Source: Bacteroides sp. Marseille-P3684 (GTDB lineage: Bacteria > Bacteroidota > Bacteroidia > Bacteroidales > Bacteroidaceae). Taken from it: a stretch of DNA of 64,000 bases. The notes under the pieces were generated by a model. It made no database searches and was not told where the DNA came from. It was given only the letters and a program-made list of their open reading frames with translations. Every line of letters starts with the position of its first letter. The stretch's first letter is position 1. The translations under genes were made by a program, and so were the position numbers. The DNA is taken from assembly GCF_900291465.1 (NCBI RefSeq), contig NZ_LT985808.1:2118575-2182574 (forward strand), read 5' to 3'. Of this stretch, positions 1 through 64,000 are shown piece by piece.

Positions 1-1
1 G

Positions 2-3000
2 TTGCCTTGGGTGAAAGATGAATCGGATGGGAAATATCATTTCCTTTTTCAGGACGCATTTCATGAAATGTGCGAAGACTTCCGTCAATCAGCTCCCCAA
101 TGGGTCGCCGACGGAAAGAAGGTGCCCTATGACTGGACCCTTTATTACCTACGCTGTAAAGCTTTGTCCCGTAAAATAAGCAAGGAGGAATTGGCTTGGA
201 TTCTGCTAAGTTTTAACCAAAAACGAGGATACTATCAGGCACGTGATGAAGAGGACGAAGTAACCACGAACAAGCTTGAAGAATATTATGCCGGAAAAGT
301 GGTTCGTGTGGATGATACAGGCGAACGGAAAGGGAAAAATGTCTACTATGACATAACGCTTGAAAACGGATGGGTATATCGGTATGCAGCCCGTATTTAT
401 CCCGACTGGGTGGGGCAAGTAAAGGAATTTATTGTTACGACAACGCTCAATCCGGATGGTACTCCTAAAACAGACAAGGCGGGCGAAGTGAAACGTTCCT
501 TCCGTATGCCTAAAGATGATGACTGGACCTTGATAAAGAAAAAGACGGAGAGGGATATCGACCGTTCGCAAGAAACCATTGGGCAATATATCTATCATGC
601 TTTATTGAAAGATCCATCACAGAAGATCAGAGGAAAGCTGATAGGTACGGTCGAACGTAAATATTATAAAGATGAACTGAGACGTATCTTGGATAGGCAG
701 ATTCAGTTCCATCCCGAGTTGCGGGACCGTGAATTGTATTATGCATGTTTGCAGGAGCTTTATCCCTCCAATGTGGCATTCCGGAATACATTGGTGAATC
801 GTGATTTTACTTATTTATTTTTGGATGATATACTCTTTTATCAACGTCCCCTTAAAAGCAAGAAGTCACAGATTAGTGACTGTCCTTATGAAGAACACTT
901 TTATACGGATAAGGAAACAGGAGAGCGTATATCGGTTCCCGTAAAATGTATCGCAGTCTCTCATCCTCTCTATCAGGAATACCGGTTGTGGCAGTTTATC
1001 CAGAACCTGCGTATCTATTGTAGAGAAGCACGTATCGATGGAAATTTGATGATTGACTGGGAAGTTACCGATGAATTGTTGCAGACGGAGGAGGACAAGA
1101 CTGCATTGTTCGATTGGCTGAATGACAAAGAGAGTGTGAAACAGCCGGAGTTGGTCGCATTTCTACTGGGAGGCAAGGCTAATAAAAAACAAATCAAGGC
1201 TTACCGGTGGAACTATATGGATGACGACACAAAGGGATATCCTTGCAATGAGACACGTGCAAGTCTCTTGAAATATCTGAGAGAGGCTCAAACAGACTCG
1301 TCCTTCCTAACTCGTGAACGGGAAGAAGCTCTATGGCATATCCTGTACTCTATATCCGACAAGGGAGAATTAAAGAGCGCTTTGGGTAAATTTGCTGTCA
1401 AGCATGGATTGGATGAAAGGTTTGTAACTGTCTTCAGCAAATTTCCGCCTTTTAAAAAGGATTATGGAAGCTATTCGGCAAAAGCACTTAAGAAGCTGTT
1501 GCCATTGATGCGCATGGGCCATCATTGGCAGGAAGCTTCCTTTATTCCTTCTACCCGTGAGCGTATGGAGAAATTCATTAATGGGGAGTATGATGATTCG
1601 ATTGATAAGCGCACTTATGAAAAATTAGAGAGTTTGACTGAGGTGTCACAATATCGTGGGCTCCCTGGCTGGTTGGCTTGCTATGTGGTTTATGACCGTC
1701 ATTCAGAAGGGAGGGATATAGAAATATGGACTTCTCCGTCTGACATCGATTCCTATTTGGCACAATTCAAGCAGCATTCGTTACACAATCCCATTGTGGA
1801 ACGTGTGGTCTTGGAAACTCTACGTACCGTGAGGGATATTTGGAAACAGGTAGACCATATTGATGAAATACATATCGAGTTGGGACGTAATATGAAGCTT
1901 CCGGCAGACAAACGTCGGCAGATGACCGAACAGGCGTGGAAAAACGAACAGACGAACTTACGCATCAAAGCATTATTGCTGGAATTTGCCAGACCGGGGT
2001 ATGACATAGAGAATGTACGTCCCTATTCGCCCTATCAGCAGGACCAGCTACGCATCTACGAAGAGGCTGTACTGGGTGCCAATGAATGCCCGGATGACAT
2101 CAGTGCCATATTGAAGAAGTTCAATGGACTCAATCCGCCGACTTCTGCGGAAGTCTTACGCTACAAGTGCTGGTTGGAACAGAAATACCGTTCACCCTAT
2201 ACGGGACGTACAATTCCGTTGAGCAAACTGTTTACTCCCGCTTATGAAATAGAACATATTATCCCAAAGCAACGCTATTTTGATGACTCCTTTAGCAATA
2301 AAGTCATTTGTGAGTCGGAAGTGAATAAGAAGAAAGGTGCCATGTTGGGGTATGAATTTATCAAGTCGTATCATGGAGCTTCCATTACCTTGAATATGGG
2401 AGGTACAGCTTCTATCTTTTCTGTAGAGGCTTATGAGAACTTCGTCAAGGAGCACTATGCTCATAATAGGGGCAAGATGAAAAAGCTGCTGATGGATGAT
2501 GTCCCCGACTCATTTATTTCACGTCAGCTAAATGACAGTCGCTACATCAGCAAGCTTATGAAATCCATATTATCTAACTTGGTTCGTGAAGAGGGTGAGA
2601 AAGAAGCTATTTCCAAGAATCTGATTGTGTGTACAGGAGGTATCACCGATCGTCTGAAGAAAGATTGGGGAATTCATGACGTATGGAATGACATCATCTT
2701 TCCACGCTTTAAGCGTTTGGATGAAATGGATAGCTCGCATACATACATTACCTTGAATACGCACCGTCATCCTATTCCCTCCATGCCGTTGGAGTTTCAA
2801 CGGGGCTTCAGCAAGAAACGGATCGATCACCGGCATCACGCCATGGATGCCATCGTGATAGCGTGTGCCACACGGAATATAGTCAATTATCTTAATAATG
2901 AATCTGCCCGGCATGATGCCAAGACCAGCCGGATGGATTTGCAAAGGTTGCTATGTACGGCAAATAGAAAATTGATAGACAAGCCTTGGAAGACTTTCAC

Positions 3001-4153
3001 GCAAGATACCTGTAAAGTTTTGGAAGATATGATTGTCAGCTTTCAGAGAACTCTGCGAATCATCAATAAAACGAAGAACTATTACTTGCGGTTTGAAGAT
3101 GGTAAGAAGCGAAGAGTCCTTCAGACGAAAGGTGAGAATTGGGCTATACGCAAACCTCTCCATAAAGAGACTTTTTATGGGGAAATTAACTTGCGCCGGA
3201 TTGAGACCCTTTCTCTAAACAAGGCATTGGAACGTATTCCTGATATTGTGGAAAGAGATTTAAGAAAGAAGTTAAGTGAATTGCTTAGCTTGGGTTATAA
3301 TGCCAAACGGATAAAAGGCTATTTCGAGGAACACAAGGAGGAATGGTCGGATGTGAACTTGTCAAAAATAAAGGCATATTATTTTACGAAGCAGAAAAAC
3401 AAGCGTTATTTTGCAGCTCGGACGGAACTTGATACATCTTTCAATAAGGATAAGATAGAGAATAAGATTGCTGATACGGCAATTCAGAAAATTCTGTTGC
3501 AACACTTGGAGGCTTATGGTAACGATGCTGAACAGGCTTTTTCCCCTGAAGGGATTGATACCATGAACCGGAATATTCGACAGCTGAATGGTGGACGTTC
3601 GCATCAACCGATCTATAAGGTCAGAGTCTATGAAGAAGCCACGAAGTTTGCAGTCGGACGAAGGGGAAATAAGTCGACTAAGTTTGTCGAGGCGGCTAAA
3701 GGTACCAACTTGTTCTTTGCTATTTATGAAATATCTCAAGTAGATGGGAATGGCAATAGACAGACGTCACGGACTTTCAGCAGTATTCCACTTAATGTCG
3801 CTGTTGAACGGTTGAAACAAGGACTGCCTCCAGTTCCGGAAGATGAAGAAGGAAATGCTCCCAAGTACGTGCTTTCTCCCAATGACCTGGTTTATCTTCC
3901 GACGGAAAGGGAACTGAAGCGGCGTGAGATAGCTATGCCGATAGATAAGTCTCGTATTTATAAGATGGTGAGTTGTACGGGAAAAGACTGCTTCTTTATC
4001 CCTGCGAATACAGCAGTACCTATTGTAGACAGGTATGAGTACTCTTCTATGAACAAAATTGGACGTGCTCTTACCGGTGAAATGATTAAAGAAATATGCC
4101 TACCGCTAAAAATTGATCGGCTAGGGCAGATTATTGAAATATCTACCTTCTAA
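2..4153 (+). CDS. cas9: Cas9 endonuclease, type II-C (5' end outside window)
   Basis: RNA-guided DNA endonuclease. The 1383 visible residues are open from the window edge; the first visible codon is an internal TTG, so the real start and the RuvC-I motif lie upstream (about 50-100 residues missing if it matches the roughly 1430-residue Bacteroides homologues). RuvC-II is seen near residue 620 (EIHIELGRNMKLP), the HNH nuclease near 750 (EIEHIIPKQRYFDDSFSNK, then NKKKG), and RuvC-III near 940 (DHRHHAMDAIVIA). A long C-terminal PAM-interacting region follows. All visible catalytic residues (Glu of RuvC-II, His-Ile-Ile-Pro of HNH, His/Asp of RuvC-III) are present, so it appears active. A decayed cas1 starts 11 nt downstream. 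The tracrRNA was not found in the window and probably lies upstream of cas9. Confidence 0.96.
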   Translation: MPWVKDESDGKYHFLFQDAFHEMCEDFRQSAPQWVADGKKVPYDWTLYYLRCKALSRKISKEELAWILLSFNQKRGYYQARDEEDEVTTNKLEEYYAGKVVRVDDTGERKGKNVYYDITLENGWVYRYAARIYPDWVGQVKEFIVTTTLNPDGTPKTDKAGEVKRSFRMPKDDDWTLIKKKTERDIDRSQETIGQYIYHALLKDPSQKIRGKLIGTVERKYYKDELRRILDRQIQFHPELRDRELYYACLQELYPSNVAFRNTLVNRDFTYLFLDDILFYQRPLKSKKSQISDCPYEEHFYTDKETGERISVPVKCIAVSHPLYQEYRLWQFIQNLRIYCREARIDGNLMIDWEVTDELLQTEEDKTALFDWLNDKESVKQPELVAFLLGGKANKKQIKAYRWNYMDDDTKGYPCNETRASLLKYLREAQTDSSFLTREREEALWHILYSISDKGELKSALGKFAVKHGLDERFVTVFSKFPPFKKDYGSYSAKALKKLLPLMRMGHHWQEASFIPSTRERMEKFINGEYDDSIDKRTYEKLESLTEVSQYRGLPGWLACYVVYDRHSEGRDIEIWTSPSDIDSYLAQFKQHSLHNPIVERVVLETLRTVRDIWKQVDHIDEIHIELGRNMKLPADKRRQMTEQAWKNEQTNLRIKALLLEFARPGYDIENVRPYSPYQQDQLRIYEEAVLGANECPDDISAILKKFNGLNPPTSAEVLRYKCWLEQKYRSPYTGRTIPLSKLFTPAYEIEHIIPKQRYFDDSFSNKVICESEVNKKKGAMLGYEFIKSYHGASITLNMGGTASIFSVEAYENFVKEHYAHNRGKMKKLLMDDVPDSFISRQLNDSRYISKLMKSILSNLVREEGEKEAISKNLIVCTGGITDRLKKDWGIHDVWNDIIFPRFKRLDEMDSSHTYITLNTHRHPIPSMPLEFQRGFSKKRIDHRHHAMDAIVIACATRNIVNYLNNESARHDAKTSRMDLQRLLCTANRKLIDKPWKTFTQDTCKVLEDMIVSFQRTLRIINKTKNYYLRFEDGKKRRVLQTKGENWAIRKPLHKETFYGEINLRRIETLSLNKALERIPDIVERDLRKKLSELLSLGYNAKRIKGYFEEHKEEWSDVNLSKIKAYYFTKQKNKRYFAARTELDTSFNKDKIENKIADTAIQKILLQHLEAYGNDAEQAFSPEGIDTMNRNIRQLNGGRSHQPIYKVRVYEEATKFAVGRRGNKSTKFVEAAKGTNLFFAIYEISQVDGNGNRQTSRTFSSIPLNVAVERLKQGLPPVPEDEEGNAPKYVLSPNDLVYLPTERELKRREIAMPIDKSRIYKMVSCTGKDCFFIPANTAVPIVDRYEYSSMNKIGRALTGEMIKEICLPLKIDRLGQIIEISTF

Positions 4154-4164
4154 AATATAGCCTT

Positions 4165-4966
<802 letters not shown>

Positions 4967-6814
4967 AAGAGGGTGTGTCGTAATAAGCGATGCACCTTCT
5001 TTCTTTCGTCAATTACAAAAGAAAAGTTCGCTATCTTCAAGCAGCGATATGTTGAAGATTTCTTTGATTTATGTGTTCCCTGCATCTGAAGAAAGCGGCT
5101 GTAAGCTCACAAAACAGTTTAATCAGCCAGTCTATGCCTTCTTTTCTCATCTTTGCACATAACTTTTTTATATTAAAGGCAATGGCAAGGAAGGAGAAGT
5201 CCATAAAGACCTTGTCCTTTCCAAAATGGCGGAAACGTTTGTAGTTCATGTTATATTTTATCTGCCCGAATACGGCTTCCGGTTCTATGCATCTTCGTCC
5301 CCTGTGTTTCAGCCCTTCCTCGGAGCAGAGCAACTCTTTGGCTTTTTGCTTGTATTTCCTGAGCCTGTGGTTCAGTTCTATTGTCCTGTCCCCTTTTGCT
5401 TTAAAACATAGACACCTTAGCGGGCAGCCTTCGCACCTGACAGCCCTGTATCTGGCACTTTCGCTCACATATCCGGATGCGGTTTTCACATGCCTGTTTC
5501 CTATCCTCCGCATCTTTTGTCCCATGGGGCATACGCAATAGTCATGTTCTTCATTGTAGTAGAAGTTTTCAGCCTTGAACGGGTCGGGTCTGAATCTCGG
5601 CCGTTGCTCCATGTGGAAGTAATTGTATTTGACGTAAGCTTCCATGCCGTTTTCTGCCATGAAGCGGTAATTTTCCTCGGAGCCGTAGCCCGAATCAGCC
5701 ACTACTGTATGGGCCAGCCTGTCGTATCTGTTTGAGAAGGATTGCAGGAAAGGTATCATAGTCAGCGTGTCCGTAGGGTTGGGAAAAAGTGCAAAATCGG
5801 TAATGAACTGGTTCTCGGTGGCAATCTGAAGGTTGTAACCGGGTTTGGTCTGTCCGTTACGCATGGCATCCTCCTTCATCCTCATGAAAGTGGCATCCTT
5901 GTCCGTCTTGGAATAGGAGTTGCGCTCCTGCAGCGTGTCCAGATGATTGTCGTATTCCTGCAGCTTGTCCCTGTGCGCTTCCAGTTCTTTCAGCTGCCTG
6001 CGTTTCTTTCTTTGTGCGGCCTTCTCCTCTTTTGTGGAAGGCTCGGGAACCTGTTCAAGCGCATTGCGCAGTTCGCCCGCCATTTCGGTCAGCATGGCTG
6101 GGGTAAACTCAACTTCCTCATTGTTTTCCGGTGATTTCTCCTGGGCGATGGCATCGTCTATCTGACCCAACAGGACATGGATTTTCTTCATCAGGCGTTC
6201 ACGGTTCCGCTCGACGGTCTTTTTCCACACGAAAGTATACTTGTTGGCCTTGGATTCAATCTTCGTTCCGTCAATATATTCCACGTTCAGGCTGATGAAC
6301 CCTTTGGCGGAAAGCAGAAGGACGATTTGGGTGAATACTTCGTTGATTTCCTTCTTCACGCGGTTGCGGAAGCGGTTGATGGTAATGAAGTCCGGTTTCT
6401 CGTGCCCGGCCAGCCATATATAATGGATGTCGCGGTGGAGGAGTTTTTCTATCTTGCGGCAGGAGTAGATGTTGTTCATATAGGCGTACAGGATGACCTT
6501 GAGCATCATTCGGGGATGGTAAGGGCTACGGCCGCATTCCTTATATAACTTCCTGAAACCTTCCAGATTCAGGCTCTCAACAAGGGCGTCAACCATGCGT
6601 ACCGGATCGTTCTTTGCAATATCCTCATCGATTCTTTGAGGAAACAGCACTGTTTGGTTGGGAATGTAAGGACGAAAATGTATCTTTGTCATAAGATTAT
6701 TTTTGTTATAATGCTTAAAGATACAAAATCTTTAGGTAATAGCAAAGCCTCGGCTTGTGAAAGTCGGGGCTTTGTGCATAAAAAAAGAAGGTGCGCTTTT
6801 TGACACACCTTCTT
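4967..6814 (-). mobile_element. IS1182-family insertion sequence
   Basis: Complete-looking element of about 1.85 kb with one transposase gene. The left end starts AAGAGGGTGTGTCG and continues to GATGCACCTTCTT; the right end reads AAGAAGGTGCGC, then GACACACCTTCTT. The two are imperfect inverted copies, and each end is itself partly palindromic. I could not define a target duplication by eye. It separates cas2 from the CRISPR leader, leaving about 70 bp (6815-6884) between its right end and the first repeat. A second, truncated end of the same type lies beyond the array at 8199-8270, and a similar end-like palindrome at 19276-19310. Confidence 0.85.
5037..6692 (-). CDS. IS1182-family DDE transposase
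   Basis: Full-length 551-residue transposase. The N-terminal region (about residues 25-105) matches the DUF772/InsH-type domain (RSPYHPRMMLKVILYAYMNN, ITINRFR). The catalytic triad is recognisable: YIDGTKIES, VVADSGYGSEENY, and an Asp-Glu segment near EPEAVFGQIKYNMNYKRF. A cysteine cluster (CVCPMGQK, CEGCPLRCLC) near residue 400 is typical of the family. No frameshift or stop is seen, so the element may still move. It reads against the cas genes. Confidence 0.93.
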   Translation of the reverse strand: MTKIHFRPYIPNQTVLFPQRIDEDIAKNDPVRMVDALVESLNLEGFRKLYKECGRSPYHPRMMLKVILYAYMNNIYSCRKIEKLLHRDIHYIWLAGHEKPDFITINRFRNRVKKEINEVFTQIVLLLSAKGFISLNVEYIDGTKIESKANKYTFVWKKTVERNRERLMKKIHVLLGQIDDAIAQEKSPENNEEVEFTPAMLTEMAGELRNALEQVPEPSTKEEKAAQRKKRRQLKELEAHRDKLQEYDNHLDTLQERNSYSKTDKDATFMRMKEDAMRNGQTKPGYNLQIATENQFITDFALFPNPTDTLTMIPFLQSFSNRYDRLAHTVVADSGYGSEENYRFMAENGMEAYVKYNYFHMEQRPRFRPDPFKAENFYYNEEHDYCVCPMGQKMRRIGNRHVKTASGYVSESARYRAVRCEGCPLRCLCFKAKGDRTIELNHRLRKYKQKAKELLCSEEGLKHRGRRCIEPEAVFGQIKYNMNYKRFRHFGKDKVFMDFSFLAIAFNIKKLCAKMRKEGIDWLIKLFCELTAAFFRCREHINQRNLQHIAA

Positions 6815-6884
6815 TGAAACAGCTTTTTTTATTTTCCTAATAGAGCCTTTAACTTGTTTATATTCAGAGAATAACATATAATCT
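6815..6884. other. AT-rich spacer between IS and CRISPR array, probable residual leader
   Basis: Seventy A/T-rich bases separate the IS right end from the first intact repeat. Decayed repeats cluster at the opposite end of the array, so in usual arrays this side would be the leader where new spacers enter. It contains a small palindrome (TATTCAGAGAATA). No anti-repeat that could mark a tracrRNA was seen here. Confidence 0.45.
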
Positions 6885-7909
6885 GCTGTCTCTGATGGCT
6901 CAAAGGTAGTAATTTAGAAGCAAATCACAACGATAGAAGTAACAACTTGGAATGTTGTCGCGCTGTCTCTGATGGCTCAAAGGTAGTAATTTAGAAGCAA
7001 ATCACAACACTTCGACGACCGCCTGTACATCGCCGACCGCTGTCTCTGATGGCTCAAAGGTAGTAATTTAGAAGCAAATCACAACGGTTCGACCATCGGA
7101 GGAATGACCGGATACGCTGTCTCTGATGGCTCAAAGGTAGTAATTTAGAAGCAAATCACAACTGGTAGTAATCATCCTCATTCACGGTAAGGGCTGTCTC
7201 TGATGGCTCAAAGGTAGTAATTTAGAAGCAAATCACAACGCGCTCCGACAGGGCGGTCATGAAGCGAGGGCTGTCTCTGATGGCTCAAAGGTAGTAATTT
7301 AGAAGCAAATCACAACGACTAGAAATTTTCCACCATACTGAACGATGCTGTCTCTGATGGCTCAAAGGTAGTAATTTAGAAGCAAATCACAACAGCCTCT
7401 TACGGTAGCCGTCATAATCGTTGGCTGTCTCTGATGGCTCAAAGGTAGTAATTTAGAAGCAAATCACAACTCCGGCGGATGCGCTTCTCGTAGTCCTCGT
7501 GCTGTCTCTGATGGCTCAAAGGTAGTAATTTAGAAGCAAATCACAACGGCGTCGAGGAAGTCGTCAACGGTCTGACCGCTGTCTCTGATGGCTCAAAGGT
7601 AGTAATTTAGAAGCAAATCACAACGACCCATGAAGAATGGATAAAACATTTATGGCTGTCTCTGATGGCTCAAAGGTAGTAATTTAGAAGCAAATCACAA
7701 CTAAATCCTCCATGTGGAATTATGAGTTCCAGCTGTCTCTGATAGCTCAAAGGTAGTAATTTAGAAGCAAATCACAACCATCCGCAACACGTCCGATTTT
7801 GACTGCGTGCTGTCTCTGATAGCTCAAAGGTAGTAATTTAGAAGCAAATCACAACTAGAAGCGCGCAACAGCATGATTGACAAAAGCTGTCTCTGATAGC
7901 TCAAAAGTA
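6885..7909 (-). CRISPR. Type II-C CRISPR array: 13 full repeats, 1 decayed repeat, 13 spacers
   Basis: Repeats of 47 nt start every 77 bp at 6885, 6962, 7039, 7116, 7193, 7270, 7347, 7424, 7501, 7578, 7655, 7732 and 7809, with a truncated copy at 7886-7909. All 13 spacers are 30 nt and all differ. Repeats 1-11 are identical; 12, 13 and the partial 14 share a G-to-A change (GATAGCTC for GATGGCTC), marking the right end as the old end. The crRNA sense is inferred to be the minus strand, where the repeat begins GTTGTGATTTGC as in other Bacteroides II-C systems. On that strand every repeat contains TTG, 19 nt, TACCTTTG, a Bacteroides-type promoter. The last, decayed repeat keeps a matching TACTTTTG (7902-7909). 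With cas1 broken the array is probably frozen. Confidence 0.97.
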
Positions 7910-8198
7910 CAATTAGAGTTCGGGAAGATCGAGTGAGCTCCGTTCCAGGGCGGCAGCCAACGCGGCAGAGGCATCGTCACCATCCACCTGGTGACCGACT
8001 GGACATAGGGCGGGCACGATGCAGCCTTCGACCTCAGCCATCGGCTCTATAAGGCTCTGACGGACTGAGTGGAGAGAGCTTTAACGGACGTCGCTGTTGG
8101 AGACGAACACGAACCACAACCACGAGGAGATACTTGAGAGTATTGACAGCTATGCCGTGCGTTACCTGTTAAGATAGGGCGCACGAGTTGCAAGGATG
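7910..8198. pseudogene. GC-rich decayed coding remnant between array and orphan IS end
   Basis: About 290 bp clearly richer in G and C than its surroundings. One plus-strand frame gives protein-like stretches interrupted by stops (RGIVTIHLVTDW, then GGHDAAFDLSHRLYKALTD, then VERALTDVAVGDEHEP). A shifted frame ends EEILESIDSYAVRYLLR and a stop near 8174. I do not recognise the family. Best read as the tail of a foreign gene broken by frameshifts and stops, perhaps left by the rearrangement that also left the IS end. It is too degraded to assign a product. Confidence 0.35.
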
Positions 8199-8270
8199 AG
8201 GAAGGTGTGTCGTAATAAGTGATGCACCTTCTTTTTTTTCGTCAATTACAAAAGAAAAGTTCGATATCTT
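8199..8270. mobile_element. Orphan IS1182-type terminal fragment
   Basis: From GGTGTGTCGTAATAAG to the final ATCTT, this 72-bp stretch is nearly identical to the left end of the element at 4967-5036 and lies in the same orientation. The match stops exactly where the transposase stop codon would begin, so only the non-coding end survives. Together with the complete IS it brackets the CRISPR array. Confidence 0.8.
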
Positions 8271-8436
8271 AAAAAGAATTGGACAATGTCTATTATCAAA
8301 CTGGGGATTGATTATGAATCAATTTATGCTTATGTTTGAAAACAGGATCCAGATATAAGAAAAAACTTACAGCTGAATCCTGTTTCCATTTACACAAAAT
8401 TTTGGACAGTGTCACTCAGTAAGAATTTGAATGTGA
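8271..8436 (-). terminator. Weak hairpin region downstream of the OmpH-like gene
   Basis: Contains AAACAGGAT and ATCCTGTTT as 9-nt arms around a loop of about 27 nt (roughly 8340-8390), a possible terminator for the minus-strand gene ending at 8437. Two direct copies of TTGGACAATGTC-like sequence (near 8280 and 8403) flank it; their meaning is unclear. Nothing else is seen. Confidence 0.3.
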
Positions 8437-9039
8437 TTACTCTGCTTTTGCCGGAGTATAACGCTTGTTCAATCCGTCAATGACTTCCTGTGTGATATTC
8501 AGGGCTGGATCTGCATACAGCAGGTTATTGAAGCCGGCATTATTGATAATCAGATTATATCCTTTGGTCTTGTTGTATTCTTTCAGATAAGCATTGATGG
8601 AATCACGCAATTGGATATTGTTCTTGTCGCTTTCCTGTTGGAGCTCTCCCATCAGACGCTGATGGAGTGCTTCGAGGTCCTGACGTTTCTTAATCAGACG
8701 GTTCTGCTCCTGTTGTGCTCTTTCCGGAGTGAATACATGATTTTGATATTTACGTTCAAAATCGCGCATTTCGTTGTCAAGGCTCTTCATTTTCTCTTTC
8801 AGGGTTACCTCTACATTCTCCTGCTTCTTTATCATAGCCTCATTCAGGTCCTTACAAAGATTGTAGTTGTTCAGCAAGCTGTCGATTTCAACATAGGCTA
8901 TTTTTAAGTCAGATACGCTTCCCGCGGGAGTCGAGTTGTCGCTTGTCGTGTTGGCAGCTTTGTTCCCATCACATTGTGTAAAAGCAACCATGATGGCCAA
9001 AGCTGAAAGCCCACTCACGATAAAGTTTCTTTTTTTCAT
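8437..9039 (-). CDS. OmpH/Skp-family periplasmic lipoprotein
   Basis: A 200-residue member of the OmpH (Skp-like) family of chaperones for outer-membrane proteins. It starts with a lipoprotein signal (MKKRN, hydrophobic stretch, then FTQC at about residues 21-24), so it should be anchored to a membrane on the periplasmic side. The OmpH core begins with KIAYVEIDSLLNNY, followed by a long charged coiled coil (about residues 65-155) and the typical end region (GYNLIINNAGFNNLLYAD, then ITQEVIDGLNKRY). Bacteroidetes genomes usually hold several such genes; the lipid anchor is common in this lineage. A small membrane-protein gene lies 32 nt upstream on the same strand. Confidence 0.87.
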   Translation of the reverse strand: MKKRNFIVSGLSALAIMVAFTQCDGNKAANTTSDNSTPAGSVSDLKIAYVEIDSLLNNYNLCKDLNEAMIKKQENVEVTLKEKMKSLDNEMRDFERKYQNHVFTPERAQQEQNRLIKKRQDLEALHQRLMGELQQESDKNNIQLRDSINAYLKEYNKTKGYNLIINNAGFNNLLYADPALNITQEVIDGLNKRYTPAKAE

Positions 9040-9071
9040 ACTTATCTGTTTCTATACAGTTTATAAAACGA

Positions 9072-9302
9072 TTATTCATTGCTGGATACCGACGTGTGCA
9101 GGCTTTCGCGTATGCCGGGGCGGTTGAGTCTGGCTTCACGGTCCTGAGATTGCACACAGTGTACACCTCTTTTTCTCATTGCCGGATTGCCACTGACGTG
9201 TGTATTGGGAAATTTCCCGTTCTTTTTCACGATGATTTGCAAAGCCAGCAACGCGATGCAAATAGCAACTATTAACACGGATATGAGGATTGTTTCAAGC
9301 AT
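9072..9302 (-). CDS. Small membrane protein of unknown function
   Basis: A 76-residue protein starting MLETILISVL at 9302. That start is preferred to the longer upstream reading because the strong hydrophobic helix (about residues 4-24) then forms a clean N-terminal anchor. The rest is basic and polar (KKNGKFPNTHVSGNPAMRKR, CVQSQDREAR). Similar short proteins are common in Bacteroides, but no function is known to me. A -7 box (TATCTTTG on the minus strand) lies at 9322-9329. The stop is 32 nt before the OmpH-like gene, so the two are probably co-transcribed. Confidence 0.65.
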   Translation of the reverse strand: MLETILISVLIVAICIALLALQIIVKKNGKFPNTHVSGNPAMRKRGVHCVQSQDREARLNRPGIRESLHTSVSSNE

Positions 9303-9321
9303 TTCTTCTAAATTTGTGCTG

Positions 9322-9329
9322 CAAAGATA
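9322..9329 (-). promoter_or_regulatory. Bacteroides -7 box for small membrane protein/ompH-like unit
   Basis: TATCTTTG on the minus strand (CAAAGATA on plus) fits TAnnTTTG, 20 nt upstream of the start codon. No clear -33 TTG at the usual spacing. Confidence 0.5.
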
Positions 9330-9457
9330 TAGTTTTGCGCTCACTCTCACAGCTCTTTTTACTTAAAAAATGAGAGAGGGCTCGGAAAGGATATTTTGAT
9401 TTAACCAAAATTAGCGGAGATAGACTAATTATACACGATAAAAAGGAGACTTTAACG

Positions 9458-10918
9458 ATGGAACATCAAACGAAACTACAACCGGAATGTGTATTCCATT
9501 ACTTTGCAGAGGTTTGTAAGATACCTCGTCCGTCAAAGAAAGAAGAGAAGATGATTGCTTTCCTGAAGGATTTCGGGGAAAAGCATGGGTTGGAAACAAA
9601 AGTCGATAAGGCTGGTAATGTGTTGATAAAGAAACCGGCTACTCCGGGGTTTGAGAACCGTAAAACGGTGATTCTTCAATCGCACATTGATATGGTGTGT
9701 GAGAAGAATAAGGAGACACGGCATGATTTTGAAAAGGATCCTATCGAAACTTACGTGGATGGAGAATGGTTGCGTGCCAAGGGGACTACTTTGGGAGCAG
9801 ACAACGGCATTGGAGTAGCTACGGAACTGGCTATTCTGGCAGCCGATGATGTGAAGCATGGACCGATTGAATGCCTGTTTACCGTAGATGAAGAGACTGG
9901 ATTGACTGGCGCTTTTGCATTGGAGAAAGGTTTCATGGACGGTGACATCCTGCTGAATCTTGACTCAGAAGACGAAGGTGAACTGTTTATTGGTTGTGCC
10001 GGTGGCGTACGTACATTGGTTGAGTTTGATTATCAACCCGTAACTGTTCCCGCTGATTTCTTTTGCTTCCGGCTGGCTGTTGAGGGGCTGACCGGTGGAC
10101 ATTCCGGAGATGACATCAATAAGATGCGTGCGAATGCCAACAAGCTGCTGGGTCGCTTCCTTTATCAGACTAACCGTAAGTATGATTTCTATTTGTTGGA
10201 TATTGACGGTGGCAACCTCCACAATGCCATTCCACGTGAGGCCCATGCCCTTTGCGCCATACCGATGGAGCACAAGGAAGATATCCGGGTAGATTGGAAT
10301 ATTTTTGCAGCCGAAGTAGAGGAGGAATATGCCGCTACGGAGAAAAACATGAAATTCAAGTTGGATTCGGAGACTTATCATGCTGAGGCTATCGAGCGCC
10401 AGGTAGTGACAAGGTTCCTGGCAGCTGTGCAAGGAGTGTTCAATGGAGTCTTTGCCATGAGTCAGGATATTCCGGGACTGGTAGAAACATCTTCGAATCT
10501 GGCTTCCATCAAGGTGCGTGATCATAAAGTCATTGTGACGAGTAGCCAGCGCAGTTCCATCCTGTCAGCTCGCAAAAATGTGGCAGACAGCATTCAGTCC
10601 GTGTTTGAACTGGCTGGTGCGCGTGTAGATGTCGGTGAGGGATATCCGGGTTGGAAACCGAATACACAGTCTGAAATTCTCCAGATTGCAGTAGATACCT
10701 ATAAGGAACTGTTTGGTGTAGAGCCAAAGGTGAAGGCAATCCATGCCGGATTGGAATGCGGCCTGTTCCTGGAGAAATATCCGTCTCTGGATATGGTTTC
10801 GTTCGGTCCGACTTTGAGAGGGGTTCACTCTCCTGATGAGCGGATGCTCATCCCGACGGTAGATAAGTTCTGGCGCCATCTGTTGGCTGTCCTCCAGCGT
10901 ATCCCGCTCAAGGCATAA
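9458..10918 (+). CDS. pepD: Aminoacyl-histidine dipeptidase (M20 family)
   Basis: Cytoplasmic metallopeptidase of 486 residues that hydrolyses Xaa-His dipeptides such as carnosine. M20 metal-site motifs are visible: SHIDMVCEKN (His and Asp ligands, near residue 75), GADNGIGVA (bridging Asp, near 107) and DEETGLTGA (catalytic Glu, near 137), with a C-terminal ligand region at HAGLECG. Length fits PepD. An AGGAG-like sequence lies about 12 nt before the ATG. A hairpin terminator follows at 10944-10986, and the next gene is convergent, so it is monocistronic. Confidence 0.92.
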   Translation: MEHQTKLQPECVFHYFAEVCKIPRPSKKEEKMIAFLKDFGEKHGLETKVDKAGNVLIKKPATPGFENRKTVILQSHIDMVCEKNKETRHDFEKDPIETYVDGEWLRAKGTTLGADNGIGVATELAILAADDVKHGPIECLFTVDEETGLTGAFALEKGFMDGDILLNLDSEDEGELFIGCAGGVRTLVEFDYQPVTVPADFFCFRLAVEGLTGGHSGDDINKMRANANKLLGRFLYQTNRKYDFYLLDIDGGNLHNAIPREAHALCAIPMEHKEDIRVDWNIFAAEVEEEYAATEKNMKFKLDSETYHAEAIERQVVTRFLAAVQGVFNGVFAMSQDIPGLVETSSNLASIKVRDHKVIVTSSQRSSILSARKNVADSIQSVFELAGARVDVGEGYPGWKPNTQSEILQIAVDTYKELFGVEPKVKAIHAGLECGLFLEKYPSLDMVSFGPTLRGVHSPDERMLIPTVDKFWRHLLAVLQRIPLKA

Positions 10919-10943
10919 GGCATGAAACAGAATTTGTAAAGCG

Positions 10944-10986
10944 AGGGCATGATTTGTGAATAGTCACAAGGAGTGCCCTTGTTTTA
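10944..10986 (+). terminator. Terminator after pepD
   Basis: Nested hairpin: AGGGCA pairs with TGCCCT, enclosing TTGTGA/TCACAA, followed by TTGTTTT. It lies between the convergent pepD and rlmH genes. Confidence 0.65.
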
Positions 10987-10997
10987 TGTCTGTCCGG

Positions 10998-11471
10998 TTA
11001 CTCGTGATGATAAGGACCTCCGTTGAGAATATTCATGGCGCGATAAAGCTGTTCGACAAAGACCAGGCGTACCATCTGATGAGAGAAGGTCATCTTCGAG
11101 AGGGAAACTTTCTCATGAGCTGCCTGATAAACATCGGATGAAAAGCCGTAAGGACCACCGATAATGAATACCAGCCGTCTGTTGACCGTATTCAGCTTCC
11201 GTTCCATCCATGATGCGAACTCTACGGAGCGGAATTCCTTTCCACCCTCATCGAGTAATACGATGACATCACCCGGCTGGAGGGCTTTCAGGATGAGTTC
11301 GCCTTCTTTTTCTTTTTGTTGTTCCATGGAAAGCTTCTTGGTGTTTTTCAGTTCCGGAATTACTTCCATGTCAAACGATATATAGTGTTTGGTACGTTCT
11401 ACATAGTCGTTAATGGCAGCAATGTAATGCTTTTCTACAGTCTTTCCTACGACCAATAATACGGTTTTCAT
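10998..11471 (-). CDS. rlmH: 23S rRNA (pseudouridine1915-N3)-methyltransferase
   Basis: SPOUT-class methyltransferase of 157 residues that methylates pseudouridine in helix 69 of 23S rRNA. It starts MKTVLLVVGK at 11471; a longer reading exists but the extra 44 residues look non-coding, and the chosen start gives the family length. The SAM-binding knot is seen in VFIIGGPYGFS, and the end NGGPYHHE is diagnostic. Upstream lies the response-regulator gene on the same strand, 173 nt away. Confidence 0.95.
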   Translation of the reverse strand: MKTVLLVVGKTVEKHYIAAINDYVERTKHYISFDMEVIPELKNTKKLSMEQQKEKEGELILKALQPGDVIVLLDEGGKEFRSVEFASWMERKLNTVNRRLVFIIGGPYGFSSDVYQAAHEKVSLSKMTFSHQMVRLVFVEQLYRAMNILNGGPYHHE

Positions 11472-11644
11472 CGGATTCTTCGGTTGGTTCAGGTTGCAAA
11501 GATAGGGCAATTGGTCCGGAATGTCAATATGGGTTGTCGTGCTTGTACCCGGACATGTAATTTTCATGAAATGGGGCCCGTTGGTCATACCGCTGTATGA
11601 CACGAGTCCCTTCCTTCTTAAATATAGAGAGAGTGTATGGTGCG

Positions 11645-12385
11645 TTATTGGATCGTCTTGTTGTTCAGGTAGCTTTGCAGTTCTTGTTTGTAGCTGTCCG
11701 AGATGGGGATGTATTCCTTTCCAAATACGATTCGTCCGCGGTCAATGAGGCGGATTTTACTTTTCTGCACGATGTAGGAACGATGTACACGTAAGAAACG
11801 GGAAGAGGGAAGATGCTCTTCTACCGATTTCAGGCTCATGAGGGATAAGATAGGACGAGGTTCATGCTCCAGGTAAATCTTTACGTAGTCTTTCAGTCCT
11901 TCGATGTAGAGAATGTCATCCAGACGAATCTGTATGAGCTTGTAGTCGCTCTTCACGTAAATGAATACATCACCGTTATCCGTGCCTTCTCCATGTCCGT
12001 TTGCAGCATTCTGCGACGCCTCTTTCATCTCAAACCATGCCAATGCCTTGTTGGACGCTTCGAGAAACTCTTTGTAGCTGATAGGCTTCAGCAAGTAATC
12101 CAACGCATTGACCCGGTAGCTGTCCAGCGCATACTGGCTGAATGCCGTTGTGAAGATGATGCGTGTTTCGGGCACTACCATCTGTGAGAACTCCAGTCCG
12201 TTCAGTTCGGGCATCTGTATGTCCAGAAACAGCAGGTCTACCGGATTCTCTTGCAGTCCTTTCATTGCAACCACTGCACTGGAATATTTACCCCGGAGTT
12301 GCAGAAACGGAGTTTTGTTGACATAGGTTTCCAGCAGGTCCAGAGCCAACGGTTCATCATCGACAATTGCACACGACAGATTCAT
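11645..12385 (-). CDS. LytTR-family response regulator
   Basis: A 246-residue DNA-binding response regulator. The receiver domain (about 1-120) has the acidic pair (IVDDEP, residues 9-10), the phospho-acceptor Asp55 in LLFLDIQMPE, and the conserved Lys (LDYLLKPIS). The C-terminal LytTR domain (about 140-240) has FIYVKSDYKLIQI and RFLRVHRSYIV. It starts 3 nt after the histidine-kinase stop and pairs with it. It probably controls the adjoining efflux genes, as usual for LytTR pairs; no operator was identified. Confidence 0.92.
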   Translation of the reverse strand: MNLSCAIVDDEPLALDLLETYVNKTPFLQLRGKYSSAVVAMKGLQENPVDLLFLDIQMPELNGLEFSQMVVPETRIIFTTAFSQYALDSYRVNALDYLLKPISYKEFLEASNKALAWFEMKEASQNAANGHGEGTDNGDVFIYVKSDYKLIQIRLDDILYIEGLKDYVKIYLEHEPRPILSLMSLKSVEEHLPSSRFLRVHRSYIVQKSKIRLIDRGRIVFGKEYIPISDSYKQELQSYLNNKTIQ

Positions 12386-12388
12386 AGT

Positions 12389-13477
12389 TTACATGGTTTT
12401 ATTGGGATATGTATTAATGGCCAGCAGAGAGGTATAGACACTTCCGTCCGCGTTGACACCCTTCCGCCATTCATAGCGTCCCGGATAAAGCAACTCCAGA
12501 CGTTTTTTCACCTGTTCGAGCCCGATGCCACTTCCACTTTTGTCCGAACGGTTTTTCGGATGGTTGCTGTTGGCAATCTCACAGACCACTTGTCCTTCCC
12601 GTTCACTGATGGTGATGCTGATGAAACTCGGTTCAGTCGGACTGATTCCATGCTTGAAGGCATTTTCGATGAGTGAGATGAAGATGAGTGGGGCTATGGG
12701 TGTCTGGCTGTCTTTCGCCACTTCGATGTTAATGACCAGACTGACTCCTTTCACCAGACGGATACGCATCAGCTCGATGTAGTTGTGTATGAAGTCTATC
12801 TCTTTACACAAAGGTACAAAGGTTCCCCGGTTTTCATAGAGTACATGTCTCAAAAGTTTAGACAAATCCTGAACGGCTTGCTGTGCCTTGTCTGTATCGA
12901 ATGCAATGAGGGCATAGATGTTGTTCAGTGTGTTGAGCAGGAAGTGAGGATTCAGCTGGTTACGCAAGTTGTTGAGCTCGGCTTCCATGCGGCTTTGCTC
13001 TGCCTCTTGCCGTGCCGTTTCTGCTTTTTGCCACTGCATGCTCAGGCGGATGACCGTGCCCAGTCCTGCCATGAAGATGTACATGACACAGTCTTTGATG
13101 AGAAAAGCCCAACGAGGTGGATGGTGAAAGCTGGCAAATGGCTCAACCTTTGTATCTTTCCCAAAGAAACAATCCTGAAGATAAGGGAAATAGAACAGAT
13201 GGAAGAATACCAGTAACACAGCAATGAGCAAAACATTGTAGAGCAGGTAGCGTGACCGTTCTTTTTTCAGAAGGAACTTGGGTACCAGCAGCCAATAATT
13301 TGCATAGAAGATGATGAAGAATGAGACTGGGATGGAGAGGCGACGGAAATATTCATTCCACCGTATACCCTCCGAATGGTCTTCCATCAGTAGCGGAAAG
13401 GTGAAAAGCAACACCCATGCGATGATATGTATGTAGATAGCCAAGTGGGCTGTTTTGGGAGTAGAATCGTGTTTCAT
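12389..13477 (-). CDS. LytS/YehU-type sensor histidine kinase
   Basis: A 362-residue membrane sensor kinase. Four hydrophobic segments occupy about residues 12-150, with no recognisable periplasmic sensor domain, then a coiled-coil linker and the His_kinase domain with NQLNPHFLLNTLNNI; His178 is the phospho-acceptor. The HATPase region has LIENAFKHG and SGIGLEQVKKRL. It is followed by the cognate regulator. A 34-nt hairpin (13504-13537) separates it from the efflux permease upstream, so it may be transcribed by read-through or separately. Confidence 0.92.
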   Translation of the reverse strand: MKHDSTPKTAHLAIYIHIIAWVLLFTFPLLMEDHSEGIRWNEYFRRLSIPVSFFIIFYANYWLLVPKFLLKKERSRYLLYNVLLIAVLLVFFHLFYFPYLQDCFFGKDTKVEPFASFHHPPRWAFLIKDCVMYIFMAGLGTVIRLSMQWQKAETARQEAEQSRMEAELNNLRNQLNPHFLLNTLNNIYALIAFDTDKAQQAVQDLSKLLRHVLYENRGTFVPLCKEIDFIHNYIELMRIRLVKGVSLVINIEVAKDSQTPIAPLIFISLIENAFKHGISPTEPSFISITISEREGQVVCEIANSNHPKNRSDKSGSGIGLEQVKKRLELLYPGRYEWRKGVNADGSVYTSLLAINTYPNKTM

Positions 13478-13503
13478 AGTGTATTGTTACTCTTTCCGTT
13501 TAA

Positions 13504-13537
13504 CCAGTCCGGTACTTTGGGAGAAGTACCGGACTGG
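13504..13537 (-). terminator. Perfect 14-bp hairpin between efflux permease and sensor kinase
   Basis: CCAGTCCGGTACTT and its exact complement flank a 6-nt loop. No T-run follows on the minus strand, so it may be a weak terminator or an mRNA-stabilising processing hairpin that lowers expression of the two-component pair relative to the pump. Confidence 0.55.
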
Positions 13538-13566
13538 AGATACTGTGCTTTCTTGAACCGGGAGTT

Positions 13567-14787
13567 TTATTCGTACCGTAAAGCCTCGATCGGGTCCAGA
13601 TTGGCAGCCTTCTGTGCAGGATACCATCCGAAGAAAATGCCTGTTATGGTGCAGACTGCAAAGCTCAGCAGGACGCTCCAAGGCTGGATGAAGACGGGCC
13701 AATGTGCCACGAACTTGACAACCCAGCTGGCACCACATCCGATGATGACGCCGATGAGTCCGCCTGTAATGCTGATCAGGATGGCTTCGATAAGGAATTG
13801 GCTCAGAATGTCAACTCCCCGTGCTCCGACTGACATGCGCAAGCCGATTTCCCGGGTACGTTCGGTTACCGAGACGTACATGATGTTCATGATGCCGATA
13901 CCACCTACGATAAGTGAGATTCCGGCGATGCAAGCCAGCAGGGTTGTCATCAAGTCAGTGGTCGTGTTGAGCATCTGGCTGAGTTCCTGTTGAGTTCGGA
14001 TGGTAAAGTCATCTTCATCCGTATCGCGCAGTTTGTGTTCCCGACGTAAAATCTTTCCGATTTCATCGGTGGCATACTCGGTCATGTCCTCTGTCAGTGC
14101 TGAAGCATAGATGCCTTGCAGATAGGTGACGGCAAGCAATCGCTTCATCACAGTGGTATAGGGAGCGATGACGATATCATCCTGGTCCATACCCATCGAG
14201 TTGTAGCCTTTTGACTTCAAGACTCCGACCACCCGGAAGGGAACCTGGTTGAAACGTATGACTTGTCCCACAGGATCGCTTCCGTCAGGGAACAGATTGT
14301 CGACAATGGTTTTTCCAATGATGCACACTTTGGCAGAGGTGCGTATGTCATTTTCTGTGAACATCTCTCCCTGCTCTACGGTGAGCTGGCGTATCTTCAG
14401 GTAGTCGATGCTGGCACCGTTGACGGAGGAGGGGTAGTTCTCTGAACCATGAATGAGTTGTCCGGAAGCTGACACGTTCGGGCTGATGGCGGAGAGATAG
14501 GTGCACTCATTGCGCAGAGTCTCATAGTTCTCCAGCTTTAACGTCTGCATTTCCGAAGCGTCGCGACGGACACCGCCACGCATCTCACCTCCCGGATGAA
14601 TCATAATCATATTTGAGCCCATTTCGGAGATTTGTGCCTGGATGCTCTTCTTTGAACCTTGACCGATGGCAATCATTGTGATAACGGATGCCACGCCGAT
14701 GATGATGCCAAGCATGGTCAGGAAGGCTCGGAGCTTGTTGTTGGCCAAGGCTCGCAGGGCTATCTTAAATAAGTTGCTAACATTCAT
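13567..14787 (-). CDS. MacB-type ABC transporter permease
   Basis: A 406-residue permease of the MacB/FtsX type: one N-terminal membrane helix (about 18-42, LRAFLTMLGIIIGVASVITM), a large periplasmic MacB_PCD domain, then three C-terminal helices (about 280-390). The motif RTREIGLRMSVGAR near residue 310 is diagnostic. The ATPase is a separate gene directly upstream, unlike the fused MacB of Escherichia coli. With MacA-like adaptor and TolC-like channel genes in the same operon it forms a tripartite exporter; the substrate cannot be read from sequence. Confidence 0.93.
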   Translation of the reverse strand: MNVSNLFKIALRALANNKLRAFLTMLGIIIGVASVITMIAIGQGSKKSIQAQISEMGSNMIMIHPGGEMRGGVRRDASEMQTLKLENYETLRNECTYLSAISPNVSASGQLIHGSENYPSSVNGASIDYLKIRQLTVEQGEMFTENDIRTSAKVCIIGKTIVDNLFPDGSDPVGQVIRFNQVPFRVVGVLKSKGYNSMGMDQDDIVIAPYTTVMKRLLAVTYLQGIYASALTEDMTEYATDEIGKILRREHKLRDTDEDDFTIRTQQELSQMLNTTTDLMTTLLACIAGISLIVGGIGIMNIMYVSVTERTREIGLRMSVGARGVDILSQFLIEAILISITGGLIGVIIGCGASWVVKFVAHWPVFIQPWSVLLSFAVCTITGIFFGWYPAQKAANLDPIEALRYE

Positions 14788-14813
14788 ACTATGTTTTGTT
14801 GTTTATGAGTTTG

Positions 14814-15560
14814 TCAGTCTTCATCATTCCGGGGCAATTCTGCCAACGCCTGTTTAGCTGAGAGGACATTGGCATTCACCACGTCTTCAATGATGTGTCC
14901 GTCTCGCAGACGGATATTCCGACTGCTGTACTGGGCTATTTCAGGGTTGTGAGTAACGAAGATGATGGTACGTCCTGCCGCATGCAATTCCTGAAACAAT
15001 ACCAGAATTTCGAAGGAGGTGCGGGTATCCAGGTTTCCGGTTGCCTCGTCTGCCAAAATCACTGCCGGATTGTTGACCAATGCCCGAGCGATTGCTACAC
15101 GTTGCATTTGTCCTCCTGACATCTGATTGGATTTATGTTCCAGTCGGTCGCCCAGACCTACACGCTGCAAGGCTTCGATGGCACGTTTGCGGCGTTCTGT
15201 TGCACTTACGGCCGGATTGTACATCAGGGGGAGTTCTACATTCTCCACAGCAGTGGTTTTCGGGAGCAGGTTGTAGTTCTGAAAGACAAATCCGATTTTC
15301 CGGTTGCGCAGAATTGCTCGTTCGGCTTTGCTCATTTGTCGGACAGAGATGCCGTCAAGGTAATATTCACCGCTGGTGGGGGTATCCAGGCAGCCCAGTG
15401 TGTTCAGCAACGTAGACTTTCCGGACCCCGACGTTCCCATGATGGTGACAAACTCTCCTTCTTCGATGGAGAACGAGACACCGCGCAATGCGTGAACAGT
15501 CTCGTCTCCCACTTGGAAGTTCCGTTTGATATTTTCTATGCTGATGACAGTTTTACCCAT
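14814..15560 (-). CDS. ABC transporter ATPase of MacB/LolD type
   Basis: A 248-residue nucleotide-binding protein with Walker [10 protein letters not shown] (about residues 42-50), Q-loop [10 protein letters not shown], signature [15 protein letters not shown] and Walker [13 protein letters not shown]. It energises the permease whose gene begins 26 nt downstream. The start lies 2 nt after the adaptor stop, so the genes are translationally close. All catalytic residues are present. Confidence 0.95.
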
Positions 15561-15562
15561 AA

Positions 15563-16795
15563 TTACTTTTTCTCGTTTTTCTTTTTATTTCTGTCAGGAG
15601 GTCCCGGCATGAACGGGCTTCTCTCGCCTTGTTCCCCGGATACTGCTTCTCCACCCATCAGTGAACCGGTCTCAGCTTCACTGACGATGGTAGTTCCTTC
15701 GCTGATGCCTCCCAGAATTTCCGTATTGATGCCGTTACTCAGTCCGATGGTTACGGGATGTGCCTGGAAGACATGGTTCTCGTAGGTCCATACCTTGTGT
15801 TCCCCTTCGCAGTCGTTCACAACATCTTCCTCTCCCAGCATCGGTGGTTCCGGGGTGAAGCGCAAGGCCTTGCTCGGCACGCAGAGAACTCCTTTCTTGT
15901 CGAGTGTATAGATGGTGACATTGGCTGTCAGGCGCGGTTTCAGTTTCAGATCCGGATTGTCGGCGGTGATGACGACTTCATACGTTACCACTGTTTCGCT
16001 CGTGCTGGCTGCACTGGAGCTGGAACTGCTTTTGCTGCTACCCAAACGGATTTGTGCCACTCGTCCTTCAAACGTATCTTCGGGATAGGCATCCACCGTG
16101 AAGCTTACGCGTTGCCCATTCTGCACTCCGCCTATGTCAGCTTCGTCGACATCAGCGACGACCTGCATCTTGGTCAAGTCGGCAGCAATGGTGAAGAGGG
16201 TAGGAGTTTCGAAGCCGGATGCCACAGTCTGACCTTCTTCTACGTCACGGCTGGTCACTACGCCATTGATGGGTGAAGTAATGATGGCATACGACAAGTT
16301 ACGTTGTGCTTTATTGTAGGCAGCACGGCTACTCTCATAGCTGCTTTTGGCACGTTGGTAGTTGTAGAGGTTCTCTTCGTACTCTTTGTCGCTGATAAGG
16401 CCTTTTTCATGGAGTTGCAGGTTACGTTTATAGTTACGTTCCTGGTATTCGAATTCAGCTTTGGCTCCGTCGTAAGAACCTTTGGCGGACTCCAGTTCGT
16501 TTTGCAAGGTGACTTTATCCATTTCGGCAATGATTTGCCCTTCCTTTACTACAGAGTTGTAGTCTACATAGATTTTGTCGATGATTCCTGATACTTGCGT
16601 ACCTACTTCCACTTCAGTTACAGGTTCAATGTTGCCCGTAGCGGTGATGGAACTGCTGATGTCGCCTTTTTTCACCTGGGTGGTGGCGAACGTAACCATG
16701 GTTTTCTTTTTGGATCCTCCAAAGAGCCAGTATCCGCCTCCGGCAACGACTGCCACGGCAATGATTCCGGCAATGAGCTTTTGTTTGTTGTTCAT
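15563..16795 (-). CDS. MacA-type periplasmic adaptor (HlyD/RND-MFP family)
   Basis: Membrane-fusion protein linking the inner-membrane ABC permease to the outer-membrane channel. The start at 16795 (MNNKQKLIAG) gives 410 residues with a membrane anchor at about residues 7-22. It is followed by the first beta-barrel/lipoyl segment (ITATGNIEPVTEVEVGTQVSG), a coiled-coil hairpin (about 100-180), the second lipoyl half (SPINGVVTSRDVEEGQTV) and barrel domains. A Ser-rich loop (SSKSSSSSSAAS) sits near residue 275. A longer upstream start is possible but would put charged residues before the anchor. Confidence 0.93.
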   Translation of the reverse strand: MNNKQKLIAGIIAVAVVAGGGYWLFGGSKKKTMVTFATTQVKKGDISSSITATGNIEPVTEVEVGTQVSGIIDKIYVDYNSVVKEGQIIAEMDKVTLQNELESAKGSYDGAKAEFEYQERNYKRNLQLHEKGLISDKEYEENLYNYQRAKSSYESSRAAYNKAQRNLSYAIITSPINGVVTSRDVEEGQTVASGFETPTLFTIAADLTKMQVVADVDEADIGGVQNGQRVSFTVDAYPEDTFEGRVAQIRLGSSKSSSSSSAASTSETVVTYEVVITADNPDLKLKPRLTANVTIYTLDKKGVLCVPSKALRFTPEPPMLGEEDVVNDCEGEHKVWTYENHVFQAHPVTIGLSNGINTEILGGISEGTTIVSEAETGSLMGGEAVSGEQGERSPFMPGPPDRNKKKNEKK

Positions 16796-16817
16796 ATCGC
16801 TTGTGAGGTTGTTTTGT

Positions 16818-18167
16818 TTAGATTTCAATTTGGTTGCCTGCATAGAACTCCAGCAATACACGGTTCAGGATAGCCATATACTTAGCCTGTACACGTTCTT
16901 GTTGGGCGCTCATCAGGTTGTTCTTCTCGGTGAGTAGTTCTACCGTGTTCTTCATGCCGAGCTTGAATTGTTCGTTCACCAGTTCATAGCTGCTTTGGCT
17001 ACTCTTCAGCTTTGCATCAGCTGCTACAAACTGTTGTTGGGCACTTGAGGCATCGAGCCACATGGTCTCGATGGTGCGGTAGAGTTCCTTTTGTGCATTG
17101 GTCAGGTCGAGTTGCCGGCTTTCGCGTTGTATCTTGGCTTTCTCCACAGCACTTTTTGTTTCCCGGTTGCTGAAGATGGGTAAGCTGACGGACAGTCCAA
17201 TGGAGTTGTTCCATCCGCGTTTCACCTGTTCGGAGAAGGTAAAGTCGCTTCCTGTGGTGTGATTGGTGCCGATACCGGCTGTCAGGCTGACGTTGGGCAG
17301 GTATCCTGCTTTCGCCATGCTGATGCTCAAATCTGCCGACTGGATGTTGAGACGGCTGCTTTGTATTTCCGGACGGAGCGCCAAGGCGGTGTTGTAGATG
17401 TCAGCCTTGGCAGGGAGCGGGGAGAGCACGTTTGTTTCGTCCAGTTCCGGGATGGCAAGTGTAAAATCCCTGTCACCGTCCAGCTCCAGTAATTGTTTCA
17501 GCTGAAGTTTGTAGTTCTCCAGCGAAGTCTGTGCGGTTACAAGTTGGTAGTTGTCATTGCTTACTTGGGATTCCAGTTGGGCGAGTTCGCTCTTGGAGAT
17601 ATCGCCGGCAGCCAGCAATTCCTTGCCACGCTCGTATTGTGCCTTGCTCAGCTCCAGTGTCCCTTCATTGATGCGAACAGATTCGTCTGCATAGAGTATT
17701 TGCACATAGAGCTTGGTGATTTCTTCCTGCAAGGTGTTCTCTTGTTCGTTGACAGTCAGTTCGGCGGTCTCTTTATTCAGCTTCTGTTGCTTGATGGTGT
17801 TCAGGCGCTGTCCACCATTCCACACGGTCCATTGGGCATTGAGACCATAGCTGCCGGTGTAGGAGGTCTTGTTGGAACTGCTGATAATTTCAGTTCCGCT
17901 GACCATGCTGCTGGTCTCCTGGTAAGGACGGTTCGTCATGTTGTGTCCGGTGCTGAACGATAAGCTGGGGAAGAGTGCTGCTTTGGCAGTCTTTACATCC
18001 ACTTTGCTTTCTTCCAGTGAGAGCCTGTTCTGTTGCAGTTGGATGTTCTGTTCCAAAGCATAGCGGATGCAGTCGTTCAATGTCCATGTCTTTACCTCTT
18101 GGGCAAAGACGCCCCATGGTGAAGTGATGGCAAAGGCGGCGATTGCATATACGATTCCTTGTTTCAT
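16818..18167 (-). CDS. TolC-family outer-membrane efflux channel
   Basis: A 449-residue protein with a signal peptide (MKQGIVYAIAAFAITSPWG, cleaved near VFA-QE), then two OEP repeats typical of TolC: WTLNDCIRYALEQNIQLQQNR opens the first, ALALRPEIQSSRLNIQSADL the second. Long alpha-helical stretches rich in Gln and Glu form the periplasmic barrel. It is the first gene of the operon, directly behind a strong Bacteroides-type promoter, and supplies the exit duct for the MacA/MacB-type genes downstream. Confidence 0.93.
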   Translation of the reverse strand: MKQGIVYAIAAFAITSPWGVFAQEVKTWTLNDCIRYALEQNIQLQQNRLSLEESKVDVKTAKAALFPSLSFSTGHNMTNRPYQETSSMVSGTEIISSSNKTSYTGSYGLNAQWTVWNGGQRLNTIKQQKLNKETAELTVNEQENTLQEEITKLYVQILYADESVRINEGTLELSKAQYERGKELLAAGDISKSELAQLESQVSNDNYQLVTAQTSLENYKLQLKQLLELDGDRDFTLAIPELDETNVLSPLPAKADIYNTALALRPEIQSSRLNIQSADLSISMAKAGYLPNVSLTAGIGTNHTTGSDFTFSEQVKRGWNNSIGLSVSLPIFSNRETKSAVEKAKIQRESRQLDLTNAQKELYRTIETMWLDASSAQQQFVAADAKLKSSQSSYELVNEQFKLGMKNTVELLTEKNNLMSAQQERVQAKYMAILNRVLLEFYAGNQIEI

Positions 18168-18196
18168 TCTGTTTGTCTTTTAAGATTTTCTCTATA

Positions 18197-18227
18197 CAAA
18201 GGTAGTAGGGAATATGATGCGATGCAA
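18197..18227 (-). promoter_or_regulatory. Promoter of the efflux operon
   Basis: On the minus strand a -33 TTG (18225-18227) and a -7 TACCTTTG (18197-18204) are separated by 20 nt, the Bacteroides primary-sigma arrangement. The -7 box is 29 nt upstream of the tolC-like start. Confidence 0.75.
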
Positions 18228-18331
18228 TTAAAATAGATTTATCCTTCATTTTTGTCGTTTAATCGTTGCATTTTCCCGATAAAATTGTCGCATAGTCTCT
18301 TTCAGTGTTTCTTTGCGTCAGGAACATTACG

Positions 18332-18339
18332 TACCTTTG
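18332..18339 (+). promoter_or_regulatory. -7 box of ribE promoter
   Basis: TACCTTTG 42 nt upstream of the ribE ATG. A TTTG lies 16 nt further upstream, slightly closer than ideal. The leader is too short for an FMN riboswitch. Confidence 0.6.
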
Positions 18340-18381
18340 TCTCCGGATTTGAATATTAACCTTAATAAGAAAGGAATAATT

Positions 18382-18987
18382 ATGTTCTCAGGAATTGTAG
18401 AAGAATATGCAGAAGTGGTTCGCATCGAGAAAGACCAGGAAAACCTGCATCTCACCCTCCGTTGTTCGTTTGTGGATGAACTGAAGATTGACCAAAGCAT
18501 CTCTCATAATGGAGTATGTCTGACAGTTGTGAAGATTCAAGACGGGACTTATACTGTGACAGCCATGCGTGAGACCATTGAACGTTCAAATATAGGTATG
18601 CTGAAAGTTGGCGATAAAGTAAATGTGGAACGCAGTATGTTGATGAACGGCCGTCTTGACGGGCATATTGTCCAAGGACATGTTGATATGACTGCCGAAT
18701 GTGTGGATGTTCAGGATGCTGATGGCAGTTGGTATTATACGTTTAAATATGCGTTTGACCGTGAGATGGCAAAGCGGGGATACCTGACGGTAGATAAAGG
18801 TTCAGTGACCGTTAATGGAGTCAGTCTGACTGTGTGCAATCCTACTGAGGATACATTTCAGGTTGCTATCATTCCCTATACCTATGAGCATACGAACTTC
18901 CACACCATTCATGTGGGTAGTGTTGTGAATATCGAATTTGATATTTTGGGAAAATACATCAGCCGTATCATGCAGCTGTCAAAATAG
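18382..18987 (+). CDS. ribE: Riboflavin synthase alpha chain
   Basis: Condenses two molecules of 6,7-dimethyl-8-ribityllumazine to riboflavin in the cytoplasm. The 201-residue protein starts MFSGIVEEYAEV, the invariant N-terminus of the family, which fixes the start at 18382. Two lumazine-binding repeats are visible: the first with NGVCLTVV, the second with GHIVQGHVD and NGVSLTVC. It stands alone here and is followed after 14 nt by an array of short palindromes. Confidence 0.96.
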   Translation: MFSGIVEEYAEVVRIEKDQENLHLTLRCSFVDELKIDQSISHNGVCLTVVKIQDGTYTVTAMRETIERSNIGMLKVGDKVNVERSMLMNGRLDGHIVQGHVDMTAECVDVQDADGSWYYTFKYAFDREMAKRGYLTVDKGSVTVNGVSLTVCNPTEDTFQVAIIPYTYEHTNFHTIHVGSVVNIEFDILGKYISRIMQLSK

Positions 18988-19001
18988 ATTGTCCGACGGA
19001 T

Positions 19002-19239
19002 GAAACACAAGTGTTTGATCTGCCAAACACATTAGCTTGACTCATCAAACACATTAGTTTGACTTGACAAACATAGTAGTTTGACAGGCCTAAGTATAAT
19101 ACTTTGGCAAGCTAAGTATAATACTTAGGTGGTCTAAGTATAATACTTATCTCTATCAAACTAATTGGTTTGACAGGTCAAACTCTTGTGTTTGGCAGGT
19201 CGAAGACTTGTGTTTATCCAGTGAAACGCAAATACCCGA
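19002..19239. repeat. Array of about 11 short palindromes with a 22-bp period
   Basis: Units of 17 nt, each an imperfect inverted repeat, start at 19002, 19024, 19046, 19068, 19090, 19112, 19134, 19157, 19179, 19201 and (decayed) 19223: a 22-bp period with one 1-bp slip. Two sequence types alternate in blocks. Units 2-4 and 8-9 are CAAAC...GTTTG; units 5-7 are CTAAGTATAATACTTAG or one base different. When one arm changes the other changes with it, so the palindrome, not the sequence, is kept. Linkers are 5 nt, often CAGGT or CAGGC. The array begins 14 nt after the ribE stop. A second array with the same unit and period is at 33048-33152. Confidence 0.85.
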
Positions 19240-19275
19240 AGGGGCGTTAAAAGCATACCTTCCTTCTTATATACA

Positions 19276-19310
19276 AAGAGGGTGCGTCACTCGTTGCGAC
19301 ACACCCTCTT
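19276..19310. repeat. IS1182-end-like palindrome next to the intron
   Basis: A 35-nt hairpin whose arms are AAGAGGGTG and CACCCTCTT with further pairing inside (GTC/GAC). Read on the minus strand it closely follows the left end of the IS1182-family element at 4967 (GGGTGTGTCG, then GAG or AAG, then GCACC, then TCTT), with compensating changes. It could be a solo IS end or a terminator hairpin. The group II intron begins 6 nt after it. Confidence 0.6.
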
Positions 19311-19316
19311 GTTGAT

Positions 19317-19972
19317 GTACGCTCGACATGAGTGTTGTCTAACGGGTGCAAGTCCCGAGTAAGCCCTAATAGCGGGAATTACATAGCTCAAGGTAAGGGT
19401 GCTCACCGCGAGGTGAAATCTGAAGGAAGCCGTCGGCAAATATCTGACCTGACGAACAGAAACTTCATACAAGGCATTTAACCATGGATAAGATTACATC
19501 ACAAATCAAAATCCCATAGCTATTCGGAATGGTTGGGTGTAAATGAAGCAGGTATAAGATTGAAAGACAACGCTCTTATTCGAGGAGGTCTCACGGACGT
19601 ACAGAATGTCTTATGAAAAGTACGGAGTAAAGCTTATCGTGAGAAGTCAGCAGATGCCATAGTACCTAAGGCACGTGTGCCTACGGGGAAGGGCAGAATC
19701 GAGCAGTGCAAAAGTAAATGACTGCTACCCTGCGAGTCTTTTGTAGTCAGATGTCCGAAAGGAACTCTCTATTCAAACGATAGGACGGAATCCGACAATA
19801 GGATAGAAGTGACGTTACTCAATGGTATAGCTGAAAACAACTTGCCACACATCGCAAGATGAGAAAGCTCGAAACCGCCGTATGCCGAACGGCACGTACG
19901 GTGGTGTGAGAGGTCGGTAAATACGAAAGTAGGAGATAAATGCCTATGATTAGTATTTACCTCCTACTCGAT
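19317..19972 (+). mobile_element. ORF-less group II intron
   Basis: About 656 nt with group II intron hallmarks. The 5' region (GTACGCTCGACATGAGTG, then AACGGGTGCAAGTCCCGAG) resembles domain I. Domain V is at 19874-19905: ACCGCCGTATGCC pairs with GGCACGTACGGTGGT around a GAAC loop with the usual two-base bulge and a CGC triad. Domain VI follows: GGTAAATAC pairs with GTATTTACC, then CCTACTCGAT with the likely branch-point A and the 3' end. No reverse transcriptase/maturase reading frame is present, so it cannot move alone; splicing could occur with a protein supplied in trans. The exact 5' boundary is tentative because GTACG departs from the usual GTGCG. Domain VI carries an unusual extra A-rich insertion in its loop. 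Confidence 0.75.
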
Positions 19973-19998
19973 TTAATACCATTTATTGAAGAAGAGAA

Positions 19999-20547
19999 TT
20001 ATGCCTCTGCGGGAGCCTCTTCTGCGGCAGGAGCCTCAGCAGCTTCTGCATTTGCAGCAGCCTCGGCTTCAGCCTTAGCAGCAGCTTCAGCAGCCTTCTT
20101 CTCAGCTACTTTCTTGGCAATTTCTTCATTAACCTTCTTCTCAGCATCCAGACGGGCCTTGGCAGCAGCCTTCTTTTCTTCTTCTTGTTTAGCCTTGAAA
20201 GCAGCCAGACCATTTTGTTTGTCAGCTTTCCAAGCTTCAAATTTAGCTTGAGCCTGAGCCTCGTCAAATGCGCCCTTCTTCACACCACCTTGCAAGTGTT
20301 TCATCAAATAAACACCTTCTCTGGACAAGATGTTGCGTACGGTGTCTGTGGGTTGTGCACCGCAGTTCACCCAATACAAGGCGCGCTCGAAATTCAAATC
20401 TACTGTGGCAGGATTGGTGTTCGGATTGTAAGTACCAATTTTTTCAGTAAATCTACCATCACGTGGTGCTCTTACGTCTGCAATAACAATTGAGTAGAAC
20501 GCATAGCCTTTGCGTCCTCTTCTTTGCAATCTGATTTTAGTTGCCAT
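19999..20547 (-). CDS. rpsP: 30S ribosomal protein S16
   Basis: A 182-residue S16. The conserved core is residues 1-80 ([20 protein letters not shown], then [14 protein letters not shown], then [18 protein letters not shown]). A Lys/Ala/Glu-rich tail of about 100 residues follows, seen in Bacteroidetes S16 but absent from E. coli S16 (82 residues). The tail ends in an [13 protein letters not shown] low-complexity run. It is monocistronic, with its own promoter at 20614-20643. The plus-strand group II intron ends 26 nt beyond its stop. Confidence 0.96.
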
Positions 20548-20613
20548 TCTTACTAACTGTTTTTTTGTTTAATAATTGATTTGAATTATGCTAATAACCC
20601 GTATTAGCGGCTG

Positions 20614-20643
20614 CAAAGATAGTGCTTTTATTCTAATTATCAA
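20614..20643 (-). promoter_or_regulatory. Promoter of rpsP
   Basis: Minus strand TTG (20641-20643), 19 nt, then TATCTTTG (20614-20621). This is a good consensus promoter and shows that 19-nt spacing is used in this genome. Confidence 0.7.
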
Positions 20644-20660
20644 CTACAGACGGTTCGTTT

Positions 20661-21518
20661 TTATTGATTTATCTCCCGAAGCCACTTTTCCAACTCACCT
20701 GTCCATTGACGTTTGTAGGGAAAGCTGTCACGGAAGCCCCATCCATGTCCTCCAATGGGATAAACGTGAAGGCTGTATGGAATACCCGCTTTACCTAAAG
20801 ATGTCGCATAATTGAGGCTGTTGCCGGGAGGTACGGCGCGGTCGTCGCTAGACAATGCGATAAACGCTTTCGGAGTTTGTTCGTTCACTCGTAATTCCAT
20901 GGAGAAGTCATGAACATCGGTTTCTACAGCCTGTTTGCCCAGCAGGTTCTCTCGTGAACCTTGATGTGTTCCTTCGCCCATGGTGATGACGGGGTAGAGG
21001 AGAATCTGGAAAGCCGGGCGAACATCTGCCGGAGCCAGATTGGCAACGGTCGCTGCCAGGTGACCTCCGGCTGAAGCACCCATGATGCCTATTTTGTTTG
21101 AGTCGATATGCCACTCCTCTGCATGCTGTTTCAGGAGTCGAATGGCTTGGTAGGCATCGGAGGAAGGTATATTCTTGTGTCCGTTGGGCATGCGGTACTG
21201 CAATACGGCCAGCGTGATGCCTTGACTATTCATCCAGGCTGCCATGTCGGTACCTTCATGCTGCATGGCCAAATGAGCATAGCCTCCGCCCGGACAGCAT
21301 ACAATGGTCATACCGTTCGGGTGGGCTGCCGGATAGACATATAGCTGTGCTTCGTTTGTATGTTGGGTGCGTCCGGCATCCTTCTCGTTACTGTTTGTTG
21401 TCAGCCCGTTCGATTCGGGGGCGCCTTGTTCCCATACAGGGAGGATGATGGGCTTTTGTGCCTGTAGTCCGGTGAGGAAGGACAGAAGCAGTCCCATCAG
21501 GAAAACTCTTTTTTTCAT
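20661..21518 (-). CDS. Secreted alpha/beta-hydrolase (acetyl-esterase type)
   Basis: A 285-residue exported esterase. A signal peptide (MKKRVFLMGLLLSFLTGLQA-Q) directs it to the periplasm. The oxyanion region is VCCPGGGYAHL (near residue 75), and the nucleophile elbow GASAGGH holds the catalytic Ser near 146. The C-terminal part has the likely acid and base (SSDDRAVPP and GGHGWGFRD). It resembles BD-FAE and acetyl xylan esterases that trim acetyl or feruloyl groups from plant polysaccharides. Substrate is inferred from family only; no polysaccharide-use genes are next to it. Confidence 0.85.
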   Translation of the reverse strand: MKKRVFLMGLLLSFLTGLQAQKPIILPVWEQGAPESNGLTTNSNEKDAGRTQHTNEAQLYVYPAAHPNGMTIVCCPGGGYAHLAMQHEGTDMAAWMNSQGITLAVLQYRMPNGHKNIPSSDAYQAIRLLKQHAEEWHIDSNKIGIMGASAGGHLAATVANLAPADVRPAFQILLYPVITMGEGTHQGSRENLLGKQAVETDVHDFSMELRVNEQTPKAFIALSSDDRAVPPGNSLNYATSLGKAGIPYSLHVYPIGGHGWGFRDSFPYKRQWTGELEKWLREINQ

Positions 21519-21545
21519 AACGGTAGGTTTTAGTTTAAAAGGAAT

Positions 21546-21584
21546 GCAGACTGATGCTTCTGTCCACCGGAAGCATCAGTCTGC
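21546..21584 (-). terminator. Terminator after the OPT transporter gene
   Basis: Perfect 15-bp stem: GCAGACTGATGCTTC and its complement around a 9-nt loop. On the minus strand ATTCCTTTT follows. It lies between the OPT stop and the esterase start. Confidence 0.75.
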
Positions 21585-21609
21585 GTTGGTTGGTTAATAA
21601 GGCAATCGT

Positions 21610-23601
21610 TTATTTTTGTAATTTCATGCTGGCCTTTACTAGGAATATAATAAGGATCGCGTACATTATAATAGATACGACCTCGCTCATCGGGTTAGCG
21701 AGCCATTCTTCGTGTACAAGGTTGATTCCTCCAAAGCGCATGGCGGCACTGACTACACCCATCAATGCACCACCGGCAATGAATCCTGATGCCAACAGAG
21801 TGCCTTTCTCTCCTCGTGCGGCATTGACTGCTGCATCCTTGCTTCGAGTCGTAACGTACCAGTTGATGGCGCCACCGACAACAAGAGGAATATTCAGTTC
21901 CAAAGGAATGAACATACCCAGGGCAAAGGCCAAAGCCGGTACTTTGAAGTAAGTGAGCACCAAGGCAATGATTGCGCCAATGGCATAGAGTAGCCACGGA
22001 GCACCGACACCACTCATCAACGGTTCAATGACGGCAGCCATCGCATTGGCTTGCGGGGCAGCCAGTTGTCCACTGGTAAACCCGTAGGTCTGGTTCAGAA
22101 TCATGATGACGCCGCCTACTGTGGCTGCTGAAACCAATGTTCCGAGGAACTTCCAACTTTCCTGCTTCTTCGGAGTGGTACCTAGCCAATAGCCAATCTT
22201 CAGGTCGGTGATGAAGCCGCCGGCCATGGACAAAGCCGTACATACCACGCCTCCCATCACCAGGGCTGCTACCATGCCTCCTGTGCCTTTCAGTCCGACA
22301 GCTACCATGATGACGGAAGCAAGAATCAATGTCATCAGTGTCATTCCTGATACAGGATTGGTACCGACAATGGCAATGGCGTTGGCTGCTACAGTTGTGA
22401 AAAGAAAGGCAATGACTGCCACCACAAGAATACCTACAATCGTGTGGAGGAGGTTACCTTGCATGACATCAAAGTAGAAGAACAGGGTTACCAGAATCAG
22501 TGTCAGAATGGAACCTATGGCTATGATTTTCATGGACAAATCTTTCTGAGTACGTTCTACCTCTACGTTCGCAGTACCTTTGCCTTTCATCTCCTTAGCG
22601 GCAAGTCCGACGGCACCTTTGATCAGTCCCCATGATTTCACAATACCGATAATACCCGCCATGGCAATACCGCCGATACCGATGCTTTTGCCATAAGATG
22701 TGAAGATCTGCTCTGGACTCATCTGGCTTACTGTCAAGGTGATGTTAGGGTCCCACATGTTCAGCACCTGATCGCCCCAGATAAGTGCAATGCCCGGGAT
22801 GATAATCAGCCATACGCTGAGTGAGCCGAAACAGATGATGGCTGCATATTTCAGTCCAACGATATATCCCAGACCCAGTACGGCTGCACCGGTGTTGACC
22901 TTGAACACAAGTTTGGCCTTTTCTGCCAGCATTTCACCCCAACCGCACACACGGGTCGTGAAGTTCTCGTTCCACCATCCGAATGTGGCTACAATGAAAT
23001 CATAAAGACCGCCGATGAGTCCGGCAAGCAGCAATGGCTTTGCCTGACTGCCTCCTTTTTCTCCGGAAACCAGCACTTGTGTGGTCGCTGTCGCTTCCGG
23101 GAAAGGATATTCACCATGCATGTCTTTTACAAAATATTTACGGAAAGGAATCAAGAACAGAATACCCAGTACGCCACCAAGTAAGGAACTGATGAATACT
23201 TGCAGGAAGTTGACGGTCATTTCAGGGTACTTGGCTTGCAGAATATACAAGGCTGGAAGAGTGAAGATAGCTCCTGCTACAATGACACCCGAGCAAGCGC
23301 CGATAGACTGTATGATGACATTTTCTCCCAGTGCATTCTTGCGTTTGGCTGCTCCGGAGATACCGACAGCGAGGATAGCAATCGGAATGGCAGCTTCAAA
23401 TACCTGTCCGACTTTCAGACCGAGGTAGGCTGCTGCGGCGGAAAATAGAATTGCCATGCCAATACCCCATAAAACGGACCATAGGTTTACTTCCGGATAG
23501 TTCTTTTTCGGTGACATCACCGGTTCGTAGGTCTCTCCTTTCTTTAGCGGCCTGAACGCGTTCTCAGGCAAGCCTGTTTTCTTCTCTTCGTCTTGTTTCA
23601 T
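21610..23601 (-). CDS. OPT-family oligopeptide transporter
   Basis: Inner-membrane carrier of 663 residues with about 14-16 hydrophobic segments. The start at 23601 (MKQDEEKKTG) gives a short polar N-terminus before the first helix; an upstream ATG would add 15 basic residues. Family-typical sequences include EVNLWSVLWGIGMA and PFPEATATTQVLVSGEKGG. Members take up small peptides, or metal chelates in the plant YSL branch; proton symport is expected. The actual substrate cannot be inferred. Its terminator is at 21546-21584. Confidence 0.9.
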   Translation of the reverse strand: MKQDEEKKTGLPENAFRPLKKGETYEPVMSPKKNYPEVNLWSVLWGIGMAILFSAAAAYLGLKVGQVFEAAIPIAILAVGISGAAKRKNALGENVIIQSIGACSGVIVAGAIFTLPALYILQAKYPEMTVNFLQVFISSLLGGVLGILFLIPFRKYFVKDMHGEYPFPEATATTQVLVSGEKGGSQAKPLLLAGLIGGLYDFIVATFGWWNENFTTRVCGWGEMLAEKAKLVFKVNTGAAVLGLGYIVGLKYAAIICFGSLSVWLIIIPGIALIWGDQVLNMWDPNITLTVSQMSPEQIFTSYGKSIGIGGIAMAGIIGIVKSWGLIKGAVGLAAKEMKGKGTANVEVERTQKDLSMKIIAIGSILTLILVTLFFYFDVMQGNLLHTIVGILVVAVIAFLFTTVAANAIAIVGTNPVSGMTLMTLILASVIMVAVGLKGTGGMVAALVMGGVVCTALSMAGGFITDLKIGYWLGTTPKKQESWKFLGTLVSAATVGGVIMILNQTYGFTSGQLAAPQANAMAAVIEPLMSGVGAPWLLYAIGAIIALVLTYFKVPALAFALGMFIPLELNIPLVVGGAINWYVTTRSKDAAVNAARGEKGTLLASGFIAGGALMGVVSAAMRFGGINLVHEEWLANPMSEVVSIIMYAILIIFLVKASMKLQK

Positions 23602-24015
23602 TTCTGTAAATCTATTAGTAGTACGTTTGTTAATGATTAAGCGCATTCATGGAAGACAAAATTATCGAAATTTACGGTTTATCCCTATCTTTTGCTATTA
23701 TTTTTTACATGAGAATCTGATTTTGACGTTTCCTGCGGACGTTTTGATAGTTTGTGAATCGCATTGTTTTCAGGCAACGAGGGGTGCTGCGGTTGCAACC
23801 AGAGAGGAATCATGGTGGTGCAAGGCATGTTTCCCAACTTTGACAAGCCGGCAGGGCAGTTTGACATACATGTCTCTGAAGTTCGGGCTTGTATTGCCAT
23901 GAGATGAAGACGTGAAAGAAACTCAACGGATACGATAAAAAATGTAGGCTTATCAGATGACTCCTAAAATATTTCTATTATTTTTGCAGTCAAATTGTAA
24001 AGTGGATTTTACAAA
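23602..24015. other. Divergent intergenic region between OPT and rseC-rnf
   Basis: 414 bp without a convincing gene. It holds a possible minus-strand -7 box (TAATTTTG, 23657-23664) for the OPT gene and a plus-strand -7 box (23979-23986) for the rseC-rnf operon. Short open frames here lack any protein-like composition. I see nothing else. Confidence 0.5.
23979..23986 (+). promoter_or_regulatory. -7 box for rseC-rnf operon
   Basis: TATTTTTG fits TAnnTTTG, 29 nt upstream of the ATG. No clear -33 element. Confidence 0.5.
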
Positions 24016-24441
24016 ATGACCGACTTAATCAAACATCAAGGTACTGTGGAAAACATTGTGGGCACTCATGTAAAGGTACGGATAGTACAGACTTCGGCGT
24101 GCTCATCGTGTTCTGCCAAGTCCTTTTGCTCATCGTCAGAGAGCAAGGAAAAACTCATTGATATATATGATGCTGATACCTCTTCGCTGCATTTGGGCCA
24201 GGAGGTAGTGGTCTATGGTACGACTTCCATGGGAATGCGTGCTGTTGGGCTGGCTTTTGGTGTACCTTTTTTGGTGATGGTTGCGGCTTTGTTTGTTCTC
24301 TATCGGTTGACTGGAGGAGACGAAGCCGTTTCTGCGTTGGGAGCTTTGCTGACCTTATTGCCTTATTACGCCGTACTTTATGCATTGCGTGGACGTATCA
24401 AACGACGTTTCTCTTTCCAAATAGAAACAACAGATAAATGA
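24016..24441 (+). CDS. RseC/SoxR-reducing-system-type membrane protein
   Basis: A 141-residue protein of the RseC/MucC family. A small N-terminal domain carries the conserved cysteine cluster (ACSSCSAKSFC, about residues 31-41), followed by two membrane helices (about 78-98 and 103-122). It is the first gene of the rnf operon, 24 nt before rnfB. In E. coli RseC works with the Rnf-like Rsx complex in reducing SoxR; in Bacteroides no SoxR link is established, so a role in maturation or function of the Rnf complex is the safer reading. Confidence 0.85.
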   Translation: MTDLIKHQGTVENIVGTHVKVRIVQTSACSSCSAKSFCSSSESKEKLIDIYDADTSSLHLGQEVVVYGTTSMGMRAVGLAFGVPFLVMVAALFVLYRLTGGDEAVSALGALLTLLPYYAVLYALRGRIKRRFSFQIETTDK

Positions 24442-24465
24442 TTAATTATAATTAACTAACTTATT

Positions 24466-25374
24466 ATGGATTTAATTCTGGTTGCTGTGATTTCGTTGGG
24501 AGCCATCGGTCTGATTTCAGCTATCGTACTGTTCGTTGCTTCCAAGAAATTCGCAGTGTATGAAGATCCCCGGATTGGTGAGGTTGCAGAAGTGTTGCCT
24601 CAGGCCAATTGTGGAGGGTGCGGTTACCCCGGATGTGCCGGCTTTGCAGAGGCTTGTGTGAAAGCCGGCTCTTTGGAAGGTAAGTTGTGCCCGGTGGGAG
24701 GTCAGCCGGTGATGGCACGAGTTGCTGCCATCCTGGGGCTGGAAGCTGCATCGGCAGAGCCCAAAGTGGCAGTTGTCCGTTGTAATGGTAGTTGTGAACA
24801 TCGTCCGCGTACGACACGGTATGACGGTGTGTCTTCTTGTGCTGTGGCAAATGCTACTTATGGAGGTGAGACCGATTGTACATTCGGATGTCTGGGCTGT
24901 GGCGATTGTGTAGATGCGTGTCAGTTTGATGCCATCCACATGAACCCGGAGACCGGGTTGCCGGAGGTGGATGAGAATGCTTGCACGGCTTGTGGAGCTT
25001 GTGTGAAGGCATGTCCTCGTCGCATCATCGAACTGCGTCCTAAGGGTAAGAACAATCGCCGCGTTTATGTTTCGTGTGTCAACAAGGACAAGGGGGCACA
25101 GACCCGTAAGGCTTGTTCCGTCGGTTGTATCGGTTGTGGAAAATGTGTGAAGGTCTGTCCGTTTGAAGCAATCACCCTGGAGAACAACCTGGCTTATATT
25201 GACCCGGCCAAATGTAAACTGTGCCGCAAGTGTGAGGCTGAATGTCCGCAGGGAGCGATTCTGGCTGTGAATTTTCCTCCCCGTAAGCCAAAGGTAGAAA
25301 CTTCAGTTGAGGAGAAACCGGCTCAGACGGTGCAACCGGCAAAGGCTGAAGCCAAAGAGAACGTGAATGAATAA
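24466..25374 (+). CDS. rnfB: Rnf complex subunit RnfB (Fe-S electron entry)
   Basis: Ferredoxin-accepting subunit of the ion-pumping ferredoxin:NAD+ oxidoreductase. 302 residues: an N-terminal membrane helix (about 3-26), the Fe4S domain with CGGCGYPGCAGFAEAC (about 46-61), then several [4Fe-4S] ferredoxin motifs (CLGCGDCVDAC, CTACGACVKACP, CIGCGKCVKVCP, CKLCRKCEAECP). A Lys/Glu/Pro-rich tail of about 30 residues ends the protein. It lies between the RseC-like gene and rnfC. Confidence 0.96.
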   Translation: MDLILVAVISLGAIGLISAIVLFVASKKFAVYEDPRIGEVAEVLPQANCGGCGYPGCAGFAEACVKAGSLEGKLCPVGGQPVMARVAAILGLEAASAEPKVAVVRCNGSCEHRPRTTRYDGVSSCAVANATYGGETDCTFGCLGCGDCVDACQFDAIHMNPETGLPEVDENACTACGACVKACPRRIIELRPKGKNNRRVYVSCVNKDKGAQTRKACSVGCIGCGKCVKVCPFEAITLENNLAYIDPAKCKLCRKCEAECPQGAILAVNFPPRKPKVETSVEEKPAQTVQPAKAEAKENVNE

Positions 25375-25395
25375 TGGATTTTAAAAGATACGAAC

Positions 25396-26733
25396 GTGAA
25401 GACATTTAGAATTGGTGGAGTTCATCCAGCAGAAAATAAATTGTCCGCCGGCAAAGCCATTCAAGCACTTGCACTGCCCAAACAGGCCGTGTTCCCTTTG
25501 TCGCAACACATCGGTGCCCCGGCGGTTCCCGTTGTCAAGCGAGGTGACTTGGTGAAAGTCGGTACAAAAATAGCTGAAGCAGGAGGCTTCGTGTCTGCTC
25601 CTGTCTTCTCTTCCGTGTCAGGCAAAGTGAGCAAGATTGATACGGTAGTGGATGCCAGTGGTTATCGTAAGCCGGCTATTTATATAGATGTGGAAGGAGA
25701 TGAATGGGAGGAAAGCATCGATCGGAGTGCCGAACTGGTGCGTGAATGCTCTTTGTCTCCCGAGGAAATTGTTGCAAAAATCAAGGAGGCCGGTGTCGTT
25801 GGTATGGGAGGTGCCTGCTTCCCTACCCATGTGAAGCTTTGTCCTCCTCCGGGAGCGAAAGCTGAATGCGTCATCATCAATGGTGTGGAATGTGAGCCTT
25901 ATCTCACGGCAGACCATCGTCTGATGTTGGAAAAGACGGACGAAGTGCTGGTTGGAGTCTCCTTGCTGATGAAGGCAGCGAAAGTGGACCAGGCATATAT
26001 TGGTATAGAAAACAATAAGCCGGATGCGATCCGTGTCATGACAGAAAAGGCTGAAGGCTATCCGGGCATTGAAATCGTTCCCCTGCAAGTGAAGTATCCG
26101 CAGGGTGGAGAGAAACAGCTGATTGATGCCATTATCAATCGCCAGGTGCCTGCACCGCCTGCAATTCCTATCAGCGTGGGAGCTGTCGTTCAGAATGTCG
26201 GAACGGCTTATGCCGTGTATGAAGCCGTGATGAAGAACAAACCTTTGTTTGAACGCGTCGTGACGGTGACTGGCAAGTCATTGAAGAACCCGTCGAACTT
26301 CCTGACCCGTATGGGAACGCCGATGAGTCAGCTGATTGAGGCTGCCGGCGGCATGCCTGAAGATACGGGTAAAGTGATCGGCGGCGGTCCGATGATGGGC
26401 AAGGCATTGGTCAATACGGAAGTCCCCATCTGTAAAGGTAGCTCAGGTGTCCTGTTGATGAACGGGAAAGAGGCATCCCGCGGCGAAGCTCAACCTTGTA
26501 TCCGTTGTGCGAAATGTGTGAGTGCCTGCCCGATGGGACTTGAACCGTTCCTCCTGGCAACATTGTCCATGCACAAGGAGTGGGAACGCGTAGAGAAAGA
26601 AGATATCATGTCATGCATCGAATGTGGTTCCTGTCAGTTCACTTGTCCGTCGCATCGCCCCATGTTGGACTATATTCGTCTGGGTAAGGGAACGGTCGGT
26701 GGAATCATTCGTGCACGTAACGCTAAAAAGTAA
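25396..26733 (+). CDS. rnfC: Rnf complex subunit RnfC (NADH/FMN site)
   Basis: NAD(H)-binding peripheral subunit, 445 residues, starting with GTG (MKTFRIGGVHP). Its features are the N-terminal RnfC barrel, a glycine-rich nucleotide-binding part (GMGGACFPTHVKL), an SLBB-like region, and two C-terminal [4Fe-4S] motifs (CIRCAKCVSACP near 370 and CIECGSCQFTCP near 409). The length matches the compact Bacteroides and Clostridia type, without the long Ala-rich repeat tail of E. coli RsxC. rnfD starts 14 nt downstream. Confidence 0.96.
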   Translation: MKTFRIGGVHPAENKLSAGKAIQALALPKQAVFPLSQHIGAPAVPVVKRGDLVKVGTKIAEAGGFVSAPVFSSVSGKVSKIDTVVDASGYRKPAIYIDVEGDEWEESIDRSAELVRECSLSPEEIVAKIKEAGVVGMGGACFPTHVKLCPPPGAKAECVIINGVECEPYLTADHRLMLEKTDEVLVGVSLLMKAAKVDQAYIGIENNKPDAIRVMTEKAEGYPGIEIVPLQVKYPQGGEKQLIDAIINRQVPAPPAIPISVGAVVQNVGTAYAVYEAVMKNKPLFERVVTVTGKSLKNPSNFLTRMGTPMSQLIEAAGGMPEDTGKVIGGGPMMGKALVNTEVPICKGSSGVLLMNGKEASRGEAQPCIRCAKCVSACPMGLEPFLLATLSMHKEWERVEKEDIMSCIECGSCQFTCPSHRPMLDYIRLGKGTVGGIIRARNAKK

Positions 26734-26747
26734 AGGAGATAACACGT

Positions 26748-27737
26748 ATGGCAAATAAATTGATAGTGTCTTTATCCCCGCACGTTCATAGCGGCGACAG
26801 TGTTCAGAAGAATATGTATGGCGTGCTTATCGCCCTTATTCCGGCATTGCTCGTCTCGCTGATTTATTTCGGTGTGGGGGCAGCTGTGGTCACATTGACT
26901 TCGGTTGTGTCTTGTTTGTTCTTTGAATGGGTCATTACCAAGTTCATTCTCAAGCGGGAGAAAACGACGATTCTGGATGGTTCGGCAATTATAACGGGTG
27001 TGCTGCTGGCATTCAATGTTCCGTCCAATCTTCCAGTTTGGATTATTGTCATTGGCGCTCTGGTTGCTATTGGAATTGGTAAGATGACATTTGGCGGTTT
27101 GGGATGTAACCCGTTCAATCCGGCTTTGGTGGGGCGTGTGTTCCTGCTCATCTCATTCCCGGTTCAGATGACCAGCTGGCCTAAGATTGGTCAGGTCACT
27201 TCTTATTTGGATGCTGAGACCGGAGCGACTCCGCTTGCGCTGATGAAGATGGCTGTTCATGGGGATGCTTCGGCGTTGGAGCAGCTTCCGTCTTCTTTTG
27301 ACTTGTTTATCGGAGCTACCGGAGGTTCGTTGGGTGAGGTCAGTGCGTTGGCGCTGCTCATCGGTTTGCTTTATATGCTTTGGAAGAAGATTATCACCTG
27401 GCATATTCCGGTGTCTATTCTGGCTACGGTCTTTGTCTTTTCCGGTTTGATGCATATGGCTAATCCTACACTCTATGCTTCTCCGGCCGTACATCTGTTT
27501 ACCGGAGGTCTGATGCTGGGAGCGATTTTCATGGCGACGGATTATGTCACTTCTCCGATGACGCACAAGGGCATGATTATCTACGGCGTGGCTATCGGCT
27601 TCTTGACTGTGGTTATCCGCAACTTCGGTGCTTATCCGGAAGGCATGTCTTTTGCCATTCTGATTATGAATGCATTCACTCCGCTGATTAATAACTATTG
27701 TAAACCTAAAAGATTCGGGGAGGTCAAGAAGAAATGA
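26748..27737 (+). CDS. rnfD: Rnf complex subunit RnfD
   Basis: Integral membrane subunit, 329 residues with about 9-10 helices. It carries a covalently bound FMN; the attachment Thr is in ETGATPLALMK, near residue 165, matching the family S/T-G-A-T motif. It is homologous to NqrB. The stop overlaps the rnfG start by 4 nt (27734-27737), suggesting translational coupling. Confidence 0.96.
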   Translation: MANKLIVSLSPHVHSGDSVQKNMYGVLIALIPALLVSLIYFGVGAAVVTLTSVVSCLFFEWVITKFILKREKTTILDGSAIITGVLLAFNVPSNLPVWIIVIGALVAIGIGKMTFGGLGCNPFNPALVGRVFLLISFPVQMTSWPKIGQVTSYLDAETGATPLALMKMAVHGDASALEQLPSSFDLFIGATGGSLGEVSALALLIGLLYMLWKKIITWHIPVSILATVFVFSGLMHMANPTLYASPAVHLFTGGLMLGAIFMATDYVTSPMTHKGMIIYGVAIGFLTVVIRNFGAYPEGMSFAILIMNAFTPLINNYCKPKRFGEVKKK

Positions 27738-28366
27738 AAAAGCTGGAATCTTCATTTAAGAATATGGTCATTGTGTTGACCGTAGTCGCTGTCGTAGCAG
27801 GCTTGTTGCTGGGCTATGTGAACAAGCTGACGGCTGAGCCGATTGCACAGGCGAATGCAAAAGCGTTGAGTGACGCCATTGCGTTGGTCGTTCCCGGTTT
27901 TGACAATGAGCCGGCAGCAAACCCTGACACTATTGAGGTGGATGGTGTGACCTATAAAATATATAAGGCTACGAAAGGAGACAAGTTCATCGGGGCGGCC
28001 GTCGAATCATCGGCAAATGGTTTTGGCGGAGCTTTGACGGTGTTGGTAGGATTTGACGCCGACGGCAAGATTATCGACTATTCCCTGTTGAGTCATGCCG
28101 AGACTCCAGGACTGGGTTCCAAGGCTGCCGACTGGTTTAAGAAAGGAGGCAAGGGAGACATTACCGGAAAGAACCCCGGTGATAAACCTCTGACGGTAAG
28201 TAAAGACGGAGGAGAGATTGATGCCATTACGGCATCGACCATTACGTCGCGTGCATTCCTGAATGCAGTCAATGCCGCCTACGCTGCCTATGCCAAGCAG
28301 AATGGAAATGAGGCGGCCGGTCTGAATGGAACGACAGGCGCCACCTCGCATGTAGAACAAAATTAA
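27734..28366 (+). CDS. rnfG: Rnf complex subunit RnfG
   Basis: A 210-residue subunit with one N-terminal membrane helix (about 12-28) and a periplasmic FMN_bind domain. The covalent flavin Thr is expected in DAITASTITSRAF (about residues 161-173). The family pattern is S/T-G-A-T, and here it reads TAST with the attachment Thr kept. GFDADGKIIDYSLLSHAETPG is the typical FMN_bind core. The Asn/Gly/Thr-rich last 25 residues look unstructured. Confidence 0.95.
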   Translation: MKKLESSFKNMVIVLTVVAVVAGLLLGYVNKLTAEPIAQANAKALSDAIALVVPGFDNEPAANPDTIEVDGVTYKIYKATKGDKFIGAAVESSANGFGGALTVLVGFDADGKIIDYSLLSHAETPGLGSKAADWFKKGGKGDITGKNPGDKPLTVSKDGGEIDAITASTITSRAFLNAVNAAYAAYAKQNGNEAAGLNGTTGATSHVEQN

Positions 28367-28379
28367 GAAAGGAGAGGCT

Positions 28380-28964
28380 ATGAATAATTTTAAAGTATTG
28401 ATGAACGGTATCGTCAAGGAGAATCCGACGTTCGTCCTGCTGCTGGGAATGTGTCCGACCTTGGGTACGACTTCCTCTGCCATTAACGGAATGGGCATGG
28501 GACTGGCTACGGCGTTTGTGCTCATTTGCTCCAATGTGGTGATATCGTTGATAAAGAATCTCATTCCGGATATGGTTCGTATTCCGGCCTTTGTCGTGGT
28601 CATCGCTTCGTTTGTGACTTTGCTCCAGATGGTGATGCAGGCATACGTTCCTGCCCTCTATGCAACTTTGGGATTGTTTATCCCTCTGATTGTGGTCAAT
28701 TGCATCTTGCTGGGACGTGCCGAAGCTTTTGCTGCCAAGAATGGTGCCGTCGCTTCGTTCTTCGACGGCTTGGGCATGGGACTTGGCTTTACAATTGCCC
28801 TGACCATCCTGGGTGGAATCCGTGAGTTCCTGGGTACAGGCAAGCTTTTCAATATTACCATAATGCCTGAGGACTATGGGATGCTGGTGTTTGTATTGGC
28901 ACCGGGAGCTTTCATTGCTCTTGGCTACCTGATTGCCATTGTGAATAGATTAAAGAAGGCATAA
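28380..28964 (+). CDS. rnfE: Rnf complex subunit RnfE
   Basis: Membrane subunit of 194 residues with six helices, paralogous to RnfA with inverted topology. Conserved half-motifs GMCPTLGTTSS (near residue 22) and VNCILLGRAEAFA (near 103) each supply a cysteine to the [2Fe-2S] cluster buried between RnfA and RnfE in known structures. It begins 13 nt after rnfG. Confidence 0.95.
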   Translation: MNNFKVLMNGIVKENPTFVLLLGMCPTLGTTSSAINGMGMGLATAFVLICSNVVISLIKNLIPDMVRIPAFVVVIASFVTLLQMVMQAYVPALYATLGLFIPLIVVNCILLGRAEAFAAKNGAVASFFDGLGMGLGFTIALTILGGIREFLGTGKLFNITIMPEDYGMLVFVLAPGAFIALGYLIAIVNRLKKA

Positions 28965-28981
28965 CCTCTAACTGTTGATTT

Positions 28982-29584
28982 ATGGAATACGTATTGATAT
29001 TTATTACAGCCATATTTGTGAACAACATTGTTTTGTCACAATTCTTGGGAATTTGTCCCTTCCTCGGGGTGTCAAAGAAGATAGAAACGGCCTGTGGTAT
29101 GGGAGCTGCCGTAGCATTTGTACTGACAATTGCTACCATTGTGACTTATGTCATCCAGAAGTTTGTACTGGATGCGTTCGGTATAGCCTACTTGCAGACG
29201 ATAGCCTTCATTCTGGTGATTGCCGCGTTGGTACAGATGGTGGAGATTATTCTGAAAAAGGTTTCTCCGGCTCTCTATCAGGCTTTGGGCGTTTTCCTGC
29301 CTTTGATTACAACCAACTGCTGCATCCTGGGTGTTACCATCTTGGTGATTCAAAAGGATTTTGACTTGCTGACGGGAGTTGTTTATGCCTTCTCTACGGC
29401 ACTTGGCTTTGCCTTGGCTCTTATCGTGTTTGCAGGTATTCGGGAGCAACTGGCCTTGGTCAATATTCCCAAAGGGATGCGGGGCATGTCCATCGCACTG
29501 GTGACAGCCGGTCTCCTGGCTATGGCCTTTATGGGATTCTCCGGGGTGGATAAGGGACTTTCGACCTTGTTTGGTTTGGATTGA
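28982..29584 (+). CDS. rnfA: Rnf complex subunit RnfA
   Basis: Last gene of the operon, 200 residues and six helices. GICPFLGVSKK (near residue 24) and TTNCCILGV (near 108) are the cysteine half-motifs pairing with RnfE. With this gene the set B-C-D-G-E-A is complete. The order BCDGEA is usual for Bacteroides and differs from ABCDGE in E. coli. A strong terminator follows at 29620-29680. Confidence 0.96.
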   Translation: MEYVLIFITAIFVNNIVLSQFLGICPFLGVSKKIETACGMGAAVAFVLTIATIVTYVIQKFVLDAFGIAYLQTIAFILVIAALVQMVEIILKKVSPALYQALGVFLPLITTNCCILGVTILVIQKDFDLLTGVVYAFSTALGFALALIVFAGIREQLALVNIPKGMRGMSIALVTAGLLAMAFMGFSGVDKGLSTLFGLD

Positions 29585-29619
29585 TTGGCAGATACGTTGC
29601 ATCTGTTCTGTATAAGAAG

Positions 29620-29680
29620 GGAACGGGTGGACAAGCGGGTGAGGGGACATTCCCTGCATGCTTGTCCACTCGTTCCTTTT
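29620..29680 (+). terminator. Rho-independent terminator of the rnf operon
   Basis: GGAACGGGTGGACAAGC pairs with GCTTGTCCACTCGTTCC (one G-T) and is followed by TTTT. The loop is about 23 nt. Confidence 0.8.
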
Positions 29681-29769
29681 CAGTCTGTTCCTCTTGTGAT
29701 TTTACTTTTGGGGCGGCTGATGTCTTGAAAATATATCCGGATGCACCGTTTTTTGTACAATGATTTTTT

Positions 29770-29777
29770 TACCTTTG
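29770..29777 (+). promoter_or_regulatory. -7 box upstream of nucleotidyltransferase-like gene
   Basis: TACCTTTG, 25 nt before the chosen start codon at 29802. An in-frame upstream ATG at 29760 would lie inside or before this box and is therefore rejected. Confidence 0.6.
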
Positions 29778-29801
29778 CGAGAGATTAAAATCAGGAAAAG
29801 A

Positions 29802-30722
29802 ATGATAGCACCACTTGTGATTTTAGCTGCAACGATGGGAAACCGTTATGGCGGTCTGAAGTACCTTGACGGTATCGGGCCACATGGTGAAACTATCCTT
29901 GATTATTCGGTTTATGATGCCATTCAAGTAGGGTTTAAACGTATCATTTTTGTAATAAACCCCTCTTTTGAAAAAGCTTTTAAGGAAACTATTTCTTCCA
30001 AATACAAGTCTGTGGTAGATGTTGACTACGTCTACCAGGATGTGACCGATGTCCCGGAGGCCTGGAGGAATCCGAAGCGGACGGCATTGTGGGGCTCTGC
30101 ACATGCGTTGTTACGCGGACGCAGCCTGCTGGAGGGTGGCCCGTTTGCTGTAATCAATGCGGTGAACTTCTATCAACGGGAGAGCTTCGAACTGCTTTAT
30201 CATGGTCTGCAGTCGTTGGAAAGTGCCTCTTATGACGCATTCTTTGTCGGTTACAAACTGGCAAATGTCTTGCCGGAATCGGGAGGAGCCAACCGGGGAA
30301 TCTGTCAGCTCGACGATGACGGGTATCTGTTGCATGTGGACGAACTGGCCGGTGTGGAGCGGGTCGGAGGACATCCCATGTACAAGGATGCCGGAAACGT
30401 GTGGGTCAATCTGGATGAGCAGGCATGTGTGTCCATGAACATGTGGGGATTTACACCACGTGTCTTTGATGCGTTGGACCGGGGCTTTGACCGGTTTGTC
30501 AGGCAGCATGGCATGGACACGAAACAGGCTTACATCTTGCCGGAGTTCGTGAATGAGTGGATTGATGAGGGGGCTCGGGTCCGCCACTTGCCGACTGCCG
30601 CACGATGGATGGCACTGGTCTCACCGGATGATAAGAGCCAGACCTTGTTACGTATGAATGAGATGATTCGTAAAGGGGTATATCCTTTGCGGTTGTTTGC
30701 AGAAGAACAGCATGAAATGTGA
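29802..30722 (+). CDS. Nucleotidyltransferase-like protein, probably sugar-related
   Basis: A 306-residue protein beginning MIAPLVILAATMGNRYGGLK. The N-terminal part resembles the Rossmann-like fold of sugar-1-phosphate nucleotidyltransferases (hydrophobic strand, then GxRxGGxK-like loop with Lys, then ILDYSVYDAIQVGFKRIIFV). However, the classical GxGxRxxPLT signature is only partly kept, so catalysis is uncertain. A later segment (PFAVINAVNFYQRESF) corresponds to the metal/nucleotide region. It lies 22 nt upstream of galE and is probably co-transcribed, which supports a role in nucleotide-sugar metabolism. Confidence 0.75.
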   Translation: MIAPLVILAATMGNRYGGLKYLDGIGPHGETILDYSVYDAIQVGFKRIIFVINPSFEKAFKETISSKYKSVVDVDYVYQDVTDVPEAWRNPKRTALWGSAHALLRGRSLLEGGPFAVINAVNFYQRESFELLYHGLQSLESASYDAFFVGYKLANVLPESGGANRGICQLDDDGYLLHVDELAGVERVGGHPMYKDAGNVWVNLDEQACVSMNMWGFTPRVFDALDRGFDRFVRQHGMDTKQAYILPEFVNEWIDEGARVRHLPTAARWMALVSPDDKSQTLLRMNEMIRKGVYPLRLFAEEQHEM

Positions 30723-30744
30723 CACAACTAAATATGAAATTAGT

Positions 30745-31779
30745 ATGAAAGGAAAAATTTTGGTGACCGGAGGAACCGGTTATATTGGTTCGCATACGGT
30801 CGTAGAGCTTCAAAATAGCGGTTATGAAGTGGTTATTGTGGACAACTTGTCCAACTCGCGTGCCGATGTTGTGGACAATATAGAGCAGATTACCGGTGTT
30901 CGACCGGCATTTGAACAGGTGGACTGCCTGGATTATGCTGCACTTGAAGAGGTATTCCGCAAGCATGAAGGCATTTGTGCCATCATTCACTTTGCAGCCA
31001 GCAAGGCGGTCGGGGAGTCGGTTCAGAAGCCTTTGTTGTATTACCGGAACAACCTGGTGTCGCTCATCAATTTGCTGGAGCTGATGCCCAACTATGCGGT
31101 AAAAGGCATTGTCTTCTCTTCTTCGTGCACCGTTTACGGACAGCCGGACGTGTTGCCGGTCACCGAAGATGCTCCTATCAAGAAAGCGGAATCGCCCTAC
31201 GGCAATACCAAGCAAATCAATGAAGAGATTATTCAAGACACGGTGAAGTCCGGTTCTCCGATTCGTGCCATCTTGTTGCGTTACTTCAATCCGATTGGTG
31301 CGCATCCCAGCGGACTTATCGGTGAGCTGCCGAACGGGGTGCCCATGAACCTGATTCCTTTCCTGACTCAGACTGCCATCGGAATCCGCGAAAAGCTGAG
31401 TGTCTTTGGAGATGATTACCATACTCCGGACGGTTCCTGCATCCGCGATTATATCAATGTGGTTGACCTGGCGAAAGCACACGTCCATGCCATTGCCCGT
31501 ATGCTGGAAGACAAGCAGGACGAGAAGGTTGAAGTCTTCAATATCGGTACCGGACGCGGATTGTCCGTGCTGGAGTTGATTCATGCTTTCGAGTCAGCTA
31601 CCGGCGTAAAGCTGAACTATCAGATTACAGGACGCCGTGCGGGCGATATCGAGCAGGTCTGGGCAAATCCGGAGAAAGCAAATAAGGTGTTGGGATGGAA
31701 AGCTGAAACCAGCATCGAAGATACGCTTCGCTCTGCCTGGAACTGGCAGTTGAAACTGCGTGAAAGAGGTATTCAATAA
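30745..31779 (+). CDS. galE: UDP-glucose 4-epimerase
   Basis: Interconverts UDP-glucose and UDP-galactose. 344 residues, extended SDR fold: the NAD-binding GGTGYIGSHT is at about residues 8-17, the catalytic Ser in SSSCTVYG near 124, and Tyr-x-x-x-Lys in SPYGNTKQ near 150. YFNPIGAHPSG and GDDYHTPDGSCIRDYI are typical GalE substrate-site segments. The start at 30745 (MKGKILVTGG) is set by the Rossmann motif. It completes the Leloir-type route with galM and galK found 23 kb away. A terminator follows at 31807-31840. Confidence 0.95.
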   Translation: MKGKILVTGGTGYIGSHTVVELQNSGYEVVIVDNLSNSRADVVDNIEQITGVRPAFEQVDCLDYAALEEVFRKHEGICAIIHFAASKAVGESVQKPLLYYRNNLVSLINLLELMPNYAVKGIVFSSSCTVYGQPDVLPVTEDAPIKKAESPYGNTKQINEEIIQDTVKSGSPIRAILLRYFNPIGAHPSGLIGELPNGVPMNLIPFLTQTAIGIREKLSVFGDDYHTPDGSCIRDYINVVDLAKAHVHAIARMLEDKQDEKVEVFNIGTGRGLSVLELIHAFESATGVKLNYQITGRRAGDIEQVWANPEKANKVLGWKAETSIEDTLRSAWNWQLKLRERGIQ

Positions 31780-31806
31780 GAGATATGATTTGAACAGGAT
31801 ATCGGA

Positions 31807-31840
31807 GAGGTTGCTTGCAAAGGAAGAGCAACCTCTTTTT
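31807..31840 (+). terminator. Terminator after galE
   Basis: GAGGTTGC pairs with GCAACCTC, followed by TTTTT. A typical intrinsic terminator. Confidence 0.8.
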
Positions 31841-31878
31841 ACTGTCCGTTTGCGAACTACAAACTAAACTATCGGTTT

Positions 31879-33030
31879 ATGAAAAAAGGACTTTACGCGT
31901 TGTCCTTCGGGACCTTCGGCTTAGGCATTGCTGAATACATCATGATGAGTATCTTGCCCGATGTGGCAGCAGACTTCGGTGTCTCATTGCCTGAGACCGG
32001 GCATCTGATTTCCGCCTATGCGTTAGGAGTCTGTGTCGGAGCACCCTTACTGGTAATTGTAACCCGGAATTGGCCGCTGAAAACCATTCTGTATGCCTTG
32101 ATGACATTGTTCATTGTGGGTAATCTGGTGACCACGCTCTCACCGAACTATTGGTTGACGCTTTGCGCCCGTTTTGTTTCCGGAATGCCTCATGGAGCTT
32201 ATTTCGGAACCGGCGTCATCATTGCCAATCATCTGGCAGAGAAAGGTAAAAGTACGTCGGCTGTTGCCACCATGGTCATGGGCATGACAGTAGCCAACCT
32301 GATGGGAGTTCCCTTGGGCAACCTTCTCGGGCATTATCTGTCGTGGCGAGTCGTGTTTGCTTTTGCCACCGTATGGGGATTGGTCACGGTATGGTTCATC
32401 TGTCGGTGGATACCGGTCTTGCCGGCCATGCCGAAGACGAACATGAAAGGTCAGTTCCGCTTTCTGAAAAAGCCGCAACCCTGGCTGCTGGCTGCAGCGA
32501 CTGTCTTGGGAAACGGGGGCATCTTCTGTTGGTATAGTTACATCAATCCCTTGATGACCGATGTGTCGGGGTATCCAGTGGGAGTTATGCCGATTCTGAT
32601 GTTGTTGGCAGGCGGAAGCATGTGTGTGGGCAATTACCTGGGAGGCGTCCTTTCCGACCGGTTTACTCCGGCACGTGTCTCCATGCTTACTCAGTTGGTT
32701 GCCTGCCTGTCATTGCTGTCCATCTTCTTGATGGCTTCGTATGCCTGGTTGTCTTTGCTGTTGATGTGTATTACGACCGGTTGTCTGTTTGCGCTTTCAT
32801 CTCCCCAGCAACTGTTGCTTTTGCGTCATTCGCCGGGTGGAGAACTGATGGGCGGTGCCATGGTTCAGCTGGCTTTTAACCTGGGCAATGCATTGGGAGC
32901 CTTTTTCGGCGGATTACCGATTGATGCCGGATGGGGCGTCCGCTATTCTGCATTGATAGGCTCTTTATTCGCCTTGGTCGGCACTCTGGTGTTTGTCGTC
33001 TTTATCCGTCGGTATGAACGGAATGAATAG
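31879..33030 (+). CDS. MFS transporter of the AraJ/sugar-efflux type
   Basis: Inner-membrane exporter of 383 residues with 12 predicted helices. The N-terminal LSFGTFGLGIAEYIMMSILPDVA and the loop after helix 2-3 match the arabinose-efflux-permease (AraJ/YdhP) group of drug:H+ antiporters. Substrates of this group are uncertain (drugs or sugars). The gene is not linked to the ara cluster 13 kb away. It is followed after 17-60 nt by the second palindrome array and then a convergent gene. Confidence 0.88.
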   Translation: MKKGLYALSFGTFGLGIAEYIMMSILPDVAADFGVSLPETGHLISAYALGVCVGAPLLVIVTRNWPLKTILYALMTLFIVGNLVTTLSPNYWLTLCARFVSGMPHGAYFGTGVIIANHLAEKGKSTSAVATMVMGMTVANLMGVPLGNLLGHYLSWRVVFAFATVWGLVTVWFICRWIPVLPAMPKTNMKGQFRFLKKPQPWLLAAATVLGNGGIFCWYSYINPLMTDVSGYPVGVMPILMLLAGGSMCVGNYLGGVLSDRFTPARVSMLTQLVACLSLLSIFLMASYAWLSLLLMCITTGCLFALSSPQQLLLLRHSPGGELMGGAMVQLAFNLGNALGAFFGGLPIDAGWGVRYSALIGSLFALVGTLVFVVFIRRYERNE

Positions 33031-33047
33031 GCCGGCTTTATTGCGCT

Positions 33048-33152
33048 GACAAGTGCCGGTTCGTTTGGATACAAGTACGGCTTAGATGGACCTAAGTATA
33101 ATACTTTGATACCCTAAGTATAATACTTAGGCAGGCTAAGTATGATACTTAG
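33048..33152. repeat. Second 22-bp-period palindrome array
   Basis: Three clear 17-nt palindromes start at 33092, 33114 and 33136 (CTAAGTATAATACTTTG, CTAAGTATAATACTTAG, CTAAGTATGATACTTAG), exactly 22 bp apart. Decayed units are recognisable at 33070 and perhaps 33048. Unit sequence and period are the same as units 5-7 of the array at 19002-19239. It lies between the convergent MFS and YeiH-type genes. Confidence 0.8.
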
Positions 33153-33219
33153 GTCCGTCTGTCCGCCACTTCAGTGAAGCACGAAGGCTACATGTATGAG
33201 GTCTGCGTGCTTTACTGGT

Positions 33220-34296
33220 TTATGCTAAGGCTGGTGCCAGATACTTTGCCATGATGTATCCACCGCCCAACAGCCAGATGTAAATGACGAAAGCCAGGAT
33301 GAACGGTTTGGCTCCCGCCTGCTTGAACTTGTCGAAGCTTGTTTCGGCACCCAGTGCTGTCATTGCCATGGTGAGCAAGAAGTTGTCCAGTGTCGTAATG
33401 GCTTTCAGTCCGCTGTGCAGTGCCTCCGTCGGGATGAAACTGCATGCCTGAAGCAATGAGTTGAGACCGATGACGAGGATAAATCCAAAGGCAAACCAGG
33501 GAATGGTAATTTTGCTTTTCCCGTCCTTTGAGACATCCGTATGGCGGTGATGCCGTACCCGGGCGATGATATAACTCATAATGAGCAGCACGGGAGCCAG
33601 CATCATCACACGGATCATTTTGGTAATGGTAGCCTGGTCGGCAAGATGGAGGGCACCGGTGGCATCCATGGCATTCCCGGCACCCACGACATGCGCCACT
33701 TCGTGCAGGGTCGAACCGGTATAGATGGCCATGCTCTGAGGATCAAGGTCAACGATGCCGGTACGATACATGATAGGGTAGAGGAACATGGAGATGGTGC
33801 CGAAGATGACCACCGTGGAGACGGCGATGGCTGTTTTATAAGGCGCACATTTGACCACTGGTTCAGCACCCAGAACTGCTGCTGCGCCACAAATGGCACT
33901 ACCGGTGGAAGTCATCAGAGCGGTTTTTTCGTCCATCTTCAGGATGCGTCCGACAATCATTCCCAGTGCAAGGGTAATGAAAATGACAATGGCATCGATG
34001 ACAACTGCGGGCAATCCGATTTCCATGACTTGTTGGAAGGTCAGTCGGAAACCGTAGAGCACGATACCTGTGCGTAGAATCTGTTTGGTACACAGTTTGA
34101 TACCCGGTACCCAGGTTTCGGGCAGTTGGTTCCGAAGGCTGTTGGCATAAAGCATACCCAGGATGATTCCCACAATGAGTGGACTGAATGACAATTGTTG
34201 GACGAAGGGGATTTCGGCGATGTAGAAAGCCGAGCAGGAGAAAAGTACAATCAGCAATACACCGTGCAGGGTGCTGGCTCGTTTTTCTGAAAACAT
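33220..34296 (-). CDS. YeiH-family putative anion (sulfate) exporter
   Basis: Membrane protein of 358 residues with about 10 helices, family Cons_hypoth698/YeiH. Typical segments are LIVGIILGMLYAN, GSAICGAAAVLGAEPVV and STLHEVAHVVGAGNAMD. The family is annotated as a putative sulfate exporter, but experimental support is thin and I give the function as tentative. A consensus promoter lies at 34342-34372. Confidence 0.87.
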   Translation of the reverse strand: MFSEKRASTLHGVLLIVLFSCSAFYIAEIPFVQQLSFSPLIVGIILGMLYANSLRNQLPETWVPGIKLCTKQILRTGIVLYGFRLTFQQVMEIGLPAVVIDAIVIFITLALGMIVGRILKMDEKTALMTSTGSAICGAAAVLGAEPVVKCAPYKTAIAVSTVVIFGTISMFLYPIMYRTGIVDLDPQSMAIYTGSTLHEVAHVVGAGNAMDATGALHLADQATITKMIRVMMLAPVLLIMSYIIARVRHHRHTDVSKDGKSKITIPWFAFGFILVIGLNSLLQACSFIPTEALHSGLKAITTLDNFLLTMAMTALGAETSFDKFKQAGAKPFILAFVIYIWLLGGGYIMAKYLAPALA

Positions 34297-34341
34297 AGTG
34301 GTTGTCAGTTTATGAATTAGTATTTTTTTGTTTTACGTCGG

Positions 34342-34372
34342 CAAAGGTACAGTTTATGCCAAGGCCGTCCAA
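34342..34372 (-). promoter_or_regulatory. Promoter of the YeiH-type gene
   Basis: Minus strand TTG (34370-34372), exactly 20 nt, TACCTTTG (34342-34349). The -7 box is 45 nt upstream of the start codon. Confidence 0.75.
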
Positions 34373-34480
34373 TTGTCTTTTTATTATAGGATATAACTAA
34401 ATCTTATAAAGCAAGTTCTGAAAGGTTTAATAGCTTCTAGTTAAATAATGTTTAAATATGAAAGTTGCAGGGGGTAATGC

Positions 34481-34580
34481 TTGTGCGGATGAGTTTTTCC
34501 CCTTACATTTGCAATGTGTTTTTCATAGTATTAGATTTAAGGTTAAGTAAAGGTTGGGTCAAAGCGTTGACCCTTTTTTT
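34481..34580 (+). ncRNA. Candidate small RNA with own promoter and terminator
   Basis: A complete small transcription unit with no convincing reading frame. The promoter is TTG (34481-34483), 20 nt, TACATTTG (34504-34511). The predicted RNA starts near 34516 and ends at an intrinsic terminator GGGTCAA-AGCG-TTGACCC plus seven T (34556-34580), so it is about 65 nt. The middle (TTTTTCATAGTATTAGATT, then TAAGGTTAA) looks like a sequence I associate with conserved Bacteroidales small RNAs of the Bacteroidales-1 type, but I cannot confirm that. The overlapping 88-codon frame runs through the terminator and is rejected. Confidence 0.6.
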
Positions 34581-34957
34581 ATGTCCTTTCGTTTCTGTTG
34601 CACAGTCAGTCATCGTTCTTCATTCATTCCGTTTAGCATCAGCCTTGAATTTATCGTGCAATGATTTGAAAAGAGTCTTTCAAGGATGCTCTGGCTCAAT
34701 CTGCCAAAGGCAAATGGCAAGCATTTTGTAGGCATTTAAAGAGACGTTTGCCGGCGGTTTGATGACAGGAAGTAATTTCGGCAATTTTTTTACAATTGTC
34801 AAGAGATAGGATTGGTACATCATTTTTAATAAAAGCTTGGCGAAACAGCCCTGTTATTAGAATCGGTTACATCTGTAAACCTATCAAAAAAACATTAAAT
34901 TTGCCGGTGCTCTCCGTAATTTATAGATTTTTTGTATCATTCTTCGTTAAGAATACG
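34581..34957. other. AT-rich intergenic region before the DsbD-type gene
   Basis: About 375 bp of low-complexity, AT-rich sequence with no convincing gene or strong hairpin. The promoter of the next gene lies at its right end. Confidence 0.5.
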
Positions 34958-34965
34958 TACTTTTG
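34958..34965 (+). promoter_or_regulatory. -7 box of the DsbD-type gene
   Basis: TACTTTTG, 37 nt upstream of the start codon. A TTTG at 34931-34934 is 23 nt further up, slightly long for this promoter class. Confidence 0.55.
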
Positions 34966-35002
34966 CGACATAAAGTTTTAATCAATTAAATAGATCTACA
35001 GG

Positions 35003-37057
35003 ATGAGAAAAACAACTTTTCTGAGCTTATTGCTCTTCTTTGTTTGTGCTGTGACCGCGATGGCACAAATGCAAGATCCGGTTCACTTTAAATCGGAACT
35101 TAAACAAATCTCCGGTACGGAGGCTGAGATCGTATTCACGGCAACCATTGATGATGGGTGGCATGTGTACTCTACCGACCTTCCTGATGGAGGTCCGATT
35201 TCAGCGACATTTAATGTGGATAAAATTGAAGGAGCGGAATTGGTTGGCAAGTTGATTCCGGTCGGCAAGGAGGAAAACAAGTTTGACCAGATGTTCCAGA
35301 TGCAGGTTCGTTTCTTCGAGCATAATGCCAAGTTTGTGCAAAAGTTGAAGATTACGGGTGCCACATTCTCCATTGAAGGCTATATGCAATATGGTGCCTG
35401 CAACGATCAGAACTGCTTGCCGCCGACGGATGTAAACTTTTCATTCAAAGGCAAAGGGGATGCAAAGGCAGCAGCGGCAACTCCCGCACCATCAAAAAAA
35501 GATGAAGCTGTAGCAACGGAAACTTCTGAAGCTCAAGAGGCCGATACACTTGCCGCAGATGCTACAGCTGCCAATGATTCAGTAGCGGCAGGTGCTCATG
35601 CAGCAGTATCAGGAGATTCCGACCTGTGGACTCCGGTTATCAAGGAACTGAATGTATTCGATAATCATACCGAGTCTTCAAACAATTCTTGGCTGTATAT
35701 TTTCTTTGCCGGATTCGTCGGTGGTCTGATTGCCTTGTTTACTCCGTGTGTGTGGCCCATTATCCCGATGACGGTCAGCTTCTTCCTGAAGCGTACCAGT
35801 GATAAGAAGAAGGGTATCCGCGATGCATGGACCTATGGCGCATCCATTGTTGTGATCTATGTAGCCTTGGGCTTGGCTATCACGCTGATATTTGGAGCAA
35901 GTGCACTGAACTCACTCTCGACAAATGCAATCTTCAACATCTTCTTCTTCCTGATGTTGGTTGTGTTTGCTGCCTCTTTCTTTGGTGCTTTTGAAATCAC
36001 TTTGCCTTCTTCCTGGAGTACGGCAGTTGACAGTAAGGCCGAAAAGGCCGGTGGCTTGTTGAGCATCTTCCTGATGGCATTCACTCTGTCACTGGTGTCG
36101 TTCTCCTGTACAGGTCCTATCATCGGTTTCCTGTTGGTAGAAGTTTCGACGACAGGCAGCATCGTGGCTCCTGCCATTGGAATGTTGGGCTTTGCCATTG
36201 CTCTGGCTCTTCCGTTCACCTTGTTTGCCATGTTCCCGTCTTGGCTGAAATCCATGCCTAAGTCTGGTGGATGGATGAATGTCATCAAGGTCGTATTGGG
36301 TTTCCTGGAATTGGCTTTTGCCCTGAAGTTCCTTTCTGTTGCCGATATGGCATATGGTTGGCGTTTGCTTGACCGTGAAACCTTCCTGGCTTTATGGATT
36401 GCTATTTTTGGTCTGTTGGGCATTTATCTGTTGGGCGGCATCAAGTTCCCGCATGACGACGATGAACGTAAAGTCAGCGTTCCGCGCTTCTTCTTGGGAC
36501 TGATTTCATTGGCCTTCACTATCTATATGGTCCCCGGTCTGTTCGGTGCGCCGTTGAAAGCCATCAGTGCTTTTGCTCCTCCCAGCAGTACACAGGATTT
36601 CAATCTTTACAAGGAAGACGAGGTACATGCCAAATTTACCGATTATGATGAAGGTATGGCTTATGCAAAGCAGGTAGGCAAGCCTGTCATGGTGGATTTC
36701 ACCGGATGGGGATGTGTCAACTGCCGCGAGATGGAATCCAAAGTTTGGATTGACCCGAAGGTTCGTGAACTTCTGACTGAAGACTATGTGCTGATTTCTC
36801 TCTATGTCGACGAAAAGGAAAAGTTGTCTGAAAGAATCACGGTAGAAGAAAATGGTCAGACACGTATTCTGCGTACGGTAGGTGACAAGTGGAGCTACTT
36901 GCAACGTGTGAAGTTTGGTGCGAATGCACAGCCTTTCTATGTGCTGTTGGACAATGAAGGGAAGCCGTTGAACGGTTCTTACTCTCACGATGAGGATGTT
37001 GACAAGTATGTGAAGTTCTTGCAGACTGGTTTGGAAAACTACAAGAAAAACAAATGA
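35003..37057 (+). CDS. DsbD-family thiol:disulfide interchange protein
   Basis: Carries reducing power from cytoplasmic thioredoxin across the inner membrane to periplasmic proteins. 684 residues: a signal peptide (1-21), a periplasmic N-terminal domain (about 25-150) with a cysteine pair (GACNDQNC), an Ala/Thr/Glu-rich linker (about 155-205), and a membrane core of about eight helices with the two redox Cys (FTPCVWP near 249 and SFSCTGPIIG near 369). A C-terminal thioredoxin-like domain has GWGCVNCREME (near 573). All three disulfide pairs needed for electron relay are present. Confidence 0.92.
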   Translation: MRKTTFLSLLLFFVCAVTAMAQMQDPVHFKSELKQISGTEAEIVFTATIDDGWHVYSTDLPDGGPISATFNVDKIEGAELVGKLIPVGKEENKFDQMFQMQVRFFEHNAKFVQKLKITGATFSIEGYMQYGACNDQNCLPPTDVNFSFKGKGDAKAAAATPAPSKKDEAVATETSEAQEADTLAADATAANDSVAAGAHAAVSGDSDLWTPVIKELNVFDNHTESSNNSWLYIFFAGFVGGLIALFTPCVWPIIPMTVSFFLKRTSDKKKGIRDAWTYGASIVVIYVALGLAITLIFGASALNSLSTNAIFNIFFFLMLVVFAASFFGAFEITLPSSWSTAVDSKAEKAGGLLSIFLMAFTLSLVSFSCTGPIIGFLLVEVSTTGSIVAPAIGMLGFAIALALPFTLFAMFPSWLKSMPKSGGWMNVIKVVLGFLELAFALKFLSVADMAYGWRLLDRETFLALWIAIFGLLGIYLLGGIKFPHDDDERKVSVPRFFLGLISLAFTIYMVPGLFGAPLKAISAFAPPSSTQDFNLYKEDEVHAKFTDYDEGMAYAKQVGKPVMVDFTGWGCVNCREMESKVWIDPKVRELLTEDYVLISLYVDEKEKLSERITVEENGQTRILRTVGDKWSYLQRVKFGANAQPFYVLLDNEGKPLNGSYSHDEDVDKYVKFLQTGLENYKKNK

Positions 37058-37093
37058 TCTGAATAAGTTTCTTTACCTTACTTAAATACTACC

Positions 37094-38383
37094 ATGTTAG
37101 ATTCAACAGAAAGAAAACAGATTATAGCTCTGATGCAGCGCGAGGTGGTTCCCGCTATCGGCTGCACGGAGCCTGTAGCAGTAGCCTTGTGTGTTGCTAA
37201 GGCTACTGAGACGCTGGGCTGTTTGCCGGAACATATTACTTTATATTTAAGTGCCAATATTCTGAAGAATGCAATGGGGGTAGGCATCCCCGGTACTGGA
37301 ATGATTGGTCTGCCTATTGCAACAGCCTTGGGAGCACTGGTGGGTAAGTCGGATTACCAGCTTGAGGTATTGAAGGACTCCAACCCGGATGCCGTTGAGA
37401 AGGGAAAGCAATACATTGCAGAGAAACGCATCACCATCCTGTTGAAGGAGAATATCACAGAGAAGCTTTATATTGAGGCAATTTGTGAAGCTGCCGGTCA
37501 TACGGCAAAAGCTATCATTGCCGGTGGTCACACGAATTTCGTCTATGTGGCGAAGGATGATACGGTCTTGCTGGATAAGCAGTCTGCGACTCAGGCGGAA
37601 GGTGAGGCGAAGGATGTACAGCTCTCTTTCAAAAAGGTCTACGAGTTTGCAACGACGACCCCGTTGGAAGAACTGGAGTTTATTCTGGAGGCAAAACGCT
37701 TGAACATGGCGGCTGCAGAGTTCTCTTTGAAAGGTGATTACGGTCATGGCATTGGACGTATGATGTGTAGCAAGCAAGAGCATGAGATTATGGGCGACAG
37801 CGTTTATTCCCGCATTTTGTCCTATACTTCGGCTGCTTGTGATGCTCGTATGGGAGGTGCCATGATTCCAGTGATGAGCAACTCCGGTAGTGGCAATCAG
37901 GGAATTACTGCAACATTGCCGGTTGTGGTATTTGCTCAGGAGAACCATAAAAGCCATGAGGAGCTTGTACGTGCTTTGGCACTCAGTCACTTGACTGTTA
38001 TTTATATCAAGCAAAGCTTGGGCCGTTTGTCTGCTTTGTGTGGCTGTGTGGTCGCAGCGACAGGGTCTGCCTGTGGTATTACCTATCTGATGGGAGGTAC
38101 TTACCAACAAGCCGTTTATGCGGTGAAGAACATGGTGGCCAACCTGACCGGTATGTTGTGCGATGGAGCCAAGCCCAGTTGTGCCATGAAGCTGTCAACG
38201 GGAGTTTCTACGGCTGTCTTGTCAGCCATGATGGCGATGCAACAGCGTTATGTGACATCTGTGGAAGGTATCATTGATGACGATGTGGACAAATGCATTC
38301 GCAACATGACACGCATCGGTTCTGTCGGCATGAATGAGACTGATCGTGTCGTACTGGACATCATGACGCACAAAGGTTGTTGA
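37094..38383 (+). CDS. L-cysteine desulfidase/serine dehydratase-alpha-like protein (UPF0597)
   Basis: A 429-residue cytoplasmic protein of the UPF0597 (YhaM/CdsB-like) family. IGCTEPVAVALCVAKA near residue 23 holds the first cluster Cys; further Cys are in CGCVVAATGSACGITYLMGG (about 315-334) and LCDGAKPSCAMKL (about 353-365), the pattern used by oxygen-sensitive [4Fe-4S] dehydratases. Related enzymes split L-cysteine to pyruvate, ammonia and sulfide, so this may be a source of sulfide. It lies 36 nt behind the DsbD-type gene and shares a thiol theme with it; a strong terminator follows. Confidence 0.85.
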   Translation: MLDSTERKQIIALMQREVVPAIGCTEPVAVALCVAKATETLGCLPEHITLYLSANILKNAMGVGIPGTGMIGLPIATALGALVGKSDYQLEVLKDSNPDAVEKGKQYIAEKRITILLKENITEKLYIEAICEAAGHTAKAIIAGGHTNFVYVAKDDTVLLDKQSATQAEGEAKDVQLSFKKVYEFATTTPLEELEFILEAKRLNMAAAEFSLKGDYGHGIGRMMCSKQEHEIMGDSVYSRILSYTSAACDARMGGAMIPVMSNSGSGNQGITATLPVVVFAQENHKSHEELVRALALSHLTVIYIKQSLGRLSALCGCVVAATGSACGITYLMGGTYQQAVYAVKNMVANLTGMLCDGAKPSCAMKLSTGVSTAVLSAMMAMQQRYVTSVEGIIDDDVDKCIRNMTRIGSVGMNETDRVVLDIMTHKGC

Positions 38384-38401
38384 TAGACCGTTACCTGCAT
38401 A

Positions 38402-38451
38402 ATAACGATAAAAGGGGATACATCGCTGAATGTATCCCCTTTTATCGTTAT
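38402..38451. terminator. Bidirectional terminator, perfect 22-bp stem
   Basis: Two perfectly complementary 22-nt arms (38402-38423 and 38430-38451) with loop CGCTGA. The stem includes AAAAGGGG and CCCCTTTT, so either strand gives GC-rich stem plus T-run. It separates two convergent genes. Confidence 0.88.
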
Positions 38452-38475
38452 GCAGATCAAACTAGTTCAGATGCC

Positions 38476-40137
38476 TTAGTCTGCGGCATTCTGATAGAGG
38501 AAGCGTTTGATACTCCGTTTAGGAGTCTTTTCAAATTCTTCATGGAATATTTTGATGCGTGATACCTGGCAGTAACCCGGGATTAGCGTGTTGAGTGTGG
38601 TACGATTTTCTTCCATTACCCGGGTGATATCTTCTTCACTGACGATACCTTGTGCAGCTGCTTCTTCAAAATCCGGATAAATCAGTGCGACCAGTTTGTC
38701 ATCCTTTTGTATGACAATGGATTCGGTAACATAAGGCAGGTTGTTCAGTTTCTCTTCTATTTCTTCAGGATAGATGTTTTGTCCGGAAGGTCCTAGAAGC
38801 ATGTTCTTGCTGCGTCCCTTGATGAAGACATTTCCTTCTTCATCAATGATGCCCAGGTCTCCGGTATGCAACCATCCGTCCGGTTCAAGGACTTCGCGTG
38901 TAGCCTCTTCGTTCTTATAGTATCCCAGCATGACGTTCATGCCCCGGCAGAGAATTTCTCCCACGACATGATGGGGGTCAGGGCTGTCAATCTTCACTTC
39001 CATACGGGGAGCAGCCTTTCCACAGGAGCCTGGCACGAACCGTTTCCAGTCCTCATAGCAGATGATGGGGGCACACTCGGTCATGCCATATCCTACGGTA
39101 TAGGGGAAATTGATCATCTTCAGGAAATGTTCAACGTCCTGGTTGAATGCTGCTCCACCGATGATGACTTCATAGAACTTACCGCCAAAAGCCTGTATCA
39201 CCTGCTCACGAACAGTGTTCTTGATTTTATCATTGATGATGGGGACTCTCAGGAGTATCTGCATGGCAGGTGTCTGGAGTCTGGGGAGTACCTTCTTCTT
39301 GATAATCTTTTCAATAATGAGGGGAACGGAAATAACAATGCTGGGTTTGATTTCCTCAAAGGCTTCAAAAATGATTTTTGGACTGGGGACCCGGTTGAGG
39401 TAGTAAATGTGGCAACCGACACAGAATTCATAGATAAATTCAAATGCCAACCCATACATGTGGGCCATGGGAAGCATGGAGACTAACCGGTCATTCCGTT
39501 TCAGCGTCAGCACTTCATAGGCAAACTGGGTATTGGACCATAAGGCACGATAGGGAATCATGACACCTTTTGAGAGGCTGGTAGTCCCGGAAGTGTAGTT
39601 GATCATGGCAAGTTGCTCGGGTTCATCGAGATCATAGTGAACATGTTCAATGCGGAAATTCTTAGGGAACTTCTTGCCGAACATTTCGTTTAAGTGCTCT
39701 CGTGCATACGTCAGCTGTTCAGAACGTGAGACAAGCAGAGAATAGTCGTTGAGCATAATGATACCCTCCAGCGATGGCATTTCCTTTTCATCCAGCTCAG
39801 GCCAGACCATATCACCCACCAGGAGCAGACGGGCATCGGAATGATTGACAATATAATGTATGTTTTCTGCTTTGAATTCATGCAGTACGGGCACTGCTAC
39901 TGCTCCATAGGTCAGGGTCGCGAGAAATGCAGCTCCCCATTGGGCACTGTTGCGTCCGCAAATAGCAATGCGGTCACCCTTTTTCACTCCACTTTCTTCG
40001 AAGATGATGTGTAGTTTCTCGATTTTGCGTGCTACATCTTTATATTGCAAGGTGGCACCTTTGTAGTCAGTCAGGGCATCTTGATCCCAATATTCCTTAA
40101 TAGCACGTTCGATGAGGGCTATAAAACTTTGGTTCAT
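38476..40137 (-). CDS. Acyl-CoA synthetase (AMP-forming)
   Basis: A 553-residue adenylate-forming enzyme, probably a long-chain fatty-acid:CoA ligase. Motif A3 is YTSGTTSLSKGVMIPY (near 181), A5 is VGYGMTECAPIICYE (near 336), A7 is GWLHTGDLG (near 416), and the catalytic A10 Lys is in EKTPKRSIKRFL near the C-terminus. The start at 40137 (MNQSFIALI) is preferred to one 10 codons upstream because the promoter lies just before it. The DUF or carrier domains of larger ligases are absent. An inverted repeat overlapping the promoter (40139-40169) suggests repression by a ligand-responsive regulator. Confidence 0.9.
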   Translation of the reverse strand: MNQSFIALIERAIKEYWDQDALTDYKGATLQYKDVARKIEKLHIIFEESGVKKGDRIAICGRNSAQWGAAFLATLTYGAVAVPVLHEFKAENIHYIVNHSDARLLLVGDMVWPELDEKEMPSLEGIIMLNDYSLLVSRSEQLTYAREHLNEMFGKKFPKNFRIEHVHYDLDEPEQLAMINYTSGTTSLSKGVMIPYRALWSNTQFAYEVLTLKRNDRLVSMLPMAHMYGLAFEFIYEFCVGCHIYYLNRVPSPKIIFEAFEEIKPSIVISVPLIIEKIIKKKVLPRLQTPAMQILLRVPIINDKIKNTVREQVIQAFGGKFYEVIIGGAAFNQDVEHFLKMINFPYTVGYGMTECAPIICYEDWKRFVPGSCGKAAPRMEVKIDSPDPHHVVGEILCRGMNVMLGYYKNEEATREVLEPDGWLHTGDLGIIDEEGNVFIKGRSKNMLLGPSGQNIYPEEIEEKLNNLPYVTESIVIQKDDKLVALIYPDFEEAAAQGIVSEEDITRVMEENRTTLNTLIPGYCQVSRIKIFHEEFEKTPKRSIKRFLYQNAAD

Positions 40138-40138
40138 A

Positions 40139-40169
40139 ATTTGCACATTTAATAGTTGTATGTGCAAAT
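40139..40169. promoter_or_regulatory. Operator-like inverted repeat at the acyl-CoA synthetase promoter
   Basis: ATTTGCACAT, 11 nt, ATGTGCAAAT: perfect 10-bp arms immediately upstream of the start codon, with the right arm overlapping the -7 box. Position fits a repressor site. The cognate regulator is not identified. Confidence 0.55.
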
Positions 40170-40195
40170 GTATAACAATAAACGCGCATTGGCAA
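40165..40195 (-). promoter_or_regulatory. Promoter of the acyl-CoA synthetase gene
   Basis: Minus strand TTG (40193-40195), exactly 20 nt, TACATTTG (40165-40172). The -7 box is 27 nt before the ATG. Confidence 0.72.
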
Positions 40196-40264
40196 CAATA
40201 TTGAGGAAAACTTAATGGCTGACGGGTTGGCGGGCAAACTGGCGTAAACCTGTTTGTTCGTCAA

Positions 40265-40939
40265 TTAAATATACAATCTTTCTCCAAAAATCTTGCTTCC
40301 TACGCGTACGAGTGTCGCGCCTTCCTGAATGGCCAGGGGATAGTCGTGACTCATTCCCATGGATAGTTCACGGAAGGTGGATGAATCGCTGAAGAAGTGT
40401 TCGCGGGTTTGCAGGAAGTACTCATGCAGCGAATGGAATTCTTGTCTTACTTGCTGCATGTCGTCTGTATTGCTGGCCATCCCCATCAGCCCGCATAGCG
40501 AGACATGTGTGAGGCTTTTCCATTCGCCGGATGCCAACATTGCGGTACATTCATCGAAGCTGAATCCAAATTTTGTTTCTTCCTGTGCAATATGCAGTTG
40601 CAGAAGGCAAGGGATAGTCCGTCCGCATTTTGCAGCCTGTTTGTTGATTTCAGCAAGCAGTTTGTAGGAGTCTACACCGTGTATCATGGCTACATAGGGA
40701 GCCATATACTTGATTTTATTGGTCTGGAGATGTCCGATGAAGTGCCATTCGATATCTTTGGGTAGCGCTTCTTGCTTCTCTGTCATCTCTTGTACCTTGC
40801 TTTCACCGAAAATGCGTTGTCCGGCTTCATAAGCCTGCATGATGGCTTCATTGGGATGGAACTTGGAAACAGCAACCAAGCGTACACCGGAAGGCAGGTC
40901 ATTCAAGACCTCTTTGAGATTTCTCTGAATACTACACAT
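40265..40939 (-). CDS. YggS-family pyridoxal-phosphate homeostasis protein
   Basis: A 224-residue PLP-binding TIM-barrel protein that buffers PLP and affects amino-acid metabolism; no clear enzymatic activity is known. The PLP Lys is in LVAVSKFHP near residue 26. WHFIGHLQTNKIKY, LCGLMGMA and LSMGMSHDYPLAIQEG are family hallmarks. The start at 40939 (MCSIQRNLKEV) fits the family N-terminus; an upstream frame would add 21 non-conserved residues. Confidence 0.93.
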   Translation of the reverse strand: MCSIQRNLKEVLNDLPSGVRLVAVSKFHPNEAIMQAYEAGQRIFGESKVQEMTEKQEALPKDIEWHFIGHLQTNKIKYMAPYVAMIHGVDSYKLLAEINKQAAKCGRTIPCLLQLHIAQEETKFGFSFDECTAMLASGEWKSLTHVSLCGLMGMASNTDDMQQVRQEFHSLHEYFLQTREHFFSDSSTFRELSMGMSHDYPLAIQEGATLVRVGSKIFGERLYI

Positions 40940-41025
40940 GATGATAAAATTACACAAGTTATAGATGAAAAAGATTGAATCTATCGGGCGTGGAGTTTGC
41001 ACTTTCCGTCAGTAGACATTCAACA

Positions 41026-41100
41026 CAGAGACACCAAGGACAGATGAGCTTTCCATTTTGGAATCGGGTGAAAAGGGGACTCTGTCACTTTGTGTCTCTG
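41026..41100. repeat. Long imperfect inverted repeat between yggS and DUF4494 gene
   Basis: CAGAGACAC pairs with GTGTCTCTG, with inner GACAGA/TCTGTC and a loop of about 36 nt. It lies downstream of the DUF4494 stop on the minus strand but lacks a T-run, so it is more likely an mRNA 3' hairpin than a classical terminator. Confidence 0.5.
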
Positions 41101-41133
41101 CGGTGATGTATTTGTCTGCATTTCGTATGCTGC

Positions 41134-41616
41134 CTATCGTTTGTCAGCATCGGGGAACTCCGGCTTGACATCGGGTTCGGCTGAATAGGGGTAAACGTCC
41201 ATAATGGTAGTCTCGGCAATGGAGGCAATGGTATAGTCTGCCATGGTGCCTTTCATGCCTTCGTCGAGCTTCTTGACGGCATCGCGCAAATCGGCTGCTT
41301 GTACCAGTATCTGTGTCGCCGTTTTCTTTTCAGCGCCGCTTTTCTCATCCAGTGTGATGAAGTAAAGCTTGCACTTGAACCAGCGGTCGGCAGCCTCTTC
41401 ATCAGATGGGAATAACTCGCTATAGTTTGCGCGTTTGATATCTGATACTGTAAATTCTCCGCTGATGAAAGGGGTCATTTCCTCTATGATGCGTGCTTCT
41501 GCTTCTGTGAAGCTGAGTGCATCCACCAGATAAGGTTCGGTTACTTTCTTGTTCATCCCGTTTTCCAAAGTCTTTTCGTAGCGTATTTTGCATTCAAACC
41601 AATTATGCGTTGCCAT
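41134..41616 (-). CDS. DUF4494 domain protein
   Basis: A 160-residue protein recognised as DUF4494, found in Bacteroidetes; function unknown. It starts MATHNWFECKIRYEK and contains YLVDALSFTEAEARIIEEM and WFKCKLYFITLDEKSG. These two similar segments (WFECKI.Y... and WFKCKL.F...) suggest an internal duplication of a beta-rich unit. No signal peptide or membrane helix, so it is cytoplasmic. It lies between yggS and rpiB on the same strand. Confidence 0.85.
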   Translation of the reverse strand: MATHNWFECKIRYEKTLENGMNKKVTEPYLVDALSFTEAEARIIEEMTPFISGEFTVSDIKRANYSELFPSDEEAADRWFKCKLYFITLDEKSGAEKKTATQILVQAADLRDAVKKLDEGMKGTMADYTIASIAETTIMDVYPYSAEPDVKPEFPDADKR

Positions 41617-41693
41617 TATTGTATTGTTTTATGTTATTTAGGTTAGTATATAGTAAGGTATCTATTCAGTCGAGCTGATTGCTTGTGTTCCGA

Positions 41694-42134
41694 TTATTTC
41701 ACAGGTATCTTGTCGATGCGTTTCTGGTGGCGTCCGCCTTCAAATTCGGTATGGAAGAATTCTTCCATGATGGCAGCGGCCGTTTGTGTATCAATGAAGC
41801 GTCCCGGCATGACCAGTACATTGGCGTTGTTATGCTGGCGGCAGAGATGGGCTATTTCCGGAATCCAGCATAATCCGGCGCGGATGCCTTGATGCTTGTT
41901 GAGTGTCATGTTGATGCCTTCTCCACTTCCGCAGATGGCTATGCCCGGATAACATTCTCCGGACTCGATGCCCTGTGCCAAGGCGTGTCCGAAGTCGGGA
42001 TAATCACAACTGTCAGTCGTATAGGTTCCATAATCTTTGTAGGGCATATGGTGTTCGTCCAACCATTGCTTGACGTATTGTTTCAGTTCAAAGCCTGCAT
42101 GATCGGAGGCTAATCCTATGATTTTTGTATCCAT
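41694..42134 (-). CDS. rpiB: Ribose 5-phosphate isomerase B
   Basis: Interconverts ribulose 5-phosphate and ribose 5-phosphate. 146 residues. IGLASDHAGFELK is the N-terminal substrate site, AICGSGEGINM holds the catalytic Cys, and GIRAGLCW and HNNANVLVMPGRF are typical of RpiB/LacAB. The start at 42134 (MDTKIIGLASDHAG) is set by the conserved Asp-His. It follows tkt on the same strand but a strong hairpin (42233-42288) lies between, so expression may be partly uncoupled. Confidence 0.95.
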   Translation of the reverse strand: MDTKIIGLASDHAGFELKQYVKQWLDEHHMPYKDYGTYTTDSCDYPDFGHALAQGIESGECYPGIAICGSGEGINMTLNKHQGIRAGLCWIPEIAHLCRQHNNANVLVMPGRFIDTQTAAAIMEEFFHTEFEGGRHQKRIDKIPVK

Positions 42135-42232
42135 TGTCGTTGTTTGTTTTGAAAATTCACGCAAATTTCGGAATTAATCTTTGTTTGGGCAAATAATGAA
42201 ATGCAAATGTCGGTATGCATCGTTGTGAAAAG

Positions 42233-42288
42233 AAAGAAGGAGTTCAAATGGGACTGTTGGGTCTCAGTCCGATTCTTACTCCTTCTTT
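42233..42288 (-). terminator. Terminator after tkt
   Basis: AAAGAAGGAGT pairs with ACTCCTTCTTT, with an inner GGACTG/CAGTCC stem. TTTCTTTT follows on the minus strand. It probably ends the araA-araB-tkt transcript. Confidence 0.75.
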
Positions 42289-42362
42289 AGTCATGTATTG
42301 GAACGATGCTTATTCAAGGACGTCTCCTGTCAGGTCTGATAGCGGGGCGCCCTGAATGCATG

Positions 42363-44372
42363 TCAAAGCATTGCTTTCACTTGGTTGTATACATTTTCGG
42401 CAGTGAAGCCAAGTTTCTCGTCAAGAACCTTATACGGGGCGGAGAAACCGAACGACTCCAATCCGAACACTTTACCGTTGGCACCTACCAGACCTTCCAG
42501 GTTCACAGGGAGGCCGGCTGTCAGACCGAATATCTTGGCACCCTTCGGCAATACAGCATCCTGATATTCCTTGCTTTGGCTACGGAACAATCCTTCAGAC
42601 GGAACGGAAACAACACGTACCTTTACACCGTCCTTGCGGAGCAACTCAGTACCTGCAAGAAGAGTGGATACCTCAGAACCGGAAGCAACCAGAATGACAT
42701 CCGGATTCTCATCCGAGCCGGCAACGATATAGGCACCCTTACCAGCCCGGTTGTAGTCATTGCCCTCCGGCAGGTTCTTGATATCCTGACGAGAGAAGAT
42801 GAGAGCTGTCGGAGTGGACATGTTCTCCATGGCCAGACGCCATGCGACGGTTGTCTCTTCTGCATCTGCGGGGCGGAGTACCAGCATGGAGTTGTGACCC
42901 TTATGGTTTTTCAGTTTTTCCATCAGACGGATTTGTGCTTCCTGTTCTACTGGTTCATGAGTAGGTCCATCTTCACCTACACGGAAGGCATCGTGGGTCC
43001 AGATGAATTTAACCGGAAGCTCCATCAAGGCAGCCATACGTACTGCAGGTTTCATATAGTCGGAGAATACGAAGAAGGTAGCACATGCCGGAATCACACC
43101 TCCGTGGAGAGCCATACCGAGGCAGCAGCATGCCATAGTCAGCTCGGATACACCGGCTTGCAGGAATGCTCCGCTGAAATCGCCCTTCGTGAAAGCGTGT
43201 GTTTTCTTCAGGAAACCATCTGTCTTGTCTGAGTTGGAGAGGTCAGCAGAAGATACAATCATGTTTTCTACCTGAGTGGCGAGTGCGCCCAATACGGTTG
43301 CCGATGCACCACGGGTTGCTGAATTGGGCTTTTGTTGGATTCCTGCCCAGTCAACTGCGGGAACAGCGTTGCTGAACCATTTCTCCATTTTGGCAGCCTG
43401 TTCCGGATTGGCTTTGGCCCATGCAGCTTTGGCGGCATAGCGTTCAGCAACGATGCCTTTTAACTCTTCTGCACGTTTGGCATAGAGCTCGGCTACTTCC
43501 GGGAAGATGTGGAACGGATCTTCGGGATTTCCACCCAGGTTCTTGATGGTATTGATGTAAGCATCTCCGCCAAGGGGAGCACCGTGGGTCGCGCAGTTTG
43601 CTTCGTAGCTGGAGTTGTCAGCCTTACGGGCACCTTTACCCATGATGGTCTTTCCGATGATGATGGTCGGACGTTCCGTCTCTGCCTTTGCCTCACGCAG
43701 GGCCTGACGAATCTGTTCTACGTCGTTGCCATTGATTTCAATAACCTTCCAGTTCCATGCAGCATACTTTTGAGCCACGTTTTCGCTGGTTACAGAGCTA
43801 CAGGGAGTTGAAAGCTGGATATCGTTGGAGTCATAGAACATGATGAGGTTGTCCAGACCGAGGTGACCGGCAAGACGACCTGCACCTTGCGAGATTTCCT
43901 CTTGTACGCCACCGTCAGAGATATAAGCGTAGATGGTCTGATTCATGACCTCACCAAAGCGGGCTTTCAGGAATTTGGCAGCGATGGCAGCACCTACGGC
44001 AAAGGTATGTCCTTGTCCGAGAGGACCAGAGGTATTCTCGATGCCACGCATGACATCCACTTCCGGATGGCCGGGAGTCGGGCTGCCCCATTGACGGAAT
44101 TGTGCCAACTCGTCCATGGTAAATTTGCCGGTAAGTGAAAGTACGGAATAGAGCATCGGAGACATGTGGCCCGGGTCGAGGAAGAAGCGGTCACGTCCTT
44201 CCCAACGGGGATTTTCAGGATCATAGACCAAGAACTCCGAGAACAATACGTTCACGAAGTCGGCACCACCCATGGCGCCTCCGGGGTGTCCTGATTTAGC
44301 TTTTTCTACCATAGAAGCAGCCAGGATACGGATGTTGTCGGCTGCGCGGTTCATCAATTTTACGTCGTTCAT
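42363..44372 (-). CDS. tkt: Transketolase
   Basis: Thiamine-diphosphate enzyme of the non-oxidative pentose-phosphate pathway, 669 residues. ThDP and substrate motifs: KSGHPGGAMGGADF (near 27), GHTFAVGAAIAAKFL (near 115), ISDGGVQEEISQGAGRLAGH (near 150), then the pyrimidine domain with HDAFRVGEDGPTHEP (near 469). The start at 44372 (MNDVKLMNRAADNIR) fits the family. It lies 25 nt behind araB in the arabinose operon, so it feeds araBAD-derived xylulose 5-phosphate into central metabolism. Confidence 0.95.
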   Translation of the reverse strand: MNDVKLMNRAADNIRILAASMVEKAKSGHPGGAMGGADFVNVLFSEFLVYDPENPRWEGRDRFFLDPGHMSPMLYSVLSLTGKFTMDELAQFRQWGSPTPGHPEVDVMRGIENTSGPLGQGHTFAVGAAIAAKFLKARFGEVMNQTIYAYISDGGVQEEISQGAGRLAGHLGLDNLIMFYDSNDIQLSTPCSSVTSENVAQKYAAWNWKVIEINGNDVEQIRQALREAKAETERPTIIIGKTIMGKGARKADNSSYEANCATHGAPLGGDAYINTIKNLGGNPEDPFHIFPEVAELYAKRAEELKGIVAERYAAKAAWAKANPEQAAKMEKWFSNAVPAVDWAGIQQKPNSATRGASATVLGALATQVENMIVSSADLSNSDKTDGFLKKTHAFTKGDFSGAFLQAGVSELTMACCCLGMALHGGVIPACATFFVFSDYMKPAVRMAALMELPVKFIWTHDAFRVGEDGPTHEPVEQEAQIRLMEKLKNHKGHNSMLVLRPADAEETTVAWRLAMENMSTPTALIFSRQDIKNLPEGNDYNRAGKGAYIVAGSDENPDVILVASGSEVSTLLAGTELLRKDGVKVRVVSVPSEGLFRSQSKEYQDAVLPKGAKIFGLTAGLPVNLEGLVGANGKVFGLESFGFSAPYKVLDEKLGFTAENVYNQVKAML

Positions 44373-44397
44373 AAGAATAATATTTTGTTTCAATTAG

Positions 44398-45996
44398 TCA
44401 TCGTTTGCATTTTGTGGCTGTCTCTTCAATGGGAAGTCCTGCTTTGTAGTTCTCAATGTAAGCATTGAATCCGGCAACATCTTCAGCCGTAGGTGCTATC
44501 TCAACACCTGCATTACCGGCAAACACTTTTTCTTCCAGGAAATCAGCCAAGGTCTGTCCGGCTGTATTGTTTACCAGGAATGAGGCGAGCAGAGCGATAC
44601 CCCATGCACCTCCTTCTCCTGCAGTTTCCATCACGGAGATCGGTGAATCGATGGCTGCTGCCAGCACGCGCTGACCCACGCCTTTGGTCTTGAACAGACC
44701 TCCGTGTCCCGTGATGCGGTCGACTTTGACTTTCTCTTGTTTGAAGAGGATGTCGTTGCCAATCTTCAGCACACCGACTGATGCATAAAGGTGGGCACGC
44801 ATGAAATTGGCAAGGTTGAACTTATCATTGGCGGAGCGCACAAAGAGGGGACGACCTTCCGCCAGTCCGGTGACGGGTTCACCTGAAATGTAATTATAGG
44901 ACAAGAGTCCGCCACAATCGGCATCACCTTGGAGGGCATGGTTGTAGAGCTTGCCGAAAATCTCGTTCATGTCTACGGGGATACCCAGCAACTCCTGATA
45001 CTCTTTGAAGAGATTGACCCATGCATTAAGGTCGGAGGTACAGTTGTTGCAGTGAACCATGGCCACGAGACTGCCGTCAGGAGTGGTTACCATATCAATC
45101 ATTTCGTAGGGCTTTGACAGGTCTTTCTCCAGGACAATCATGGAGAAGGAGGAAGTTCCGGCAGACACGTTGCCTGTGCGTTGTTTGACTGCATTGGTTG
45201 CTACCATGCCTGTGCCGGCATCTCCTTCAGGCGGGCAGACCGGAATGCCTGCTTTCAGATGACCGGAAACATCCAGTCGTCGTGCACCTTCGGCAGTCAG
45301 TTTGCCGGCATCTTCGCCCGCCAGTAATACTTTAGGCAGTATGTCCTGCACTTGCCAGCCGAATCCTTTGGGAGCAATGAGTTGATTGAACTTCTCAATC
45401 ATCGGTGCCGAATAGTTCTTTGTCTCCGGGTCGATGGGAAGCATGCCGGAAGCATCACCAATGCCCAATACTTTCTCTCCGGTCAGTTGCCAATGCACAT
45501 AGCCGGCAAGTGTAGTCAGGAAATGGATGTTACGGACGTGAGGCTCGTTGTTCAGGATTGCCTGATAGAGGTGAGAGATGCTCCAGCGGAGCGGAATATT
45601 GTATACGAACAGTTCAGATAAGGCTGCGGCAGCTTCTCCGGTGTTGGTATTTCTCCAGGTGCGGAATTCTGCAAGCAGGTTCCCTTCTTTGTCGAAAGGC
45701 ATGTAACCGTGCATCATGGCGCTGACGCCTAAGGCAGCCAAAGTCTCTATTTCAATGCCATATTGTTCCTTGACATTTGCGCGGAGGTCGGCATAGCAAT
45801 CTTGCAGACCGTTCCAGATAGCGTCCAGACTGTAGGTCCACAGACCATCGACGAGTTGGTTTTCCCAACTATGGCTTCCTTGAGCGATAGGTTTGTTGTC
45901 TTGGTCAATCAAAACAGCTTTGATACGTGTTGAGCCCAGTTCGATTCCGAGCATGGCTTTTCCTGTTTCGATGGTTGACTTTGCATCTAGTTTCAT
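44398..45996 (-). CDS. araB: L-ribulokinase (FGGY family)
   Basis: Phosphorylates L-ribulose at C5. 532 residues, FGGY carbohydrate kinase. The N-terminal phosphate-binding loop is [16 protein letters not shown] (near 17); [13 protein letters not shown] and [12 protein letters not shown] are the hinge and ADP-site segments; the C-terminal FGGY region is [17 protein letters not shown]. The non-AraB-type sequence is closer to xylulokinases, but linkage with araA, araD and the AraR regulator, as in the known Bacteroides arabinose cluster, supports ribulokinase. A 132-nt intercistronic gap with a large hairpin separates it from araA. Confidence 0.87.
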
Positions 45997-46045
45997 ACGT
46001 AAAACCTGTAATTTAAGGTGCTATAATGAGATATGGAAAAAAGTA

Positions 46046-46117
46046 GAATTGGTTTGCGAAGGAACCGGTGTCATCGTGTGTTGCAGATGCCTGTTTGTTC
46101 CTGCCGCAAACCAATTC
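46046..46117. repeat. Large hairpin between araA and araB
   Basis: GAATTGGTTTGCG and its perfect complement CGCAAACCAATTC, enclosing GGAAC/GTTCC. It lies inside the presumed araA-araB transcript and may stabilise araA mRNA or attenuate araB; no T-run follows on the minus strand. Confidence 0.6.
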
Positions 46118-46128
46118 ATTATCAATTA

Positions 46129-47634
46129 TCAGCAAAGAGCTTTGTTGAGCATGTAGTAGATTTCGTTCATGCGCAACTCTTTCTTGAAGCTGCTGATGGT
46201 GGTGTCTTTGTTGATGTGAACCATTTCAATGCCTGCGATTTCTGCATAGTCTTCCCAATATTCGACTGTCAGGTCATAGGAGAAGCAGGAGTGGTGAGTT
46301 CCACCGGCGAGAATCCATGCACCTGCGCCAATCTCGAAGTTTGGCATCGGAATCCAAAGGGCGGAAGCCACGGGGAGCTTAGGCAGCGGTTTTGATTTGA
46401 TGCACTCTACGTCGTTGACGATCATGCGGAAACGGTTGCCGAGATCAACAATGGTAGCCGTTACACCTTGTCCTTGCTTGGAGGTGAATACCAGACGGGC
46501 TGTCTGGCTGTCAATGCCGATTGCCAGACGGTGTACTTCCAGCTTGGGACGATGTTCTGCGATGAGCGGGCAAACTTCGAGCATGTGTGCTTGAAGGATG
46601 GAGCTGTTTTCGCCGTCGAAGTTGAGGGTATAGTCTTCCAGGAACGAGCAACCCTTCTCCATGCCCTGACTCATGAACCACACGGTGCGGTAGAGAGCGG
46701 CAGACTTCCAGTCTCCTTCAGCGCCGAAGCCGTAGCCTTCAGCCATCAGTCGTTGAGAAGCGAGGCCGGGGATTTGGTCAAACAGACCAAGGTCGTCAAA
46801 GTTGGTTGTGAATCCTTTGGCACCTTTATCTTTCAGGATACCACGCAGGGCGATTTCAGCTTTGGCTGCGTTCCAGATTTTCGTGTATGCTTCGCTCTTG
46901 GTGTCTTCCAGTGCAGCATCATGTTCGTAGAGTTTGAAGTAGGTGTCCACGAGTGCCTTCACTTCTTCGTCCGTAGCTTTCTTGTAATATTCCATCAAGT
47001 CGTTCACCGGACAATAGTCTACGTGGTAACCCAAACGTTGTTCGGCTTCCACTTTATCGCCGTCGGTTACGGCTACATTGTTCATCTGGTCGCCAAAGCG
47101 GAGGATCAGCATATCTTGAGAATCAGCCCATCCGGCGCAGACACGCATCCAGACAGCAATCTTGTGCAGTGTATTCTCATCCTTCCAATAGCCTACAACC
47201 ACTTTGCGACGGATACGCATGCGGGTGCAGATATGCCCGAACTCGCGGTCGCCGTGAGCAGATTGGTTGAGGTTCATGAAATCCATATCCATGGTATCCC
47301 AAGGTATTTCCTTGTTGAACTGGGTATGCAGGTGAAGCAGGGGTTTCTTGAATTGCTGCAAGCCGTGAATCCACATCTTTGCCGGAGAGAAAGTATGCAT
47401 CCAAGTGATGACACCGATACATTTGTCATCATTGTTGGCAGCCTTGAATACGGTCTCCACTTCTTTAGAGGAGTTTACTGTGCCTTTATATACAACTTTG
47501 ACAGGCAATTTCCCGGAATTGTTCAAGCCTGCAACCATTTCATTGGAATGTGCGTCAACAGCAACAACAGCGTCACCTCCATAAAGGAGCTGTGCTCCGG
47601 TGACGAACCATACTTCATAATTTTCGAAAGCCAT
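46129..47634 (-). CDS. araA: L-arabinose isomerase
   Basis: Converts L-arabinose to L-ribulose, first catabolic step, with Mn2+. 501 residues, the length of AraA. VWFVTGAQLLYG is the N-terminal hallmark. GVITWMHTFSPAKMWIHGLQ (near 94), the metal-site region with EGYGFGAEGDWKSAALYR (near 305) and EDYTLNF, and SALWIPMPNFEIGAGAWILAGGTHHSCFSY near the C-terminus are all conserved. It is the first gene of the araA-araB-tkt unit, preceded by a 900-bp intergenic region. Confidence 0.96.
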   Translation of the reverse strand: MAFENYEVWFVTGAQLLYGGDAVVAVDAHSNEMVAGLNNSGKLPVKVVYKGTVNSSKEVETVFKAANNDDKCIGVITWMHTFSPAKMWIHGLQQFKKPLLHLHTQFNKEIPWDTMDMDFMNLNQSAHGDREFGHICTRMRIRRKVVVGYWKDENTLHKIAVWMRVCAGWADSQDMLILRFGDQMNNVAVTDGDKVEAEQRLGYHVDYCPVNDLMEYYKKATDEEVKALVDTYFKLYEHDAALEDTKSEAYTKIWNAAKAEIALRGILKDKGAKGFTTNFDDLGLFDQIPGLASQRLMAEGYGFGAEGDWKSAALYRTVWFMSQGMEKGCSFLEDYTLNFDGENSSILQAHMLEVCPLIAEHRPKLEVHRLAIGIDSQTARLVFTSKQGQGVTATIVDLGNRFRMIVNDVECIKSKPLPKLPVASALWIPMPNFEIGAGAWILAGGTHHSCFSYDLTVEYWEDYAEIAGIEMVHINKDTTISSFKKELRMNEIYYMLNKALC

Positions 47635-48477
47635 AGTATTGTATTTTATTGGTTATATTGATTGATAATTCTTTGTTTTCAGTGTTTAAAAGTACGTAGT
47701 AATATTTAGATTTTCGAAAAAGTGTCGGGATATTTGCTGTTTATTCATAATTTTTAAAGGATAAGAAGTGTAAAAGTGCCCATTATATGTTGTGCGGCAT
47801 CTTTCAGTGTACGCGAAGGTCCTTACAGGTGTGGTTCCGTCTGCATCGGAGTTCATATTCTTCTTGTATTTTTCAGTGCGAGTCGGTCCCTGTCATTTTG
47901 TCAAAATGTCAAATGCAGCTTTCCATTCGGCTGTATTTTATCCCTGAAATCAGGATGTGATTGGAGCAAATCTTTCCAGGTGATGAGCAGCATGCAGATG
48001 GATACTCTGTCAGTTGTTTGAGTGCTCTTTTGTGCTTTTCTATCTTTTTGCCAGTAGTCACGGATAGCTTACTTTTGGAATTTTGGGGAGGAAACTGCAA
48101 AAATCAGATTCCCGAACGGATAAATTCAGACTTCTCCCGTTGTTTTTACAGGTTTCCTGCCGTGAAACTTCGATTTTCCGGCATCGCTTTTGTATTTCGA
48201 TGCGACGAATTGCATGTTTCCCGGCGGGATTTTCCCTGTTTCCGCGAGATATAGTGCTAAGTTTTCTGAAATAAACCCCTTCATTCAAGCCAAATGTTAA
48301 ATCAGATTAGCAGTTGAATACTCCTGATGCTTGAGTACCTTCAAACGTTTGTTTGCGGAAACCTTCCTTTTGCTTGATTTTGTTAGCGGGACCATCGGTA
48401 TAGGTTTCCTTTTGATGATTGCCTTTTACCCTGAAGTCGACTGATTGGGGTTGAATGTTTTCGCGGACCCAATACAG
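47635..48477. other. Long intergenic region between araD terminator and araA
   Basis: About 840 bp with no convincing gene on either strand; frames here are short and unlike proteins. The araA promoter should be here; a near-consensus minus-strand TACTTTTA is at about 47690, one mismatch from TAnnTTTG. The region 48100-48250 has short repeated TTTCC/CCGGC tracts but no strong hairpin. Such length suggests a regulated leader or a decayed gene; I see no clear remnant. Confidence 0.45.
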
Positions 48478-48514
48478 AAAAACGCCGTGGCAATTTGGGG
48501 AAATTACCACGGCG
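48478..48514 (-). terminator. Terminator of the galM-araP-araR-araD operon
   Basis: CGCCGTGG plus AATTT form a 14-bp stem with one mismatch around a CCCC loop, followed on the minus strand by TTTTTC. It lies 28 nt after the araD stop. Confidence 0.85.
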
Positions 48515-48541
48515 TCAGGTTGTATCATGAACAGTTGGTCG

Positions 48542-49234
48542 TTATTTCTTCTTTTGTCCGTAGTAGGCATTCGGACCGTGTTTACGGCTGAAATGCTTTT
48601 CTACCAGCAGCTGGTTCATGGTGAGGTTGGGGTTGACACTGTAGGCGATGCTTGCCATCTTGGCCACTTGTTCCATGACGACTGCATTGTGAACGGCTTC
48701 GTGAGCATCTTTTCCCCAGGCAAACGGACCGTGGTTCTTCACCAATACGCCCGGTGTGTGTACGGGGTTCATGCCTTCAAAGCGCTTCACGATGACATTG
48801 CCTGTTTCCAGCTCATAGTTGCCTTCCACTTCTTCGCGTGTCATGTCAGCCGTGCAGGGGATTGCCTTATAGAAATAGTCTGCATGTGTCGTGCCGATGT
48901 TGGGGATGTCTATGCCGGCTTGTGCCCATGCGGTGGCGTAGGTAGAGTGGGTGTGGACCACTCCGCCAATCTCGGGGAAAGCCTTGTAGAGCACCAGGTG
49001 GGTGGGAGTATCCGACGACGGATTGAGGTCGCCTTCAACCACCTTGCCGTCCAAGTCTACAACGACCATGTCGCTGGCTTTCATAATGTCATAGCTTACG
49101 CCGCTTGGTTTGATGACGACCAGGCCACTTTCACGGTCAATGCCTGAGACGTTGCCCCAAGTGAATATGACCAAGCCATGCTTCACCAAGTCGAGGTTTG
49201 CTTGGAATACTTTTTCTTTTAATGCTTCTAACAT
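48542..49234 (-). CDS. araD: L-ribulose-5-phosphate 4-epimerase
   Basis: Converts L-ribulose 5-phosphate to D-xylulose 5-phosphate. 230 residues, class II aldolase/epimerase fold. [21 protein letters not shown] (near 26), the Zn-binding [14 protein letters not shown] (near 93, two His) and [12 protein letters not shown] (near 167, third His) are present. The start at 49234 ([10 protein letters not shown]) is the conserved N-terminus; an ORF running further upstream overlaps the end of araR and is not needed. It is the last gene of the araR operon. Confidence 0.95.
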
Positions 49235-49259
49235 GGTTATATTGCTTTTATAAAGTTTC

Positions 49260-49937
49260 TTATAATTTGAATTTAAGAGATTTGGAATAGATGTGGTTGT
49301 TGAACCTATACAAACGCGCTCCTCTACGAGAGCTTTTTTTATCAATCAGTTCCGTCTGTTCGATGAAGTCCATGTCTGCCACTTTCTTGCGGAAGTTCCG
49401 TTTGTCGATGGGACAGTCATAAATCGCTTCATAGAGACTTTGCAACTGAGTCAATGTGAAAAGTTCAGGTAATAGATTAAAGCTTATGGGGGCGGACGAT
49501 GCTTTCCGTCTCATTTGTTCCCGTGCTTTCTCAATCATTTCTTCATGGTCGAACAGCAGGTGAGGGAGTTCATCGATTCTTGCCCAGTATCCGTTGTGCT
49601 CTTCTACGCATTTCTTATCGTAATCCTGGATGTTGATAAGTGCATAGTAGGCAACGGAGATAACCCGCTCTTCGGGTTCGCGATGCACAGCGCCGAACGT
49701 GCCTACCTGTTCCATGTAGACTTCGTTCAGCCCTGTGTATTCGCGTAATACCCGTTTTGCGGCATTGTCGACGCTTTCATCGTTTTGTACAAATCCACCC
49801 ATTAAAGACCAAGCTCCAAAGAAGGGCTCCATGTTCCGTTTGAGAAGAAGCAGGCTGAGCCCGTCTTTGTTAAATCCAAAAATGATGCAGTCTACTGCAA
49901 CGTGAAACTTCGGATGTATATCATAATAGGTGGCCAT
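49260..49937 (-). CDS. araR: AraR, Nudix-type transcriptional regulator of arabinose use
   Basis: A 225-residue regulator of the NrtR/AraR type: an N-terminal Nudix fold (about 1-140), here used to sense a ligand, and a C-terminal winged helix (about 150-225, [19 protein letters not shown], then [11 protein letters not shown]). The Nudix box is degenerate: [20 protein letters not shown] keeps the first Gly and Glu but has RV and RE where the catalytic REVxEE should be, so hydrolase activity is unlikely. In Bacteroides thetaiotaomicron a homologue represses arabinose genes and is released by arabinose. Position between araP and araD matches that cluster. Confidence 0.88.
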
Positions 49938-49963
49938 ATTGCAGAATGGGTTTTAGAGGTTGA

Positions 49964-51919
49964 TTACCAAAGTGCAATATAAAGGATAGCCAGAATGATG
50001 ACCACCAAGGCTGAGCCAATGGTGAAGCTGCGGTCGGAACGGAAGAGTGACAGGTCGATTGCCACGGCTTTGCCGTCCTGAACGGTGTCGAGTGCGTTCG
50101 AACGCAGGTAAATCCACAACGACAGGAAGAAGGTTCCCAGGAAGAAGATGGCTTCGAATCCGTAATTCTTCAACAGGGTGATGTCGCCGAAGAAGACGAT
50201 GCAGCCAATGAGGAAGCAGATGATGGCGAGCACCAGCATCACGTTGCCCCAGAAGAGCTGCGTCTTCGTGGTGTGTGCATCAAGCTGGTCGGCTTTCACG
50301 GTCTTGTTGCTCATGTAGGACAGGGTGAAGAAGAGTACCACCAGCACCATGAACACATAGCCCATGCGGAGCAGGAACGGAGTGCCCGGCATCATGAACT
50401 TGAAGGCAATACTGAAGACGAAAGTACCGATGGCTGTTACAACAGCAGCTACACCGGAAGCACGTTTCCACAGCAAGCCCAGACCGAAGATGACTACGAC
50501 ACCCGGATAAACGAAGCCGGAGTATTCCTGGATAATCTGGAATGCCTGGTCAGCACCGCCCATGATGGGATATACAGCCAACAGTGCGATTACAAGTGAT
50601 GCCAATGAAGTCAGACGACCGACATTGACCAGTTTCTTTTCAGAAGCAGTCTTGTTGATGAACTTCTTGTAGATATCCATCGTGAAGATGGTCGAGGTCG
50701 AGTTGAACATGGAGGCCAGTGAGGAGATGACTGCCGCTGCCAATGCCGCAAACGACAGACCTTTGACAACCGTCGGAGTGAAGTTGCGGATGAGGAACGG
50801 ATAAGCATCGTCGGAACGCTCGATGGCGCCGGCAAGAGTCTGGGTCAGTTCAGGCTGGTAGTTCACGATGTAGAAGGCACAAACGCCCGGGATACATACG
50901 ATGAAGGGGATCAGAATCTTCAGGAAGGCTGCGAAAATCATACCTTTCTTGGCCTCTGCAAGGCTCTTGGCTGCCAGACCTTTCTGGATGATGTACTGGT
51001 TGAAGCCCCAGTAGCCCAAGTTGGTCAACCACAATGCACCAACGATGACGGTGATACCCGGAATATCGAAATAGGGGTCAGAGGGTTGGGTTGCCGTACC
51101 TTCGAGCACCGGATACAAGTCGGCATTACGTTCGACAACCAGGTTGAAGTGGGTGTCTCCCGGTATGCTTGACAAGTGTCCCATGATATAGCTCAAGGCA
51201 TCCAAGGCACCATTCAGTTCGAGTTTGGTAGAGATGACGTCAAGGGCAGCATAGGCAGTTACCAGACCACCGCCGACGAGGAAGGTCACCTGCATCACAT
51301 CGGTCCAAGCCACGGAAGCCAGACCACCGTAGATGGAGTAAGCACCCGCGATGAGGAAGAGCAGGAGGATGATGACCAGTAATGTCATGTCGACCTGCAT
51401 GCCCAGCAAGACTGCGGGAGTGGCGGGCAAGCCCAGAATCTGTTTGATGGCCAATGCGCCCAACCAAGCCACGGAGGTCAGGTTGATGAATACATAGAGG
51501 AAGAGCCAGAAGATGGAGAAAGCCAGACCCACGCCCCAGTTGTAACGTTCACTCAGGAACTGGGGAATGGTGAATATCTTGCGCTTGATCATCACCGGCA
51601 ACAGGAACTTTGCTACGACAATCAGGGTTGCTGCAGCCATCAACTCGTAGGCTGCCATGGCAATACCTGATTTGAAAGCTGAACCGGACATTCCGATGAA
51701 CTGTTCGGCAGAGATGTTGGCGGCAATCAAGGAGGCACCCACAGCCCACCATGTCAGTGTGTTTCCCGCCAGGAAGTAGTCGCTGGACGATTTTTCTTCT
51801 CCTTTCTTTCCACGGGAGAGGAAAATTCCCAATCCGACGAGGAGGACAATGTAGGCTGCAAATACGAGGTAATCCGCAGTAGCAAAGCCATTGTTTTTTA
51901 GAGCTTCTAGTATTTCCAT
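49964..51919 (-). CDS. araP: Sodium/arabinose symporter (SSS family)
   Basis: Inner-membrane importer of 651 residues with about 14 helices, SSS/SGLT family. N-terminal DYFLAGNTLTWWAVGASLIAANISAEQFIGMSG is the family signature; GGLASVAWTDVMQ (near 200) and NSTSTIFTMDIYKKF (near 404) are typical. The substrate is inferred as L-arabinose from its place between galM and araR in the arabinose operon and from the corresponding Bacteroides gene. It starts 50 nt after the mutarotase stop. Confidence 0.9.
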   Translation of the reverse strand: MEILEALKNNGFATADYLVFAAYIVLLVGLGIFLSRGKKGEEKSSSDYFLAGNTLTWWAVGASLIAANISAEQFIGMSGSAFKSGIAMAAYELMAAATLIVVAKFLLPVMIKRKIFTIPQFLSERYNWGVGLAFSIFWLFLYVFINLTSVAWLGALAIKQILGLPATPAVLLGMQVDMTLLVIILLLFLIAGAYSIYGGLASVAWTDVMQVTFLVGGGLVTAYAALDVISTKLELNGALDALSYIMGHLSSIPGDTHFNLVVERNADLYPVLEGTATQPSDPYFDIPGITVIVGALWLTNLGYWGFNQYIIQKGLAAKSLAEAKKGMIFAAFLKILIPFIVCIPGVCAFYIVNYQPELTQTLAGAIERSDDAYPFLIRNFTPTVVKGLSFAALAAAVISSLASMFNSTSTIFTMDIYKKFINKTASEKKLVNVGRLTSLASLVIALLAVYPIMGGADQAFQIIQEYSGFVYPGVVVIFGLGLLWKRASGVAAVVTAIGTFVFSIAFKFMMPGTPFLLRMGYVFMVLVVLFFTLSYMSNKTVKADQLDAHTTKTQLFWGNVMLVLAIICFLIGCIVFFGDITLLKNYGFEAIFFLGTFFLSLWIYLRSNALDTVQDGKAVAIDLSLFRSDRSFTIGSALVVIILAILYIALW

Positions 51920-51969
51920 AGTAGATTACTTATGTTTTTTAAGTTATTGGTTTTAAGAGTTAGGGAAGT

Positions 51970-53106
51970 TTACTTTTCTACGCCAAATTTGAAGATGCAA
52001 TGGCTTTGGTAGGTTTGGCCCGGTTCAAGGATGACGGACGGCCACTGGGGCTTGTTGGGGCTGTCGGGATAGTGCTGGGACTCCAGGCAGAGACCTACAC
52101 GCTGCTGATAGACGATGCCTTTCTTTCCAGTCACTGTACCGTCAAGGAAGTTGCCGGTATAAACTTGGATACCCGGTTCGTCGGTGTAGACTTCCAAGGT
52201 AATGCCGGTTGAGGGGCAGACAACGCGTGCAGCCACTTCCTCCATGTTTCCTTTCGTGTTGAGCACATAGTTGTGGTCGATACCCATGCCGAATTTGACT
52301 TGTTCGTTGGTCATGTCAATGCCTTCATTGATGGATTTTGCATTTTTGAAGTTCATGCTGTTGCCTTCCAGGGCGAGCATTTCACCGGTAGTCATGAAGG
52401 TGCTGTCGACCGGGGTGATGCTGTCTGCATTGACATACAGGATATTGTCGGTGATTGTGTTCTGCGGATTGCCGGACAGGTTGAAATAGGAGTGGTTGGT
52501 CATGTTGATAACCGTCTTCTTGTCGGTCGTTGCATCATATTTGATGTCAATGCTGTTGTCGCCTTTGAGCGTATAGGTTACGTGGGCGGTTACGTTTCCG
52601 GGGAAGTTGTTGTCTCCGTCAGGAGATTGCATGGTCAGTTGCAGCGTGCTGTCATTAACCTGTTGTCCGGCGTAGACCTGATATTGCCATCCGGTGGGAC
52701 CACCGTGGAGGCAGTGTCCGTAGTTGTTCTGCGGCAACTGGATCGTGTCGCCGTCGAGGACCAGCTTGCCCTGATTGATGCGGTTGGCATAACGTCCGAT
52801 GGCAGCACCGAAGTCGCTTGGGACATTGATGTAGTCGGCAATGCTGTCGAAGCCGAGTACCACGTCCTTCATTTCACCGTTCTTGTCCGGTACCATGATG
52901 GATACGATGCGTCCGCCAAAGTTGGTGATGCATACCTCCATGCCGTTGGCGTTGGTCAAGGTGTACAATTGTGTTTGTTTCCCGTTTACTTCAGCCTGGA
53001 AGTTTTTCGGATTAAGCCCTGACTGGGTGAGGGCTTCTTGCTGGGGTGTACATGCAAAGGTTGCCATGCATGCGCCCGCAAATAAAAGTTTACTTAAAGT
53101 TTTCAT
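51970..53106 (-). CDS. galM: Aldose 1-epimerase, lipoprotein form
   Basis: Interconverts alpha and beta anomers of aldoses. 378 residues starting MKTLSKLLFAG with a lipobox at ACMATFAC (Cys near residue 19), so this copy is a periplasmic or outer-membrane lipoprotein. That would let it equilibrate sugars before uptake by AraP, whose gene follows. GalM motifs: NFGGRIVSIMVPDK, GRYANRI (near 105), NMTNHSYFNLSG (catalytic His, near 201) and the catalytic Glu in SVILEPGQTYQ near the C-terminus. It is the first gene of the araR operon. A second, cytoplasmic galM lies beyond galK. Confidence 0.93.
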   Translation of the reverse strand: MKTLSKLLFAGACMATFACTPQQEALTQSGLNPKNFQAEVNGKQTQLYTLTNANGMEVCITNFGGRIVSIMVPDKNGEMKDVVLGFDSIADYINVPSDFGAAIGRYANRINQGKLVLDGDTIQLPQNNYGHCLHGGPTGWQYQVYAGQQVNDSTLQLTMQSPDGDNNFPGNVTAHVTYTLKGDNSIDIKYDATTDKKTVINMTNHSYFNLSGNPQNTITDNILYVNADSITPVDSTFMTTGEMLALEGNSMNFKNAKSINEGIDMTNEQVKFGMGIDHNYVLNTKGNMEEVAARVVCPSTGITLEVYTDEPGIQVYTGNFLDGTVTGKKGIVYQQRVGLCLESQHYPDSPNKPQWPSVILEPGQTYQSHCIFKFGVEK

Positions 53107-53148
53107 CTCGTATAGGATAATTAGTAAATTCTTCTCGAATAAAACGCC

Positions 53149-53156
53149 CAAAATTA
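53149..53156 (-). promoter_or_regulatory. -7 box of the galM-araP-araR-araD operon
   Basis: TAATTTTG on the minus strand, 42 nt upstream of galM. The expected -33 region falls inside the palindrome at 53161-53205. Confidence 0.55.
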
Positions 53157-53160
53157 AGAC

Positions 53161-53205
53161 GAATGTTCAAGACAACGAAAGAATTTCGTATGTTCTTGAA
53201 CATTC
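53161..53205. promoter_or_regulatory. Operator-like palindrome upstream of the ara operon
   Basis: Perfect 12-bp arms GAATGTTCAAGA (53161-53172) and TCTTGAACATTC (53194-53205), enclosing a second inverted repeat ACGAAA/TTTCGT. It starts 5 nt upstream of the -7 box and so overlaps the -33 region, the best place for a repressor such as AraR. It also lies just after the galK stop, so a terminator hairpin is an alternative, though no T-run follows directly. Confidence 0.6.
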
Positions 53206-53227
53206 AAGTGTAAAATCTTCACTTTTG

Positions 53228-54382
53228 TTATTCGACTCGTCGTGCACCGTCACCTATAATTACATCATAGACCTTGGGAGTACGGTTGAATCTTTGGGCA
53301 AAGCTGGCTTTGGTCTCTCGGATGAATGCCTCATAAAGTTCTTCTTTGACGAGGTTGATGGTACAGCCTCCAAAGCCTCCGCCCATGACGCGCGAACCGG
53401 TGACACCGTGTTGGCGGGCGCATTCGTTGAGGAAGTCCAGCTCCTCGCAGCTGACTTCATAGAGCTTGCTCATGCCCTCGTGGGTCTCATACATTTTTTG
53501 TCCGACTGTCTCATAGTCTCCGCGCTCCAGGGCTTTGCAGACATCGAGCACGCGCTGGATTTCTTCGATGACGTATTCGGCGCGCATGTAGTCTTCCTCG
53601 CTGATGTCCGGTTTGGCCTCATTGAGCATATCCATGTTCGCATCGCGCAGGAATTCCACTTCCGGATGGTGTTTCCGGATGGCAGCGACAGCCGCCTCAC
53701 AGCTTTGCCGACGTTTGTTATAGGCTGACGATGCCAGCTCATGCTTGACGACCGAGTCGAGCAGGACAAGCTTGTAGCCTTCCGGTTTGAACGGGTAATA
53801 CTGATACTCCAGGCTGCGGCAATCCAGGCGGATCAGATGGTCACGCTTGCCGAATACGGAGGCAAACTGGTCCATGATGCCACACTTCACGCCACAGTAA
53901 TTGTGCTCAGTGGCTTGGCCCACCTGTGCCAGTGTGAACTTGTCGAGTTTGTTGTCGCCGAACAGGTCATTCAGGGCGTATGCATAGGTGCTTTCCAGAG
54001 CTGCCGACGATGACATGCCGGCTCCCAGAGGAACGTCTCCGGCAAAAGCCGTATTGAATCCTTTCACTTCGACACCACGCTTAATCATCTCGCGGCATAC
54101 GCCAAAGATGTAGCGTGCCCAGCTGGCGCGTGGAGCGTCTTCCTCGTTCAATCCAAACTCCACGTAATCTTTCAAGTCGATGGAGTAGGCGCGTACCTTG
54201 TCGGTCCCATTGGGCTTGAGCTCTGCCATCATGCCTTTGTCGATGGCTCCCGGGAATACGAATCCGCCATTGTAGTCGGTATGCTCACCGATGAGGTTGA
54301 TACGTCCGGGAGAGGTATACAGTGTTCCGGTAGTGCCGTCAAAGTGTTTGATGAAACGGCTTCTTACATGTTCGATATCCAT
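53228..54382 (-). CDS. galK: Galactokinase
   Basis: Phosphorylates galactose at C1. 384 residues, GHMP kinase. GRINLIGEHTDYNGG near residue 26 is the galactokinase signature, PLGAGMSSSAALES near 120 the ATP-binding motif, and GSRVMGGGFGGCTINLV near 338 the third GHMP motif. The start at 54382 (MDIEHVRSRF) is preferred; the frame continues 9 codons upstream. It forms a unit with the galM copy 46 nt upstream, transcribed from the promoter at 55546-55577. Confidence 0.95.
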   Translation of the reverse strand: MDIEHVRSRFIKHFDGTTGTLYTSPGRINLIGEHTDYNGGFVFPGAIDKGMMAELKPNGTDKVRAYSIDLKDYVEFGLNEEDAPRASWARYIFGVCREMIKRGVEVKGFNTAFAGDVPLGAGMSSSAALESTYAYALNDLFGDNKLDKFTLAQVGQATEHNYCGVKCGIMDQFASVFGKRDHLIRLDCRSLEYQYYPFKPEGYKLVLLDSVVKHELASSAYNKRRQSCEAAVAAIRKHHPEVEFLRDANMDMLNEAKPDISEEDYMRAEYVIEEIQRVLDVCKALERGDYETVGQKMYETHEGMSKLYEVSCEELDFLNECARQHGVTGSRVMGGGFGGCTINLVKEELYEAFIRETKASFAQRFNRTPKVYDVIIGDGARRVE

Positions 54383-54428
54383 AGTATGTTCAAATTCAGT
54401 TGTTAACAAAACAGGTTGATGATGCGGT

Positions 54429-55511
54429 TTAGGCTTGTACGCCGAATTTGTAAATGGTGGTTTGTAGGTACTGTTCTCCCGGCATCAATACAGCCGTGGG
54501 GAAATGTGCCTTGTTGGGAGTGTCGGGGAAGTGTTGGGCTTCGAAGCAGACGGCACTTCGGTCGGGGAAGGTAGCACCATGTGCACCCTCCATACCATGA
54601 TTCCAGTTGGCAGTGTAGAACTGGAGTCCCGGTTCGGTGGTGTACACTTCCAGCGTACGTCCGCTTTCCGGCTCGATGCAGCGGGCTGCAAAGCTGAGTT
54701 CGCCGGCCTCCTTTTTATTCAATACGTAGCAATGGTCGTATCCGTTCGCCTGCTTCAGCTGGATGAAGTTGTCGTTAATCCGTTCGCCGACGGTATGAGG
54801 CGTACGGAAATCCATGGGAGTACCTGCCACCGGTGCCACTTCTCCGGTCGGAATCGAGGTGGCGTCCGTCGGTAAATAGAAGTCGGCATGGATGGTCACC
54901 AGGTTGTCATAAACATCCGGTGTCGGATTGCCGATGCCTGAAAGGCTGAAGAACGCATGATTGGTGAGGTTGACCAGTGTCTTTTTGTCAGTGGTGGCAC
55001 GGTAGTCGATGCGGAGTTCGTTGTCGTCGGTAAGCGTGTAAGTCATTTCCACATTTACATTGCCGGGGAATCCTTCTTCTCCGTCGGCAGACAGATAATG
55101 GAAGACGATGTGCGAGTTGTCATGTGCCACAACGTCCCATACACGTTTATGGAATCCGGTGGGTCCTCCGTGGAGAGAATTCGGACCATTGTTGATGGCC
55201 AGCGTATATTCTTTTCCGTCGAGAACAAACTTTCCGTTGGCAATGCGGTTGCCGTATCGTCCGATGGTCGTGCTGAGGCAATCTACCGGACTGTTGATCA
55301 AATGTTCCAGGGAGTCATGCCCCTGGATGACGTTTGCAAAACGACCTTCCTTGTCCGGGGCAAACAGAGACAGGATGGCGGCTCCGTAGTTGGTGACAGC
55401 CATTTCCATGCCTCCCTGATTGCTGAGGATGTAAAGGTCGGTGTTTTTCCCGTCGATGGTGGATTGGAAATCTTCGCGCTTCAGGCACGAACGATTTACT
55501 GAGGTACTCAT
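54429..55511 (-). CDS. galM: Aldose 1-epimerase, cytoplasmic form
   Basis: Second mutarotase, 360 residues, without signal peptide (MSTSVNRSCLKREDF), so cytoplasmic. NYGAAILSLFAPDKEG, GRYGNRIANGKFVLDG, LVNLTNHAFFSLSG (catalytic His) and PTAVLMPGEQY (position of the catalytic Glu, here MPGEQ) are the family landmarks. It is the first gene of a galM-galK unit and supplies alpha-galactose to galactokinase. The presence of secreted and cytoplasmic copies back to back suggests division of labour. Confidence 0.93.
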   Translation of the reverse strand: MSTSVNRSCLKREDFQSTIDGKNTDLYILSNQGGMEMAVTNYGAAILSLFAPDKEGRFANVIQGHDSLEHLINSPVDCLSTTIGRYGNRIANGKFVLDGKEYTLAINNGPNSLHGGPTGFHKRVWDVVAHDNSHIVFHYLSADGEEGFPGNVNVEMTYTLTDDNELRIDYRATTDKKTLVNLTNHAFFSLSGIGNPTPDVYDNLVTIHADFYLPTDATSIPTGEVAPVAGTPMDFRTPHTVGERINDNFIQLKQANGYDHCYVLNKKEAGELSFAARCIEPESGRTLEVYTTEPGLQFYTANWNHGMEGAHGATFPDRSAVCFEAQHFPDTPNKAHFPTAVLMPGEQYLQTTIYKFGVQA

Positions 55512-55545
55512 AATAAACTTATTTTGTAGGTAATATTAATAGTCG

Positions 55546-55577
55546 CAAATGTATGTAACTTCTTTTTCTTAAACAAA
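55546..55577 (-). promoter_or_regulatory. Promoter of galM-galK
   Basis: Minus strand TTTG (55574-55577), exactly 20 nt, TACATTTG (55546-55553). The -7 box is 34 nt upstream of the ATG. It shows the galactose genes are transcribed apart from the ara genes. Confidence 0.75.
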
Positions 55578-55579
55578 CT

Positions 55580-56887
55580 TCATTCAGAAAAAGCCCGGTT
55601 GCCTTGAAGTGCCGTCAGGAGGTCTGCAACAATGAAGCTGCTTCCGCCGACGAAGAGGCAGTCGTTGGCGCCGGCTTCTTCCTGAGCTTGTCTCAATGCC
55701 GTTTCCACGCTGTCGTAACAACGTCCGTCCAGTCCGTGGCTGGCAGCTAATGCCTGCAGGTCATGGGCAGGCATGGCACGCTTGACGCTGGCTTGCGTGA
55801 AATAGTAGACAGCCTGTCGGGGCAGCAACTCAAGGACACCGTTGATATCCTTGTCATTCACCATGCCGAACACGATGCGCAGGGTGTCACACGGTTGCTG
55901 TCTGAGTTGCTCGACAATGTATTGGATTCCTCCGACATTATGCCCGGTGTCGCAGATGAGTGTCGGATGCTCGCCGAGACGTTGCCAGCGTCCCATGAGT
56001 CCGGTCAGTTCGCAGACGTGGGCAAATCCTTTCCGCACATCGGATTCCGTGAACCGGATGCCACGTTCATGCAGGACAGGCAAGGCGGTCAGGAGGGTGT
56101 TGGTGTTCTTCTCCTGGCAGAATCCGCCGAGTTGTCCCTGTAAGTCCGGATAATCGGAAGTCTGGTATAGAAAACCTCCCCCGGCTTGGGGAAGGGCGGA
56201 CAGCAAGGGATGTATGTCTTCGGCAAAATGGATGGGAGCGTTTTTCTCATGAGCTTTGGCAAGGAAGACCGGACGTGTCTCCGGTGTGGTCTCTCCGATG
56301 ACAACCGGGATGCCTGGCTTGATGATGCCGGCTTTCTCTGCGGCAATCTTGTCCAGGGTATTGCCCAGGAATTGCATGTGGTCCATGCTGATGTTGGTGA
56401 TGATGCTGAGCTCGGGGACGATGATGTTGGTGCAGTCCAGGCGACCGCCCAGTCCGACTTCGATGACGGCGATGTCGACCTGTTGTTCGGCAAAGTAGTT
56501 GAAGGCCATCGCTGTCGTCAGCTCAAAGAAGGAAGGATGGAGCGGTTCGAAGAAAGAACGTTCCTTTTCGACAAAACGAATGACTTCTTCCTCCGGTATC
56601 GGTTTCCCGTTGATGCGGATGCGTTCCCGGAAGTCAATCAAGTGGGGGGAGGTGTAAAGTCCGGTCTTGTAGCCGGCGCTTTGCAGGATGGCTGCCAATG
56701 TGTGGGAGCAGGAACCTTTGCCATTGGTCCCGGCGATATGGATGGTGCGGAACTTCCGGTGCGGATGTCCGAAATGCTCGTCTAGCAGATTGGTATTTTC
56801 CAGTCCCTCTTTATAAGCGGCTTTGCCCACTTGCTGGAACATCGGAGCGCTGTCAAAGAGGTAGTTCAATGTCTCTTGGTAGGTCAT
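55580..56887 (-). CDS. folC: Folylpolyglutamate synthase/dihydrofolate synthase
   Basis: Adds glutamate to dihydropteroate and folates. 435 residues, Mur-ligase fold: the ATP-binding HIAGTNGKGSCSHTLA is near residue 50, FRERIRINGKPI near 88, VGLGGRLDCTN near 143 and MDHMQFLGNT near 165 (Mg and substrate residues). The C-terminal domain has DTGHNVGG near 311. All catalytic motifs are intact. Monocistronic, with a -7 box at 56915-56922. Confidence 0.94.
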   Translation of the reverse strand: MTYQETLNYLFDSAPMFQQVGKAAYKEGLENTNLLDEHFGHPHRKFRTIHIAGTNGKGSCSHTLAAILQSAGYKTGLYTSPHLIDFRERIRINGKPIPEEEVIRFVEKERSFFEPLHPSFFELTTAMAFNYFAEQQVDIAVIEVGLGGRLDCTNIIVPELSIITNISMDHMQFLGNTLDKIAAEKAGIIKPGIPVVIGETTPETRPVFLAKAHEKNAPIHFAEDIHPLLSALPQAGGGFLYQTSDYPDLQGQLGGFCQEKNTNTLLTALPVLHERGIRFTESDVRKGFAHVCELTGLMGRWQRLGEHPTLICDTGHNVGGIQYIVEQLRQQPCDTLRIVFGMVNDKDINGVLELLPRQAVYYFTQASVKRAMPAHDLQALAASHGLDGRCYDSVETALRQAQEEAGANDCLFVGGSSFIVADLLTALQGNRAFSE

Positions 56888-56914
56888 AATTCAAAACTAA
56901 TAGATAGTCGCTGA

Positions 56915-56922
56915 CAAAGATA
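56915..56922 (-). promoter_or_regulatory. -7 box of folC
   Basis: TATCTTTG on the minus strand, 27 nt upstream of the folC start; no clear -33 partner. Confidence 0.5.
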
Positions 56923-57048
56923 CATATTATTTTGATTATGTTTTGCTACTGACAAGAAGGAAATGTGGGGTAGAAGAGGGGTTGGAAGTGACGAATTGTA
57001 GCGGTTGACCTGATAGGGTACGGAATGACAATCTGATAGCTGATAACG

Positions 57049-57084
57049 AAAAAAAGGGTGTGCCCTTGTCTGGAACACACCCTT
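57049..57084 (-). terminator. Terminator of grpE-dnaJ
   Basis: AAGGGTGTG pairs with CACACCCTT; on the minus strand a run of seven T follows the stem. It starts 23 nt after the dnaJ stop. The stem resembles the IS1182-type ends seen elsewhere, but the T-run and position fit a terminator. Confidence 0.85.
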
Positions 57085-57107
57085 GATTCGGTTTGTGAGT
57101 ATAAGTC

Positions 57108-58274
57108 TTAGTCAAAGAAGTTACGGAAGCGGCGGAAAATCTTTTCCTTGATGCTGGAGCTGGGTTTGAAGTTCTCGGAATCCTGCATTTTCTCCAAGGC
57201 GTTCTTCTCGTCTTTCGAGAGTGTTTCCGGGATATAGACGCTCACATTGACCAGCAGGTCACCGTTGCCATATCCGTTCACATTGGGCAGACCTTTGCCA
57301 CGCAGGCGGAGTACTTTTCCCGGTTGGGTTCCCGGCTCGATTTTCACCTTTGCTTTCCCGTCGATGGTCGGTATTTCTACCGTACTGCCGAGGGCGGCCA
57401 TCGGGATGCTCAGCAACAGGTTGTAGACCAAGTCATTTTCATCGCGGATAAGTTCGGGATGCGGTTCCTCTTCGATTTGAATCAGCAAGTCTCCGGGAAT
57501 ACCGTTGTGACGTCCGGCATTGCCTTTGCCGCTCATGGACAATTGCATGCCTTCGGCTACACCGGCGGGAATCTTTACTTCGACTACTTCTTCGCCATAG
57601 ACGATGCCTTCGCCGCCGCACTCCTTACATTTGTTCTTGATGATTTTGCCTTCTCCATTACATTGCGGACAGACAGTCTGTGTCTGCATCATGCCGAAGA
57701 TGCTCTGCTGGGTGCGCAGGATGTGTCCGCTACCCTTACACGTCGGACAGGTCTCTGTCCCGCTGTTGCCCTCGGCACCTGTCCCGTGGCAATGGCTACA
57801 GGGCACATATTTCTTCAGCTTGAACTTCTTGGTCGTACCGTTGGCAATGTCTTTCAGCGAGAGCTTTACCTTCACGCGCAGGTCGGAGCCACGGAACTTG
57901 CGTTGGGCCTGTGAACTGCCTCCTCCGCCGAATCCGCTGAAGCCTCCGAATCCGCCATGTCCGCCGAAAATGTCACCGAACATGGAGAAGATGTCGTCCA
58001 TGGACATGCCCTGGCCTCCACCGAATCCACCGCCGAATCCTCCGGCACCGCTCATCCCTTCATGACCGAACTGGTCATAACGGGCGCGCTTGTCAGGATT
58101 GCTGAGCACTTCATAGGCTTCGGCAGCTTCTTTGAATTTTTCTTCGGCTTCCTTGTCGCCCGGGTTCTTGTCCGGGTGATATTGGATGGCCTTCTTGCGG
58201 TACGCCTTCTTTATTTCATCTGCGCTGGCGCTTTTGTCTACGCCGAGCACTTCATAATAATCTCTTTTTGCCAT
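57108..58274 (-). CDS. dnaJ: Chaperone DnaJ (Hsp40)
   Basis: Co-chaperone that stimulates DnaK ATPase. 388 residues: J domain 1-70 with HPD ([11 protein letters not shown]), a Gly/Phe-rich region (about 75-125), a zinc-finger domain with four CxxCxGxG-type motifs ([32 protein letters not shown]; about 158-225), then the C-terminal substrate-binding domains. The set is complete. It lies 31 nt behind grpE. Confidence 0.97.
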
Positions 58275-58305
58275 AGTCAGTTTCTTTTAGATGTTGCATC
58301 ACCGG

Positions 58306-58884
58306 TCATTGCGCCACGGCAACCTTTGCATGACGGATGACTTTGTCGTTCAGCTTGTAGCCGGTCTGTACGCAGTCGAGCACCTTGCCTTTCTGGTCTT
58401 CGCTCGGAGCAGGAATCATGGCGATTGCCTCATGAAAGTCGGTGTTGAAGTCTGCGCCTTCGGTCTCAATCTTGTTCAGTCCTTCTTGCGACAGGATTTT
58501 CAGGAATTTGGCGTTAATCAGCTCCATTCCTTCACGCAAGGCCTGTGCATCGTCCGATTTTTGCATGTTAAGGAGGGCACGTTCCATGTCGTCCAGTACG
58601 GGCAAGATGGCAGTGATGGTCTTTTCAGCGGCAGTCTTGATGATTTCCGACTTCTCTTTTATGGTACGTTTCCGATAGTTGTCAAATTCAGCGGACAGGC
58701 GCAGGTACTTGTCCTGCAGGTCGGCAATGCGTGCTTCTGCCTCGTCCAGACTTTGTTGCAGCTTTTCTTCCGGAGAAAGTTCAGGTGCTGCTTGCTCGGC
58801 TTGTTGCTCTGTCTGTTGTGCTTCTGCTGTTTCCTGAGTGTTCACTTTCTCTTGGTCCATGTTTTCGTTTGTTGTTGAATTCAT
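58306..58884 (-). CDS. grpE: Nucleotide exchange factor GrpE
   Basis: Releases ADP from DnaK. 192 residues: an acidic Gln/Glu-rich N-terminus (about 1-45), a long helix with RLSAEFDNYRKRTIKEKSEI (about 65-85), and the beta-domain with AIAMIPAPSEDQKGKVLDCVQTGYKLNDKVIRHAKVAVAQ at the end. It pairs with dnaJ in a two-gene heat-shock unit. The -7 box is of the ordinary housekeeping type; no CIRCE-like element was seen. Confidence 0.95.
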   Translation of the reverse strand: MNSTTNENMDQEKVNTQETAEAQQTEQQAEQAAPELSPEEKLQQSLDEAEARIADLQDKYLRLSAEFDNYRKRTIKEKSEIIKTAAEKTITAILPVLDDMERALLNMQKSDDAQALREGMELINAKFLKILSQEGLNKIETEGADFNTDFHEAIAMIPAPSEDQKGKVLDCVQTGYKLNDKVIRHAKVAVAQ

Positions 58885-58995
58885 GTCTATATGATTTTAT
58901 TATTATGCTGAAATAGGGTGGATGGTTGTTCTTAAAGAACACGAATGCTCCCTACAAAATGTTTGCCAACCGGTAAAAACTTCTTATCGAAGTTG

Positions 58996-59003
58996 CAAAG
59001 GTA
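58996..59003 (-). promoter_or_regulatory. -7 box of grpE-dnaJ
   Basis: TACCTTTG on the minus strand in the divergent region shared with the ABC-F gene; it is about 110 nt upstream of the grpE start. Confidence 0.5.
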
Positions 59004-59050
59004 GATAAATTTGTCGGGGAGGCTGTCAGTTTGACACTGTTTTTTTGTGT

Positions 59051-59058
59051 ACCTTTGC
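59051..59058 (+). promoter_or_regulatory. -7 box of the ABC-F gene
   Basis: TACCTTTG with TTTG 17 nt upstream (59030-59033), 44 nt before the start codon. Confidence 0.6.
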
Positions 59059-59090
59059 AGCCGGTTAAATGAGCTACTATAATATAATAA

Positions 59091-60719
<1,629 letters not shown>

Positions 60720-60744
60720 GGCCGGAAGGTCCCGCTGACGGAAG

Positions 60745-60792
60745 AATCCTGCATCCGATGTTCCGGAAGGAATGTCCGATGCAGGATTTTTT
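60745..60792 (+). terminator. Terminator after the ABC-F gene
   Basis: AATCCTGCATC pairs with GATGCAGGATT, followed by a T-run (TTTTTTA). It separates this gene from the thr leader. Confidence 0.85.
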
Positions 60793-60834
60793 ATTTATAC
60801 GGATTTTTCTTATCAAAAAAACACCGGAAATATC

Positions 60835-60863
60835 TTGTTTGTAGAAAATAGTCCGTATATTTG
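60835..60863 (+). promoter_or_regulatory. Promoter of the thr operon
   Basis: TTG (60835-60837), 18 nt, TATATTTG (60856-60863). The predicted start near 60870 gives a leader of about 250 nt before thrA. Confidence 0.65.
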
Positions 60864-60893
60864 CATCATTCTATAAACAAAAGACACCAAATT

Positions 60894-60983
60894 ATGACTA
60901 TGTATTATTATCCGTTCACGACAGGCATGGAAATGACAATCACACGAATGTCAACATCCATGATGATGACCCCTCGGGGTTGA
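60894..60983 (+). CDS. Met/Thr-rich leader peptide of the thr operon
   Basis: A 29-codon open frame starting ATG-ACT-ATG, 31 nt after the -7 box, and ending in TGA at 60981-60983. It holds 8 Met and 7 Thr codons, with clusters TTG, TITRM, and three Met in a row followed by Thr (STSMMMTPRG). Thr and Met are end products of the aspartate pathway that the downstream thrA enters, which is what a translating-ribosome attenuator needs. A CCCCTCGGGG hairpin overlaps the last codons. Not previously familiar to me as a named gene. Confidence 0.75.
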   Translation: MTMYYYPFTTGMEMTITRMSTSMMMTPRG

Positions 60984-61119
60984 GGATAATAGTATAGTGT
61001 TTCTACGTGATACACGCCTACGGATGTAGGCAAAACAATCTTTTCTTTTTCTTCTTGTTTAATTCCAATCGGAAGGGCATGGACTCCATTCCTTCCTCTA
61101 CCTTATATTATATACAGAC
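60984..61119 (+). promoter_or_regulatory. Putative attenuator region upstream of thrA
   Basis: Contains GTGT/ACAC (60997-61015), whose loop carries CTAC, then GCCTAC-GGAT-GTAGGC (61016-61031) followed by a pyrimidine-rich tail (CTTTTCTTTTTCTTC). This could act as a terminator with an alternative pairing CTAC/GTAG. A further hairpin GGAAGG...CCTTCC (61071-61096) sits just before the thrA start. The T-run is imperfect, so attenuation is inferred. Confidence 0.5.
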
Positions 61120-63549
61120 ATGAAAGTAATGAAATTCGGGGGGACCTCCGTCGGTTCCATCCACAGCATATTGAGCGTCAAACAGATTGTAGAATCACAG
61201 CACGAACCGGTCATAGTGGTTGTATCGGCACTGGGAGGCATCACCGACAAGCTGATACGCACCTCGCAGATGGCAGCGTCCGGCGACATGGCATACGAGA
61301 AGGAATTCCAGGAAATCGTGCGGAGACACATGGAGATGGTCGATGCCGTCATCCCCGAAGGAACACCCAAGGAGGAGCTCAACCTCGTCGTCTCCGCCCT
61401 GCTCAACGAGTTGAAGGACATCTACCAGGGACTGTACCTCATCAAGGACCTTTCGCCGAAGACCTCGGCTGCCATCGTCAGCTATGGCGAACGGATATCC
61501 TCGCGCATCGTCGCCACACTCATCGACGGAGCACGCTGGTATGACTCCCGTCAGTTCATCAAGACCGAGAAGAAGCACGCCCGCCACATCCTGGACTCCG
61601 AGCTGACCAACCGACTCGTCAAGGAGGCATTTGCCGACCTGCCGCAGGTGGCACTGGTCCCCGGCTTCATCTCCACGGACAAGGACAGCGGCGAAGTGAC
61701 CAACCTCGGACGCGGAGGCTCGGACTACACGGCGGCAATCATCGCCGCGGCACTCGATGCGGACAGCCTTGAGATATGGACCGACGTCGACGGCTTCATG
61801 ACAGCCGACCCCAGGGTCATCTCGACCGCCTACACCATCAACCGCCTGAGCTACGGCGAAGCGATGGAGCTCTGCAACTTCGGGGCGAAGGTGGTCTACC
61901 CGCCGACTATCTACCCGGTGTGCCATAAGAACATCCCCATCCTCATAAAGAACACCTTCAAGCCGGAAGCGAAGGGAACCATCATCTGTGCACAGAACGA
62001 CCCCCACAGCAAGGCTATCAAGGGCATCTCGTCCATCAACGACACCAGCCTCATCACCGTGCAGGGCCTCGGCATGGTGGGAGTCATCGGCGTGAACCAC
62101 CGCATCTTCCGCACGTTGGCGGAAAGTGGCATCAGCGTCTTCCTCGTCTCGCAGGCTTCGTCGGAAAACAGTACCTCCATCGGTGTGAGGAATCAGGATG
62201 CCGCCCTCGCCTGCAAGGTGCTCAACGAAGAGTTCGCCAAGGAGATTGAAATGGGCGAAATCAACCCCATCGAGGCGACCGGTGACCTCGCAACCGTTGC
62301 CATCGTCGGCGAGAACATGAAGCAGACGCCGGGCATCGCCGGAAAACTCTTCGGCACGCTGGGACGGAACGGCATCAACGTCATCGCCTGCGCACAGGGA
62401 GCCTCCGAGACGAACATCTCGTTTGTGGTCGACCGCAAATCGCTGCGCAAGACGCTCAACGTGATTCACGACTCGTTCTTCCTCTCGGAATATCAGGTGC
62501 TCAACCTCTTTGTCTGCGGCGTCGGGACCGTCGGCGGAAGCCTCCTGCAGCAAATCCGCTGCCAGCAGGAGAAACTCATGCAGCAACGCGGGCTGAAGCT
62601 CAACATCGTGGGCATCGCAAACGGACACCACGCGCTCTTCTCACGGGCGGGAATCGACCTTGCCACTTACCGGGAACAGCTGGAACACAGTGCGCCCGGC
62701 TCCATCGAACGCCTCCACGACGAGGTCATCGGCATGAACATCTTCAACTCCGTCTTCGTGGACTGCACGGCAAGCCCCGAGGTGGCATCGCTCTACAAGG
62801 ACTTCCTCGCCCACAACATCTCGGTGGTGGCTGCCAACAAGGTCGCAGCCTCGTCCGCCTTCAAGGATTACAGGGAACTCAAGGAGACGGCACGCCGGAG
62901 AGGGGTCAAATTCCTGTTTGAGACCAACGTGGGAGCCGGACTGCCCGTCATCAACACCATCAACGACCTCATCAACAGCGGCGACAAGATTCTGAAAATC
63001 GAAGCCGTGCTGAGCGGGACGCTGAACTACATCTTCAATAAAATCAGTGCCGACATCCCCTTCAGCGAGACCGTACGCCTGGCAAAGGAGGAAGGATACT
63101 CCGAGCCGGACCCGCGCATCGACTTGAGCGGAAAGGACGTCGTGCGCAAGCTCGTCATCCTGGCTCGCGAGGCGGGATACGAACTGGAACAGGAGGATGT
63201 CGAGAAGCACCTCTTCATCCCCGACTCGTTGTTCCAGAGTTCGCTGGAAGACTTCTGGCGCCAGCTGCCGTCCCTCGATGCGGACTTCGAACAGCGACGC
63301 CGCCAGCTGGAGAGCGAGAACAAACACTGGCGCTTCGTGGCAAAGCTCGACGAAGGAAAGGCTTCCGTCGAACTGCGCGCCGTCGACGCCGGGCACCCCT
63401 TCTATGGACTCGAAGGCAGCAACAACATCATCCTCCTCACCACGGAGCGATACAAAGAATACCCCATGATGATTCAGGGATACGGAGCGGGAGCGGGAGT
63501 CACCGCCGCCGGGGTATTTGCCGACATCATGCGCATTGCAAACATCTGA
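61120..63549 (+). CDS. thrA: Bifunctional aspartate kinase/homoserine dehydrogenase
   Basis: First and third enzymes of the aspartate pathway to threonine and methionine in one 809-residue polypeptide. The kinase begins MKVMKFGGTSVGSIHSI and includes TNLGRGGSDYTAA (near 194) and DVDGFMTADPR. Central ACT domains occupy about 310-455 (SLITVQGLGMVGVIGV, then TVAIVGENMKQTPG). The dehydrogenase has the NAD(P)-binding FVCGVGTVGGSLLQQI (near 467) and the catalytic stretch VLSGTLNYIFNKI (near 630) with SEPDPRIDLSGKDVVRK. Strong C/G bias at third positions, shared with neighbours on both sides. Confidence 0.97.
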   Translation: MKVMKFGGTSVGSIHSILSVKQIVESQHEPVIVVVSALGGITDKLIRTSQMAASGDMAYEKEFQEIVRRHMEMVDAVIPEGTPKEELNLVVSALLNELKDIYQGLYLIKDLSPKTSAAIVSYGERISSRIVATLIDGARWYDSRQFIKTEKKHARHILDSELTNRLVKEAFADLPQVALVPGFISTDKDSGEVTNLGRGGSDYTAAIIAAALDADSLEIWTDVDGFMTADPRVISTAYTINRLSYGEAMELCNFGAKVVYPPTIYPVCHKNIPILIKNTFKPEAKGTIICAQNDPHSKAIKGISSINDTSLITVQGLGMVGVIGVNHRIFRTLAESGISVFLVSQASSENSTSIGVRNQDAALACKVLNEEFAKEIEMGEINPIEATGDLATVAIVGENMKQTPGIAGKLFGTLGRNGINVIACAQGASETNISFVVDRKSLRKTLNVIHDSFFLSEYQVLNLFVCGVGTVGGSLLQQIRCQQEKLMQQRGLKLNIVGIANGHHALFSRAGIDLATYREQLEHSAPGSIERLHDEVIGMNIFNSVFVDCTASPEVASLYKDFLAHNISVVAANKVAASSAFKDYRELKETARRRGVKFLFETNVGAGLPVINTINDLINSGDKILKIEAVLSGTLNYIFNKISADIPFSETVRLAKEEGYSEPDPRIDLSGKDVVRKLVILAREAGYELEQEDVEKHLFIPDSLFQSSLEDFWRQLPSLDADFEQRRRQLESENKHWRFVAKLDEGKASVELRAVDAGHPFYGLEGSNNIILLTTERYKEYPMMIQGYGAGAGVTAAGVFADIMRIANI

Positions 63550-63585
63550 CAAATTTTCAAGACATACTTAAAGAGGGAGAACCTT

Positions 63586-64000
63586 ATGAAACACATCATC
63601 ATTTTAGGAGACGGCATGGCGGACTGGCCCGTGGAACAGCTCGGGAACCGCACGCTGCTGCAACATGCACACACGCCGAACATGGACCGGCTGGCTCGCA
63701 ACGGACGTTGCGGATGCCTGACAACCGTACCCGAAGGCTTCCATCCCGGAAGCGAAGTGGCAAACATGTCCGTCCTGGGATACGACCTGAACCGGGTCTA
63801 CGAGGGGCGCGGCGTGCTGGAAGCTGCCAGCATGGGCGTCGACCTGCAGCCGGGCGACATGGCGATGCGCTGCAACCTCGTCTGCATCGACGGCGACCTG
63901 CTGAAGAACCATTCCGCCGGACACATCACCACCGCTGAGGCGGCGGAACTCATCGAATACCTCCAGGCGCACCTGGGCAACGACCGCGTGCACTTCTACA
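63586..64000 (+). CDS. ApgM-type phosphoglycerate-mutase-like protein, proposed homoserine kinase (3' end outside window)
   Basis: The first 138 residues are visible. The start MKHIIILGDGMADWPVEQLG and PEGFHPGSEVANMSVLGYDL are typical of archaeal-type cofactor-independent phosphoglycerate mutases (alkaline-phosphatase superfamily; metal-binding Asp in GDG, nucleophile Ser in GSEVANMS). In Bacteroides this gene lies between thrA and thrC, no classical thrB is present, and the branch has been proposed to be the homoserine kinase. Position 36 nt after thrA fits. The end and any thrC lie beyond the window. Confidence 0.82.
   Translation, partial: MKHIIILGDGMADWPVEQLGNRTLLQHAHTPNMDRLARNGRCGCLTTVPEGFHPGSEVANMSVLGYDLNRVYEGRGVLEAASMGVDLQPGDMAMRCNLVCIDGDLLKNHSAGHITTAEAAELIEYLQAHLGNDRVHFY

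Follow-up and report, generated by a model that had tools for sequence, protein, structure and literature searches.

The window, a 64,000-nt stretch of the genome of Bacteroides sp. Marseille-P3684, begins inside a type II CRISPR-Cas locus. Type II-C loci are defined by the presence of cas9, cas1, and cas2 only, with csn2 and cas4 absent. Of these genes, cas9 and cas2 were identified in the window, and cas1 as a remnant (the C-terminal part plus 24 codons); with cas1 reduced to this extent, the locus has probably lost the capacity to acquire spacers on its own. Its features are as follows.

2..4153, plus strand: cas9, type II, with its start upstream of the window; 1500 aa in L012; TIGR01865, E 1.8e-122
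4165..4628, plus strand: cas1 remnant, 24 N-terminal codons followed by the C-terminal third only (positions 196-277 of 278 of the cas1_NMENI profile)
4625..4966, plus strand: cas2 (TIGR01573)
5037..6692, minus strand: IS1182-family transposase, between cas2 and the leader-like sequence
6783..6816, no strand: inverted repeat between the array and the cas side, scored as a terminator in the crRNA sense
6825..6884, minus strand: leader-like sequence, at the 3' end of the array in the crRNA sense
6885..7855, minus strand: CRISPR array of 13 intact repeats (47 nt each) with 12 spacers of 30 nt between them
6896..6930, minus strand: example promoter of one repeat; TTG 6930-6928, -7 box TACCTTTG 6908-6901, predicted +1 at A 6896
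7886..7932, minus strand: vestige of a repeat at the 5' terminus; -7 box TACTTTTG retained (7909-7902), positions 1-17 degraded

The window Cas9 also matched RuvC_III and HNH_4, hence RuvC and HNH are both present, and the inverted repeat may be part of the IS1182 element. Read on the minus strand, the repeat is GTTGTGATTTGCTTCTAAATTACTACCTTTGAGCCATCAGAGACAGC; the intact copies follow each other at an exact spacing of 77 nt, and a 13th spacer separates them from the vestige. The two upstream-most intact repeats carry one changed base, outside the box, and 11 repeats reached the cut-off of Rfam CRISPR-DR49. An earlier note on this DNA had read each repeat as carrying TTG at positions 2-4, 19 nt, and a -7 box at 24-31. 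This arrangement, with TACCTTTG as the box, was seen in 13/13 intact repeats, the layout of the example recurring in the other 12 at 77-nt steps. The same note had described a decayed last repeat that lost its tracrRNA-pairing half and retained a -7 box. Loss and retention were both evident, but transcription would reach the vestige before any other repeat, and its -33 element is gone as well: no TTG lies at N19-21 upstream of TACTTTTG, leaving only the -7 box intact. A blastn search of the spacers of the window array against 50,697 phage records returned no match, which made a PAM-based check of the strand impossible.

Related arrays or repeat remnants were also located elsewhere in the genome, at G000:C1:2710477-2710886 (L009), approximately 2903000-2903115 (L010), and 3471501-3471855 (L011). 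Their repeats have a box that differs from the window's at a free base, and one internal repeat of L011, a solitary array, has TATCGTTG. The vestige and 5' flank are common to L009 and the window array, as if duplicated. The leader-like type of flank was likewise found at the 3' end of further arrays in this genome and in other species.

The available text of PMC7366714 and PMC12632263 describes the Bacteroides sigma-ABfr promoter as a pair of -33 and -7 elements, the latter TAnnTTTG; PMC7366714 also notes the lack of an annotated CRISPR array in B. thetaiotaomicron. We scrutinized the window for TTG-N19..21-TAnnTTTG and found 25 sites, 13 in repeats and 12 elsewhere, 3 of these inside ORFs; the chance level was 1.8 in mononucleotide shuffles of the window without the array. 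The sites included all promoters that the earlier note had assigned to rpsP (N19) and, at N20, to the units it named efflux, YeiH, acyl-CoA synthetase, and galM-galK (all gene names are that note's). Group II intron RNA domains lie near rpsP, at 19402-19972. Across 90 tandem gene gaps, sampled from the window and 20 further stretches of 20 kb of the same genome, TAnnTTTG occurred 40 times in sense and 11 times in antisense, compared with 4.3 in shuffles, and was the most strand-asymmetric gapped pattern of its form upstream of genes. TTG was located 20 nt upstream of the tandem-gap box in 10/40 cases and 19 nt upstream in 1/40.

The window repeats thus have the -33/-7 layout and TAnnTTTG in common with the sigma-ABfr promoter. 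Unlike an ordinary promoter of this kind, a copy is present in every CRISPR unit, and the base after TTTG in the window repeat is A, not the Y to which the -7 consensus extends in the portion of PMC12632263 at hand (TANNTTTGY). Among the strict long repeats of Bacteroidia (defined below), Y followed TTTG in 26/58, versus 73/82 tracrRNA promoters. An Rfam match to the FopS sRNA (window 34481-34583) starts 5 nt after the G of a TTG-N20-TACATTTG promoter. By analogy with this start at G+5, which is a model boundary and not a mapped end, the +1 of the repeats is predicted at position 36. A purine occupied G+5 in 48/57, versus 13 at G+4 and 19 at G+6.

Upstream of genes in the CRISPR loci of other genomes, a sense excess of the full motif was absent. 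Sense and antisense counts of TTG-N18..22-TAnnTTTG were 23/37 in the window's family, 6/15 in the rest of the class, and 5/11 in other classes, those of TAnnTTTG alone being 91/69, 28/34, and 29/24 in the same three groups. Only the window itself gave a sense excess in this test (5/1 for the full motif, 13/4 for the box alone). Our guess is that tracrRNA genes lying antisense upstream of cas9, together with incompletely masked arrays, account for the missing excess.

To compare repeats, Cas9 loci were gathered regardless of their repeats, from 101 family genomes, of which 43 exceeded the family cut-off, and from 394 genomes of the phylum, of which 65 exceeded it. The regions studied comprised 100 chosen from Cas9 matches and the best 80 named loci of one scan; in 26/80 named loci no array was found, and L135 was left out because it lacked a repeat start. 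A script extracted the arrays, and four doubly fetched loci were removed from the flank, hairpin, vestige, within-array substitution, box-association, tracrRNA-pairing, polarity, and tree counts. In the window's family, TAnnTTTG was present in 25 of 28 arrays with 47-nt repeats (two of them from the window's genome), 24 also having TTG at 2-4, and in 0/10 arrays with 29-36-nt repeats. Of 88 unique long Bacteroidia repeats, one of which (L123) is only 32 nt, 58 had a strict TAnnTTTG at N18-22 (57 after TTG, one after CTG) and 78 had the box at 5 of 6 positions or better, leaving ten without it. Shuffling positions 18 to the end gave means of 0.3 strict and 4.9 at 5/6, with maxima of 4 and 15. 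TAnnTTTG was the commonest gapped pattern of its form in these repeats when clusters were weighted, and it occurred on the opposite strand in 0/88. The spacing in front of the strict box was mostly N19 (42 repeats), with N18 in 4, N20 in 5, N21 in 4, and N22 in 3. Many non-strict repeats end in TTTA or TTAG, and most of these belong to families other than the window's.

Among 16 unique short Bacteroidia repeats, none had a strict box and 2 had one at 5/6; in other classes of the phylum the strict box was found in 2/23 unique repeats. TTG at 2-4 was present in 87/88 long repeats. Since 16/16 short repeats without a strict box carry it too, TTG is uninformative and the -7 box constitutes the evidence; a comparison of -33 elements was dropped for the same reason. 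The comparison proposed in the earlier note, whether related repeats conserve TAnnTTTG more than their other parts, came out in favor of the box, which also changed less than its neighbors (see below). In other classes, L071-L075, L082, L084, and L085 have 45-46-nt repeats with TTCTTTGA or similar at the place of the box, without TA. Six of these loci had a tracrRNA match, and none of the six had a strict TAnnTTTG before it.

The repeats are related by descent, with single linkage at 80% placing 70/88 in one cluster, and 6/17 repeat clusters are mainly strict (one of the 17 is a mis-oriented row). Shared ancestry alone would make the box a frozen stretch of an ancestral repeat with no present function, and both this homology and the 45-46-nt repeats of other classes that share TTCTTTGA or similar without TA are in its favor. 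We counted parsimony steps per repeat column on a tree of 64 HMM-verified Cas9s. Box columns took 10.2 steps, the two nn columns 16.5, columns 18-23 12.5, and columns 32-42 22.7 (box versus the other three sets together, one-sided Mann-Whitney p 0.004), and the strict box was present in 48/64 tips with 11 changes. On the same tree, then, positions 32-42 changed about twice as often as the box, its free bases changed more than its specified ones, and across repeats the spacing shifts while the box stays, all of which makes mere ancestry exceedingly improbable. An earlier version of the tree and of the polarity counts took the longest ORF as cas9; the HMM-found Cas9 gave the same outcome. Substitutions within arrays (1 of 468 box sites, p 0.47) were too rare to test conservation.

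No tracrRNA was found by an ungapped scan of an 18-kb stretch around the window cas9. The candidate for the system lies approximately 1.26 Mb away, at G000:C1:854016-854046 (L233, L234), behind a TATCTTTG box; it is the genome's only match to the tracrRNA motif used (3 mismatches) and pairs with repeat positions 1-16 at -23.6 kcal/mol. Overall, a conserved downstream motif yielded 117 tracrRNA matches, 92 of which had TAnnTTTG within 70 nt upstream; within 45 nt, the box occurred 92 times in sense and 3 times in antisense. TTG preceded the tracrRNA box at N19 in 21/82 and at N20 in 24/82, together 45/82. Within Bacteroidia, a strict tracrRNA box and a strict repeat box go together (47/5/15/11, p 0.002), although L016, L134, L144, L163, and L183 have a strict tracrRNA promoter and no 5/6 box in the repeat.

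Conservation of the box columns could instead reflect pairing with the tracrRNA, or recognition by Cas1-Cas2. We examined predicted pairing in 45 loci with a strict box in both the repeat and the tracrRNA promoter. With the tracrRNA starting at G+5, T24 pairs with its predicted first base in 34/45 loci, and the predicted pairing ends at this first box base in 32/45; A25 pairs in 2/45, rising to 14/45 if the start is one base earlier, at G+4. If upstream, probably untranscribed sequence is counted, pairing reaches into the box in 61/69. TTTG, however, pairs in no locus for any start from G+4 to G+7. The 16 unique short Bacteroidia repeats, in which the strict box is lacking, also speak against a need for it in pairing or in Cas1-Cas2 recognition, as do the decayed terminal repeats described next, and we regard this explanation as very unlikely.

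In long arrays, the handle of the 5'-terminal repeat belongs to no crRNA. Searching for vestigial repeats by the last 12 repeat bases alone, we found them in 29 of 90 arrays, with 37 lacking one and 24 running off the contig. In the 25 vestiges with a boxed consensus, substitutions per site were 0.65 in positions 1-17, 0.31 from 18 to the box, 0.14 in the specified box bases versus 0.30 in the free ones (p 0.02), and 0.12 after the box. The stretch after the box is thus preserved at least as well as the box itself, which did not differ significantly from nn and that stretch taken together (p 0.35). A box at 5/6 or better was kept in 20/25, away from the conserved flank, which is the point that weighs against Cas1-Cas2 recognition and pairing alike; of the five counted as lost, L098 has an intact box shifted by one base. 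TTG survives in 1/29 vestiges. In those of B. faecis (L119) and L103, changes in the box are confined to the free bases. Short arrays of the family retain the first repeat half at their 3' end in 6/10, L028 (masked bases) and L023 (an indel) being doubtful. The vestige pattern of the long arrays fits a first repeat that would need its box; case by case, abrupt replacement upstream of the box may have produced it.

The crRNA strand was set from the repeat start and checked by tracrRNA pairing where a tracrRNA was found. With Cas9 identified by HMM, 41/41 cas9-linked long Bacteroidia arrays of the first, regional set run opposite to cas9, as do 47/49 long arrays of the named set, the exceptions being L134, which has no box, and L153, which has one and whose array lies upstream of cas9. 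The 47-nt arrays of the window's family are convergent with the cas operon in 27/27 and have decayed repeats at the 5' end, whereas the 29-36-nt arrays run with cas9 in 10/10 and have them at the 3' end. A further 11 short arrays comprise 8 in the direction of cas9 and 3 against it, and two of the latter have a 5/6 box. In a box-less group of 18 arrays, decay was at the 3' end in 8, at the 5' end in 3, and equal in 5.

Were a single precursor to start in the 5' flank, from a promoter on the side away from cas, the -7-like box would be incidental. L107 lends this some support, its vestige having lost the box in register while TATTTTTG lies just upstream. Yet in long arrays conservation is absent from the 5' flanks (mean identity 0.279, with only 0.6% of pairs reaching 0.5) and is instead found in the 3' flanks (0.364, 14.8%); so conserved a box would, moreover, need another reason. 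A single precursor is hence an improbable explanation. Within 150 nt of the 3' end, 59/89 arrays have terminator-like hairpins (46/89 for the opposite strand), compared with 6/62 at the 5' end. With the strand assigned as above, the crRNA strand runs into the leader-like 3' flank, where a promoter could not serve it, and we infer from flanks and strand assignment that the arrays are transcribed towards this flank. When short arrays are pooled, their 3' flank is likewise better conserved than the 5' one (0.408 vs 0.308).

A rule by which arrays without the box have a 5' leader was considered and rejected, failing for eight 36-nt arrays of the class (L050, L051, L054, L055, L058, L059, L060, and L063), which have no box and a 3' flank that is conserved by eye. 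Folding with the tracrRNA region supports the strand in all of these but L054, i.e. 7 loci. The eight belong to one repeat sequence family, Flavobacterium-like by comparison with the available part of PMC8092290.

Considering the repeats, their relatives, and the vestiges together, a sigma-ABfr promoter in each repeat that starts near A36 and drives the next spacer is, in our judgment, highly probable, and would be the Bacteroidota version of the Neisseria II-C arrangement. The earlier note's reading of promoters inside the repeats thus gains support from the comparison, with the amendment that the conserved, leader-like flank sits at the 3' end. The 47-nt repeat would be a composite module, in which positions 1 to approximately 23 form the handle that pairs with the tracrRNA, TAnnTTTG at 24-31 serves as the -7 box, and the -33 TTG falls within the first bases of the handle. 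A transcript starting near A36 would cross the final 12 nt of its repeat and then the spacer and handle that follow, and any newly added spacer-repeat unit would bring its own promoter. That RNA polymerase starts at the box, the exact +1, and the maturation of these transcripts into crRNAs are what we infer from sequence comparison.

Going one step further, the long II-C repeat of Bacteroidia may have three parts, a tracrRNA handle, a -7 box, and a start site, with the handle doubling as the spacer between -33 and -7; we lean towards this view with some reserve. If correct, it would account for a repeat length of mostly 46-50 nt instead of 36, and every spacer would be read equally whatever its age, with arrays growing at the 3' end of transcription. 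Should the division of arrays by repeat length and -7 box (see below) hold, equal expression of all spacers would become a testable prediction, and for many Bacteroidota genomes the sequence could tell how an array is oriented and which elements are its leader and tracrRNA. For native Cas9 tools in Bacteroides, a repeat might also supply promoter and handle as one ready-made part.

In the Neisseria arrangement, the repeat is 36 nt long. In the type II-C array of Neisseria meningitidis, a promoter was reportedly found inside each repeat by Zhang et al. in 2013. The accessible text of PMC7038990, PMC5006608, and PMC8092290 describes such Neisseria II-C promoters. According to PMC7038990, the C. 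cellulolyticum repeat resembles that of Neisseria in having an extended -10 in its last nine bases. The window array shares with Neisseria a promoter sequence inside every repeat, but there it is an extended -10 at the repeat end, whereas the 47-nt repeat has a Bacteroidota -7 box midway along its length and a predicted start 12 nt before its end. As Neisseria uses a different promoter element elsewhere in the repeat, in-repeat promoters would have arisen at least twice, on different sigma recognition sequences.

Within the phylum, the idea is partly in print for Flavobacterium, with TTG only. For the II-C arrays of Flavobacterium columnare and F. psychrophilum, excerpts of PMC8092290 and PMC10309648 propose a TTG promoter encoded in the repeat, with transcription heading for the leader or variable end. 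Eight reads are mentioned for the F. columnare array, and TTG is the sole promoter element cited in the repeats. The eight Flavobacterium-like 36-nt arrays of the class, unlike the window repeat, lack TAnnTTTG. Riemerella anatipestifer CRISPR1 resembles the window locus in its 47-bp repeats and cas9-cas1-cas2 (PMC5006608 and PMC6008519, as far as available), a comparison made by description. In the available part of PMC6008519, new spacers were shown experimentally to enter at the cas2 side. In the corresponding part of PMC5006608, no potential promoter was found in the repeats, and BDGP is named as the predictor used on the leader. The portion of PMC12638026 at hand, a 2025 study, cites 3'-end acquisition as general among II-C arrays, finds that orientation tools disagree on them, and suggests subgroups with different acquisition ends. 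In the literature searched, mostly without subscription papers and partly as excerpts, we found no report of a -7 box inside Bacteroidota repeats.

The presence of the box, the length of the repeat, and the polarity of the array are associated and split the type II arrays of one family into two kinds, candidate subgroups of 47-nt convergent versus 29-36-nt co-directional arrays. The host genome also encodes a second, shorter Cas9 ORF of 1232 aa (G000:C1:3601955-3605455, L025), accompanied by a 36-nt array without the box. This array is co-directional with its cas9, and decay in relatives of that kind points to the opposite polarity.
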